A stretch of DNA of 38,107 nt from Actinomycetota bacterium. Lineage in GTDB: Bacteria > Actinomycetota > Acidimicrobiia > Acidimicrobiales > Ilumatobacteraceae. The stretch lies in contig WLGW01000011.1 of assembly GCA_009703055.1 (NCBI GenBank), positions 1 to 38,107 on the forward strand. Direction: 5' to 3'. Position 1 is the stretch's first letter. The number at the start of each line of letters is the position of its first letter. The notes under the pieces are model-generated. The model made no database searches, was not told where the DNA came from, and was given only the letters and a program-made list of their open reading frames with translations. Made by a program: the position numbers and the translations under genes. Positions 1 through 38,107 of this stretch are shown piece after piece.

Positions 1-55
1 ATCGCGAAGAGGTGCGATGGCCTCTTCAACGGGAAGGCCAGTTGGTGCGAGTCGA

Positions 56-556
56 TTAGACAAGCGCAGGGGTGCCGCGGAATGCTCCCGGATCACCCGA
101 TGCAGGAATGCTGGGCTTCGACCATGCGGTAAGCGTGGCAATCTTTGCTGCGACTTCTTTCCAATCGCCAGCAGTCCACCCTTGAGCGACTGCCGGGACA
201 GAGCCGTCTGCCTGAATCACAAGAAATGCAGGAAGTTCGGTGAGACCGATCGCCTTCACTGCTGAACGTGTGGGATCACAGAACACGATGAACTCGTCGG
301 CGTATGGGCCGAGGAATGCGCGAGCGTCTTCTGCTTCACACGTGATGAGGAAGTTCATGCGAATGGCTGCACCTGAGTACTGGCGCATAATGCGGACAGC
401 GGTCTCAAGAATCCATGAGCTCTCATTGGTGTATGGGTCGAGCACAACAGAGCCGAGGTGGAAAGTGGTGAGCCATTGACGAAGTGTCTTCGCCTCGCCC
501 GCAAGTGGGGTGAGGGTGATGTCGAGGCTGGGATTGGGGAGAGATGCGCTTGCCAC
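56..556 (-). CDS. Thioredoxin-like fold protein lacking CXXC
   Basis: A 166-residue soluble protein of unknown function. The stretch around residues 107-119 (LPAFLVIQADGS) followed by a C-terminal helix resembles the cis-proline strand and last helix of thioredoxin folds, but there is no CXXC motif, so a classical disulfide-reductase role is unlikely. There is no signal peptide and no membrane segment. The start is taken as GTG at 556 because a -10-like TAGCGT (minus strand, 564-569) sits 7 bases upstream, as for many genes here. It diverges from the PPOX gene at 676. The fold assignment is inference; expression as a gene is well supported by length and promoter spacing. Confidence 0.6.
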   Translation of the reverse strand: MASASLPNPSLDITLTPLAGEAKTLRQWLTTFHLGSVVLDPYTNESSWILETAVRIMRQYSGAAIRMNFLITCEAEDARAFLGPYADEFIVFCDPTRSAVKAIGLTELPAFLVIQADGSVPAVAQGWTAGDWKEVAAKIATLTAWSKPSIPASGDPGAFRGTPALV

Positions 557-563
557 GGGGTCA

Positions 564-669
564 ACGCTAGTTGCTGAGGGTGGTGAGTGCGAACCCCTTG
601 GCTGATGTGAAAGGTGATACTTCGGGACAAGAGTCCACTGCCTGCCTTATGGGGCAAGGGGTCTAGGTT
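564..669. promoter_or_regulatory. Divergent leaderless-type promoters
   Basis: A minus-strand TAGCGT at 564-569 serves the gene starting at 556, and a plus-strand TAGGTT at 664-669 serves the gene starting at 676. Each hexamer is 6 or 7 bases from its start codon, which leaves no room for a Shine-Dalgarno leader. The bases between hold nothing else that I recognise. Confidence 0.5.
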
Positions 670-675
670 GTGGGC

Positions 676-1143
676 ATGGCTTCTAAGCGCAGCAAAATCG
701 AAATGACCGCCGACGAATTGGCGGCATATCTCGAGACCGGTCAGATCCTCAATATCGCCACCATTAACCCCAGTGGCCATCCTCATTTGGTGGCGATGTG
801 GTACGTGATGGTGGACGGCAAGCCCACATTCTGGACCTTCGGCAAGAGCCAGAAGGTTGCCAACATTCGTCGTGATAGCAAGATCACCGGTCTTGTGGAG
901 ACGGGCGACAGCTACTCCGAACTAAAGGGTGCAGAAATTGTTGGCAGTGCACGCCTGATTGAGGACTACGACGAGATCGTGCGCATTGGTGCAGCGGTTG
1001 CAGTGAAGTACAACGGCCCTGACGCAGCAAGTGAAGCTGCAATGGGCTTCATTCGTAAGCAAGCAGAAAAGCGCATCGGTATCGCTATCGATGTCGAGCG
1101 CGTGGTCACGTGGGACCACAGCAAGCTCGGCGGTGGTTACTGA
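676..1143 (+). CDS. PPOX-class (split beta-barrel) flavin/F420-binding oxidoreductase
   Basis: A 155-residue protein of the pyridoxamine-5'-phosphate-oxidase-like split-barrel superfamily. The N-terminal part reads ILNIATINPSGHPHLVAMWY, the typical strand-turn-strand of these flavin- or F420-binding enzymes, followed by FWTFGKSQKVANIRRD, where the basic residues usually contact the cofactor phosphate. Actinobacteria carry many such proteins, often F420-dependent reductases; the substrate cannot be told. ATG at 676 is preferred over the in-frame GTG at 670 because TAGGTT (664-669) lies 6 bases before it. The stop codon overlaps the start of the dienelactone hydrolase gene (TGATG), so the two are probably translated together. 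Confidence 0.75.
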   Translation: MASKRSKIEMTADELAAYLETGQILNIATINPSGHPHLVAMWYVMVDGKPTFWTFGKSQKVANIRRDSKITGLVETGDSYSELKGAEIVGSARLIEDYDEIVRIGAAVAVKYNGPDAASEAAMGFIRKQAEKRIGIAIDVERVVTWDHSKLGGGY

Positions 1144-1811
1144 TGGGCGAGATGGTCGAATTCAAGAGCAATGGCGGCACGTGTGCTGGCTACATCGCCG
1201 GAAGTGGCGGTCCCGGTGTTGTTGTCATTCAAGAGTGGTGGGGTCTCAATGATCACATCAAAGACATTGTTGATCGTTTTGCGGCAGAGGGTTTCACCGC
1301 GTTGGCGCCAGACCTGTATCACGGCGAAGTGACCACAGAACCCGACAGTGCGGGGAAGTTGTTGATGAGCATGAATCTTGCAACAGCGGGCAAAGACCTC
1401 AGTGGCGCGATTGATTTATTGCAACAGCGAACCGGTAACACAAAAGTTGGTGTCACTGGATTCTGTATGGGCGGCGGACTTACGCTCATGGTTGCGTGTC
1501 AGCGCCCTGATGCTGTCGCTGCGGCTGCACCGTTCTACGGCGGTATGCGCCCGGATACACCAATCAACTGGGAAGCACTCACTGCAGTCGTGGAAGGTCA
1601 CTACGCAGAAAACGATCGTGGCACTGCGGCCACTGAAGCCATCAAGGCAACCGAAGCTGAACTACGCGCATTGGGTAAGGACGCCACGTTCCATGTGTAT
1701 CCCGGCACGCATCATGCATTCTTCAACGACACACGTGCAGAGGTGTACGACGCCGCGGTCTCGAAGACTGCTTGGGAGCGCACTCTCGCGCTCTTCCGCG
1801 CCCAGCTGTAG
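1143..1811 (+). CDS. Dienelactone hydrolase family protein
   Basis: A 222-residue alpha/beta hydrolase of the dienelactone hydrolase family, about the usual length. The family's catalytic residues are visible: Glu in VVIQEWWGL, the nucleophilic Cys in GFCMGGG, Asp in HYAENDRG and His in GTHHAFFND. Known members open cyclic enol-lactones in chlorocatechol breakdown, but many actinobacterial paralogues have unknown substrates. The start ATG overlaps the preceding TGA, which argues for coupling with the PPOX gene and against in-frame starts further upstream. The 3' end is followed by a short AT-rich spacer and then the relic of a CoA-lyase gene end on the opposite strand. Confidence 0.85.
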   Translation: MGEMVEFKSNGGTCAGYIAGSGGPGVVVIQEWWGLNDHIKDIVDRFAAEGFTALAPDLYHGEVTTEPDSAGKLLMSMNLATAGKDLSGAIDLLQQRTGNTKVGVTGFCMGGGLTLMVACQRPDAVAAAAPFYGGMRPDTPINWEALTAVVEGHYAENDRGTAATEAIKATEAELRALGKDATFHVYPGTHHAFFNDTRAEVYDAAVSKTAWERTLALFRAQL

Positions 1812-1839
1812 CTAGCTTTAGTTATAACTGGCTAGGTGC

Positions 1840-1869
1840 AATCAGCCAAGTTCGGCGATTGCTTCTGCA
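1840..1869 (-). repeat. Relic copy of the 3' end of the CoA-lyase gene (direct repeat A)
   Basis: These 30 bases match 2505-2534 at 27 positions, including an unbroken identical run of 21 (1849-1869 versus 2514-2534). On the minus strand they still read as the last codons of the lyase (AEAIAEL followed by Gly instead of Ala) and then a stop codon in the same place. The copy lies 8 bases beyond the stop codon of the pentapeptide-repeat gene, so that gene is bracketed by direct repeats. Confidence 0.8.
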
Positions 1870-1877
1870 GATTTCGT

Positions 1878-2417
1878 CTAGGCAACGATGTAGACGGTGG
1901 CATCAGGAACCACTGAGCCATCGGGCATGGTTGCATTTGAGATGTTCGCGCCAAAAAGATTTGCTCCATCAATGTTCGCGCCAATTAAATTTGCACCGTC
2001 CAAGTCCGCCCCGACCAAATTCGCGCCAGAAAGGTCAGCATTTGACAAGTCGGCTGACATCAGATTTGCACCGGTCAAATTTGCGCCTGACAATTTTGAA
2101 GAACCTAGTTTTGCGTCAAAAAGGAACGCTCCCACAAGATTTGCACCGGTCAAATCAGCTCGCTCCAGATTTGCGCTGAACAATGAAGTTCCGATCATTT
2201 GTGCAAATGCAAGATTCGCTCGTTGTAGATCTGCACCTACCATTCTTGCGCCCGACAAATGAGCGTGCGACAAATTTGCTCCAGCGAGATTTATGTTGAA
2301 GAGAAATGCGGAGGTTAAATTCGACTCCGCAAGATTCGCGCCTGAAAGATTGGCTTCCGACAAATCTGCAAAGATTAAGTTTTTTCTTGGTCCAATTTCA
2401 AAGCCATTAATCAACAT
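1878..2417 (-). CDS. Pentapeptide-repeat protein
   Basis: A 179-residue protein made almost wholly of A(N/D)LxG-type pentapeptides from about residue 15 to 165, roughly 30 units, which should fold as a right-handed quadrilateral beta-helix. Family members include DNA-mimic gyrase inhibitors such as MfpA and Qnr, but most are of unknown function, and nothing here singles out gyrase as target. The N-terminus MLINGFEIGP and C-terminus MPDGSVVPDATVYIVA cap the helix. TAATCT (2424-2429, minus strand) lies 6 bases from the ATG. The gene is visibly more AT-rich than its neighbours and is flanked by 30-bp direct repeats of the adjacent lyase gene's 3' end, so it was probably inserted. Confidence 0.9.
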   Translation of the reverse strand: MLINGFEIGPRKNLIFADLSEANLSGANLAESNLTSAFLFNINLAGANLSHAHLSGARMVGADLQRANLAFAQMIGTSLFSANLERADLTGANLVGAFLFDAKLGSSKLSGANLTGANLMSADLSNADLSGANLVGADLDGANLIGANIDGANLFGANISNATMPDGSVVPDATVYIVA

Positions 2418-2504
2418 GGAATTAGATTAGGCAGAAAATATCAACCAGAACTGTTAATCAATGGGCTCATTTTACTTTGGGCGCGCATAGTGGCGCTCAA
2501 TTGA

Positions 2505-2534
2505 AATTAGGCGAGTTCGGCGATTGCTTCTGCA
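2505..2534 (-). repeat. Functional 3' end of the CoA-lyase gene (direct repeat B)
   Basis: This is the genuine end of the lyase gene, with its stop codon at 2507-2509. It is repeated at 1840-1869 in the same orientation, 665 bp away, with 27 of 30 bases identical. The pentapeptide-repeat gene lies between the two copies. Confidence 0.8.
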
Positions 2535-3373
2535 ATAGCGATGGCGCGACGTGCGTTATCAACGTGCAGGTTTTCAATCATGCGGCCGTTCAGTTGAACA
2601 ACGCCCTTGCCGGCAGCAAGTGCTTCGTCGAACGCAGCAATGACTTCACGAGCGTGAGCAACTTCAGCCTCAGTCGGTGACCACACATCGTTTGCGATAC
2701 CGACTTGGTCTGGGTGAATGAGGGTCTTGCCGTCAAATCCCATCTGCAGGCCCTGCACGCATTCATCGCGGAAACCATCGGCGTTCTTGATGTCGTTGTA
2801 CACACCGTCGAGGATTGTCTTGCCAGCCTCACGTGCTGCCAACAACGCCATGTGCAGGCTTGGGTAAAGCGGTGCACGGCCAGGAACCTGAGCAGCGCGC
2901 AGTTCCTTTGCCAAGTCGTTGGTGCCCATGATGAGGACCGGAACGCGTGGATGAGATGCAATCTCGCGGCAGTCAAAGATGGCTGTCGGAGTTTCGATCA
3001 TCGCCCAGATCATCATTTCCTTCGGTGCGCCCGCAGCATCAAGTGCGGCAGACACTTCGTTGACTTCGGCCACGGAGTTGATCTTGGGAATCACGACTGC
3101 AGAAACACATGCCTTTGCTGCAGCTGTCACATCTGCATGGCCCCATGGAGTTGCAAGTGCATTGCAACGAATCGTGAGTTCACGCTTGCCATATTCGCCA
3201 GAGTTCACAGCAGCAACAGCCTGTGCTCGTGCGATGTCTTTTGAATCTGGTGACACAGCATCTTCAAGGTCGAAGATGATGGCGTCGGTTGAAATTCCCT
3301 TTGCCTTCTCCAAAGCACGCTCATTAGCGGCTGGCATGTAGAGGGCAGAACGGCGTGGGCGAAGTGAGCTCAT
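2507..3373 (-). CDS. HpcH/HpaI-CitE family CoA lyase or malyl-CoA thioesterase
   Basis: A 288-residue TIM-barrel protein of the citrate lyase beta-subunit family. It opens with RPRRSALYMPAANERALEKA, the CoA/phosphate-binding N-terminus, then has FDLEDAVSPD, IWAMIETPTAI with the Mg2+-binding Glu, and MGTNDLAKEL; GFDGKTLIHPDQV near the C-terminus is typical of CitE-like enzymes. Its length and position beside a longer malyl-CoA lyase recall the Mcl1/Mcl2 pair of the ethylmalonyl-CoA pathway, where Mcl2 is (3S)-malyl-CoA thioesterase. Citramalyl-CoA lyase is the main alternative. It starts 24 bases after the upstream lyase's stop, with a GAAAG element before the ATG, so it is the second gene of an operon. 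Its last 30 bases are duplicated at 1840-1869. Confidence 0.85.
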   Translation of the reverse strand: MSSLRPRRSALYMPAANERALEKAKGISTDAIIFDLEDAVSPDSKDIARAQAVAAVNSGEYGKRELTIRCNALATPWGHADVTAAAKACVSAVVIPKINSVAEVNEVSAALDAAGAPKEMMIWAMIETPTAIFDCREIASHPRVPVLIMGTNDLAKELRAAQVPGRAPLYPSLHMALLAAREAGKTILDGVYNDIKNADGFRDECVQGLQMGFDGKTLIHPDQVGIANDVWSPTEAEVAHAREVIAAFDEALAAGKGVVQLNGRMIENLHVDNARRAIAIAEAIAELA

Positions 3374-3397
3374 GATGATCTTTCGTTGAAGTGAAAA

Positions 3398-4447
3398 TTA
3401 AAAGCCGTAGGCGGCGGTGAGTTCTGGGTCGCGTGCAGCAAGTTGGCGTGCAAGTTCAACAACAACTTTGCACTGCTTCACTGATGCGTCGTCTTCCATC
3501 TTGCCGTCCAGCATGATGGCTCCGGTGCCGTCACCCATTGCATCAATGACGCGCTGTGCTTGCTTCACGTCTTCTGGACGTGGGCTGAACACGCGCTTTG
3601 CAATGTCGATCTGCACGGGGTGCAAGCTCCATGCACCAACGCAACCGAGAAGGTATGCGTTGCGGAACTGATCCTCGCATGCAACAACATCCTTGATGTC
3701 ACCGAATGGGCCATAGAACGGCAACACGCCGTTCATCACGCAGGCATCGACCATGCGAGCCATTGTGTAATGCCAGAGATCTTGCTGGTATGTGGTGCGT
3801 GCACCTTGGTAGTCATCACCGGTGGGGTCTTGACGCACGATGTAGTCGGGGTGTCCGCCACCAACACGGGTTGTCTTCATGCGACGGTTTGCAGCAAGGT
3901 CTGCTGGTCCGAGGCTGATGCCCTGCATGCGAGGCGATGCTGCACAAATCTCTTCCACGTTGGCAACGCCACGTGCTGTTTCGAGAATTGCGTGAAGCAG
4001 AAGAGGCTTCTTCAAACCGGCGCGTGCTTCAAGTTGTGCAAGCAAGCGGTCGACGTAGTGAATGTCTTCTGGACCTTCGACCTTTGGAATCATGATGACG
4101 TCGAACTTGTCGCCGGCCTTTGTCACGATTTCGATGAGGTCGTCGAGGAACCACGGTGAGTCAAGGCTGTTGACGCGTGTCCACAACTGTGTGTCGCCAA
4201 AGTCGAGTTCATTTGCGACCTTGATGAGGCCTGCACGAGCAGCTTCTTTGTCGGCCATCGGGATTGCATCTTCCAAGTTGCCCAGGATGATGTCGACATT
4301 TGGGATGGTCTCAGGAAGCTTGGCCACCATCTTTTCGTTGTGTGGCGGGAAGAAGTGAATAACACGACTTGGCTTGAAAGGGATTTCCTGGACGGGAGTC
4401 GGAGCTCCGGCGGCAAGGGGTTTGAAAAAGTCACGAGCGGGGCGCAT
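3398..4447 (-). CDS. L-malyl-CoA/beta-methylmalyl-CoA lyase (Mcl1-like)
   Basis: A 349-residue enzyme of the CitE/Mcl superfamily, close in length to the Chloroflexus malyl-CoA lyase as I recall it. It has the family's ordered motifs: [15 protein letters not shown] near the N-terminus, [26 protein letters not shown] with the metal-binding Glu, and [15 protein letters not shown] with the second metal ligand, followed by [13 protein letters not shown]. These enzymes cleave beta-methylmalyl-CoA to glyoxylate and propionyl-CoA, or make malyl-CoA from acetyl-CoA and glyoxylate. The context (CitE-like partner downstream, probable methylsuccinyl-CoA dehydrogenase nearby) fits the ethylmalonyl-CoA pathway. 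A TACGCT hexamer (4454-4459, minus strand) sits 6 bases before the ATG. Exact substrate preference is inferred. Confidence 0.8.
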
Positions 4448-4453
4448 GGGTCA

Positions 4454-4470
4454 AGCGTAGGGGTTACGGT
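4454..4470. promoter_or_regulatory. Divergent leaderless-type promoters, mcl1-like and HAD genes
   Basis: The minus-strand hexamer TACGCT (4454-4459) is 6 bases from the lyase ATG at 4447. The plus-strand hexamer TACGGT (4465-4470) is 7 bases from the HAD gene's GTG at 4478. The two -10 elements are only 5 bases apart, so RNA polymerases bound at them would compete. Confidence 0.55.
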
Positions 4471-4477
4471 TGCGCAA

Positions 4478-5158
4478 GTGAAAGCCGAGTACGACGCGAT
4501 TCTGTTCGACGCTGGGGGAGTCTTCCTCATCCCTGACCCAGCAGTCCTGGCGCCCACTTTGGCCTATTACGGGGCTGGCTCGGATCATTCGTTATATGTG
4601 CGTGCGCATTATGGGGCGATGGCGGCCAAGTCACGTGCTGGAGGAGGCGAATCCGATTGGGACGACTACAACCGTGCCTACGTGGCATTTGCCGGAGTGC
4701 CCGATCACGAAGTGGATGCAGCCGCCTTTGTATTGCAACGAACACGACATGCTCATTTATGGCGTGCTCCGTTGGTGGGATCTGTAGAGGCACTGCGAGT
4801 TCTGAACGAGCGCAATGTTCCTATTGGTGTCGTGAGTAATGCATCCGGACAGATTGCTGAGATTCTGCAACGCAGCGCAATTTGTCAGGTAGGGGACGGT
4901 GCACTCGCGAGTGTTCGTTGCATCATCGATAGCGATGTTGTGGGGGTTGCAAAACCTGACCCAAAGATTTTTGAACACGCACTGCCATTCTTTGAAGGCA
5001 TTGATCGATCACGAATTGCTTATGTGGGTGATTCGGTGACCATGGACGTAGAAGGGTCCACCGCTGCCGGATTGATTCCGGTGTTGGTGGACCCGTTCAA
5101 CGATGCCGCAGACCTTGTGGACTGTCGGCGAATCAGTTCATTGCTGGATTTGCTCTAG
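4478..5158 (+). CDS. HAD-superfamily hydrolase
   Basis: A 226-residue haloacid-dehalogenase-like phosphatase. The motifs are in order: motif I ILFDAGGVF at residues 8-16 with the nucleophile Asp11 (the usual second Asp is Gly, as in several HAD subfamilies), motif II VVSNASG, motif III KPDPKIF and motif IV YVGDSVTMDVEG. The helical cap lies between motifs I and II. Substrate unknown; phosphoglycolate- or sugar-phosphate-type roles are possible. GTG at 4478 is chosen because TACGGT lies 7 bases upstream and because upstream in-frame starts would run into the divergent lyase gene. The gene ends 3 bases from the convergent dehydrogenase gene. Confidence 0.85.
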   Translation: MKAEYDAILFDAGGVFLIPDPAVLAPTLAYYGAGSDHSLYVRAHYGAMAAKSRAGGGESDWDDYNRAYVAFAGVPDHEVDAAAFVLQRTRHAHLWRAPLVGSVEALRVLNERNVPIGVVSNASGQIAEILQRSAICQVGDGALASVRCIIDSDVVGVAKPDPKIFEHALPFFEGIDRSRIAYVGDSVTMDVEGSTAAGLIPVLVDPFNDAADLVDCRRISSLLDLL

Positions 5159-5161
5159 CAG

Positions 5162-6763
5162 TTACTTCTTTGCTGCTTCGCAGAGGTTCTTTGCGATCAC
5201 CTTGAGGCACAGAGTCTCATCTGCTCCTTCAAAGATGGACAACACACGAGCGTCGACGTAGAGACGGCTCACAGAGTATTCCTCGGCATAACCGAAGCCG
5301 CCGTGAATCTGGAGTGCCTCGCGAGCAACCCATTCGGCTGCTCGACAGACATACGCCTTCACCATGCTGGCTTCCATTGCACCCTCGCCACGGCCCATCA
5401 TCTCAGCTACTGCATATGAGAACTGTCGTGATGCTTGGGTGATGACAGCCATGCGACCCAACTTCACCTGGGTGAGTTCGTATTCGCTAATGGGCTGACC
5501 AAACACTGTGCGGTTTTGTGCGTAATCGAAAGCTGCTTCATATGCGGCTTGCATCAAACCGACGGCGCGAGCAGCTGTTTGCAAACGTCCATTCTCGAAG
5601 CCAGCCATCTGCAAGTAGAAACCCTTGCCCAAGCCATCGCGGCCACCGATGAGGTTTGTTTCAGGAACCCACCAGTTTTCGATTGCGATTTCGTAGCTGT
5701 GCATTCCGCGGTAACCGATGGTGTCGATGGGACGACCTTCCATCTTTCCGCCACCGTCTTGAGTGAACATGAAACCGTGTGCATCGCCGATGGGCTTTGG
5801 CACGATGAACAGTGACAAGCCGCGGTGAGTCTTTGAACGATCTGGATCTGTACGAGCAAGAAGCATGAGCACGTTTGCGCGAGCGCCGAATGTGCACCAT
5901 GTCTTCACACCATTGATGAGCCACCCGGCTTCACCGTTAGGACCAGGTGCTTCCACTGCTGTTGTCTTCAAGTTTGCAACGTCAGAGCCGTAGTCGGGCT
6001 CGGTCACTGCAACTGCGGCCATCACTTCTGCGCTGGCGAGCTTTGGCAACCATTCGTGCTTCTGCTCTTCCGTGCCACCCTTCACGAGTGCGCGAGTGAG
6101 AATTTCTGGGCGTGTGATGAGCGAGCCACCAATACCAAGTGATGCGCGTGTGAGTTCCTCAGTTGCAATCACCGATGCCATGTATTCGCCTTCGCCGCCT
6201 TCAGAGAAGCCGTCGTATTCCACTGGAACACTGAGTCCGAATGCACCGATCTCTGCAAGACCTGCGATGACCTCTTCAGGAACGTCACTGTTGTGGCGGT
6301 GCACGTGCTCCGCCTTTGGTGCAATCACCTTGGCACCGAATGAACGGAATGTGTCTTGCACCATTTCGAATTCGTCACCTAAGTGACGAGGGCCTTGCTG
6401 GTCGGCAAGTGATGCGAGGAATGCTGGGTCGCGATACGTCTGCACGAAATCGTGTGTGCTGGAAAGACCGGAAGGATCAACGCCCCACAACTTCTCTCGA
6501 CCGATGAGGCGAGAAATGAAGTCATGCACCATGTCGGCGGTGAAAGCACATGTGATGTTTCCTTCGACTGTGCCCTTTGCGCCGTAAGCAAGGAGGCCGC
6601 GAGAGGTTTCAACGGCAGCTGCAACGTGCGCAATGTCGTAGGCAAGGGTCTGATTCGCGTCGGGCCCACCTTTTGCAATCAGTGTCGCAATGGCGGTGTC
6701 CACCATTGCGCGGGCTGTGTTGATGACCGATGCGGCGGTCTGAAGGTCGGGCGCTGTGCTCAT
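5162..6763 (-). CDS. mcd: Acyl-CoA dehydrogenase, probable (2S)-methylsuccinyl-CoA dehydrogenase
   Basis: A 533-residue acyl-CoA dehydrogenase, longer than the usual 380-400 residues because of a helical N-terminal extension of about 130 residues, as in methylsuccinyl-CoA dehydrogenases. Family signatures follow: GGSLITRPEILTRAL, VAVTEPDYGSDVANLKTT (FAD/substrate-binding), WLINGVKTWCTFGARANVLMLL, and the C-terminal QIHGGFGYAEEY and IFEGADETLCLKVIAKNL. The last motif, with ETL in place of the common EIQ, is one I associate with Mcd. The enzyme would oxidise methylsuccinyl-CoA to mesaconyl-CoA, passing electrons to ETF. Malyl-CoA lyase-type genes lie immediately beyond the convergent HAD gene. 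TAGCGT (6772-6777, minus strand) is 8 bases from the ATG. A generic long-chain enzyme remains possible. Confidence 0.75.
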   Translation of the reverse strand: MSTAPDLQTAASVINTARAMVDTAIATLIAKGGPDANQTLAYDIAHVAAAVETSRGLLAYGAKGTVEGNITCAFTADMVHDFISRLIGREKLWGVDPSGLSSTHDFVQTYRDPAFLASLADQQGPRHLGDEFEMVQDTFRSFGAKVIAPKAEHVHRHNSDVPEEVIAGLAEIGAFGLSVPVEYDGFSEGGEGEYMASVIATEELTRASLGIGGSLITRPEILTRALVKGGTEEQKHEWLPKLASAEVMAAVAVTEPDYGSDVANLKTTAVEAPGPNGEAGWLINGVKTWCTFGARANVLMLLARTDPDRSKTHRGLSLFIVPKPIGDAHGFMFTQDGGGKMEGRPIDTIGYRGMHSYEIAIENWWVPETNLIGGRDGLGKGFYLQMAGFENGRLQTAARAVGLMQAAYEAAFDYAQNRTVFGQPISEYELTQVKLGRMAVITQASRQFSYAVAEMMGRGEGAMEASMVKAYVCRAAEWVAREALQIHGGFGYAEEYSVSRLYVDARVLSIFEGADETLCLKVIAKNLCEAAKK

Positions 6764-6872
6764 AGGCGAAAACGCTAGTGATTCTGTGTCCCGATTCGCA
6801 TACTCGCGGGCACTTCCATGCTGAGAAAGGGCTCGCTGGTGGGCGGTTATTGGTCACGCCTAGTGTTGAGGG

Positions 6873-7889
6873 ATGAGTGCTAGACCATTTCCGACCACCG
6901 ACTGGCCACAGGGCTCGGTGGGCGAGGGTGTTCATGAGCCCGCACTGCGTGAGGCATGCCGTCTGATTGAGGAGCGCCCATCAGAAGAAGGGGCGACCCA
7001 TGCACTGCTTGTAGTGCATGGCGGGCAGGTTGTTCATGAGTTCTATGGCGAAGGAATCAACCAGGACTCCACTCTGATCTCGTGGTCAATGGCAAAGAGC
7101 ATGACCCAGGCTCTCGTCGGCATGGCCGTGAAAGACGGATTGTTGAACATCTCCGATTCTCATCTTCTTCCGCAATGGGAATCAGACGGACGTCGTGACA
7201 TCACCCTCGATGACTTGTTGACCATGCGCAGTGGTTTGTCATGGATCGAGGATTATGTCGATGGCTCGGTCTCTGATGTCATCGAGATGTTGTTTGCAGA
7301 ATCAGAGTTCACGGGTGACCATGCAAGTTACGCAGCCTCAAAACCGTTACTGCATGCTCCAGGGACACAATGGTTGTATTCCTCTGGCACGACAAACATC
7401 ATTGCCCGAGTGTTGGCTAATGCATTGAATGAACCAACTGGTTCACATCAGCTCTTCAAATCATTCATGCAGACTCGTCTCTTTGACGAGATTGGAATGA
7501 ATTCAGCAATCGCAAAGTTCGACGATGCAGGAACTTTTGTTGGTTCATCTTTTGTGTACGCAACAGCGCGAGACTTCGCTCGCTTCGGATACCTGTATCT
7601 CAACGATGGTGTGTGGAATGGAAAGCGACTTCTGCCAGAAGGGTGGGTGGAATACGCCGGTCGTGTCGTTGCTCATGATCCCGACATGTTGATGGATTAC
7701 GGCGCGCAGTGGTGGGTGTGGCCCGATGATGAAGATTCGATCATGGCTCACGGGTATGAAGGACAAATTCTGTGGGTTTCGCCTCGTCGTGACCTCGTTA
7801 TCGTGCATTGTGGAAAAACAGATGCTTTGTATGGCGCCCAGTTGCGGTCAATGGTGGCTGGACTTGTAGAGGCATTCCCCGTTCGATAG
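6873..7889 (+). CDS. Serine hydrolase of the beta-lactamase/NylB type (PF00144)
   Basis: A 338-residue cytoplasmic serine hydrolase with penicillin-binding-protein fold. Residues 72-75 form the SxxK motif (SMAK), Tyr169 in WLYSSGTTN is the second motif, and HGYEGQ near the C-terminus replaces KTG. LDDLLTMRSGLSW and LLPEGWVEYA are typical of the family of class C beta-lactamase-related and 6-aminohexanoate-dimer hydrolases. There is no signal peptide, so cell-wall work is unlikely; esterase or amidase activity on an unknown substrate is the best guess. TAGTGT (6861-6866) lies 6 bases before the ATG. The gene is followed closely by the flippase-like gene in the same direction. Confidence 0.85.
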   Translation: MSARPFPTTDWPQGSVGEGVHEPALREACRLIEERPSEEGATHALLVVHGGQVVHEFYGEGINQDSTLISWSMAKSMTQALVGMAVKDGLLNISDSHLLPQWESDGRRDITLDDLLTMRSGLSWIEDYVDGSVSDVIEMLFAESEFTGDHASYAASKPLLHAPGTQWLYSSGTTNIIARVLANALNEPTGSHQLFKSFMQTRLFDEIGMNSAIAKFDDAGTFVGSSFVYATARDFARFGYLYLNDGVWNGKRLLPEGWVEYAGRVVAHDPDMLMDYGAQWWVWPDDEDSIMAHGYEGQILWVSPRRDLVIVHCGKTDALYGAQLRSMVAGLVEAFPVR

Positions 7890-7914
7890 GGGTTTGTCGG
7901 TCACGATGGTGGGA

Positions 7915-9108
7915 ATGAATAACGAGCAGAAGAAGCCAAAGACCTTCCGCCGCACTCTGCAGATTCTTGCAGTTGCTGTGGTTGTCTACTTCTTTGTGCT
8001 CCCTCTCATCCCTGGTTTTCGTCAGGCAGTGAGAGACCTGAACACGATTAATCCGTACCTCTTATTGGTGGGTATCGGGCTGCAAGGTTTCTCGCTCTTT
8101 GCATATTCTTTGTTGACGCGTGCAGCTCTCGGAGACCAAGGCGAGAGAATTAGCCGCGGCCGACTTTTTCGAATCCAACTCAGCACAAAGGCTTTGGGAA
8201 ACATTGTTCCCGGTGGAAGCGCAGCGAGTTCTGCTCTTGGTTATCGACTCATCACAATGTGCGGCATCCCTGGGCCTGACGCTGCATTCGCGTTGGCAAC
8301 AGCAGGTATCGGCTCTGCAGTAGTTCTCAATCTCATTTTGTGGTTTGGTCTCATCATCTCGATTCCATTCCGTGGCGTCAACGCCGCATATGGAACTGCA
8401 GCAATCGTCGGTGTCATCTTCATGGCCTTTGCTGCATTCCTCATCTTCGGACTGCTCGAAGGTCAGGGTCGATCAGAGCGAATCGTTCGCGCGATTGCAC
8501 GTCGTTTCCGTTTTGATGAGCAACATGCAGCTGAAGTTTTGGCTCATCTCGGTTCTCGAATTGAGGGCTTGATTCTCGATAAGAAGTTGTTGCGCAGAGT
8601 TCTGGGATGGGCGACAGTGAACTGGTTGCTAGATGCGTTTTCTCTGTGGGTGTTCTTGCGTGCATTCGGCGGCGATGTGGGGTTTGACGGACTCATCGTT
8701 GCCTTCGGCATCGCAAATGTGTTTTCTGTTGTGCCCATTACGCCAGGTGGTCTCGGTTTGGTGGAAGGCATCTACATTCCATCTCTTGTCGGCTTTGGTC
8801 TGGCGCGACGCACTGCAACCGTCGGAGTTCTTTCGTATCGCGTTGCTCAGTATTGGTTGCCCATCGTCGTTGGGTGGGTTTGCTACCTGTCATTACGAGT
8901 CGGGCCGTTTGCTATCGACCGCAAACACCGGTTGCAACCAATCTCTCGACTGGCACAGTCGCAGACCGAACGCGGTCTCAGCACGGTGGATTGGGTGGAG
9001 AGATACGCCCCGAAAGACAGAACGGGGCAGTTCCCGATGCCTGCTTTTGAACCAGGCGACCTCGAGTTTGAAGGTGACGATACGGATGGCTCGCCTCGTC
9101 CCCACTAG
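7915..9108 (+). CDS. YbhN/UPF0104-family integral membrane protein (flippase-like domain)
   Basis: A 397-residue polytopic membrane protein of the lysylphosphatidylglycerol-synthase-TM (flippase-like) family. I see about eight hydrophobic segments, starting with ILAVAVVVYFFVLPLIP near residue 20. The family hallmarks are present: GNIVPGGSAASSALGYRL in the first half and VVPITPGGLGLVEG in the second. A hydrophilic C-terminal tail of about 70 residues (TERGLSTVDWVERYAPKDRT onward) is likely cytoplasmic. Members are thought to move lipid-linked substrates, but the substrate is unknown here. ATG at 7915 is favoured over upstream in-frame starts because CACGAT (7902-7907) lies 7 bases away. The stop codon TAG is at the same time the start of the next gene's -10 hexamer. 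Confidence 0.85.
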   Translation: MNNEQKKPKTFRRTLQILAVAVVVYFFVLPLIPGFRQAVRDLNTINPYLLLVGIGLQGFSLFAYSLLTRAALGDQGERISRGRLFRIQLSTKALGNIVPGGSAASSALGYRLITMCGIPGPDAAFALATAGIGSAVVLNLILWFGLIISIPFRGVNAAYGTAAIVGVIFMAFAAFLIFGLLEGQGRSERIVRAIARRFRFDEQHAAEVLAHLGSRIEGLILDKKLLRRVLGWATVNWLLDAFSLWVFLRAFGGDVGFDGLIVAFGIANVFSVVPITPGGLGLVEGIYIPSLVGFGLARRTATVGVLSYRVAQYWLPIVVGWVCYLSLRVGPFAIDRKHRLQPISRLAQSQTERGLSTVDWVERYAPKDRTGQFPMPAFEPGDLEFEGDDTDGSPRPH

Positions 9109-9119
9109 CGTTTGCTCTC

Positions 9120-9635
9120 ATGACAACACATGAGCGCCCCTTTGGCCGTTATCTCGAAGACTTTGTTCCCGGCGACGTATTTCGTCACTGGCCTGGAAAA
9201 ACAATCACGGAGTATGACGACCATCTCTTTTGCATGATCACCATGAACCATCACCCACTGCACACCAATGATTGGTTCGCTAAGGAAAGTGTTCAGGGTC
9301 GCAACGTTGTTGTTGGCAACTTGGTGTACTCACTTGTCTTGGGCATGAGCGTGCCCGACGTCAGTGGCGCAGCCATTGCGAACTTGGAAGTGGAAACACT
9401 GCAGCACAAGTTCCCAACGTTCCATGGCGACACCATTCATGCAGAGACTCGCGTTCTTGAAATCAATGAGAGCAAGTCGAAGAACGATCGCGGAACAGTT
9501 CTTGTTGAGACAAAAGGCTTCAACCAGGACGGCAAAGAAGTGTGTTACTTCCGTCGTCGCGTCATGGTGTGGAAGCGTGAGTTCGCGCCAGAGCGTCGCC
9601 GTCCATACGACGGAACGGAAGTGTGGGGCGAGTAA
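9120..9635 (+). CDS. MaoC-family hydratase, possible mesaconyl-CoA hydratase
   Basis: A 171-residue single hot-dog-fold protein of the MaoC dehydratase family. It begins GRYLEDFVPGDVFRHWPGKT and carries TMNHHPLHTNDWFA, the hydratase-type active-site segment, then FHGDTIHAETRVLE and a C-terminal VCYFRRRVMVWK. In actinobacteria close relatives sit beside CitE-like lyases and acyl-CoA dehydrogenases (for example the CitE-MaoC-FadE grouping in mycobacteria and ethylmalonyl-CoA pathway clusters). Hydration of mesaconyl-CoA to beta-methylmalyl-CoA would connect the dehydrogenase at 5162 with the lyase at 3398. TAGCGT (9106-9111), overlapping the previous stop codon, lies 8 bases before the ATG. The family is clear; the substrate is inferred from context. 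Confidence 0.8.
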   Translation: MTTHERPFGRYLEDFVPGDVFRHWPGKTITEYDDHLFCMITMNHHPLHTNDWFAKESVQGRNVVVGNLVYSLVLGMSVPDVSGAAIANLEVETLQHKFPTFHGDTIHAETRVLEINESKSKNDRGTVLVETKGFNQDGKEVCYFRRRVMVWKREFAPERRRPYDGTEVWGE

Positions 9636-10492
9636 GCCGCCACGACCGCATCGCCACGGGCCTCATTGAATGGGGCAGCGGATCACTGCGTGATTTGCCG
9701 TGGCGGCGCACCAACAGTGCATGGCATGTCCTCGTGAGCGAGGTCATGTTGCAACAGACCTCTGTTGCTCGCGTGCTTCCGAAGTACGAGAACTTCATTG
9801 CAGAATTTCCCACGCCCGGACACATGGCAAACGCGTCGCTCGGCGATGCGCTTGCATTGTGGTCCGGGCTTGGCTATCCGCGCCGATGCCGCAACTTGCG
9901 TGAGACCGCAATTGTTCTTGCTCGCGATTTCGACGGCGTGATGCCATCAACCTTGGATGAACTTCTCGCACTTCCAGGGATTGGTCAATACACAGCGCGA
10001 GCGATTCTTGCGTTTGCACATCGCCAAGACGTTGCAGTTGTCGATGTCAACGTGTCGCGTGTTTTGTCGCGACTTGAAGGGGAGCCGCTCAAGGCTCGTG
10101 CATTGCAGCAGTTAGCAGATCAGCTCGTTCCTGAGGGATTGGGCTGGGACTGGAACCAAGTGATGATGGACTTTGGTGCACGTCACTGCACTGTTCGTTC
10201 TCCTCAGTGCACCGCATGCCCAGTGAAGAAACAATGCAAGTGGCATGGGGTGGGCGATGATCCTGCGCCTTTGTCTGCTGGTGCGAGTAAGCCGCAAGCA
10301 AAGTTTGAGGGGTCGGACCGCCAAGCTCGAGGTCGAGCAATGCGTGCAGTGAACGATGGCGTGGCAACACAAAAGGCAATTGTTCGTGCGATGAGTTTGG
10401 AACACGATGTTGCCCGCGCAACAAAACTTCTTGAAGCGTTAGTGAACGAAGGTCTCCTTCTTCGTTCGGGTGCTCGGTTTACTTTGCCGTAA
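9623..10492 (+). CDS. mutY: A/G-specific adenine glycosylase MutY
   Basis: A 289-residue base-excision-repair glycosylase that removes adenine mispaired with 8-oxoguanine. It shows SEVMLQQTSVARVLPKY with the catalytic Glu, the helix-hairpin-helix LLALPGIGQYTARAI followed by the catalytic Asp in VVDVNVSRVL, and a [4Fe-4S] motif C-x6-C-x2-C-x5-C (CTVRSPQCTACPVKKQC). The C-terminal 8-oxoG recognition domain is short or missing, as is common in actinobacterial forms. The likely GTG start at 9623 overlaps the end of the MaoC gene by 13 bases, suggesting translational coupling; no nearer start is obvious. Its last 14 bases overlap the convergent hydrolase gene. Confidence 0.9.
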   Translation: MGRVSRHDRIATGLIEWGSGSLRDLPWRRTNSAWHVLVSEVMLQQTSVARVLPKYENFIAEFPTPGHMANASLGDALALWSGLGYPRRCRNLRETAIVLARDFDGVMPSTLDELLALPGIGQYTARAILAFAHRQDVAVVDVNVSRVLSRLEGEPLKARALQQLADQLVPEGLGWDWNQVMMDFGARHCTVRSPQCTACPVKKQCKWHGVGDDPAPLSAGASKPQAKFEGSDRQARGRAMRAVNDGVATQKAIVRAMSLEHDVARATKLLEALVNEGLLLRSGARFTLP

Positions 10493-11357
10493 CCCAGTCA
10501 ATAATCAGCTTGTTGACTTCTGCTGGCTTTTCGAGCTGCAGGAAGTGACCTGCCCCTTCAACAATCTTCAACGTGGCCCATGGGCTCAAGGTGCGCATCG
10601 ATTCTGCAACTTCGCGGCCGATGCAGCCGTCGTCGGCTCCATGTAAGTACAGCGTGGGTTGCGGTAGTTCGCCACCACCTGCCGCTTGAATCGCATTGTA
10701 TTTTTCGTCGCGTGGCCCTGCACCAATGTTGCATCGGTAATAGCCCAAGGCCGCGGTGAGATTCTCAGGTGTGCGCAGGCAGGCCTTGCAGTTCTCTGCG
10801 TCCACAGCGCCGTCATGGTTGGGCGACCAGTCGCGCCACAACATGTCGATGTATGCAAGGTCGTTTGAAGGAACAACGATGTCAGACAGTGGGTGTTGGA
10901 AATAGAACATGTACCAACTCCGCTTGATCTGATCAAGGTTGTTAACGAAGGCTGCACCGATGGCAGGTCCCGGTGGAACTGCCATTCCAACAACGCGCTT
11001 CCAACGATCTGGTTCGCTCGCTGCTGCTCCGTACACACTGGGTGCGCCCCAGTCATGGCCGATGATCACGGCATCGCCGTCTCCACCAAGTGCGGCGTGA
11101 AGAGCATTGGCGTCAGCGGACAGCGCACCTGTTTGGTACAGGCCGTCAGGAGCAATTGAAGTGGGGGCATAGCCGCGGGTGAAAGGTGCGACTGCACGGA
11201 AACCTGCCTGTGCCAATTCGGGAAGAAGATGACGCCAACTATGGGCTGAATCAGGAAAGCCATGCAGGCACAAGGCGAGTGGTCCAGTTCCACATTCGAG
11301 GTACGTGAAGTCAATGCCGTTCGCAGTAACTGTGCCGGTGGAGATTTCGTAAGCCAT
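10479..11357 (-). CDS. Alpha/beta hydrolase, epoxide-hydrolase/haloalkane-dehalogenase type
   Basis: A 292-residue soluble alpha/beta hydrolase. The oxyanion-hole motif LCLHGFPDSAHSW is followed by VIIGHDWGAPSV, where the nucleophile is Asp rather than Ser; this is typical of epoxide hydrolases and dehalogenases. YLHGADDGCIG probably supplies the acid and GAGHFLQLEKP the catalytic His. The lid with two Tyr residues cannot be assigned by eye, so the natural substrate is unknown. TACCGT (11364-11369, minus strand) lies 6 bases upstream of the ATG. It converges on mutY with a 14-bp overlap and diverges from the metallo-hydrolase gene at 11460. Confidence 0.85.
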   Translation of the reverse strand: MAYEISTGTVTANGIDFTYLECGTGPLALCLHGFPDSAHSWRHLLPELAQAGFRAVAPFTRGYAPTSIAPDGLYQTGALSADANALHAALGGDGDAVIIGHDWGAPSVYGAAASEPDRWKRVVGMAVPPGPAIGAAFVNNLDQIKRSWYMFYFQHPLSDIVVPSNDLAYIDMLWRDWSPNHDGAVDAENCKACLRTPENLTAALGYYRCNIGAGPRDEKYNAIQAAGGGELPQPTLYLHGADDGCIGREVAESMRTLSPWATLKIVEGAGHFLQLEKPAEVNKLIIDWVTAK

Positions 11358-11459
11358 GTGTCAACGGTAGTCCTGATGTCTGCGACAGGCGTCACTAAGA
11401 CAAACGTGTACAACGGGAGAAGACCTCCGTAGCGTTTGGGTGATGGGGGCAAGGTCGTT

Positions 11460-12287
11460 ATGAAAGTGACGTTTTACGGCGTGCGTGGTTCAACGCCATG
11501 TCACGGACCCTCCACTGCAAAGTACGGCGGCAATACATCATGTGTCGCAGTTGAAGCCGAAGGTCAACGTCCACTTCTTCTGGATTTGGGTACTGGCTTG
11601 CGCTACTTCGGTTCGGACTATGCCGAGAGAACTCCCGACCCGCTGGATGCTGTTGCACTCGTGACGCATCTTCATTGGGATCACATTCAAGGTTTCCCAT
11701 TCTTCGGACCAATTCTTCAAGACGGTGCTCGTCTTGAATTGTTTGGCCCACAACAGGAAGATGGCACCTCGTTTATGCGTTCGGTATCGAATGCAATTCG
11801 CCAGCCAACTTTTCCAGTTGAACTTCATGACCTTCGCGGCAAGTTCGACTTCCATGATGTCGCTGACAATGACTTCATGATTGATGGATATTCAGTGAAG
11901 TCCCGTTTAGTTCCGCACATCGGACCTACCGTTGGATATCGCATTGAATTTGGCGGAGCGAGCATCGCTTACATTTCCGACCATCAACAGCCGTACGACG
12001 GTTCCTTTGCTCTTCCTGAGGGCGTTCGTGAATTGGCACAAGGTGTTGATCTTCTGATTCATGATTCGCAATACACGGCTCGTGAGTTTGAAACGAAGAA
12101 GACCTGGGGTCATTGCACAGCAGAGTTTGCAATTGCGACCGCAATGGCTTGCAATGCTCGTCGTCTCGCTCTGTATCACCATGATCCCGATCGCACTGAT
12201 GATGAACTCGATGCTGTGAAGGCATGTGAAGCAAGCGGTGCCACCGAGGTTTTCGTTGCACGTGAGGGCGCAACAATCTTCCTGTGA
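11460..12287 (+). CDS. Metallo-beta-lactamase-fold hydrolase
   Basis: A 275-residue metallo-hydrolase. It starts MKVTFYGVRGSTPCHGPST, has LLDLGTGLRYFG, and carries the zinc-binding motif THLHWDHIQGFPFF (HxHxDH). The remaining ligands are probably the His of VPHIGPT, the Asp of AYISDH and the His of YHHDPDRTD. The overall pattern is that of the PhnP/phosphodiesterase-like branch rather than a beta-lactamase; there is no signal peptide. The substrate may be a cyclic phosphodiester, but this is a family-level guess. A TAGCGT element at 11430-11435 would give an mRNA with a short leader, and a purine-rich GGGGGCAAGG precedes the ATG at 11460. Confidence 0.85.
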   Translation: MKVTFYGVRGSTPCHGPSTAKYGGNTSCVAVEAEGQRPLLLDLGTGLRYFGSDYAERTPDPLDAVALVTHLHWDHIQGFPFFGPILQDGARLELFGPQQEDGTSFMRSVSNAIRQPTFPVELHDLRGKFDFHDVADNDFMIDGYSVKSRLVPHIGPTVGYRIEFGGASIAYISDHQQPYDGSFALPEGVRELAQGVDLLIHDSQYTAREFETKKTWGHCTAEFAIATAMACNARRLALYHHDPDRTDDELDAVKACEASGATEVFVAREGATIFL

Positions 12288-12310
12288 CCGAGGTGGTCTA
12301 CTGTGGGCAT

Positions 12311-12805
12311 GTGACCACAGAGATTGATTCAGCCCAATTCCGCGCAGTGCTCGGACATGTTCCCACTTCAGTGGTCGTGGTAACGGGCGTCGACAAGTCG
12401 GGAAAGCCATTTGGCATCACCATCGGCTCTTTTGTCTCGGTCTCACTAGAGCCGCCATTGGTTGGCTTCCTGCCTGGAACAAAGTCTCGCTCGTGGGCAT
12501 CAATCGCAGAGTCAGGAAATTTCTGCGTCAATGTGCTGGGCGCCCAACATGAAGAGTTCTGCTGGCGCTTTGCGAAAGAAGGCGACGACAAGTTTGATGG
12601 CGTCGATTGGACTCCATCGGCCTTAGGTAGCCCGGTTTTGCCTGGTGTGATTGCAACAATCGATTGTTCGTTGGATTCAGAGACCGAAGTGGGCGATCAT
12701 TATTTCGTTGTGGGTCGCGTCAACTCGTTGCGACATGAAGACAATGTCGCAAATGCCATGGTGTTCTTCCGCGGCAAAGTTGTAAGCGCTGAACATCCTG
12801 GCTGA
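12311..12805 (+). CDS. Flavin reductase family protein (FMN-binding)
   Basis: A 164-residue flavin-reductase-like (PF01613) protein with a split beta-barrel. Typical segments are FRAVLGHVPTSVVVVTGVD, FGITIGSFVSVSLEPPLVGF, SGNFCVNVLGAQHEEFCWRFA and the C-terminal EVGDHYFVVGRV. Members supply reduced FMN to two-component monooxygenases. GTG at 12311 is chosen over an in-frame GTG at 12284 because TACTGT (12299-12304) lies 6 bases upstream and the extra N-terminal residues match nothing in the family. The membrane-protein gene at 12809 follows after 3 bases, so the two are cotranscribed. Confidence 0.85.
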   Translation: MTTEIDSAQFRAVLGHVPTSVVVVTGVDKSGKPFGITIGSFVSVSLEPPLVGFLPGTKSRSWASIAESGNFCVNVLGAQHEEFCWRFAKEGDDKFDGVDWTPSALGSPVLPGVIATIDCSLDSETEVGDHYFVVGRVNSLRHEDNVANAMVFFRGKVVSAEHPG

Positions 12806-12808
12806 CAC

Positions 12809-13186
12809 ATGATTGCTCGTCTGTGTGCCGGTGTTGTCGGCGTATTGATTGCACTTGCAGGTGCAGCAAAGGTGACCGATTACAAGCAGTGGAAGCTCGA
12901 CGCTCGCGCTCAAGGTGTGTGGCCGATCGTTGCTGTGGTGTTGCCGCCTCTTGAACTATTGCTCGGTGCACTATTGATTGTGCTTGCACCATCGCCTCAG
13001 GTGTTGGGTGCAGCAACGTTGTTGCTGTTGATATTCACAGCGTTCTTGCTTGCACAAATTGCCACAAAGTCTGCGGTGCCGTGTGCGTGTTTCGGGAGCA
13101 AAAGCAAACGACCACCTTCCATGCGTGACGTTGCTCGCAACCTTGCGTTGATGGCATCACTTTTCGTCGCGGCAGTTCTGAGCTAA
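12809..13186 (+). CDS. MauE/DoxX-like membrane protein with CxCxG motif
   Basis: A 125-residue integral membrane protein with four hydrophobic segments, roughly residues 4-22, 40-60, 64-85 and 108-124. Between the third and fourth lies SAVPCACFGSKSK, a Cys pair in the place where MauE-type and DoxX-like proteins carry redox-active cysteines. MauE itself helps mature methylamine dehydrogenase; most actinobacterial relatives are of unknown role and are thought to take part in thiol or quinone redox chemistry. It is coupled to the flavin reductase gene (3-bp gap), so it may share a redox job with it. Fold assignment is good, function inferred. Confidence 0.7.
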   Translation: MIARLCAGVVGVLIALAGAAKVTDYKQWKLDARAQGVWPIVAVVLPPLELLLGALLIVLAPSPQVLGAATLLLLIFTAFLLAQIATKSAVPCACFGSKSKRPPSMRDVARNLALMASLFVAAVLS

Positions 13187-13190
13187 CGAT

Positions 13191-15215
13191 TTACGAGACG
13201 CTGAAAATGGCAAACGACAATGTTCGTGCTTCGTCACGCCATTGTTCGTAACGACCAGAAGGGCCACCGTGCCCAGCCCCCATCTCGCATTTGAAGACCA
13301 CGTGCGTATCGGGTGATTCATGGCGCAGTCGTGCAACCCACTTAGCTGGTTCGTGATAACTCACGCGCGGATCATTGAGTCCGGCTGTCACATACAGGGC
13401 GGGGTACGACACCTTCGTAGTGTTGTCGTAGGGCGAGTAACTAAGGATGTAGGACGCAAATGGTTCTTCACGTGGGTCGCCCCACTCTTCCCACTCGGTA
13501 ATGGTGAGGGGCAATGTTGGGTCACTCATGGTGTTCACTACATCGACGAAAGGCACCTCAGCTATTGCGCCCGCAAATCGTGTGGGCGACATAGTGATGC
13601 AAGCACCGACAAGAAGACCGCCGGCACTGCCGCCACGAACGACCAGTTTGTTTCCATCACAGATTGCTGAATCAGCGAGGTGGGTTGCGCAGGCAATGGT
13701 GTCGACAAATGTGTTGCGCTTCTTGAGAAGTTTTCCGTCGTTGTACCAATGACGTCCCATCTCGCCGCCGCCACGTGGGTGAGCCAACGCCCACACCCAG
13801 CCGCGATCAAGGAGAGACAATCTCGCGATGGAAAACCAGGGCGGCGTTGAGATCTCGTAGGAGCCATATGCATACACAACAGCAGGCGCGGTTCCATCGA
13901 GTGGAGTGTTCACATGGCGAACAATGTCAAGGGGAACTTTCGTACCGTCAGCAGATGTAGCCCACAAACGTTCAGAAACATATTGGGACAGATCCGTGTC
14001 AAGAACTTCCGTTTGCTTTAGTGGTGTCAGTTGTTGTGTTTCGAGCGAATACCACGCAGTGGTGTTAGGTGCAGTCAATGATTGGTAACTCAGCCTGATT
14101 CCATCTGCATCCCAATCGGGATTCGCATCAATCTCGGCTTCATGGGGTTCGTTGAGAATATGAATTTTCGTGGCGAGGCCACCGGGTGACACGACGGAGA
14201 TGACTTGTTGCCCTTCGATCCATCGCTGCATCAACGCAAACGTATGAAAGCAATCAAACTGTGTAATTCGTTGACCATCGATGTGCTGAATCAGTGTCGA
14301 CCACACGCTGGGTTGATCAACCGGAGCTGTCATCACTTGAAAGTCGACTGCATTCAAGTTGGTCGTGATGGCGAATACGTCACCCCAGTGGTCAACTTGG
14401 TATTCCACGTCGTCACGGCGCGGTGCAATTGACTGCGGTGGGAGCGTGGGTTGTGCGGCGTTCACCACCCAGCATTCGCTTGATGTCTTGCTTGAAGAAT
14501 CGATGATGATCCACTCGCCCGAGCGACTTGCGCCGACTCCAACAAAGAATCGTTCATCGGGCTCTTCCAAAACAACAACATCATCGGATGCAGCAGTGCC
14601 GATGCGATGGCGCCACACCTTGTCGGGGCGCATGGCTTCGTCAGCAGTGACGTAGAAAAGCCACTCATCGTTCTGAGACCACGCAGTGCCACCCCATGTG
14701 GTGTTGGGGATCTCGTCTGTTAGTTCTACCCCTGTAATGAGGTCGCGAATTCGCAAGGTGTACATCTCGCTGCCATCAATATCGCTCGACCAAGCAAGCA
14801 AGAATCCATTGTTGGAGACATCAAAGGCACTGAGTGAGAAGTACTCGGCATCGGCAGCTTCAGCGTTCTCATCGAGCAGCACATTCTCGCTTGAGGTAGC
14901 TGCTGTCCGGCCTCGTGAATGGATCGCGTATGACTTCCCAGTTTCGGTGCGAGAGGAGTACCACCAGCCCCGATGAAGAACGGGATAGCTGGAGTCGTCT
15001 TCTTTGACACGAGATTTGATCTCCTGAAAAATGGATTCGACCTTGTCGGACTGCATTGCGAAGAACTCGTCGGCCCAGGAATTCTCTGCCTCGAGATAGG
15101 CGAGAGTGTCGGGGTCTTCCTTGCCCAAGAGCCAGGAGTACGGGTCGTTGACATCTCCGGTCACCCGGGTGCGAATGGAGTCACGGCGGGGAGCACGTGG
15201 GGTGGCAGAAGTCAT
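13191..15215 (-). CDS. Oligopeptidase B (S9 family serine peptidase)
   Basis: A 674-residue cytoplasmic prolyl-oligopeptidase-family enzyme of the oligopeptidase B type, which cleaves short peptides after Arg or Lys. It opens with RRDSIRTRVTGDVNDPYSWL, then a seven-bladed beta-propeller gating domain, then the catalytic hydrolase domain. The triad is visible: Ser530 in RGGSAGGLL, Asp615 in GLNDPRVSYHE and His649 in GAGHGGPSGR (approximate numbering). APAVVYAYGSYEIS and RGWVWALAHPRGGGEMGR are standard signatures. ATG at 15215 is preferred over an in-frame ATG at 15236 because TAGCCT (15223-15228, minus strand) lies 7 bases before it. It diverges from the ferredoxin gene. Confidence 0.92.
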   Translation of the reverse strand: MTSATPRAPRRDSIRTRVTGDVNDPYSWLLGKEDPDTLAYLEAENSWADEFFAMQSDKVESIFQEIKSRVKEDDSSYPVLHRGWWYSSRTETGKSYAIHSRGRTAATSSENVLLDENAEAADAEYFSLSAFDVSNNGFLLAWSSDIDGSEMYTLRIRDLITGVELTDEIPNTTWGGTAWSQNDEWLFYVTADEAMRPDKVWRHRIGTAASDDVVVLEEPDERFFVGVGASRSGEWIIIDSSSKTSSECWVVNAAQPTLPPQSIAPRRDDVEYQVDHWGDVFAITTNLNAVDFQVMTAPVDQPSVWSTLIQHIDGQRITQFDCFHTFALMQRWIEGQQVISVVSPGGLATKIHILNEPHEAEIDANPDWDADGIRLSYQSLTAPNTTAWYSLETQQLTPLKQTEVLDTDLSQYVSERLWATSADGTKVPLDIVRHVNTPLDGTAPAVVYAYGSYEISTPPWFSIARLSLLDRGWVWALAHPRGGGEMGRHWYNDGKLLKKRNTFVDTIACATHLADSAICDGNKLVVRGGSAGGLLVGACITMSPTRFAGAIAEVPFVDVVNTMSDPTLPLTITEWEEWGDPREEPFASYILSYSPYDNTTKVSYPALYVTAGLNDPRVSYHEPAKWVARLRHESPDTHVVFKCEMGAGHGGPSGRYEQWRDEARTLSFAIFSVS

Positions 15216-15222
15216 GCAGTGC

Positions 15223-15249
15223 AGGCTAAAGCCCATGGGCAGGTACCGT
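15223..15249. promoter_or_regulatory. Divergent leaderless-type promoters, peptidase and ferredoxin
   Basis: The minus-strand TAGCCT (15223-15228) is 7 bases from the peptidase ATG at 15215. The plus-strand TACCGT (15244-15249) is 7 bases from the ferredoxin GTG at 15257. The whole intergenic space is about 41 bases, so both promoters must draw their -35 contacts from each other's territory. Confidence 0.55.
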
Positions 15250-15256
15250 CCTAAGG

Positions 15257-15499
15257 GTGCGCGTATGGATTGACCAAGACCTCTGCACGGGGGATGGACT
15301 GTGTGTTGACCATTGCCCTGACGTCTTTGTGCAGATGGAAGACGGCATCGCGTACGTTGCAGAACGCGGCGAGCCTCTGAATGATCCAGGCGGGTCGGGG
15401 TCGTTGGCTGAGGTCACTGAGCGAGATATGGCCGATGTGGTGTTGGCGGCTGATGTGTGCCCGGGTGAGTGCATCTTCATTGAGCTAGACAGCCTGTGA
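15257..15499 (+). CDS. Small ferredoxin with Asp at the second cluster-ligand position
   Basis: An 80-residue ferredoxin. Its cluster motif is C10-x5-C16-x3-C20-P with Asp13 (CTGDGLCVDHCPDVF) where a normal [4Fe-4S] ferredoxin has Cys; C68 followed by Pro completes the set and C72 is extra. The same C-x2-D-x2-C arrangement is known from Pyrococcus furiosus ferredoxin, where Asp binds the fourth iron and the cluster can switch between [3Fe-4S] and [4Fe-4S]. In actinobacteria such proteins often feed cytochrome P450s, but no P450 lies in this window. GTG at 15257 is supported by TACCGT 7 bases upstream. The HxlR regulator follows, separated by a palindrome that begins on the last base of the stop codon. 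Confidence 0.88.
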   Translation: MRVWIDQDLCTGDGLCVDHCPDVFVQMEDGIAYVAERGEPLNDPGGSGSLAEVTERDMADVVLAADVCPGECIFIELDSL

Positions 15500-15514
15500 A
15501 GTACTTAAGTACTT
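15499..15514. promoter_or_regulatory. Perfect 16-bp palindrome, likely operator
   Basis: AAGTACTTAAGTACTT reads the same on both strands and is also a tandem repeat of AAGTACTT. It begins at the last base of the ferredoxin stop codon and lies about 90 bases before the HxlR gene. HxlR-family regulators such as YodB bind palindromes rich in TAC/GTA, so autoregulation by the downstream protein is a reasonable inference. Confidence 0.55.
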
Positions 15515-15604
15515 AATTGACTAGAGAGTCATTTCTCTATTTGGATAAATGCCAGTGGCGTAATTCCCTAAATGCGACACACCTCACACCTATGGTTGTG
15601 ATGC

Positions 15605-15940
15605 ATGACTATCCGCAAGAACTTCGACCACTTGAATCTTCCCCTGGCCGATGCTTTGGGCGTGGTGGGCGAATGGTGGACCCCATTGGTTGTGGTCTCT
15701 ATCGCTGGTGGGTCACATCGTTTTGAAGAGATTCAGAACGGTCTCACCATTGCGCGCAACATCCTCACTGACCGTCTGACAACTTTGGTGGATAACGAAG
15801 TAGTGGAAAAGCGCCAATACAGCAGCAAACCAAAACGGTACGAGTATCACCTCACGAAAAAGGGTGAGGCCGTTCTTCCGGCTTTTGAGCTTCTGGCTGC
15901 CTGGGGTGCCAAGTGGGTCACTCCCCACAAGAATCGGTAG
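15605..15940 (+). CDS. HxlR-family winged-helix transcriptional regulator
   Basis: A 111-residue DNA-binding protein of the HxlR/MarR-like winged-helix family. DALGVVGEWWTPLVVVSIAGGSHRFEEIQNGLTIA-type sequence covers the first helices, and ARNILTDRLTTLVDNEVVEKR forms the recognition helix, followed by the wing YEYHLTKKG. The usual Cys near the N-terminus, used for redox or quinone sensing in YodB and HypR, is absent, so it may respond to another signal. TATGGT (15591-15596) is 8 bases before the ATG. A perfect palindrome 90 bases upstream is the probable binding site. A truncated paralogue follows directly. Confidence 0.88.
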   Translation: MTIRKNFDHLNLPLADALGVVGEWWTPLVVVSIAGGSHRFEEIQNGLTIARNILTDRLTTLVDNEVVEKRQYSSKPKRYEYHLTKKGEAVLPAFELLAAWGAKWVTPHKNR

Positions 15941-15969
15941 TTGACATCGCAGATGTGTCTGGTTGAGCC

Positions 15970-16161
15970 ATGACGACAGACGACGAAATTCAGATAAGTC
16001 TGGGTGTCGCTCGGAACATCCTGACGGATCGATTGAATGCGATGGTGGAACTCGGAATCCTGACAAAACGACAGATTTCGGAATCGCCTCGACGTTATGA
16101 GTATCTGATCAATTTCGACAATGATGGTCCTGCTGGCCAACCGGCAATGGTTCCTGTGTAG
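15970..16161 (+). pseudogene. Truncated HxlR-like regulator fragment
   Basis: This 63-codon frame carries only the recognition helix and wing of an HxlR regulator: VARNILTDRLNAMVELGILTKR and SPRRYEYLI match the intact neighbour upstream (ARNILTDRL, KPKRYEYHL). The first half of the domain (helices 1-2 with EWWTPL) and the last helix are missing. It is best read as a relic of a duplicated regulator, with internal deletion. It could still be translated, since it has an ATG and ends 9 bases before the HNH gene, but a stand-alone half winged helix is unlikely to work as a normal dimeric repressor. Confidence 0.6.
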
Positions 16162-16170
16162 GAGAAGACA

Positions 16171-17799
16171 ATGAATTCACAATTAAGCAAAAAACTGCAG
16201 CGCACATTGGTTGTTTTTCCTGCAATTGCAATGGTGGTGTCTGTTGGATGTGTCTCGGCATCTAGTGCGCACACTGATGTGTCACCCATTGCGAAGAAGG
16301 CACCATCAATTGTGAATGAAATGGGAAGTGCAGCCTGGCCAACTGCTCTTTCGGTACTTGCACGTCTCAAAGTCGCCACACCAATTGCAACGGGGACAAA
16401 AGATAAGCGAGCCCGATTCCGCCATTGGTCGGATTTGGATAAGGACGGCTGCGATACCCGCAGTGAAGTTCTGATTGCTGAGTCATCGACGCCAGCTCAG
16501 ATAGACGCTGCAAAATGTCAAGTCATTGAAGGCGATTGGCTTTCGTTGTTTGACGGTGTTCGACACACGAATACTTCGAATCTTCAGATTGATCACATGG
16601 TTCCGCTTGCTGAAGCCTGGGTTTCCGGTGCCGCCAGCTGGAGTGCTGCCAAGCGTGAACAATTCGCAAATGATCTGGATGATCCGCGCCCATTGATTGC
16701 TGTGACAGCTGAGATGAATCGAAAGAAGAACGCTGGAGCACCACATCAATGGTTGCCTCCAAGCAAGAGTTATCGATGCACATATCTTTCTGACTGGGTA
16801 GCAATCAAAAACAAGTGGAAACTAAGTGTTGATGTTGTCGAGCGCAATGCCATTCGAAAGTTATTGACGACTTCCTGCAAGACAACAACAGTGGCGCCAT
16901 GGGGCTCGAAGCAAACGGCATCGACGACAACGATTCCATCGAAAGGCGCATCAGGTTCCCAGACGGCACTTGCAGTCCTTGCCACCATCCCGCAAGCCAA
17001 AGAGCAGCAGACCGGTTATCAGCGTTCATTGTTCAAACACTGGTCAGATCTTGACGGCGATGGGTGTTCAACGCGCGAAGAAGTGTTGATTGCAGAGTCA
17101 CTCACCAAGGCACAAGTTGATGCATACGGCTGCAAGGTCGTCGCAGGTGATTGGTACTCGCCCTATGACAATCGGCGATACGAGTATCCGTCAGATGTTG
17201 ATATCGACCATGTTGTGGCTTTGAAGGAAGCTTGGGATTCTGGCGCTCACTCGTGGTCAGCTTCGAAGCGCGAACAGTTCGCCAATGATCTCAGCGATGA
17301 ACGGTCCCTCATTGCGGTGAAGGACTCTGAGAATCAATCGAAGAGCGACAAGGACCCTTCAAATTGGCTGCCGAAAAACTCCGCGTATCTCTGCACGTAT
17401 CTCGCCAACTGGGTCGCTGTGAAAGCACAGTGGGGTCTCAGCATGGACACCAGCGAATGGGGTCGCATCAAGAATCTGCTGACATCGTCGTGTGCAACTA
17501 CAACGATTGCTCCCTGGGGTTCGGGCAAGAGCACAGGTGCAGCATCCACGGGCGGCTCTTCCTCTGCCCCGGTTGGCACGACGGCGCCTGTGGCATCGCC
17601 GGCACCGGCCGTTCCACAGTCCACGGTGGCCCAGCAGCCGTCTGGTGGTTCAGGAACTATTCCGACAATTACCCCCGGTGCCTACTGCACACCTGAGGGA
17701 GCGAAAGGTACTTTCAATGCGAAAAGCTATGTCTGTGCCACAACGAATGCCTCTGGAGTTCCGTATTCCAACGGTCGCGCACGCTGGCGACAGGGGTAG
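16171..17799 (+). CDS. Secreted protein with two tandem HNH (DUF1524-type) nuclease domains
   Basis: A 542-residue exported protein. Residues 1-33 form a signal peptide (KKLQRTL, hydrophobic core, probable cleavage after ASSA). Two homologous domains follow, about 57-247 and 265-451. Each has HWSDLDxDGCxTRxEVLIAES, an HNH core with Asp-His at 141-142 and 346-347 (IDHMVPLAEAW, IDHVVALKEAW), SWSAxKREQFANDL, a conserved NWLP/QWLP, four matching Cys (94, 116, 203, 236 and 299, 321, 408, 441) and the end TTxAPWGS. A Ser/Pro/Thr linker leads to a small Cys-containing C-terminal module at about 500-542. Single-domain relatives are common secreted nucleases in actinobacteria. GGAGAAG precedes the ATG, a rare leadered start here. 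Confidence 0.85.
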   Translation: MNSQLSKKLQRTLVVFPAIAMVVSVGCVSASSAHTDVSPIAKKAPSIVNEMGSAAWPTALSVLARLKVATPIATGTKDKRARFRHWSDLDKDGCDTRSEVLIAESSTPAQIDAAKCQVIEGDWLSLFDGVRHTNTSNLQIDHMVPLAEAWVSGAASWSAAKREQFANDLDDPRPLIAVTAEMNRKKNAGAPHQWLPPSKSYRCTYLSDWVAIKNKWKLSVDVVERNAIRKLLTTSCKTTTVAPWGSKQTASTTTIPSKGASGSQTALAVLATIPQAKEQQTGYQRSLFKHWSDLDGDGCSTREEVLIAESLTKAQVDAYGCKVVAGDWYSPYDNRRYEYPSDVDIDHVVALKEAWDSGAHSWSASKREQFANDLSDERSLIAVKDSENQSKSDKDPSNWLPKNSAYLCTYLANWVAVKAQWGLSMDTSEWGRIKNLLTSSCATTTIAPWGSGKSTGAASTGGSSSAPVGTTAPVASPAPAVPQSTVAQQPSGGSGTIPTITPGAYCTPEGAKGTFNAKSYVCATTNASGVPYSNGRARWRQG

Positions 17800-17852
17800 T
17801 ACCCCGCCGAGTAGAGATGCCAATGGCTTGTGGGGCTCGGGATTTTGCCCGA

Positions 17853-17858
17853 TAGCCT
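17853..17858 (+). promoter_or_regulatory. -10 hexamer of the bL37-like gene
   Basis: TAGCCT lies 8 bases before the ATG at 17867, the same hexamer and spacing as found before the glycosyltransferase and bioY genes. It supports independent, leaderless transcription of this very short gene. Confidence 0.5.
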
Positions 17859-17866
17859 TGACTCCT

Positions 17867-17953
17867 ATGTCGAAGAAGACCAAGAAGCGCAAGGCGCGCA
17901 TGCGCCGCTCAAAGGCCAACCACGGCAAGCGTCCAAACATGGGTCGCGGTTAG
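17867..17953 (+). CDS. Ribosomal protein bL37-like 28-residue basic protein
   Basis: A 28-residue, extremely basic protein starting MSKKTKKRKARMRR and then SKANHGKRPN. The KANHGKRPN ending is, from memory, the signature of bL37, the small large-subunit protein found in mycobacterial ribosome structures and annotated in other actinobacteria. Such a protein would lie buried in 23S rRNA. TAGCCT 8 bases upstream gives it its own promoter. It is shorter than most gene finders report, so it could easily be missed. The stop codon TAG may contribute to a weak -10 for the next gene (TAGTCC, 17951-17956). The main uncertainty is that similarity is judged by eye. Confidence 0.8.
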   Translation: MSKKTKKRKARMRRSKANHGKRPNMGRG

Positions 17954-17965
17954 TCCGTTCCCCAT

Positions 17966-18595
17966 ATGAATCGCCTCGTTGCTTTGCACGTTGGCGGTGC
18001 GCTTACTCCCTGGCAGGCCATCGGACTCACGTTCGATGAACTCACTTGCCCCCTCGCTGATGTCGACATTCTTGTTTCCGGTGAGACCCCTGGTTTGCAC
18101 GGCTGGACCATTGATATAGGCCGTGATGATGTCGTAGACATCGATGGCATTCGCACCACGCTCGTATCCGGCACTCAGCCACGTCCCTCGTTGTCGAAAA
18201 TCGGCCGCCAGAAAGTGATTGGCCTTGATCACGTAGTGGTGAACACAGACGACATCGACCGCACGACGCAGGCAATTACTGCTGCGCTGGGGTTAGAAGT
18301 TCGTCGAGAGCGCCAATTGGTTAACGGTGCTGTGCAGCGGTTTCACAAATTAGACAACACCATCATCGAGGTGGTCACTGGTCCGCACATCACGCAACCC
18401 GGAGCATCTCTGTGGGGCATGGTTGCCAGTGTGGACGATCTTTTTGACTTGGCGGAAGAACTCGGAGAGAACACCACCTCGCCTCCGAAGAAGGCAACAC
18501 AACCGGGCCGATACATCAGCACTGTGCGTGGGTCTGTGGGTCTTGGTGTGCCGTTTGCGTTGATGACGCCACACGTGCGACCACCCAGCGACTAG
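17966..18595 (+). CDS. Glyoxalase/VOC-superfamily protein
   Basis: A 209-residue protein with one clear vicinal-oxygen-chelate half at about residues 86-150: IGLDHVVVNTDDIDRTTQAI with a metal-binding His, LGLEVRRERQL, and NTIIEVV with a potential Glu ligand. The second half (SLWGMVASVDDLFDLAEELG) resembles the paired VOC module. The first 80 residues may form a degenerate additional module. Substrate unknown; lactoylglutathione or mycothiol-linked dicarbonyls are usual for the fold, but nothing specific is seen. It ends with a 4-bp overlap with the convergent nuclease gene. Confidence 0.75.
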   Translation: MNRLVALHVGGALTPWQAIGLTFDELTCPLADVDILVSGETPGLHGWTIDIGRDDVVDIDGIRTTLVSGTQPRPSLSKIGRQKVIGLDHVVVNTDDIDRTTQAITAALGLEVRRERQLVNGAVQRFHKLDNTIIEVVTGPHITQPGASLWGMVASVDDLFDLAEELGENTTSPPKKATQPGRYISTVRGSVGLGVPFALMTPHVRPPSD

Positions 18596-19524
18596 TCGTC
18601 TTCGTCTTCGCCGTTGATCTGGCGTAGGTACTTGATGCCTGTTTCGCATTCTTCATTGATGGGGCACCATCTGCACTGAGCACCAGCTCGAAGTTCTGGT
18701 GTTCGTTCTTTCAGTGCAAGTTCCGCAATCAGCAAAGTGCCTGCTGCTGTGCGACGTACTGCAGCTTGTAGCAAGCCTTCGGTGACGTCTTCTTCGTCGA
18801 GGCGTGCAGAGTCGAGGGAATACGAGCCCAACTGGCGTGGCGCCTGGCGACTGCGCAGTGTTTCGACAAGAGCATAAAAACGCAAGTCGTCACGATGCGT
18901 CGCAGTGAGGCGACCAGTCTTGAGATCGATGAGAACTTTCTTGCCTGGCCCACCAAGAACTAAGTCCATGCGTGAAGAAAAGACAACTGAGTTGTTGAAC
19001 AACGAATAGGACGCTGAGTATTCGACCATCGGGCGCCACTGTGGCTTGATGGGTGGGAAGCATTCAATGAAACTGGTCACTGCTGCAAGAACCGTGCCGC
19101 GTAATTCGGCATATTCGTGCTCGGAGAGTGTGTTGATGAACCCCGACGCACTTTGGCGGGGGTTCTCAGAAACGCTGATGATCGCAGCATCAACAATCTC
19201 TGCAGGAACGATGGGCCCGCGCCAATTCATCAACAGTTCAATGCCTTTGTGTGCGATGGTGCCGCGCACCGTGTTGATGTTCCACGCAAACTGACTCTCA
19301 CGATTCAGGACGTGGTACTTCTCGCAACCATGCACCGTGGCGATGTGATGCTTATTGATGCGTAGAGGTTCTTCGGCAGTGAACTTGCCCTCAAGTGGCG
19401 CAAGAGCTTGTGTGAGCTGTGCTTCGATCGCGTGAATGACTTCGGCGGGCAATGGTTCCCAATCAACGGGGACACCTAATGAATCAATGACGGCTTGTTG
19501 CAAAGGGTTGAGTTCTGTATCCAC
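18592..19524 (-). CDS. RecB-like PD-(D/E)XK nuclease with iron-sulfur staple
   Basis: A 310-residue stand-alone nuclease of the RecB/Cas4/AddB C-terminal type. The core reads SSRMDLVLGG then VLIDLKTGRL (D...DxK), preceded by RGTIAHKGIELLM and followed by DDLRFYALVE. Four Cys are placed as in an Fe-S-stapled nuclease: one early (VHGCEKYH) and three at the C-terminus, C-x2-C-x5-C (CRWCPINEEC), a layout known from AddB and Cas4. There is no helicase domain and no CRISPR array or cas gene nearby. GTG at 19524 is chosen because TAAGGT (19534-19539, minus strand) lies 9 bases upstream; GTG at 19533 directly abuts that hexamer and is the alternative. It diverges from the unknown gene at 19597. Confidence 0.8.
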   Translation of the reverse strand: MDTELNPLQQAVIDSLGVPVDWEPLPAEVIHAIEAQLTQALAPLEGKFTAEEPLRINKHHIATVHGCEKYHVLNRESQFAWNINTVRGTIAHKGIELLMNWRGPIVPAEIVDAAIISVSENPRQSASGFINTLSEHEYAELRGTVLAAVTSFIECFPPIKPQWRPMVEYSASYSLFNNSVVFSSRMDLVLGGPGKKVLIDLKTGRLTATHRDDLRFYALVETLRSRQAPRQLGSYSLDSARLDEEDVTEGLLQAAVRRTAAGTLLIAELALKERTPELRAGAQCRWCPINEECETGIKYLRQINGEDEDD

Positions 19525-19596
19525 GACACGCACACCTTATGACGCGGGAGTGGCAGGGCTGGAAAAGGTGCAACACCCCACTGGCAGTATGTGTCC

Positions 19597-19962
19597 ATGA
19601 CCCAGTCGGCAACTATGAAGTTCACAGCAGCAGCGCGAGTACTTGCTCAACGCTCAGCAGAACTTGAAATGGTTGTTCCCGGCTTTCGCAGTCCACCGCG
19701 TGTCGTCGGGGTGAACCGCACCATTCGCCGCTCTCGCGATGGCGTCGGAGGGGTCGTTGCTGTGCGCTTGTCCGATCGTCCCTTTACGGCAGTGATTGGC
19801 GACATGATCGAGGGCGTCGTGTGCATCAACCGACTCGAGCCACCAGAGGCCGATCGTGTTCGCACACTGCTGTGGCGCACTATGTTGCAGTTCACGGTCG
19901 AAATTTCTGGCAATTCCCGTCGCACCATTCGGTCAGAGCAGCCTTCTTCGCGCGTAGCCTAA
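19597..19962 (+). CDS. Conserved-looking protein of unknown function
   Basis: A 121-residue basic, soluble protein that I do not recognise. It has an alanine-rich N-terminal helix (MKFTAAARVLAQRSAELEM), a central segment VVPGFRSPPRVVGVNRTIRR and a beta-rich part VVAVRLSDRPFTAVIGDMIEGVVCINRL. CAGTAT (19585-19590) lies 6 bases before the ATG, the usual spacing here, which supports that it is a real gene. It diverges from the RecB-like nuclease and ends just upstream of tRNA-Leu, whose probable -10 overlaps the last codons. A link to the nuclease is only a contextual guess. Confidence 0.65.
   Translation: MTQSATMKFTAAARVLAQRSAELEMVVPGFRSPPRVVGVNRTIRRSRDGVGGVVAVRLSDRPFTAVIGDMIEGVVCINRLEPPEADRVRTLLWRTMLQFTVEISGNSRRTIRSEQPSSRVA
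19955..19960 (+). promoter_or_regulatory. Probable -10 element of tRNA-Leu
   Basis: TAGCCT lies 12 bases before the first base of the tRNA, so transcription would begin a few bases upstream and RNase P would trim the short leader. The hexamer overlaps the last codons of the upstream gene. Confidence 0.4.
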
Positions 19963-19972
19963 ATACGTTCCT

Positions 19973-20056
19973 GCCCGGATGGCGGAACTGGCAGACGCAG
20001 GGGGCTTAAACCCCCCGGAAGGCAACTTCTTGCGGGTTCGATTCCCGCTCCGGGCA
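19973..20056 (+). tRNA. tRNA-Leu (anticodon UAA)
   Basis: An 84-nt class II tRNA. The acceptor stem GCCCGGA pairs with TCCGGGC, the D-arm contains AACTGGCAGACGC, the anticodon loop CTTAAAC between GGGGG and CCCCC gives anticodon UAA, a long variable arm follows (GGAAGGCAACTTCTT), and the T-arm GCGGG-TTCGATT-CCCGC is canonical. The discriminator is A and CCA is not encoded. The signal-peptidase gene on the opposite strand runs 51 bases into it. Confidence 0.96.
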
Positions 20057-20590
20057 CTCAGATTCTTTGTGATGGCGCAGTTGGCGCACTTCATTGCGCA
20101 TTGTTAAAAACTCGGTGATCAAGATTGAGGCCAACAGCGGCATGAGCAGCATTGCGATCAACAGTGGGTGATTTGCAAATGGCTCAGCAGCAATGACAAT
20201 GCCAGGGGTGGAAACAACAGTCCCGTAAATCTGGCCATCAGTGAGTGTCCACGCATCTTCAGTGGCATTGGCGTCACCCTTTGTTTTAAACATGGTGTGT
20301 ACGACTCCATGGGGGTCAGTCGACTTCCAACGCTTTGTCACTCGGTGAGTCACGGTGTGGTCATCCACTTCAAAGGTGATGATGTCGCCCACTTCGGCAA
20401 CTTGCTTCGGATCAACCGTTATGATGTCGCCGATGTGAATAGTGGGTTCCATCGAACCACCAACGATGTGCAGGTGCATCTTCTCAGAACGCGCCGCTTG
20501 GGCGGTGGCCCCGGCTACCACAAGGGAGCCAAGGACCGCCGCCGTAGCTGACGCTGCCACGAAGGCAGAGAAGATGCGCCGAATGTTCAT
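20006..20590 (-). CDS. SipW-type (ER/archaeal-type) signal peptidase I
   Basis: A 194-residue membrane peptidase of family S26B. The N-terminal segment (about 8-30) is a membrane anchor. VGGSMEPTIHIGDII holds the nucleophile Ser46, THRVTKRW has His82 in the place of the usual Lys general base, and KTKGDANATED has the conserved Asp106; this Ser-His-Asp pattern is that of SipW and ER signal peptidases. A second hydrophobic segment lies at about 143-161. The last 17 residues are encoded by the antisense strand of tRNA-Leu and probably carry no function. The start overlaps the stop of the TasA-like gene (TAATG), so the peptidase and its likely substrate are co-translated. Confidence 0.88.
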   Translation of the reverse strand: MNIRRIFSAFVAASATAAVLGSLVVAGATAQAARSEKMHLHIVGGSMEPTIHIGDIITVDPKQVAEVGDIITFEVDDHTVTHRVTKRWKSTDPHGVVHTMFKTKGDANATEDAWTLTDGQIYGTVVSTPGIVIAAEPFANHPLLIAMLLMPLLASILITEFLTMRNEVRQLRHHKESECPERESNPQEVAFRGV

Positions 20591-21159
20591 TAGGCCTGTT
20601 CTGCTGCAATCGTCATGGTGACTTTTGAGGACTTACCGGCAACACCGTTAGGTGTTGACATGGGCAATTCGAATCGGAAGCACACTGTGTGTGAGCTTGC
20701 AGGTTCCATCAGTTGATTTTCAACATGCAGTTCTGTCAGTGAACTGGAGCGTGCAATCGATGTTCCTTTCTTGTATTCCTCTGCATTGCAGTTGGTGCCT
20801 TCATCCAACTTGTAGGTCTCAACCAAAATGGCATCCACCAACGGTGCTCCACTGTCTTTGGGTCGAGTAGTAGTGATGGCGTACTTGAAGTCCAATGATC
20901 CGGCGTTGGCCAGGTTCAGTGAGTGAAAGACAATGTCTCCTGGCTTCAGCTTGCTCAGTGCCACCTGATCTTTGCCGCCGACGGTGATGTCAACCCAGCC
21001 TGAAGAGACGTCCATACTGGTGTCCTCGGTGTCGGTGAACATTGCGCCCGAAGCTGCGGTGACAACTCCGAATCCGGCTGTGATCACTGTCGCCAGTGAG
21101 ATTCCCAGGCGGACCAGGTGGCGGCGGATGGATGGGCTGGTGTTTGGTGTTGTTTCCAT
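20590..21159 (-). CDS. TasA/camelysin-like exported protein with SipW-dependent signal peptide
   Basis: A 189-residue exported protein. A basic N-terminus (IRRHLVRLG) and hydrophobic stretch lead to ASGAMFTDTEDTSMDVSSG, the kind of sequence found at the cleavage site of SipW-processed proteins such as TasA and CalY. The mature part is beta-rich: VDITVGGKDQVALSKLKPGDIVFHSLNLANAGSLDFKYAI matches the PGD...F...N.G....Y pattern of the camelysin/TasA family. Two Cys (in GTNCNAEEY and HTVCFRFEL) could form a disulfide. In Bacillus such proteins form biofilm fibres; here a surface or fibre role is inferred. It is translationally coupled to the signal peptidase and lies downstream of palindromic sites and a two-component system. 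Confidence 0.8.
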   Translation of the reverse strand: METTPNTSPSIRRHLVRLGISLATVITAGFGVVTAASGAMFTDTEDTSMDVSSGWVDITVGGKDQVALSKLKPGDIVFHSLNLANAGSLDFKYAITTTRPKDSGAPLVDAILVETYKLDEGTNCNAEEYKKGTSIARSSSLTELHVENQLMEPASSHTVCFRFELPMSTPNGVAGKSSKVTMTIAAEQA

Positions 21160-21216
21160 ACAGACACTCAAACAATTTTTAAGGTTGCATTTGCCATGCT
21201 TCCGTACTCGTTGCTT

Positions 21217-21254
21217 AGTACCCGGGTACTCGCCGTGGAGGTACCTCGGTACCT
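21217..21254. promoter_or_regulatory. Cluster of GTAC-centred palindromes, likely operator
   Basis: AGTACCCGGGTACT (21217-21230) is a perfect 14-bp palindrome. GAGGTACCTC (21238-21247) is a perfect 10-bp palindrome, and a second GGTACCT follows at 21248-21254. They lie 58-95 bases upstream of the TasA-like ATG and beyond the kinase stop codon. The position suits an activator or repressor site, possibly for the NarL-type regulator encoded just upstream. Confidence 0.5.
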
Positions 21255-21287
21255 AGGCCTTTGGCATCTCCATATGGGGCAACAGAA

Positions 21288-22310
21288 TCAACTGATGGGG
21301 CAGACCCACGTCATGACAGAACCGCCATTGGGTCCTGGTTGCAGTGCGAATGACCCACCGTGGGTCGTTGCGCGATGTGCAAGCGACAACGTTCCACCTT
21401 TACGACGCTTCGAGCCTTGTGGACCAATGCCATCGTCAGTCACGGTGACAGAGATGGTGTCTGTTGTGACGAGAACAGATGCTTCAACGTTGGTTGCTTT
21501 CGCATGGCGAGCAGCATTCGAGAGAGCTTCTCGAAGAACATTCTCAACATCTTCGACGAGGTCGTCCGGTAATTCTCGTTCAAGGTGCACGTGAAGGGTA
21601 GGTGGCGAGGGCCAGGCACCTTTGAACATGTCAAAGACTTTCTCAATGCACTCTGTCAATGGCGGACGTGAATCGGGAGTGATGTCAAAAATGGTGCTGC
21701 GAATCTCGCTAATGACGTCATTGAGTGAATCAATTGCCCAGTTCTTGTCCTCACGTGTTTTCAAGTAAAGGCTGATGGCAAAGAGATTTTGAATAATGGA
21801 GTCATGTAGGTCTCGAGCGATGCGAGATCGCTCTGCTTCAAGAAGTGTTTGGCGAGTGGCATCGGTGAAGGCTTTTCGTTGTGCAATGAGTTCCATCTCA
21901 AGAGCTGTCATCTCGCTGAGGTCGGATCCAATTTCTACGATTGCATCACCCACCAGCATCCATGTCACTTCAATGCGAACAAGTAATTCGGGGGCCCGAT
22001 AGCGGTCTTCGGAGTTCTCTCCGATTGCGAAGGTTTGTTTCACGGTTCCTTGCTCAAGGACCTGCTCGACGATTTCGAGGACACCTTCTGGCTCGAAGTA
22101 TGCGGCCATCATGCTTTGTCCTACGACGGGTGGTTGAATACGAATCCCCTCGTATGCGTCGTTCCACCACTGAAGCTGTAAGTCAACAATGTCGCCATTT
22201 TCATTACGAACTGGTGTGTGCAGTCCGATGTAGTCACGCAAGTTCCTGAGAAGGGGCTCTACCTGATGGTCAGAACACATCCCCGCTGGAATCTCGACGG
22301 GACAAGGCAT
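21288..22310 (-). CDS. Soluble NarL-partner sensor histidine kinase (HisKA_3)
   Basis: A 340-residue kinase without membrane segments. Residues about 15-140 form a PAS-like sensor (GLHTPVRNENGDIVDLQLQWWNDAYEGI, typical of PAS domains). The dimerisation helix has the HisKA_3 signature SRIARDLHDSIIQNLFAI with phospho-acceptor His169. The ATPase domain shows the N box VLREALSNAARHA, the G1 box VTDDGIGP and GGTLSLAHRATTHGGSF. It signals to the LuxR/NarL-type regulator encoded just upstream. ATG at 22310 is chosen because it follows the regulator's stop codon by one base; in-frame starts further upstream would overlap that gene by up to 62 bases. A cytoplasmic ligand is implied. Confidence 0.88.
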   Translation of the reverse strand: MPCPVEIPAGMCSDHQVEPLLRNLRDYIGLHTPVRNENGDIVDLQLQWWNDAYEGIRIQPPVVGQSMMAAYFEPEGVLEIVEQVLEQGTVKQTFAIGENSEDRYRAPELLVRIEVTWMLVGDAIVEIGSDLSEMTALEMELIAQRKAFTDATRQTLLEAERSRIARDLHDSIIQNLFAISLYLKTREDKNWAIDSLNDVISEIRSTIFDITPDSRPPLTECIEKVFDMFKGAWPSPPTLHVHLERELPDDLVEDVENVLREALSNAARHAKATNVEASVLVTTDTISVTVTDDGIGPQGSKRRKGGTLSLAHRATTHGGSFALQPGPNGGSVMTWVCPIS

Positions 22311-22311
22311 C

Positions 22312-22977
22312 TCAGGAGTGTTTCTTGGTCTCTTGTGATTCAGGAAGATTTGCTGTTGCCACCATGACAGCAAGTTGTGTCCGGTTTGCAGCGCCCACCA
22401 CTGTCAATATGCGCGATACATGATTCTTAATGGTCTGCGTACTGAAGTTCATTGCGGCTGCAATCTCTTTGTCGGTCATGCCTTTAGAGATGAGTTCAGC
22501 AATTTCTCTATCTGTGCCTTCCAGCACGCTGACGCGAGTCGGGTTGGATTGCTGCAGTCGCTGAGATGCGGCACGGGCAGCGGAAGCGTCAATCAGACGC
22601 AGTCCTGCATGCACATCACGAATAGCTTCCGTGAGATCTCGTGTCGGCGCGCCTTTCAAAATGAGTGCGTCTGCCCCCGTCGAGTAGCCCTCGACGAGCA
22701 GTTCGTCTTCAAGAAAAGATGTGAGAAGAACAACGCGAATCGCCGATTGATTTGCTCGAATCCAGCGGGTGATGTCATGCCCAACGCCATCCGTCAGGCG
22801 CACGTCAATGACGGCAACATCGATTTTTCCTACGTTCTGTGCGAGATGTTTGAGACAGGCATCAACACTGCGGGCGGATGCCACTACTTCGAAATCGGCT
22901 TCTTCGGAGAGAACTCGCCCTAAGGCATCTCTCACCATGTCATGGTCGTCACAGAGAAGAATACGGATAGGCACCAT
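22312..22977 (-). CDS. NarL/LuxR-family response regulator
   Basis: A 221-residue response regulator. The receiver domain (about 4-120) has the acidic pair in LLCDDHD, the phospho-acceptor Asp58 in VAVIDVRL and the conserved Lys in LILKGAPT. The C-terminal LuxR-type helix-turn-helix (about 150-205) reads LEGTDREIAELISKGMTDKEIAAAMNFSTQTIKNHVSRIL. It is the first gene of a run with the kinase, the TasA-like protein and the signal peptidase, so control of export genes is likely. TAGCCT (22981-22986, minus strand) favours GTG at 22974 as a leaderless start; ATG at 22977 is given here as the longer option and the two differ by one codon. Confidence 0.92.
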   Translation of the reverse strand: MVPIRILLCDDHDMVRDALGRVLSEEADFEVVASARSVDACLKHLAQNVGKIDVAVIDVRLTDGVGHDITRWIRANQSAIRVVLLTSFLEDELLVEGYSTGADALILKGAPTRDLTEAIRDVHAGLRLIDASAARAASQRLQQSNPTRVSVLEGTDREIAELISKGMTDKEIAAAMNFSTQTIKNHVSRILTVVGAANRTQLAVMVATANLPESQETKKHS

Positions 22978-23039
22978 GGCAGGCTAGGCGGTGTTCTGCA
23001 CCTTCGGTATGCAGGTACTGGTGATGGCATGATTGGAAC

Positions 23040-24152
23040 ATGCGTATTGACCGGATCCGAGTGGTGCGGACACCGCTTAACATGGTGAATCCGTTACGAA
23101 CCTCTGATGGAAGTCATGAGTCTCGTGTAGCAACTCTCATTGAACTGAGTACTACCGACGGTGTCATTGGTTGGGGTGAAAATGTTGCGCCAGCCGGAGT
23201 GTCGTATGTGGGCGAAAGCTCTGATGAATCGGTAGCAGCGATGTGTGATCTTTTGGCGCCTCTTCTGGCGGGTCGTGAGATTGATGTTTTCGAGATGATG
23301 CCCGAGTCATGGTGGGGAGTGAGTGGTCATAACTTCGCCAAGCACGCACTGGAGTCAGCGGTGTGGGACATTCATGCGCAACGAGAGTCGAAGTCATTGC
23401 GCGAAGTACTCGGCGGAACCCGCACTGCAATCGTTCCTGGTGTCGTTGTGGGTATATCTGACTCCGTTGCAGAAACTGTTGCAGAGGTTCAGCAGCGAAT
23501 CGCAGAAGGCTATGGCCGTGTGAAGGTCAAGATCTCTCCGGGGCGAGACGTTGAAGTGCTGCGTGCGATTCGCGCTACGTGTGGTGATGCGTTGCTGCTG
23601 CAAGCAGATGCCAATGCGGCGTATTCGAAAGACGACATTGAACTGCTGTGTTCTTTTGATGAATTCAATCTTCAATTCGTTGAGCAGCCGTTTGCGGCCG
23701 ATGACTTAGAGTCTCACGCAGAACTTGCGCGGCGCAGTCGCACCGCAGTGTGTCTCGATGAATCAATCTGCACCGTCGATGAATTGATGGGTGCAATTGA
23801 GATGAAGGCAGGTTCTGTCGTGAACGTCAAGCCTTCTCGTGTTGGTGGAATCGGTGCAGCAGTGCAGATGCATCACATTGTGAAGTCACATGGCATTGAC
23901 GCATGGGTCGGGGGAATGCTGGAGTCCGGTATTGGCCGTGCTTCGTGTTTGGCCTTGGCGTCTCTTTCAGGATTCACGATGACCCCTGACCTCTCTGCAT
24001 CATCGCGGTACTTTGCTTCTGACATCACCGTCCCGTTTGAGATGGTGAATGGTGAAATTCAGGTGCCCGAGGGGCCGGGTATTGGTGTGCAGCCTCTGCC
24101 TGAGGTGCTTTCTGCACCTGAAACCCGAATACAAACCGTCTTTGAGCGCTGA
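23040..24152 (+). CDS. Enolase-superfamily enzyme of the OSBS/N-succinylamino-acid racemase type
   Basis: A 370-residue enolase-superfamily protein of the MLE subgroup. The catalytic Lys pair is in YGRVKVKISPG and NVKPSRVGG, metal ligands in LLQADANAAY, FVEQPFA and CLDESI. The C-terminal GMLESGIGRAS, LSASSRYFASDIT and GPGIGV are typical of o-succinylbenzoate synthase / N-succinylamino-acid racemase (NSAR) enzymes, which often do both reactions. No menaquinone genes are near; instead an M20 amidohydrolase follows 20 bases later. That favours an NSAR role, racemising N-acyl amino acids before deacylation. CATGAT (23028-23033) lies 6 bases before the ATG. OSBS (MenC) remains the main alternative. 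Confidence 0.82.
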   Translation: MRIDRIRVVRTPLNMVNPLRTSDGSHESRVATLIELSTTDGVIGWGENVAPAGVSYVGESSDESVAAMCDLLAPLLAGREIDVFEMMPESWWGVSGHNFAKHALESAVWDIHAQRESKSLREVLGGTRTAIVPGVVVGISDSVAETVAEVQQRIAEGYGRVKVKISPGRDVEVLRAIRATCGDALLLQADANAAYSKDDIELLCSFDEFNLQFVEQPFAADDLESHAELARRSRTAVCLDESICTVDELMGAIEMKAGSVVNVKPSRVGGIGAAVQMHHIVKSHGIDAWVGGMLESGIGRASCLALASLSGFTMTPDLSASSRYFASDITVPFEMVNGEIQVPEGPGIGVQPLPEVLSAPETRIQTVFER

Positions 24153-24172
24153 TTCATGCCACGATTGCAACC

Positions 24173-26992
<2,820 letters not shown>

Positions 26993-27070
26993 CACGGTCA
27001 CGGTACAACTATCACTAGAGACCGTGGTGGAAAGGGGGAGCATGCGACCTCACCATTAGCCTGTCTCACG

Positions 27071-27814
27071 ATGGAACAATCCACCTTCTCAAAGCTTTCT
27101 GTGTTTTTCCCGATGTGGAATGAACAGGACTACATCGAGCGCGCAATAGATGCCGCTCGAGAAGAGTGTGAAGACCTGATGTCAACGAATGACATCGGTG
27201 ACTATGAACTCATCATCGTGGATGATGCATCGACTGATGCCACCCCAGAGATTGCTGCTCGATTGGCGGCAGGGGATTCTCGAATCAAAGTTGTGCGTCA
27301 TCCAGAGAATCGCAAACTTGGCGGATCAATGAAATCTGGTTTTGCTGCGGCAACCGGTGACTTAGTGCTCTACACCGATGCTGACTTGCCATTTGACATG
27401 CACGATGTTCATAAGGCGATTCGTCTATTGCGCTACTACAACGCAGATGTTGTCAGTGCGTATCGCTTTGACAGAACCGGGGAGGGGTATGTGAGAACGG
27501 TGTATTCGTTCTTCTACAACCTCATGGTTCGAGTTCTCTTCGGTGTTCGAATGCGTGACATCAATTTCGCATTTAAATTGTGCCGTACTCGCATCTTTGA
27601 TCATGTTGAACTGAAAAGCGAAGGTTCATTCATCGATGCTGAGTTAGCTGTGAAAGCACAAAAGTACGGATACACAGTGATCCAGTTCGGGGTGGACTAT
27701 TTCCCCCGAACCCGCGGAGTGTCGACATTGAGCTCGCCAAGCGTCATCATCAAGATTCTTCGTGAGGCACGTAGTTTGCGCCGTGAAATTCGAGGAATCA
27801 CCCCCGTCGTCTAG
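27071..27814 (+). CDS. Family 2 glycosyltransferase (dolichyl/polyprenyl-phosphate-sugar synthase-like)
   Basis: A 247-residue GT-A fold enzyme. It opens with LSVFFPMWNEQDYIERAI, has LIIVDDASTDATPEIA, the nucleotide/metal-binding YTDADLPFD, and the acceptor-side MRDINFAFKL followed by SFIDAEL, a pattern like polyprenyl-phosphate mannose or glucose synthases. No C-terminal membrane segments are present, so it is a soluble or peripheral form. VDYFPRTRGVSTLSSPSVI is a conserved closing motif of the family. TAGCCT (27057-27062) is 8 bases from the ATG. It lies 45 bases before the L,D-transpeptidase gene in the same direction, suggesting a role at the cell envelope. Confidence 0.87.
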   Translation: MEQSTFSKLSVFFPMWNEQDYIERAIDAAREECEDLMSTNDIGDYELIIVDDASTDATPEIAARLAAGDSRIKVVRHPENRKLGGSMKSGFAAATGDLVLYTDADLPFDMHDVHKAIRLLRYYNADVVSAYRFDRTGEGYVRTVYSFFYNLMVRVLFGVRMRDINFAFKLCRTRIFDHVELKSEGSFIDAELAVKAQKYGYTVIQFGVDYFPRTRGVSTLSSPSVIIKILREARSLRREIRGITPVV

Positions 27815-27859
27815 GCCCGAAGCCACTCACGGCGAGGGCGTTGGTAGCGTTCAGGTTGC

Positions 27860-28975
27860 GTGAGCGAGCCTTTTGACCCCGAGATGAGCGAGCCGTATTT
27901 CTCCGACGATGGCATGGGGGAGTACCCCGCCGAATACGTCGCCCCCCATGTTCCATGGTGGATTCATTGGCGACCTGCGATTGTCGCTGCGGCAATCTTC
28001 GCCACAGTGGTTGGTGGGATTGTTGTCTCGCGGTCAGGGACCGCCACTCCCGTCACCACAACAACTTCAACGCTGACGCCCGGCCAGTGTGCAGCCGATG
28101 CTCCGATTACCTGCTTCAGTCAAAATCGCGTCATCCGCGACGACATGAAGGGCAATGATGTCCGTCGTATTCAGCAACGTCTCAAAGACCTGAAGTTTGA
28201 TCCGGGCGTTGTTGATGGCATTTATGGTGGCGACACCATGATGGCGGTCTGGGCTTTTCAGGCTTTGGTCTTGCAGATTCCGCGTAATGCACTCGTTGAC
28301 TTCGTTACCCCAGTGATGTGGGATGCAATGCGTGGTGATGTTGTCATCGCTCCACGTCGTCAACCAGGCACCCCGCATCACGTGGAGATTTATTTGCCAG
28401 AACAAGTCATGGTTGTCTTTACTGGCACCGAAGTGAATCTCGTGACTCACATTTCAAGTGGTACTGGTCAGAAGTGGTGTGAAGAAGTCATCATCGACCC
28501 AGGCGAAGAAGGAAACAAGGGCACTGAAGTCATCAAGGAAGGGTGGTGCGGCGATGCCGTGACGCCAGGTGGCATCTATCGCTTCTACAACCGCAAGATT
28601 GGCTTGCGCCAAAGCAAGTTGGGCACCATGTGGAATCCGGTGTACTTCAACTTCGGTATCGCAGTCCATGGCGCAATGACTGTTCCGAAAGAACCTGCAT
28701 CACACGGCTGTATTCGTGTCCCAATTTTTATCTCGGAGTATTTCCACACCTTGGTGGAATACAACGATCGTGTCTATGTGTTCGATGGTGTGAAAGAACC
28801 AGAGGAATACGGCTCACAGATTCCACCATCTGACAAGAGGGATCCGAACTACACGACCACTACGTCGAGTACGACAACCACAACAGTTCCGCGAACGACT
28901 GTCCCGAAGACAACTGTTCCTAAGACCACAACAACCACGTCAGCACCTTCTGCACCGACTTCAACTACGCCGTAA
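27860..28975 (+). CDS. L,D-transpeptidase (YkuD) with peptidoglycan-binding domain
   Basis: A 371-residue membrane-anchored cell-wall enzyme. A cytoplasmic N-terminus of about 36 residues is followed by one membrane helix (about 38-58), a Thr-rich linker, a peptidoglycan-binding domain (RRIQQRLKDLKFDPGVVDGIYGGDT, about 100-150) and the YkuD catalytic domain. The active site is in HGAMTVPKEPASHGCIRV, with catalytic Cys and His. The last 45 residues are a Thr/Pro-rich tail (TTVPKTTVPKTTTTT), a feature common in Acidimicrobiia proteins as I recall. The enzyme would make 3-3 peptide cross-links. GTG at 27860 is supported by TAGCGT (27845-27850). It meets the convergent DUF305 gene after 8 bases, with no obvious terminator. 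Confidence 0.92.
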   Translation: MSEPFDPEMSEPYFSDDGMGEYPAEYVAPHVPWWIHWRPAIVAAAIFATVVGGIVVSRSGTATPVTTTTSTLTPGQCAADAPITCFSQNRVIRDDMKGNDVRRIQQRLKDLKFDPGVVDGIYGGDTMMAVWAFQALVLQIPRNALVDFVTPVMWDAMRGDVVIAPRRQPGTPHHVEIYLPEQVMVVFTGTEVNLVTHISSGTGQKWCEEVIIDPGEEGNKGTEVIKEGWCGDAVTPGGIYRFYNRKIGLRQSKLGTMWNPVYFNFGIAVHGAMTVPKEPASHGCIRVPIFISEYFHTLVEYNDRVYVFDGVKEPEEYGSQIPPSDKRDPNYTTTTSSTTTTTVPRTTVPKTTVPKTTTTTSAPSAPTSTTP

Positions 28976-28983
28976 CAATCTGC

Positions 28984-29616
28984 TTACTTGAGTTGAGAGA
29001 GTGCTTTCTCTAACTCAAAGATTTCTGATTTCTGTGACTGAATAATGGAATTAGCGAATGCAATCACTTCTTTGTTCTTTGCATTGGCCTTTGCGTACTC
29101 TGCCATATGGAGACCACCTTTGTGGTGGGCAATCATCAAAGTTGCGAAAGTCCTGTCGGCCTCAACTCCGCGTGCTTTGTAGAGAGTGTTCATTTCGTCT
29201 GAAGAGGCCATTCCCATCATCTCGTCGAGCGGTGTGGGCATTCCCATCCACGCCATGGCAATGTCGGATTCGTTTGTTTCAGCTTCGCCAAACATGCGCA
29301 ACATCTGGACCATGCGGCCACCCTCTGATGACTGAGCGAACATGATTTCTTTCGCGATCATGTTGAGAAGGAGATTTCCCTTCGGGGCGGCCCCGAGGTA
29401 CACGACTGACATGGTGACGGCCTGTTCGTGATGGATTCTCATGTCTTGCAAAAACCCGGTGTCTACATCGTTGTGGGCTGCAACAGAATCGGAGCGGCCT
29501 ATCGAAAATCCGACTGAGCCAGCGGCCAACATGGCAACGAGAGCCATCAAAATGATATTGAGAGGGTTTTTCCACCAGGGAAGAAGCTCGACGTCGTGGT
29601 CCGTTTCGGTGTTCAC
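28984..29616 (-). CDS. DUF305 membrane-anchored protein
   Basis: A 210-residue protein with one N-terminal membrane helix (NIILMALVAMLAAGSVGFSIG, about residues 18-38) and an extracytoplasmic four-helix DUF305 domain. The two hallmark segments are FLQDMRIHHEQAVTMS and LMIAHHKGGLHMAEYA, whose His and Met residues are thought to bind metal in relatives such as CopM. Copper handling is possible but unproven. GTG at 29616 is preferred over an in-frame GTG at 29652 because TACCGT (29624-29629, minus strand) is 7 bases upstream and the longer form would overlap the bioY start. It is driven by a promoter back-to-back with that of bioY. Confidence 0.88.
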   Translation of the reverse strand: MNTETDHDVELLPWWKNPLNIILMALVAMLAAGSVGFSIGRSDSVAAHNDVDTGFLQDMRIHHEQAVTMSVVYLGAAPKGNLLLNMIAKEIMFAQSSEGGRMVQMLRMFGEAETNESDIAMAWMGMPTPLDEMMGMASSDEMNTLYKARGVEADRTFATLMIAHHKGGLHMAEYAKANAKNKEVIAFANSIIQSQKSEIFELEKALSQLK

Positions 29617-29623
29617 TGAGACC

Positions 29624-29636
29624 ACGGTAGTAGCCT
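29624..29636. promoter_or_regulatory. Back-to-back -10 elements, DUF305 gene and bioY
   Basis: The minus-strand TACCGT (29624-29629) and the plus-strand TAGCCT (29631-29636) are separated by one base, each 7 bases from its start codon (GTG 29616, ATG 29644). Only one polymerase could open this DNA at a time, so the two genes should exclude each other at initiation. Confidence 0.55.
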
Positions 29637-29643
29637 GTCTGCC

Positions 29644-30255
29644 ATGTCGCACACAGCCCCCATCGTCCTGTCAGACCTCATTGTTCTTCCCCGCGTTCTC
29701 AACCGGGCTCGGGTCCGCGATGCGGTCCTTGTTCTCTCTGCTGCATTGTTCACAGCATTGTGTGCGCAGGTAACGATTCCTCTCGGTTTTACTCCTGTGC
29801 CATTAACGGGACAAACATTTGCTGTTCTCAGTGTTGGTGGCATCTTGGGAGCCCGTCGAGCAATGGCAAGTCAGGCTCTTTACTGGGTGCTCGGAGCTAT
29901 CGGGCTTCCGTTTTACTCTGCTGCTTCGGGTGGTTGGAAAGTGGCAACAGGCTCAACATTCGGATACTTCATTGGATTCGTCCTTGCTGCTGGTGTTGTT
30001 GGTTGGTTCGCAGATCGTCGTGACGACCGCAACTACATCTCGTCTCTTTCAGCAATGTTCTTGGCATCCGGAATCATCTATGCCGCCGGTGCATTGTGGC
30101 TTGCCCACTTTTTGAATATTCCTGTCGCAACGGGCGAGACAAACGCAATTGCATTGGGTGTCAGTCCTTTCCTCGCCGGTGACATTGTGAAGATTGCTCT
30201 TGCAGCAGCTATTGCCCCTGTCGGTTGGGCCTCGTATTACGCAAAGCCGCGCTGA
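29644..30255 (+). CDS. bioY: BioY, biotin-specific ECF transporter S component
   Basis: A 203-residue integral membrane protein, about the usual BioY length. It has around six hydrophobic segments and the family's ligand-binding stretches: FTALCAQVTIPLGFTPVPLTGQTFAVL near the first helices, GAIGLPFYSAASGGWKVATGSTFGYFIGF in the middle, and LGVSPFLAGDIVKIALAA at the end. It binds biotin with high affinity and normally works with shared EcfA/EcfT modules, which are not encoded in this window. TAGCCT is 7 bases before the ATG. A TetR-family gene starts 8 bases after its stop, so it may control biotin uptake or the next gene, pgi. Confidence 0.93.
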   Translation: MSHTAPIVLSDLIVLPRVLNRARVRDAVLVLSAALFTALCAQVTIPLGFTPVPLTGQTFAVLSVGGILGARRAMASQALYWVLGAIGLPFYSAASGGWKVATGSTFGYFIGFVLAAGVVGWFADRRDDRNYISSLSAMFLASGIIYAAGALWLAHFLNIPVATGETNAIALGVSPFLAGDIVKIALAAAIAPVGWASYYAKPR

Positions 30256-30263
30256 TCGGTGAC

Positions 30264-30908
30264 ATGGTTTCGCCGACTGACGCCAGTGAGACCCCATCGG
30301 GGAGAAAACTGGGTCGTCCGGCGGACACGGACTCGATAGACACACGCGACCGCATCATTCTGTGCGCCTGCACAAAATTTGCTGGTGAAGGTTTCGACGG
30401 CACAACAAACAAAGACATTGCATCGCTTGCAGGAGTCTCAAGTGCTGCTCTCTATCACTACTTTCCTTCGAAAGCAGATCTGTATGTTGCAGTGTGTGAA
30501 CACATCAACACTGTCTTTGAGAGGGTGTTCCAGCGCGCGCGTGACTTTGATCCGCGTTTAGAACGTCGCATGACTGCACTGCTGGTGGAGAACGGGAAGA
30601 TTGGCAATGAAACGCCATTCATCGTTGGGTTTGTCACTGGTATTGCAAGCGTCTTGAAAAAGCACCCTGAAGTTGCTGAGGGAGCCAATGTGTTTAATGC
30701 CAGTTTTCGCCGCATGACACTTGAACTCATCGAGACTTCCACAGAAAAAGAGGGCATTCTTGCTGGCGGCTCCGAAGCGGGTTTTGCCGACCTGACAATC
30801 TCAGCCCTTGCAGGTTTTGGGCGTTTGAGTGCTCGTGGTGAGCATGATCGCCGTGCTGCCGCTGCAGAAATGTATCTGCGGCTCATTCGGGCTGCAGCAC
30901 ACAAGTAG
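30264..30908 (+). CDS. TetR-family transcriptional regulator
   Basis: A 214-residue regulator. The N-terminal helix-turn-helix is DTRDRIILCACTKFAGEGFDGTTNKDIASLAGVSSAALYHYFPSKADLY-like, at about residues 28-75 (TNKDIASLAGVSSAALYHYF is the DNA-reading part). The C-terminal ligand domain is not recognisable in detail. ATG at 30264 is chosen because it lies just after the bioY stop; an in-frame earlier start would lie inside bioY. The final TAG stop is also the start of the TAGTTT hexamer that precedes pgi. Its target is unknown. Confidence 0.88.
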   Translation: MVSPTDASETPSGRKLGRPADTDSIDTRDRIILCACTKFAGEGFDGTTNKDIASLAGVSSAALYHYFPSKADLYVAVCEHINTVFERVFQRARDFDPRLERRMTALLVENGKIGNETPFIVGFVTGIASVLKKHPEVAEGANVFNASFRRMTLELIETSTEKEGILAGGSEAGFADLTISALAGFGRLSARGEHDRRAAAAEMYLRLIRAAAHK

Positions 30909-30918
30909 TTTGTTCACC

Positions 30919-32442
30919 GTGAACGTCGACGAACTTCAGTCCTTGCGAACACAGGCGAAGGCTGTGCCAACGGTTCGAGATCTATTTACTAAAGAGCAGA
31001 ATCGTGCAGCGCAGTTCACTCTCGATGCGTGCGGCATCCACGCTGACTTTTCTCGACAATTGGTGAGCTCTGATTTTCTTGCCGTACTCCGAGCGGTGGT
31101 TGCATCTGAGGGAATTGGTACACGTTTTACTGAGATGGCAAGTGGTGTTGTAGTCAACAACACTGAGAATCGTCGTGTTTTGCACACTGCCTTGCGAGAT
31201 GATGCCGGCAAGAGCGAATGGGCTGCGGTGGCCTCAGTGCAGCGTGAACGTGCAGCTGCCTTTGCTGAAGAGGTTCGCCAGAACGCACAGATTGATGCAG
31301 TGATCAATATTGGTATTGGTGGCAGCGACTTGGGCCCAGCGATGGCGACGCGTGCATTGCGGCGTTTTCGCAATGGTCCGGATGTTCGGTTCGTATCAAA
31401 TGTTGATGCTGCTGATCTTGATGATGCATTACGTGGGCTTGATCCATCACGCACACTTGTCATCGTTTCATCAAAAACATTCACCACTCTGGAAACAATG
31501 CACAATGCACATCGTGCACGAGAGTGGGTGAGTGCATCAGGGACTGACTGGCGTACCCGTTTCGCTGCAGCGACCTCGAATCCGACCGAAGCAATCGCGT
31601 GGGGGATCACCTCTGATCGAACCTTTGAGTTTTTTGACTGGGTAGGTGGACGTTTCTCATTGTCGTCAGTCATTGGCTTGCCATTGATATGTGCAATTGG
31701 GCCTGATGCATTTCAAGAAATGTTGAATGGCATGCACGACATGGATGCTCACATGGCTACTGCCCCGGTTGCAGAGAATCTGCCCATCACACATGCACTG
31801 ACATGGTTTGTGAATGCGGTCCTGCTGGAACATCCCACAGTTGCTGTTATCCCGTATAGCCATGACCTAGCCAGACTTCCTGCTTTTCTTCAGCAGTTGG
31901 TGATGGAAAGCAATGGCAAGGGTGTTGCCCACGATGGTCGTGAACTCCTGATGGGAACATCGCCGGTGGTGTGGGGCGAACCTGGCACGAATGGTCAGCA
32001 TGCGTTCTTTCAGATGCTGCATCAAGGTACGCAGACTGTGCCCGTTGAATTCATCAGCACCGTTGAGCCCTTGGGTGATGACGCCGTTGCACATGATCTT
32101 TTGATTGCAAACATGGTGGCGCAAGCAGAAGCGTTTTCTGCAGGCAGTGAATCAAACGATCCACAACGTCGATTCACGGGCAATCGGCCCAACACTGTTG
32201 TGTTGCTTGAACGTCTCAATCCATATTCGTTGGGTGCCCTCATTGCGATGTATGAGCATTCCACGGCAGTACAGGGCTGGCTGATGGGCGTGAATAGCTT
32301 TGACCAATTTGGAGTCGAATTAGGTAAATCAATGGCCACACTTGCTGTAGAAGCAATTCAAAAGGGCACGGCTGATACCTCGCAAACTATGACACACCCA
32401 TTGATGGAATGGTTTTTAAGCCGTCGACAAAACAAGTCGTAG
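30919..32442 (+). CDS. pgi: Glucose-6-phosphate isomerase
   Basis: A 507-residue sugar isomerase that interconverts glucose 6-phosphate and fructose 6-phosphate. Signatures: INIGIGGSDLGPAMATRAL, VSSKTFTTLETMHNA, DWVGGRFSLSSVIGLP, MESNGKG, and WGEPGTNGQHAFFQMLHQGT with the catalytic Glu and His; SFDQFGVELGK near the end carries the conserved Lys. The start is taken as GTG at 30919, because TAGTTT (30906-30911), which shares the tetR stop codon, lies 7 bases upstream. Upstream in-frame starts would lie inside tetR. It is followed by a 43-base gap and pafB. Confidence 0.95.
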   Translation: MNVDELQSLRTQAKAVPTVRDLFTKEQNRAAQFTLDACGIHADFSRQLVSSDFLAVLRAVVASEGIGTRFTEMASGVVVNNTENRRVLHTALRDDAGKSEWAAVASVQRERAAAFAEEVRQNAQIDAVINIGIGGSDLGPAMATRALRRFRNGPDVRFVSNVDAADLDDALRGLDPSRTLVIVSSKTFTTLETMHNAHRAREWVSASGTDWRTRFAAATSNPTEAIAWGITSDRTFEFFDWVGGRFSLSSVIGLPLICAIGPDAFQEMLNGMHDMDAHMATAPVAENLPITHALTWFVNAVLLEHPTVAVIPYSHDLARLPAFLQQLVMESNGKGVAHDGRELLMGTSPVVWGEPGTNGQHAFFQMLHQGTQTVPVEFISTVEPLGDDAVAHDLLIANMVAQAEAFSAGSESNDPQRRFTGNRPNTVVLLERLNPYSLGALIAMYEHSTAVQGWLMGVNSFDQFGVELGKSMATLAVEAIQKGTADTSQTMTHPLMEWFLSRRQNKS

Positions 32443-32485
32443 CCAGATCATGTGAATGGGGCAACTGCGCCCTATCCTGCCCTAA

Positions 32486-33442
32486 ATGGCGGGCAATAAG
32501 ACAACGGTGAACTCCACGGAACGAATGCTGAATCTCGTTGCGTTACTCAGCGAGTCAACGCTTCCTCTCACACTAGAGGCAATCTCGAACAGCATGCGCG
32601 GTCAGTATCCAGAAAAAGATGAAGCGCGTCGTACCGCGTTTGAGCGTGACAAGAAGTCTTTGCGCAAACTTGGTATTCCCATTACGACGCAAACACTCGC
32701 AGGAAACGATGCCGGCAAGACGGCGTATTCCATCGATCGTGCTGGGTACGCACTGATTGACTTTGCGTTGACTCCGGAAGAACTCTCTGCATTACAACAA
32801 GCCGCGGCGTTGGTTCAGATTGGCACAACGTGGGGAAAGCAAGCCGTGCAATGGTTGGGCGGGGAAATTGTTGACACCGAACTTTCGGGAGCAGTCAAAG
32901 TTGATGCGCAGTCTCATGTGCTTCCAGCGTTGTGGTCTGCTGTTGCGTCGTTCACAACAGTGAAGTTCCCCTACCACGGACGTCAACGAGAGGTGCATCC
33001 TTACGGCCTCGTGGCTCGGAATGGTTTCTGGTACCTCATTGCGTTTGATAGCGAACGCGCGATGCAAGTGACATATCGCGTGGACCGCATCGAAGGCGAT
33101 CTCACGATGGGGGACTCTCAATCATTTGAGCGCCCTGAAGGCTTTGACCTTGCGACTGCGTACAAGCGCGATCCGAAAGACTTTGCTGGAGCCGGTTCAG
33201 AAGTTGCCATTGTGCGCCTTGATCATCGTGTGGCTCCCGCAGTCGTGCGTGAGTTGGGTGAGGACGCAGTGGTGGCGCGCCGTACAGATGGTTCCATCGA
33301 TGTCGAAGTGGCGAGCGGCAATCGTCCCGCCTTCAAGTCATGGCTCTTTGCCATGGTTGACCGTGCAGAAGTCATTTCACCTGAATCGGTGCGTCAAGAA
33401 ATCATTGCTGATCTTCAGCGCATGGCAGGAGGTGCCCAATGA
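32486..33442 (+). CDS. pafB: PafB, WYL-domain DNA-damage regulator subunit
   Basis: A 318-residue transcription factor with an N-terminal winged helix (STERMLNLVALLSESTLPLTLEAI, then RTAFERDKKSLRKLGIPI), a middle helical linker and a WYL domain around residues 145-215 (HPYGLVARNGFWYLIAFDSER), then the WCX C-terminal part. In mycobacteria PafB and PafC form a heterodimer that activates many DNA-repair genes independently of LexA/RecA. TATCCT (32473-32478) is 7 bases before the ATG. It overlaps pafC by 4 bases (ATGA), which keeps the two subunits in step. The proteasome-tagging gene pafA is not in this window. Confidence 0.93.
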   Translation: MAGNKTTVNSTERMLNLVALLSESTLPLTLEAISNSMRGQYPEKDEARRTAFERDKKSLRKLGIPITTQTLAGNDAGKTAYSIDRAGYALIDFALTPEELSALQQAAALVQIGTTWGKQAVQWLGGEIVDTELSGAVKVDAQSHVLPALWSAVASFTTVKFPYHGRQREVHPYGLVARNGFWYLIAFDSERAMQVTYRVDRIEGDLTMGDSQSFERPEGFDLATAYKRDPKDFAGAGSEVAIVRLDHRVAPAVVRELGEDAVVARRTDGSIDVEVASGNRPAFKSWLFAMVDRAEVISPESVRQEIIADLQRMAGGAQ

Positions 33443-34383
33443 GCGGCAAGCGTGGACCCCGAAGTGCAGAAGACCGCGTCCGCGGACTCTTGGTGATGTT
33501 GCCATGGCTGATGCAGCGCAAGCGCGTTGCTATTGCCGATATGGCAAAGCAGTTCAATATGAGCGAGTCTGACCTCATCGAAGACATTGAGTTGGCTTCC
33601 ATGTGTGGCTTGCCACCGTATTCTCCGTATGAACTCACAGAGGTGTACATCGACGAGGATTACATCCTTGTAGGGCCCAATAAGTACTTTGAACGTCGCC
33701 TTGAACTCACATCATCCGAGGCATTTGGTCTCAGTCTCCTTGCCGCAGCAGCTGAAGAAATGCCTGGGTTTACTCGCGGCAAAGACTTGAAGAATGCTCT
33801 GAAAAAGTTGCGCAAAATTTTGGGTGAGGGCATTGTTGACGTCGACGTTGAGTCTCCACAGTTTTTGAATGACGTGACGGACGCATCGCAAACAGGGGAG
33901 CGTCTGCGATTGACGTATTGGACTCCGGCACGTAACGAAGAATCAGATCGTCTTGTTACCGTGCGCTCGGTCTTTACTGACCGTGGCCATTGGTACATCG
34001 CTGCCGATGATGATGCATCGGGAGATCGTCGCCATTTCCGTGTCGACCGTATTCGCAACGTGGAAAACACGGGCATCTTTGTTCCTGTCGTTGCAGAGCC
34101 AGTGCAGGTGCCGTCGTGGTTCGCTGACGCTGCGGACAAGCTAGTGGTGACGCTTGATGTTGCTGCCGAGGCCGGCTGGGTAGTGGAGAGCTACCCCTGT
34201 CGTTCGCTGACCGAGAATGCTGATGGGTCATTTCGTGTGGAGATGGTTGTCAACAGCGAGCATTGGCTGGGGCGCTTGCTCTTGCGCGGCGGAGGCTTAG
34301 TGAAGGTTGTGGAGCCGACCAACATGTCAGGTCTTCAGCAGACGGTTGCCAAGCAAGTATTGGCGAACTACAACAAGAAGTGA
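33439..34383 (+). CDS. pafC: PafC, WYL-domain DNA-damage regulator subunit
   Basis: A 314-residue partner of PafB with the same architecture: an N-terminal winged helix (VRGLLVMLPWLMQRKRVAIADMAKQFNMS, then EDIELASMCGLPPY), a linker, and a WYL domain around residues 175-205 (RSVFTDRGHWYIAADDDASG). The protein ends with the WCX dimerisation part. PPYSPYELTEVYIDEDYI is a typical PafC segment. Translation is coupled to pafB through an ATGA overlap. It meets the convergent DEDDh exonuclease gene with no gap (stops at 34383 and 34384). Confidence 0.93.
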   Translation: MSGKRGPRSAEDRVRGLLVMLPWLMQRKRVAIADMAKQFNMSESDLIEDIELASMCGLPPYSPYELTEVYIDEDYILVGPNKYFERRLELTSSEAFGLSLLAAAAEEMPGFTRGKDLKNALKKLRKILGEGIVDVDVESPQFLNDVTDASQTGERLRLTYWTPARNEESDRLVTVRSVFTDRGHWYIAADDDASGDRRHFRVDRIRNVENTGIFVPVVAEPVQVPSWFADAADKLVVTLDVAAEAGWVVESYPCRSLTENADGSFRVEMVVNSEHWLGRLLLRGGGLVKVVEPTNMSGLQQTVAKQVLANYNKK

Positions 34384-34980
34384 TTAGGAAAACAGGTCGG
34401 GCAACTGATCTGGTTTCTGAACATCCATCTCGCGCATGAGATGGATGAGTAATTCGGCAGTTGCGGTGGCATCTGATTTTGCCTCATGGGCATTTTCGTG
34501 GTCGATGCCGTAGTGCTCGCACAAAGCATGCAGTGAATGCTTGCGGGTGCGGTCCTGGTCGGTTCTTCGAGCGAGCGCGAGTGTGTCGACATATGTGTCG
34601 ATCTTGTTCTCGAGACCAACTCGCGCAGATTCGGCATGCAAAAAGTTGATATCAAACATGGCGTTATGGGCAGTGAAGACGTTGCCTTTGCTGATGGTCC
34701 ACACTTTTTCAAGAGCTTCGCGAAGAGGCATACCCTGGGCGACTTGCTCCACTGAGATTCCGTGCACATGTTCAGCCCCGTGTGTGTACTGGGCAGGGTT
34801 TTCTGGCCGAACAACGGTGTCGAAGGATTCAACTATTTCGCCCTCACCGTTAATGACAATGGCAGCCACTTGAATCACTCGATCTGTTTCAGGATCTATT
34901 CCTGTGGTTTCAAAATCGACAACTGCGAATGACACATCACGCATTGATGATGTTGTTTTTTGTTCGTTGTTGTTTGTCAT
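34384..34980 (-). CDS. DEDDh 3'-5' exonuclease (DnaQ/epsilon-like)
   Basis: A 198-residue exonuclease. Exo I is FAVVDFETTGIDPETDRVIQ (Asp and Glu), Exo II TAHNAMFDINFL (Asp), and Exo III HEAKSDATATAELL, with the His and Asp of the DEDDh type. HGISVEQVAQGMPL between Exo I and II is typical of epsilon-like proteins. There is no UvrC-like or helicase fusion. It may proofread or trim DNA ends during repair, and it sits opposite pafBC. ATG at 34980 is chosen because TACAGT (34988-34993, minus strand) is 7 bases upstream. Confidence 0.9.
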   Translation of the reverse strand: MTNNNEQKTTSSMRDVSFAVVDFETTGIDPETDRVIQVAAIVINGEGEIVESFDTVVRPENPAQYTHGAEHVHGISVEQVAQGMPLREALEKVWTISKGNVFTAHNAMFDINFLHAESARVGLENKIDTYVDTLALARRTDQDRTRKHSLHALCEHYGIDHENAHEAKSDATATAELLIHLMREMDVQKPDQLPDLFS

Positions 34981-35030
34981 AAGTGAAACTGTAAGCGCAG
35001 GGTGATGCAACGTAGGGAAAACACGTGGTG

Positions 35031-35426
35031 TTATGCAGTCGGTGGTGTCATGAGATCAACGATTGCATGTCGATCAAAGTAATCGCGCCACAACGTGAAC
35101 TTGCCGTTCTCAATTTCGAACACTCCTGCAACGGGCAGCGTTCCCCATTTGCCATGAATCTCCACACGATCATCTCGTTCGTTGAGGACGGTGCCCTTTG
35201 TAAGGTCACCCGAAGAAGTTTGACGCAAGATTCTCCAGTCAATTCCTGTACACATTCCGAAGAATCCGCTCAAGGTGTCGGTGAGAGCTTGTGGACCGAA
35301 CGCTTTGCCCATCGGCACATTGTCGTATTCAAAGTCATCGGTGACCATTGCAGCTGCACGGTCGAGATCTCGAGCGACGAGGGCAGCAATGAATTCATTG
35401 ACGAGTTCTTCAGGAGTAGAGGCCAT
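35031..35426 (-). CDS. SnoaL-like/limonene-epoxide-hydrolase-like protein
   Basis: A 131-residue NTF2-fold protein. TPEELVNEFIAALVARDLDRAAAMVTDDFEYDNVPMGKAFG and GMCTGIDWRIL are the usual pattern of the SnoaL-like / limonene-1,2-epoxide hydrolase family, in which Asp and Arg residues in the pocket would act on the substrate. The C-terminal FTLWRDYFDRHAI is also typical. The substrate is unknown. ATG at 35426 is chosen with CACAAT 6 bases upstream. The phoH-type gene ends 21 bases upstream on the same strand. Confidence 0.8.
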   Translation of the reverse strand: MASTPEELVNEFIAALVARDLDRAAAMVTDDFEYDNVPMGKAFGPQALTDTLSGFFGMCTGIDWRILRQTSSGDLTKGTVLNERDDRVEIHGKWGTLPVAGVFEIENGKFTLWRDYFDRHAIVDLMTPPTA

Positions 35427-35447
35427 GCACAAATTGTGCCACAGGCA

Positions 35448-36869
35448 CTACAGAAGTTCGGCGGCGAGACTTGCGACTTCGCTGCGTTCGCATGAAGCAA
35501 GCGTCACATGTCCGAAACAGCTTTGGTTTGCAAAGGCGTGAATCAAGACCGCCAAGGCATTGTTGGACTCGCCCATGTAAGGAGCGTCAATCTGGCTGGT
35601 GTCTCCGGTGAAGATGACTTTTGTTCCTTCACCAATGCGCGTGAGGATTGTCTTGAGCGTTGTGGGCTCAAGGTTTTGTGCTTCGTCCACGACAACAAAC
35701 TGACGATGGAGCGAGCGACCACGTAAGAATGTGACGGATTCGAGAGAGAGTTGCCCACGTGCAGTGAAATCCTCAATTAAGCGGCGGGCATCGTGGCTGC
35801 TGCGCTGGTCTGTGAGGGCAACGATTGCATCGTGAATGGCGGACATCCACGGATCGAGCTTTTCATCAAGCCCACCGGGGAGGAATCCGACATCGGCACG
35901 GCCTACCGGGACCAAGGGCCGGTACACAGCGAGTTTTTCGTAGGTGCGATTCTCGACGACTTGCTCGAGGCCAGCGGCAATTGCCATCACCGTCTTGCCG
36001 GTACCGGCACGACCATCAAGGGCAATCACACTGACATCAGGATCCATGAGGAGTTCCAGTGCGAAACGCTGTTCTTTAGAGCGCGCTCGCAGGCCCCATG
36101 CTTCGGGAGATGCTGCTGAGAGAAGTTCGGTCATTTCGCCGTTGCAACGCACGAGAGCAGACTGGGAACCCGATCGCACCACTGCGAATTCATTCACAAC
36201 GAGTTCTGCATTTCCACCAAAGGCATCTGTAGGAACTTCGCCGTTGTTGTAGAGCGAGTTCACAATCTCGCTGGAGACATCAAGAGTGAACCATCCCATG
36301 GGGCGAGTGTTCGCGGCGCGGCCAACGGGCTGATGCTCTGCAGCAACAAGACCGAGGTGCGCTGCTTTGATACGTAACCCCGCGTCATTGGAAATGACTT
36401 GTGTGGGTGCGAAACGTGATTGGCCGAGGGCGGCGCCGATGATCCTGTTGTCAGGAATCTCTGGATTCAGGCCGTTTTCGATGAGTCTGTCGCGCTGGAT
36501 GCCATTGACTTCAATGTGGATAGTGGCGCCACCGGGCTCTGAGTTCAAAGGAATGGGCTCATGAATGGATCCACCAGCACCTTTACGCAGATCTTCAATT
36601 GTGCGAAGTGCGGTACGAGCAGAACGACCAACATCATCGGGGCGACTCTTCAAACCATCAAGTTCTTCGATGACTGTGAGCGGAATGACGATGTCGCAAC
36701 CGGGGAATGAATGAAGACATCCGGGATCAGCAATCAAAACTGATGTGTCGATAACGATGCGCGTGCGTACAACAGACTCAGAATTCGAGGTGCTCGACGC
36801 TGTCCCACGTGGTGACCAAACGTCTGCACCGATCTGCTCCGCAACATGATCGATGTCTTCATCATTCAC
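35448..36869 (-). CDS. PIN-PhoH fusion ATPase/ribonuclease (PhoH2 type)
   Basis: A protein of about 473 residues joining an N-terminal PIN nuclease domain (about 37-165; RIVIDTSVLIADP with the first acidic ligand Asp41, ISNDAGLRIKA with others) and a C-terminal PhoH ATPase (about 250-473; Walker A DGRAGTGKTVMA, Walker B FVVVDEAQNLEP, and VIFTGDTSQID). In mycobacteria this fusion is an ATP-driven RNA helicase/ribonuclease. The start is uncertain: GTG at 36869 is used because upstream codons come from very AT-rich, Lys/Phe-biased DNA that looks non-coding. ATG at 36995, with a GGAG before it, would add 42 residues. Confidence 0.85.
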   Translation of the reverse strand: MNDEDIDHVAEQIGADVWSPRGTASSTSNSESVVRTRIVIDTSVLIADPGCLHSFPGCDIVIPLTVIEELDGLKSRPDDVGRSARTALRTIEDLRKGAGGSIHEPIPLNSEPGGATIHIEVNGIQRDRLIENGLNPEIPDNRIIGAALGQSRFAPTQVISNDAGLRIKAAHLGLVAAEHQPVGRAANTRPMGWFTLDVSSEIVNSLYNNGEVPTDAFGGNAELVVNEFAVVRSGSQSALVRCNGEMTELLSAASPEAWGLRARSKEQRFALELLMDPDVSVIALDGRAGTGKTVMAIAAGLEQVVENRTYEKLAVYRPLVPVGRADVGFLPGGLDEKLDPWMSAIHDAIVALTDQRSSHDARRLIEDFTARGQLSLESVTFLRGRSLHRQFVVVDEAQNLEPTTLKTILTRIGEGTKVIFTGDTSQIDAPYMGESNNALAVLIHAFANQSCFGHVTLASCERSEVASLAAELL

Positions 36870-37313
36870 CGTGCGAGATGTGAAGTGGTGGATATCGAAG
36901 TGAACTTTTTGTTTCGAAAAGGTTCTGAAAGAGATTTTTGAGGGATATTTCAGAAATTTTTTAAAATTTTTTTCAGACGAAAAAGTGACACTCATCACGC
37001 TCCGAAAAAGCTGTGAACAACCGATATTGATGAAGCCCTTGCGGCGCTTGGGATTGCGAAGATTCAATGATGAGTGAAATATCAAAAACCCTTTATCCAC
37101 AAGAGGTTTTGAAAAGTAGACCTCGGGAAACCCTTGCAATTATTGAGTTTGATGAGATTCTGGGCAGAAGAATCATTGCGCGAGGAGAAGTGCGATGCGG
37201 TGAAACGTTGTCGCTCCGATGAACAGTGATCACAAAATTTTCGCCCTGGCGCGCGCGTGTGATCGAGATCAAATCAGTCGCCGCGATTTCTCCCAAAAAC
37301 GAGATAGTTGCAT

Positions 37314-37337
37314 TTGCAAGTAATCGAATGCTTGCAA
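37314..37337. promoter_or_regulatory. Inverted repeat upstream of the HU gene
   Basis: TTGCAAG and CTTGCAA face each other across 10 bases, 58 bases before the HU start codon. The second arm could also act as a -35 element. It may be a regulator site for the HU operon; no protein can be named. Confidence 0.3.
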
Positions 37338-37382
37338 TTGTTGAAATTTGCTACTCAACTTATTCCAACCACTCCGATTCCG

Positions 37383-37388
37383 AGGAGG
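37383..37388 (+). promoter_or_regulatory. Perfect Shine-Dalgarno site of the HU gene
   Basis: AGGAGG lies 7 bases before ATG 37396. It is the only perfect ribosome-binding site I noticed in this window, where most genes lack one, and suggests very strong translation of HU from a leadered mRNA. Confidence 0.7.
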
Positions 37389-37395
37389 AAACACA

Positions 37396-37680
37396 ATGAC
37401 CAAAGCAGAACTCATCGAAGAGATTGCAAAGCAAGCTGAGTGCACGAAGGCAGACGCCGAGCGCACTCTCACAGCTTTCTTTGACTTAGTAGTTGCTTCT
37501 ACCAAGAAGGGCGAAAAAGTGGCATGGCCGGGCTTCGGCTCGTTCAGCACCACTGCTCGCAAGGAGCGCACCGGTCGCAACCCACAAACGGGTGCGGCAG
37601 TAACGGTTCCCGCCTCAACTGCGATGAAGTTCACAGCGAGCTCAACATTAAAAGCTCAGCTGAACCCAAACCGTAAGTAA
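37396..37680 (+). CDS. HU-family nucleoid protein (core only)
   Basis: A 94-residue DNA-bending protein of the HU/IHF family, the normal bacterial HU length. It starts MTKAELIEEIAKQAECTKAD (helices for dimerisation), has VAWPGFGSFSTTARKERTGRNPQTG, the conserved saddle and DNA-binding arm with the intercalating Pro in VTVPAS, and ends FTASSTLKAQLN. In mycobacteria and streptomycetes one HU paralogue carries a long Lys/Ala/Pro tail; here the protein stops after the core, and a tail-like gene follows 27 bases later. A perfect AGGAGG fixes the start. Confidence 0.95.
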   Translation: MTKAELIEEIAKQAECTKADAERTLTAFFDLVVASTKKGEKVAWPGFGSFSTTARKERTGRNPQTGAAVTVPASTAMKFTASSTLKAQLNPNRK

Positions 37681-37707
37681 CCACTTACCCAACGATAGGA
37701 AACTAAA

Positions 37708-38022
37708 GTGGCAGCAAAGAAGAAAGCAGCAGCTAAAAAAGCTCCTGCACGCAAGAAGAAAGCAGCAGCTAAGAAGGCTCCTGCACGCAAGAAGAAAGCA
37801 GCAGCTAAGAAGGCTCCTGCAAAGAAGAAGAAGGCAGCCAAGAAGGCAGCCCCTGCAAAGAAGAAGAAGGCTGCTAAGAAGGCAGCCCCAGCAAAGCGCA
37901 AGGCAGCCAAGAAGGCAGCCCCAGCTAAGCGCAAGGCAGCCAAGAAGGCAGCCCCAGCAAAGAAGAAGGCAGCTGCAAAGCGCAAGCCTGCCGCCCGTAA
38001 GAAGGCAGCAAAGAAGAAGTAA
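37708..38022 (+). CDS. Lys/Ala/Pro-rich histone-H1-like protein
   Basis: A 104-residue, extremely basic protein composed almost only of Lys, Ala, Pro and Arg in repeats such as AAAKKAPARKKK and AAKKAAPAKRK. It looks like the C-terminal tail of actinobacterial HU proteins (HupB, HupS) or histone H1/Hc1 proteins, which condense DNA by charge. There is no globular domain. GTG at 37708 follows AGGAAA by a few bases. It lies 27 bases after the HU gene and before a strong terminator, so the two form one operon. A non-functional repeat-driven frame is unlikely, since the frame is uninterrupted and has its own ribosome site. Confidence 0.85.
   Translation: MAAKKKAAAKKAPARKKKAAAKKAPARKKKAAAKKAPAKKKKAAKKAAPAKKKKAAKKAAPAKRKAAKKAAPAKRKAAKKAAPAKKKAAAKRKPAARKKAAKKK
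37711..38019 (+). repeat. Low-complexity internal repeats of the H1-like gene
   Basis: Units such as GCAGCTAAGAAGGCTCC (three near-identical early copies) and AAGGCAGCCAAGAAGGCAG (several later copies) recur with few changes. Two unit types, an early one with GCACGC and a later one with GCAAAG, suggest two rounds of slippage. Copy number may vary between strains. Confidence 0.75.
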
Positions 38023-38069
38023 TTCTTCTTTCGCTCTTTTAAGCGAAAAAACCAACCGGCTCGGAGTGC

Positions 38070-38105
38070 AGAAGAGGGGGACGCAAGTCCCCCTCTTCTC
38101 TTTTG
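38070..38105 (+). terminator. Rho-independent terminator of the HU operon
   Basis: A perfect 13-bp stem (AGAAGAGGGGGAC at 38070-38082 with its complement at 38087-38099) closes on a GCAA tetraloop and is followed by CTTTTGT. A smaller hairpin, TTTCGCT/AGCGAAA at 38029-38048, precedes it. This is the only strong terminator I found in the window. Confidence 0.92.
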
Positions 38106-38107
38106 TA

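Follow-up and report, generated by a model that had tools for sequence, protein, structure and literature searches.

In Clostridium perfringens, the sipW-bsaABCRSD locus has been described experimentally as carrying its own two-component system, which sipW needs for its transcription and the regulator of which attaches to the sipW promoter (PMC7395162, excerpted text); camelysin-like genes are also altered in C. perfringens regulator mutants (PMC4877802, excerpts). Two Bacillus loci likewise couple a TasA-family protein to SipW, under other control. The tapA-sipW-tasA operon of Bacillus subtilis (described in the excerpted part of PMC9674648) is controlled by SinR, has no linked two-component system, includes TapA and places sipW before tasA, while the Bacillus cereus sipW-tasA/calY locus is under SinR/PlcR control, with a CapP chaperone and two subunits (PMC13082335, excerpts). 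Archaeal bundling pili are TasA-related fibres as well (PMC9674648, same excerpts).

We analysed a window of 38,107 nucleotides (the whole stretch of contig WLGW01000011.1 that was studied) from an Ilumatobacteraceae genome and favour, with reasonable rather than strong confidence, reading four genes on its minus strand as a self-contained, self-regulated TasA-type surface-fibre cassette, most simply gained once beside a tRNA-Leu gene. By gene content the cassette matches sipW-bsaABCRSD in having SipW, an exported TasA-like protein (here a presumed polymer) and two-component genes of its own. The Clostridium locus belongs to a different phylum, holds its regulator genes inside the structural operon and encodes several exported proteins (PMC7395162, excerpted text), whereas here the regulator pair comes first, one protein is exported and a GTAC array is present. 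A TasA fold with a dedicated SipW is common to the B. subtilis operon, and membership of the camelysin/TasA family alongside SipW is common to the B. cereus locus. An earlier note on this DNA had put the module forward as its best candidate for an undescribed system; the wiring has a precedent in sipW-bsaABCRSD, as far as the excerpted account of that locus goes (PMC7395162), so that the locus looks like a variant in a new bacterial group, and not a new kind of system. What is new is the GTAC array before tasA and the signs of an imported fibre domain. The features are as follows.

23040–24152, plus strand: menC-like gene of the enolase superfamily, conserved right border of the cassette
22312–22977, minus strand: NarL/LuxR-type response regulator, 221 aa (PF00072, E 9.4e-19; PF00196, E 4.5e-12)
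21288–22310, minus strand: 340-aa soluble histidine kinase (ATG start), with PAS-like N-terminus, HisKA_3 and HATPase_c
21204–21252, no strand assigned: putative operator with five GTAC sites, its core kept in 7/7 carriers
20590–21159, minus strand: exported protein of the TasA/camelysin family, 189 aa (PF12389, E 6.9e-10; profile matches; fold)
20006–20590, minus strand: SipW/ER-type signal peptidase, 194 aa (TIGR02228; SEC11A profile match; alignment)
19973–20057, plus strand: tRNA-Leu(taa), conserved left border of the cassette

Positions and strand of the four reading frames are as the earlier note gave them, and profile searches confirmed their families. The single base that it placed between regulator and kinase is right (regulator stop TGA at 22314–22312, kinase ATG at 22310), as is the TAATG overlap of tasA stop and sipW start at 20590. 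Its length of 189 aa for the tasA product follows from the most likely start, ATG 21159, which is present in 7/7 aligned rows; an upstream TTG at 21171 occurs in six of the seven and is absent in G026. A gap of 128 bp separates the regulator–kinase pair from the tasA–sipW pair. The 3′ end of sipW overlaps tRNA-Leu by 52 bp in antisense, and the final 16 SipW residues are an antisense reading of the tRNA-Leu(taa) gene.

Pfam searches and alignment found a receiver (Response_reg) and a GerE helix-turn-helix in the regulator, whose orthologues in the other six carriers are 58–98% identical. The kinase has HisKA_3 and HATPase_c, with RDLHD invariant in all seven carriers, and was correctly called soluble: no 19-residue window exceeded a hydrophobicity of 1.6 and no transmembrane segment was found. 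Its description as ‘PAS-type’ stands only in part, as no PAS family matched at E 0.1 and a PAS-like order of elements appears in a model of modest quality (mean pLDDT 63.6, which is weak; block pLDDT 36–84 across these elements), the best fold matches of which are LOV/PAS kinases and DesK. Matches to this kinase at 57–100% identity occur in exactly the seven carriers among 32 genomes; the remaining matches are paralogues at 31–37% identity.

The exported protein belongs to the TasA/camelysin superfamily (Peptidase_M73, PF12389, 39.5 bits; gathering cut-off 22.5), matched TasA-type structures by sequence profile (8aur, E 1.6e-10; 5of1, E 4.2e-10) and had 8aur as its first Foldseek match in the PDB (E 2.4e-5). 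Pyrobaculum bundling pili (7ueg) ranked second, at E 3.5e-4, but are archaeal and only 14% identical, and the Sulfolobus 0406 filament ranked 27th, weakly (E 9.8e-3), amid many unrelated beta-sandwiches. In direct comparison with TasA, VIA gave Z 8.6 and an rmsd of 3.1 Å across 126 residues, near the values for other beta-sandwiches (CanA, 8.3; sialidase and hexosaminidase domains, 8.1–8.2); this margin is small, and the sequence profile therefore bears most weight. Resemblance to TasA in structure, on which the earlier note had let its reading depend, was thus borne out by Foldseek, VIA and profile together. The score against the TasA equivalog NF046066 (24.1 bits; curated cut-off 450) is so far below the cut-off that we regard the protein as a TasA relative and not TasA proper. 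Cleavage is predicted after A39, leaving a mature protein of 150 aa, and A39 is invariant in 27/27 aligned rows (15 of 28 non-window rows, five family rows and the seven carriers; 13 rows that were weak, partial or repeats were dropped). In the monomer model residues 1–54 are unstructured, which would be compatible with a donor strand. Searched to E 1, the SipW-cognate signal peptide model TIGR04088 did not match this protein; on a distant relative in L082 it scored 24.2 bits (cut-off 19). Neither a TapA-like partner nor a wall anchor was seen within the cassette. The protein probably builds fibres on the surface that are akin to TasA, the biofilm fibre of Bacillus.

Signal peptidases of the ER/SipW type use Ser and His instead of Ser-Lys. 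The peptidase scored 72 bits against TIGR02228 (cut-off 51.85), matched a SEC11A profile (E 4.3e-7) and has Ser46 and His82 invariant in all seven carriers, three lines that agree with its earlier assignment to this type; its 58.5 bits against NF046067, the Bacillus SipW equivalog, lie below the curated cut-off of 190.

Between the kinase and tasA, GTAC occurs at 21204, 21218, 21226, 21241 and 21249, 45–90 nt upstream of the tasA ATG, and a core of GTAC-n4-GTAC-n9/10-GTAC is kept in every carrier. These sites are clustered beyond chance: five lie in 53 bp, and simulated windows (n = 400), poorer in GTAC (mean 50) than the real one (86), reached three at most. A triple with the wider gap was found at tasA in 7/7 carriers; of its 22 rows across the 32 genomes, 8 lay elsewhere. 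A stricter triple was found in six of these genomes, at tasA in five carriers and at one chance-like place in G006, and misses carriers G001 and G008 because the spacing there is one base shorter. The reversed control for the triple matched more often than the pattern itself, by our own reading because its CATG words are commoner, and is not a clean yardstick. A genome-wide regulon was sought with the GTAC pair and rejected, as the window's own genome gave 11 rows (8 places) versus 24 in the reversed control; pairs outside the promoter are therefore not evidence. The same three-GTAC geometry stands 37–61 nt upstream of sipW at a second SipW/camelysin locus of carrier G003, and no GTAC pair was found before the sipW of non-carrier G018. 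We infer that the array is a putative operator of tasA–sipW to which the regulator would bind.

We propose that the cytoplasmic PAS-like kinase would sense an internal cue and phosphorylate the NarL-type regulator, which would bind the GTAC array and switch on tasA–sipW; the TasA-like protein would then be exported and cut after Ala39 by its dedicated SipW, and the N-terminal strand thereby released may fill in the beta-sandwich of a neighbouring subunit, so that a fibre would grow at the cell surface. That the exported protein is instead a protease, or an adhesin that stays monomeric or bound to the cell, making no fibre under the same switch and peptidase, seems to us rather unlikely: B. cereus CalY is reported to work both as adhesin and as fibre (PMC13082335, excerpts), the Pfam family is named for a metallo-endopeptidase (camelysin), and there is one subunit gene and no TapA, but the two leading Foldseek matches (TasA and the Pyrobaculum pili) are strand-donating fibres, a further filament (Sulfolobus 0406) was weakly matched and no HExxH zinc motif was visible by eye. 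Quite improbable, and the least credited of the alternatives, is that the two-component pair is a mere neighbour controlling other genes, with tasA–sipW constitutive or otherwise controlled. The 128-bp gap would suit it, as would the finding that, of 22 tasA loci from other genera in the order (several of them on short contigs), none has a relative of this kinase nearby; against it, each of the 32 genomes has either both this kinase and tasA or neither, the GTAC triple accompanies tasA in all carriers, and in non-carrier G018 a paralogous kinase–regulator pair lies immediately before another sipW and exported protein.

The four genes of the proposed fibre cassette keep both their order and their location in 7/32 congeneric genomes (split across two contigs in G008), so that their order is not chance and is conserved beyond the strain, the other point on which the earlier reading hung. 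In carriers the cassette always sits between tRNA-Leu and the menC-like gene; ten relatives without it have a bare junction, with tRNA-Leu 16–26 bp from the menC ATG. In a tree of 19 genomes, some with partial genes and rooted at G016 (eight of 27 menC matches lay away from this tRNA-Leu and were left out), the carriers formed one group (UFBoot 86; deepest carrier split, 63), and a tasA match was absent from all non-carriers, including the sister clade and outgroups. The tree favours a single gain, most simply in the last common ancestor of a single clade within an Ilumatobacteraceae genus, which would have taken place beside the 3′ end of the tRNA-Leu gene. An ancestral cassette repeatedly lost is improbable: the two support values are modest, the root was our choice and no clear att-like duplication is present (longest shared string 4–6 nt in the six carriers tested), but the sister clade and outgroups without tasA mean that at least three losses would be needed under this root. 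A mobile-element origin was considered and rejected, as a search of 72,556 plasmid records with the tasA protein gave no match at E 1e-3, no integrase is among the four genes, and att duplication was not convincing in those six carriers. Non-carrier G028 has a different insert in the same tRNA–menC slot, which encodes a surface protein with LamG and may retain a remnant of the tRNA 3′ end (a script found 7 exact nt; by eye, 11/12 agree with one mismatch).

Between close strains, tasA is the deepest dip in identity, and not the sole one: an intergenic bin at 19642 falls to 78–80%, and menC falls to 76–77% around 23242–23392, to G012 only. The dS of tasA was 1.33 and 1.05 versus 0.35 and 0.15 for the kinase, with sipW raised less (0.67 and 0.74), and omega for tasA was 0.14 and 0.16. 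Positive selection is not favoured as the main cause because synonymous divergence is raised too; import of an allele would fit the divergence better, and these comparisons carry signs that the mature fibre domain of the window may be such an import.

The locus shows that TasA-type fibre genes that come with their own control also occur in a little-studied family of actinobacteria, with a concrete putative operator and a fibre domain that diverges on its own between close strains. By pattern and eye, no two-component genes were found nearby at five of eight other SipW loci of the genus. Titles and abstract openings in one open-access library gave no SipW/TasA in Acidimicrobiia and no SipW–GGDEF fusion. 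As a tentative generalization, possible but more doubtful than not, SipW/TasA-type fibres of Acidimicrobiales may be exchangeable cassettes, many with their own intracellular switch, which may be either a soluble two-component system acting through a GTAC array or c-di-GMP domains joined directly to the signal peptidase; strains would exchange the mature fibre domain and keep the switch, as would befit a surface structure that phage or grazers attack. In some relatives within the order, SipW is fused to GGDEF-EAL domains; these loci resemble the cassette in having camelysin-like genes near SipW and a signalling module, but have the c-di-GMP domains fused to the peptidase where the cassette has a two-component system. 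Such fused proteins in related families suggest that a link between matrix-protein export and intracellular signalling arose more than once.

The gene order proposed for this stretch of the window, a regulator, kinase, TasA-like protein and dedicated SipW peptidase, is present as described and was kept, in unchanged order and place, in all seven congeneric genomes that bear the cassette (carriers), in G008 across two contigs. Open-reading-frame analysis placed the genes as follows:

22312-22977, minus strand, NarL-type regulator
21288-22310, minus strand, histidine kinase
20590-21159, minus strand, tasA-like gene
20006-20590, minus strand, sipW

Hydropathy revealed no transmembrane stretch in the kinase, a single N-terminal hydrophobic segment in the TasA-like protein and two in SipW, one close to each terminus. 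The final 16 SipW residues and stop codon (20006-20057) are encoded antisense to tRNA-Leu in six of the seven carriers, the exception being G003, whose SipW ends shortly ahead of this stretch. The host genome (1.58 Mb, 119 contigs, 78.5% complete) belongs to the Ilumatobacteraceae, within Acidimicrobiales, Actinomycetota. The cassette is real, conserved and well formed, and its proposed mechanism is plausible. Nearby (16171-17799, plus strand) is the gene of a 542-residue, secreted-looking protein in which two segments match PF07510, the nuclease domain GmrSD_C; it also lies close to the cassette in three relatives with contigs extending that far.

The earlier note had put the module forward as a candidate for an undescribed system, which is not supported. 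According to PMC7395162, Clostridium perfringens, like the window, links a two-component switch to its SipW genes: expression of sipW-bsaA requires BsaR/BsaS, whose signal is stated there as unknown, and BsaR binds the sipW promoter. A built-in switch therefore has precedent, and the cassette looks like an Acidimicrobiales variant of such a SipW/TasA arrangement.

The claimed resemblance of the exported protein to TasA was upheld. A profile built from 27 relatives matched TasA entries 8aur and 5of1 in the PDB, and Foldseek with an AlphaFold2 model (mean pLDDT 69.6; below 50 for residues 1-54, 73-92 in blocks from residue 71 onward) returned the TasA fibre as top match, followed by archaeal bundling pili. 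VIA gave Z 8.6 against TasA, with CanA and glycosidase domains nearly equal (8.1-8.3). A39, invariant in 27/27 aligned rows, lies where cleavage would be expected by analogy with TasA. Two cysteines, C124 and C160, are invariant across the carriers. TasA assembles through N-terminal strand donation, as described in PMC9674648.

Ahead of tasA, all seven carriers have a putative operator, GTAC-n4-GTAC-n9/10-GTAC, at fixed spacing, with a second GTAC pair in the window, G012 and G015. The window holds up to five GTAC sites per 53 bp, a density that none of 400 first-order simulations reached, their maximum being three; the simulations average 50 GTAC per window, fewer than the real 86. Scanning 32 genomes for GTAC-n4-GTAC-n8/12-GTAC gave 22 rows. 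The seven carriers account for 14 of these, all at their tasA promoters; the remaining eight lie at other places, one of them preceding a second sipW (G003:C15). No GTAC pair precedes sipW in G018; in G011, sipW lies too close to a contig end for its upstream sites to be judged. A palindromic GTAC pair resembling those at tasA, AGTACTTAAGTACTT (15500-15514), lies ahead of a small gene (15605-15940) that looks winged-helix by eye; this pair is within chance expectation.

We found tasA in 7/32 congeneric genomes and 11/61 relatives overall, in ten of the 200 genomes sampled from the family (those seven plus three others) and, by profile search, in 23 of 347 sampled order genomes; these are drafts, so individual absences may be gaps. 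The menC-like gene that flanks the cassette occurs in 27/32 congeneric genomes, including all seven carriers. Ten of these 27 have a bare junction, with tRNA-Leu 16-26 bp from menC; the distance is 119 bp in G016, another insert fills the slot in G028, and eight genomes have no tRNA-Leu close to menC. The empty junctions are positive evidence for absence of the cassette. The G028 insert (L085:1606-3276, minus strand) encodes a 556-residue LamG surface protein in which a threonine-rich linker and a C-terminal hydrophobic segment are recognizable by eye. A tree built from four proteins in 19 genomes, with the root set by our choice at G016, groups the carriers together (UFBoot 86), and one gain would be the simplest history.

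Within the cassette, tasA has diverged. DNA identity of the window gene to its two closest relatives, G012 and G015, is 74% and 72%, respectively, compared with 95% and 92% for the kinase and 93% and 97% for the regulator; sipW is slightly low (83% and 82%), and menC also drops against G012 (76-77%). The tasA promoter is 96% and 79% identical, and the lowest values (62-69%) fall at 20692-20991, within the mature domain. The dS of tasA is about four and about seven times that of the kinase, while G012 and G015 tasA are 90% identical to each other. We read this as pointing to import of a divergent tasA allele in the window's lineage.

SipW matches above the family cut-off number 15 in the genus, in 14/32 genomes, seven being cassettes. 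In G018, kinase, regulator, sipW and an exported-protein gene truncated by the contig end are consecutive; counterparts of this protein score 24.8 bits to camelysin in G017, above the 22.5 cut-off, and 18.1 bits, below it, in G011. G011 has the same kinase, a regulator interrupted by a contig end and, on a separate contig that we infer joins the first, sipW with two exported proteins. In G002, sipW adjoins genes for a regulator and for a membrane protein whose HATPase match falls below threshold. Pattern search and inspection found no two-component genes near sipW in G017, G019, G003:C15, G030 or G007. Carriers also have a paralogous kinase-regulator pair without sipW, near ATP-synthase and, where visible (contig ends limit the view in some), glycosyltransferase-like genes, labelled by eye. 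Among 22 tasA loci outside the genus, none had a relative of the cassette kinase and three had one of the regulator (27-30%). A second SipW module, with or without a two-component pair, occurs in some relatives; at L144, L170, L173 and L174 it comprises sipW and one or two exported proteins in a GlyA/ATP-synthase neighbourhood (by eye).

Five genes, in G138, G140, G052, G472 and G344, fuse a SipW domain to GGDEF and EAL, with camelysin-like genes nearby:

L082:10827-13796, minus strand, SipW-GGDEF-EAL fusion
L083:279-3308, plus strand, SipW-GGDEF-EAL fusion
L023:10216-13209, minus strand, SipW-GGDEF-EAL fusion
L131:1217-4507, plus strand, SipW-GGDEF-EAL fusion
L137:4106-7210, plus strand, SipW-GGDEF-EAL fusion

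The proteins, from two families of the order, are about 990-1100 residues long (two lengths counted stop to stop), and their SipW domains score 61.9-82.5 bits against the TIGR02228 cut-off of 51.85. The fusion, not reported in the titles and abstract beginnings covered by our literature search, would tie export of a matrix protein to c-di-GMP. The end of a sixth such gene is present in G127.
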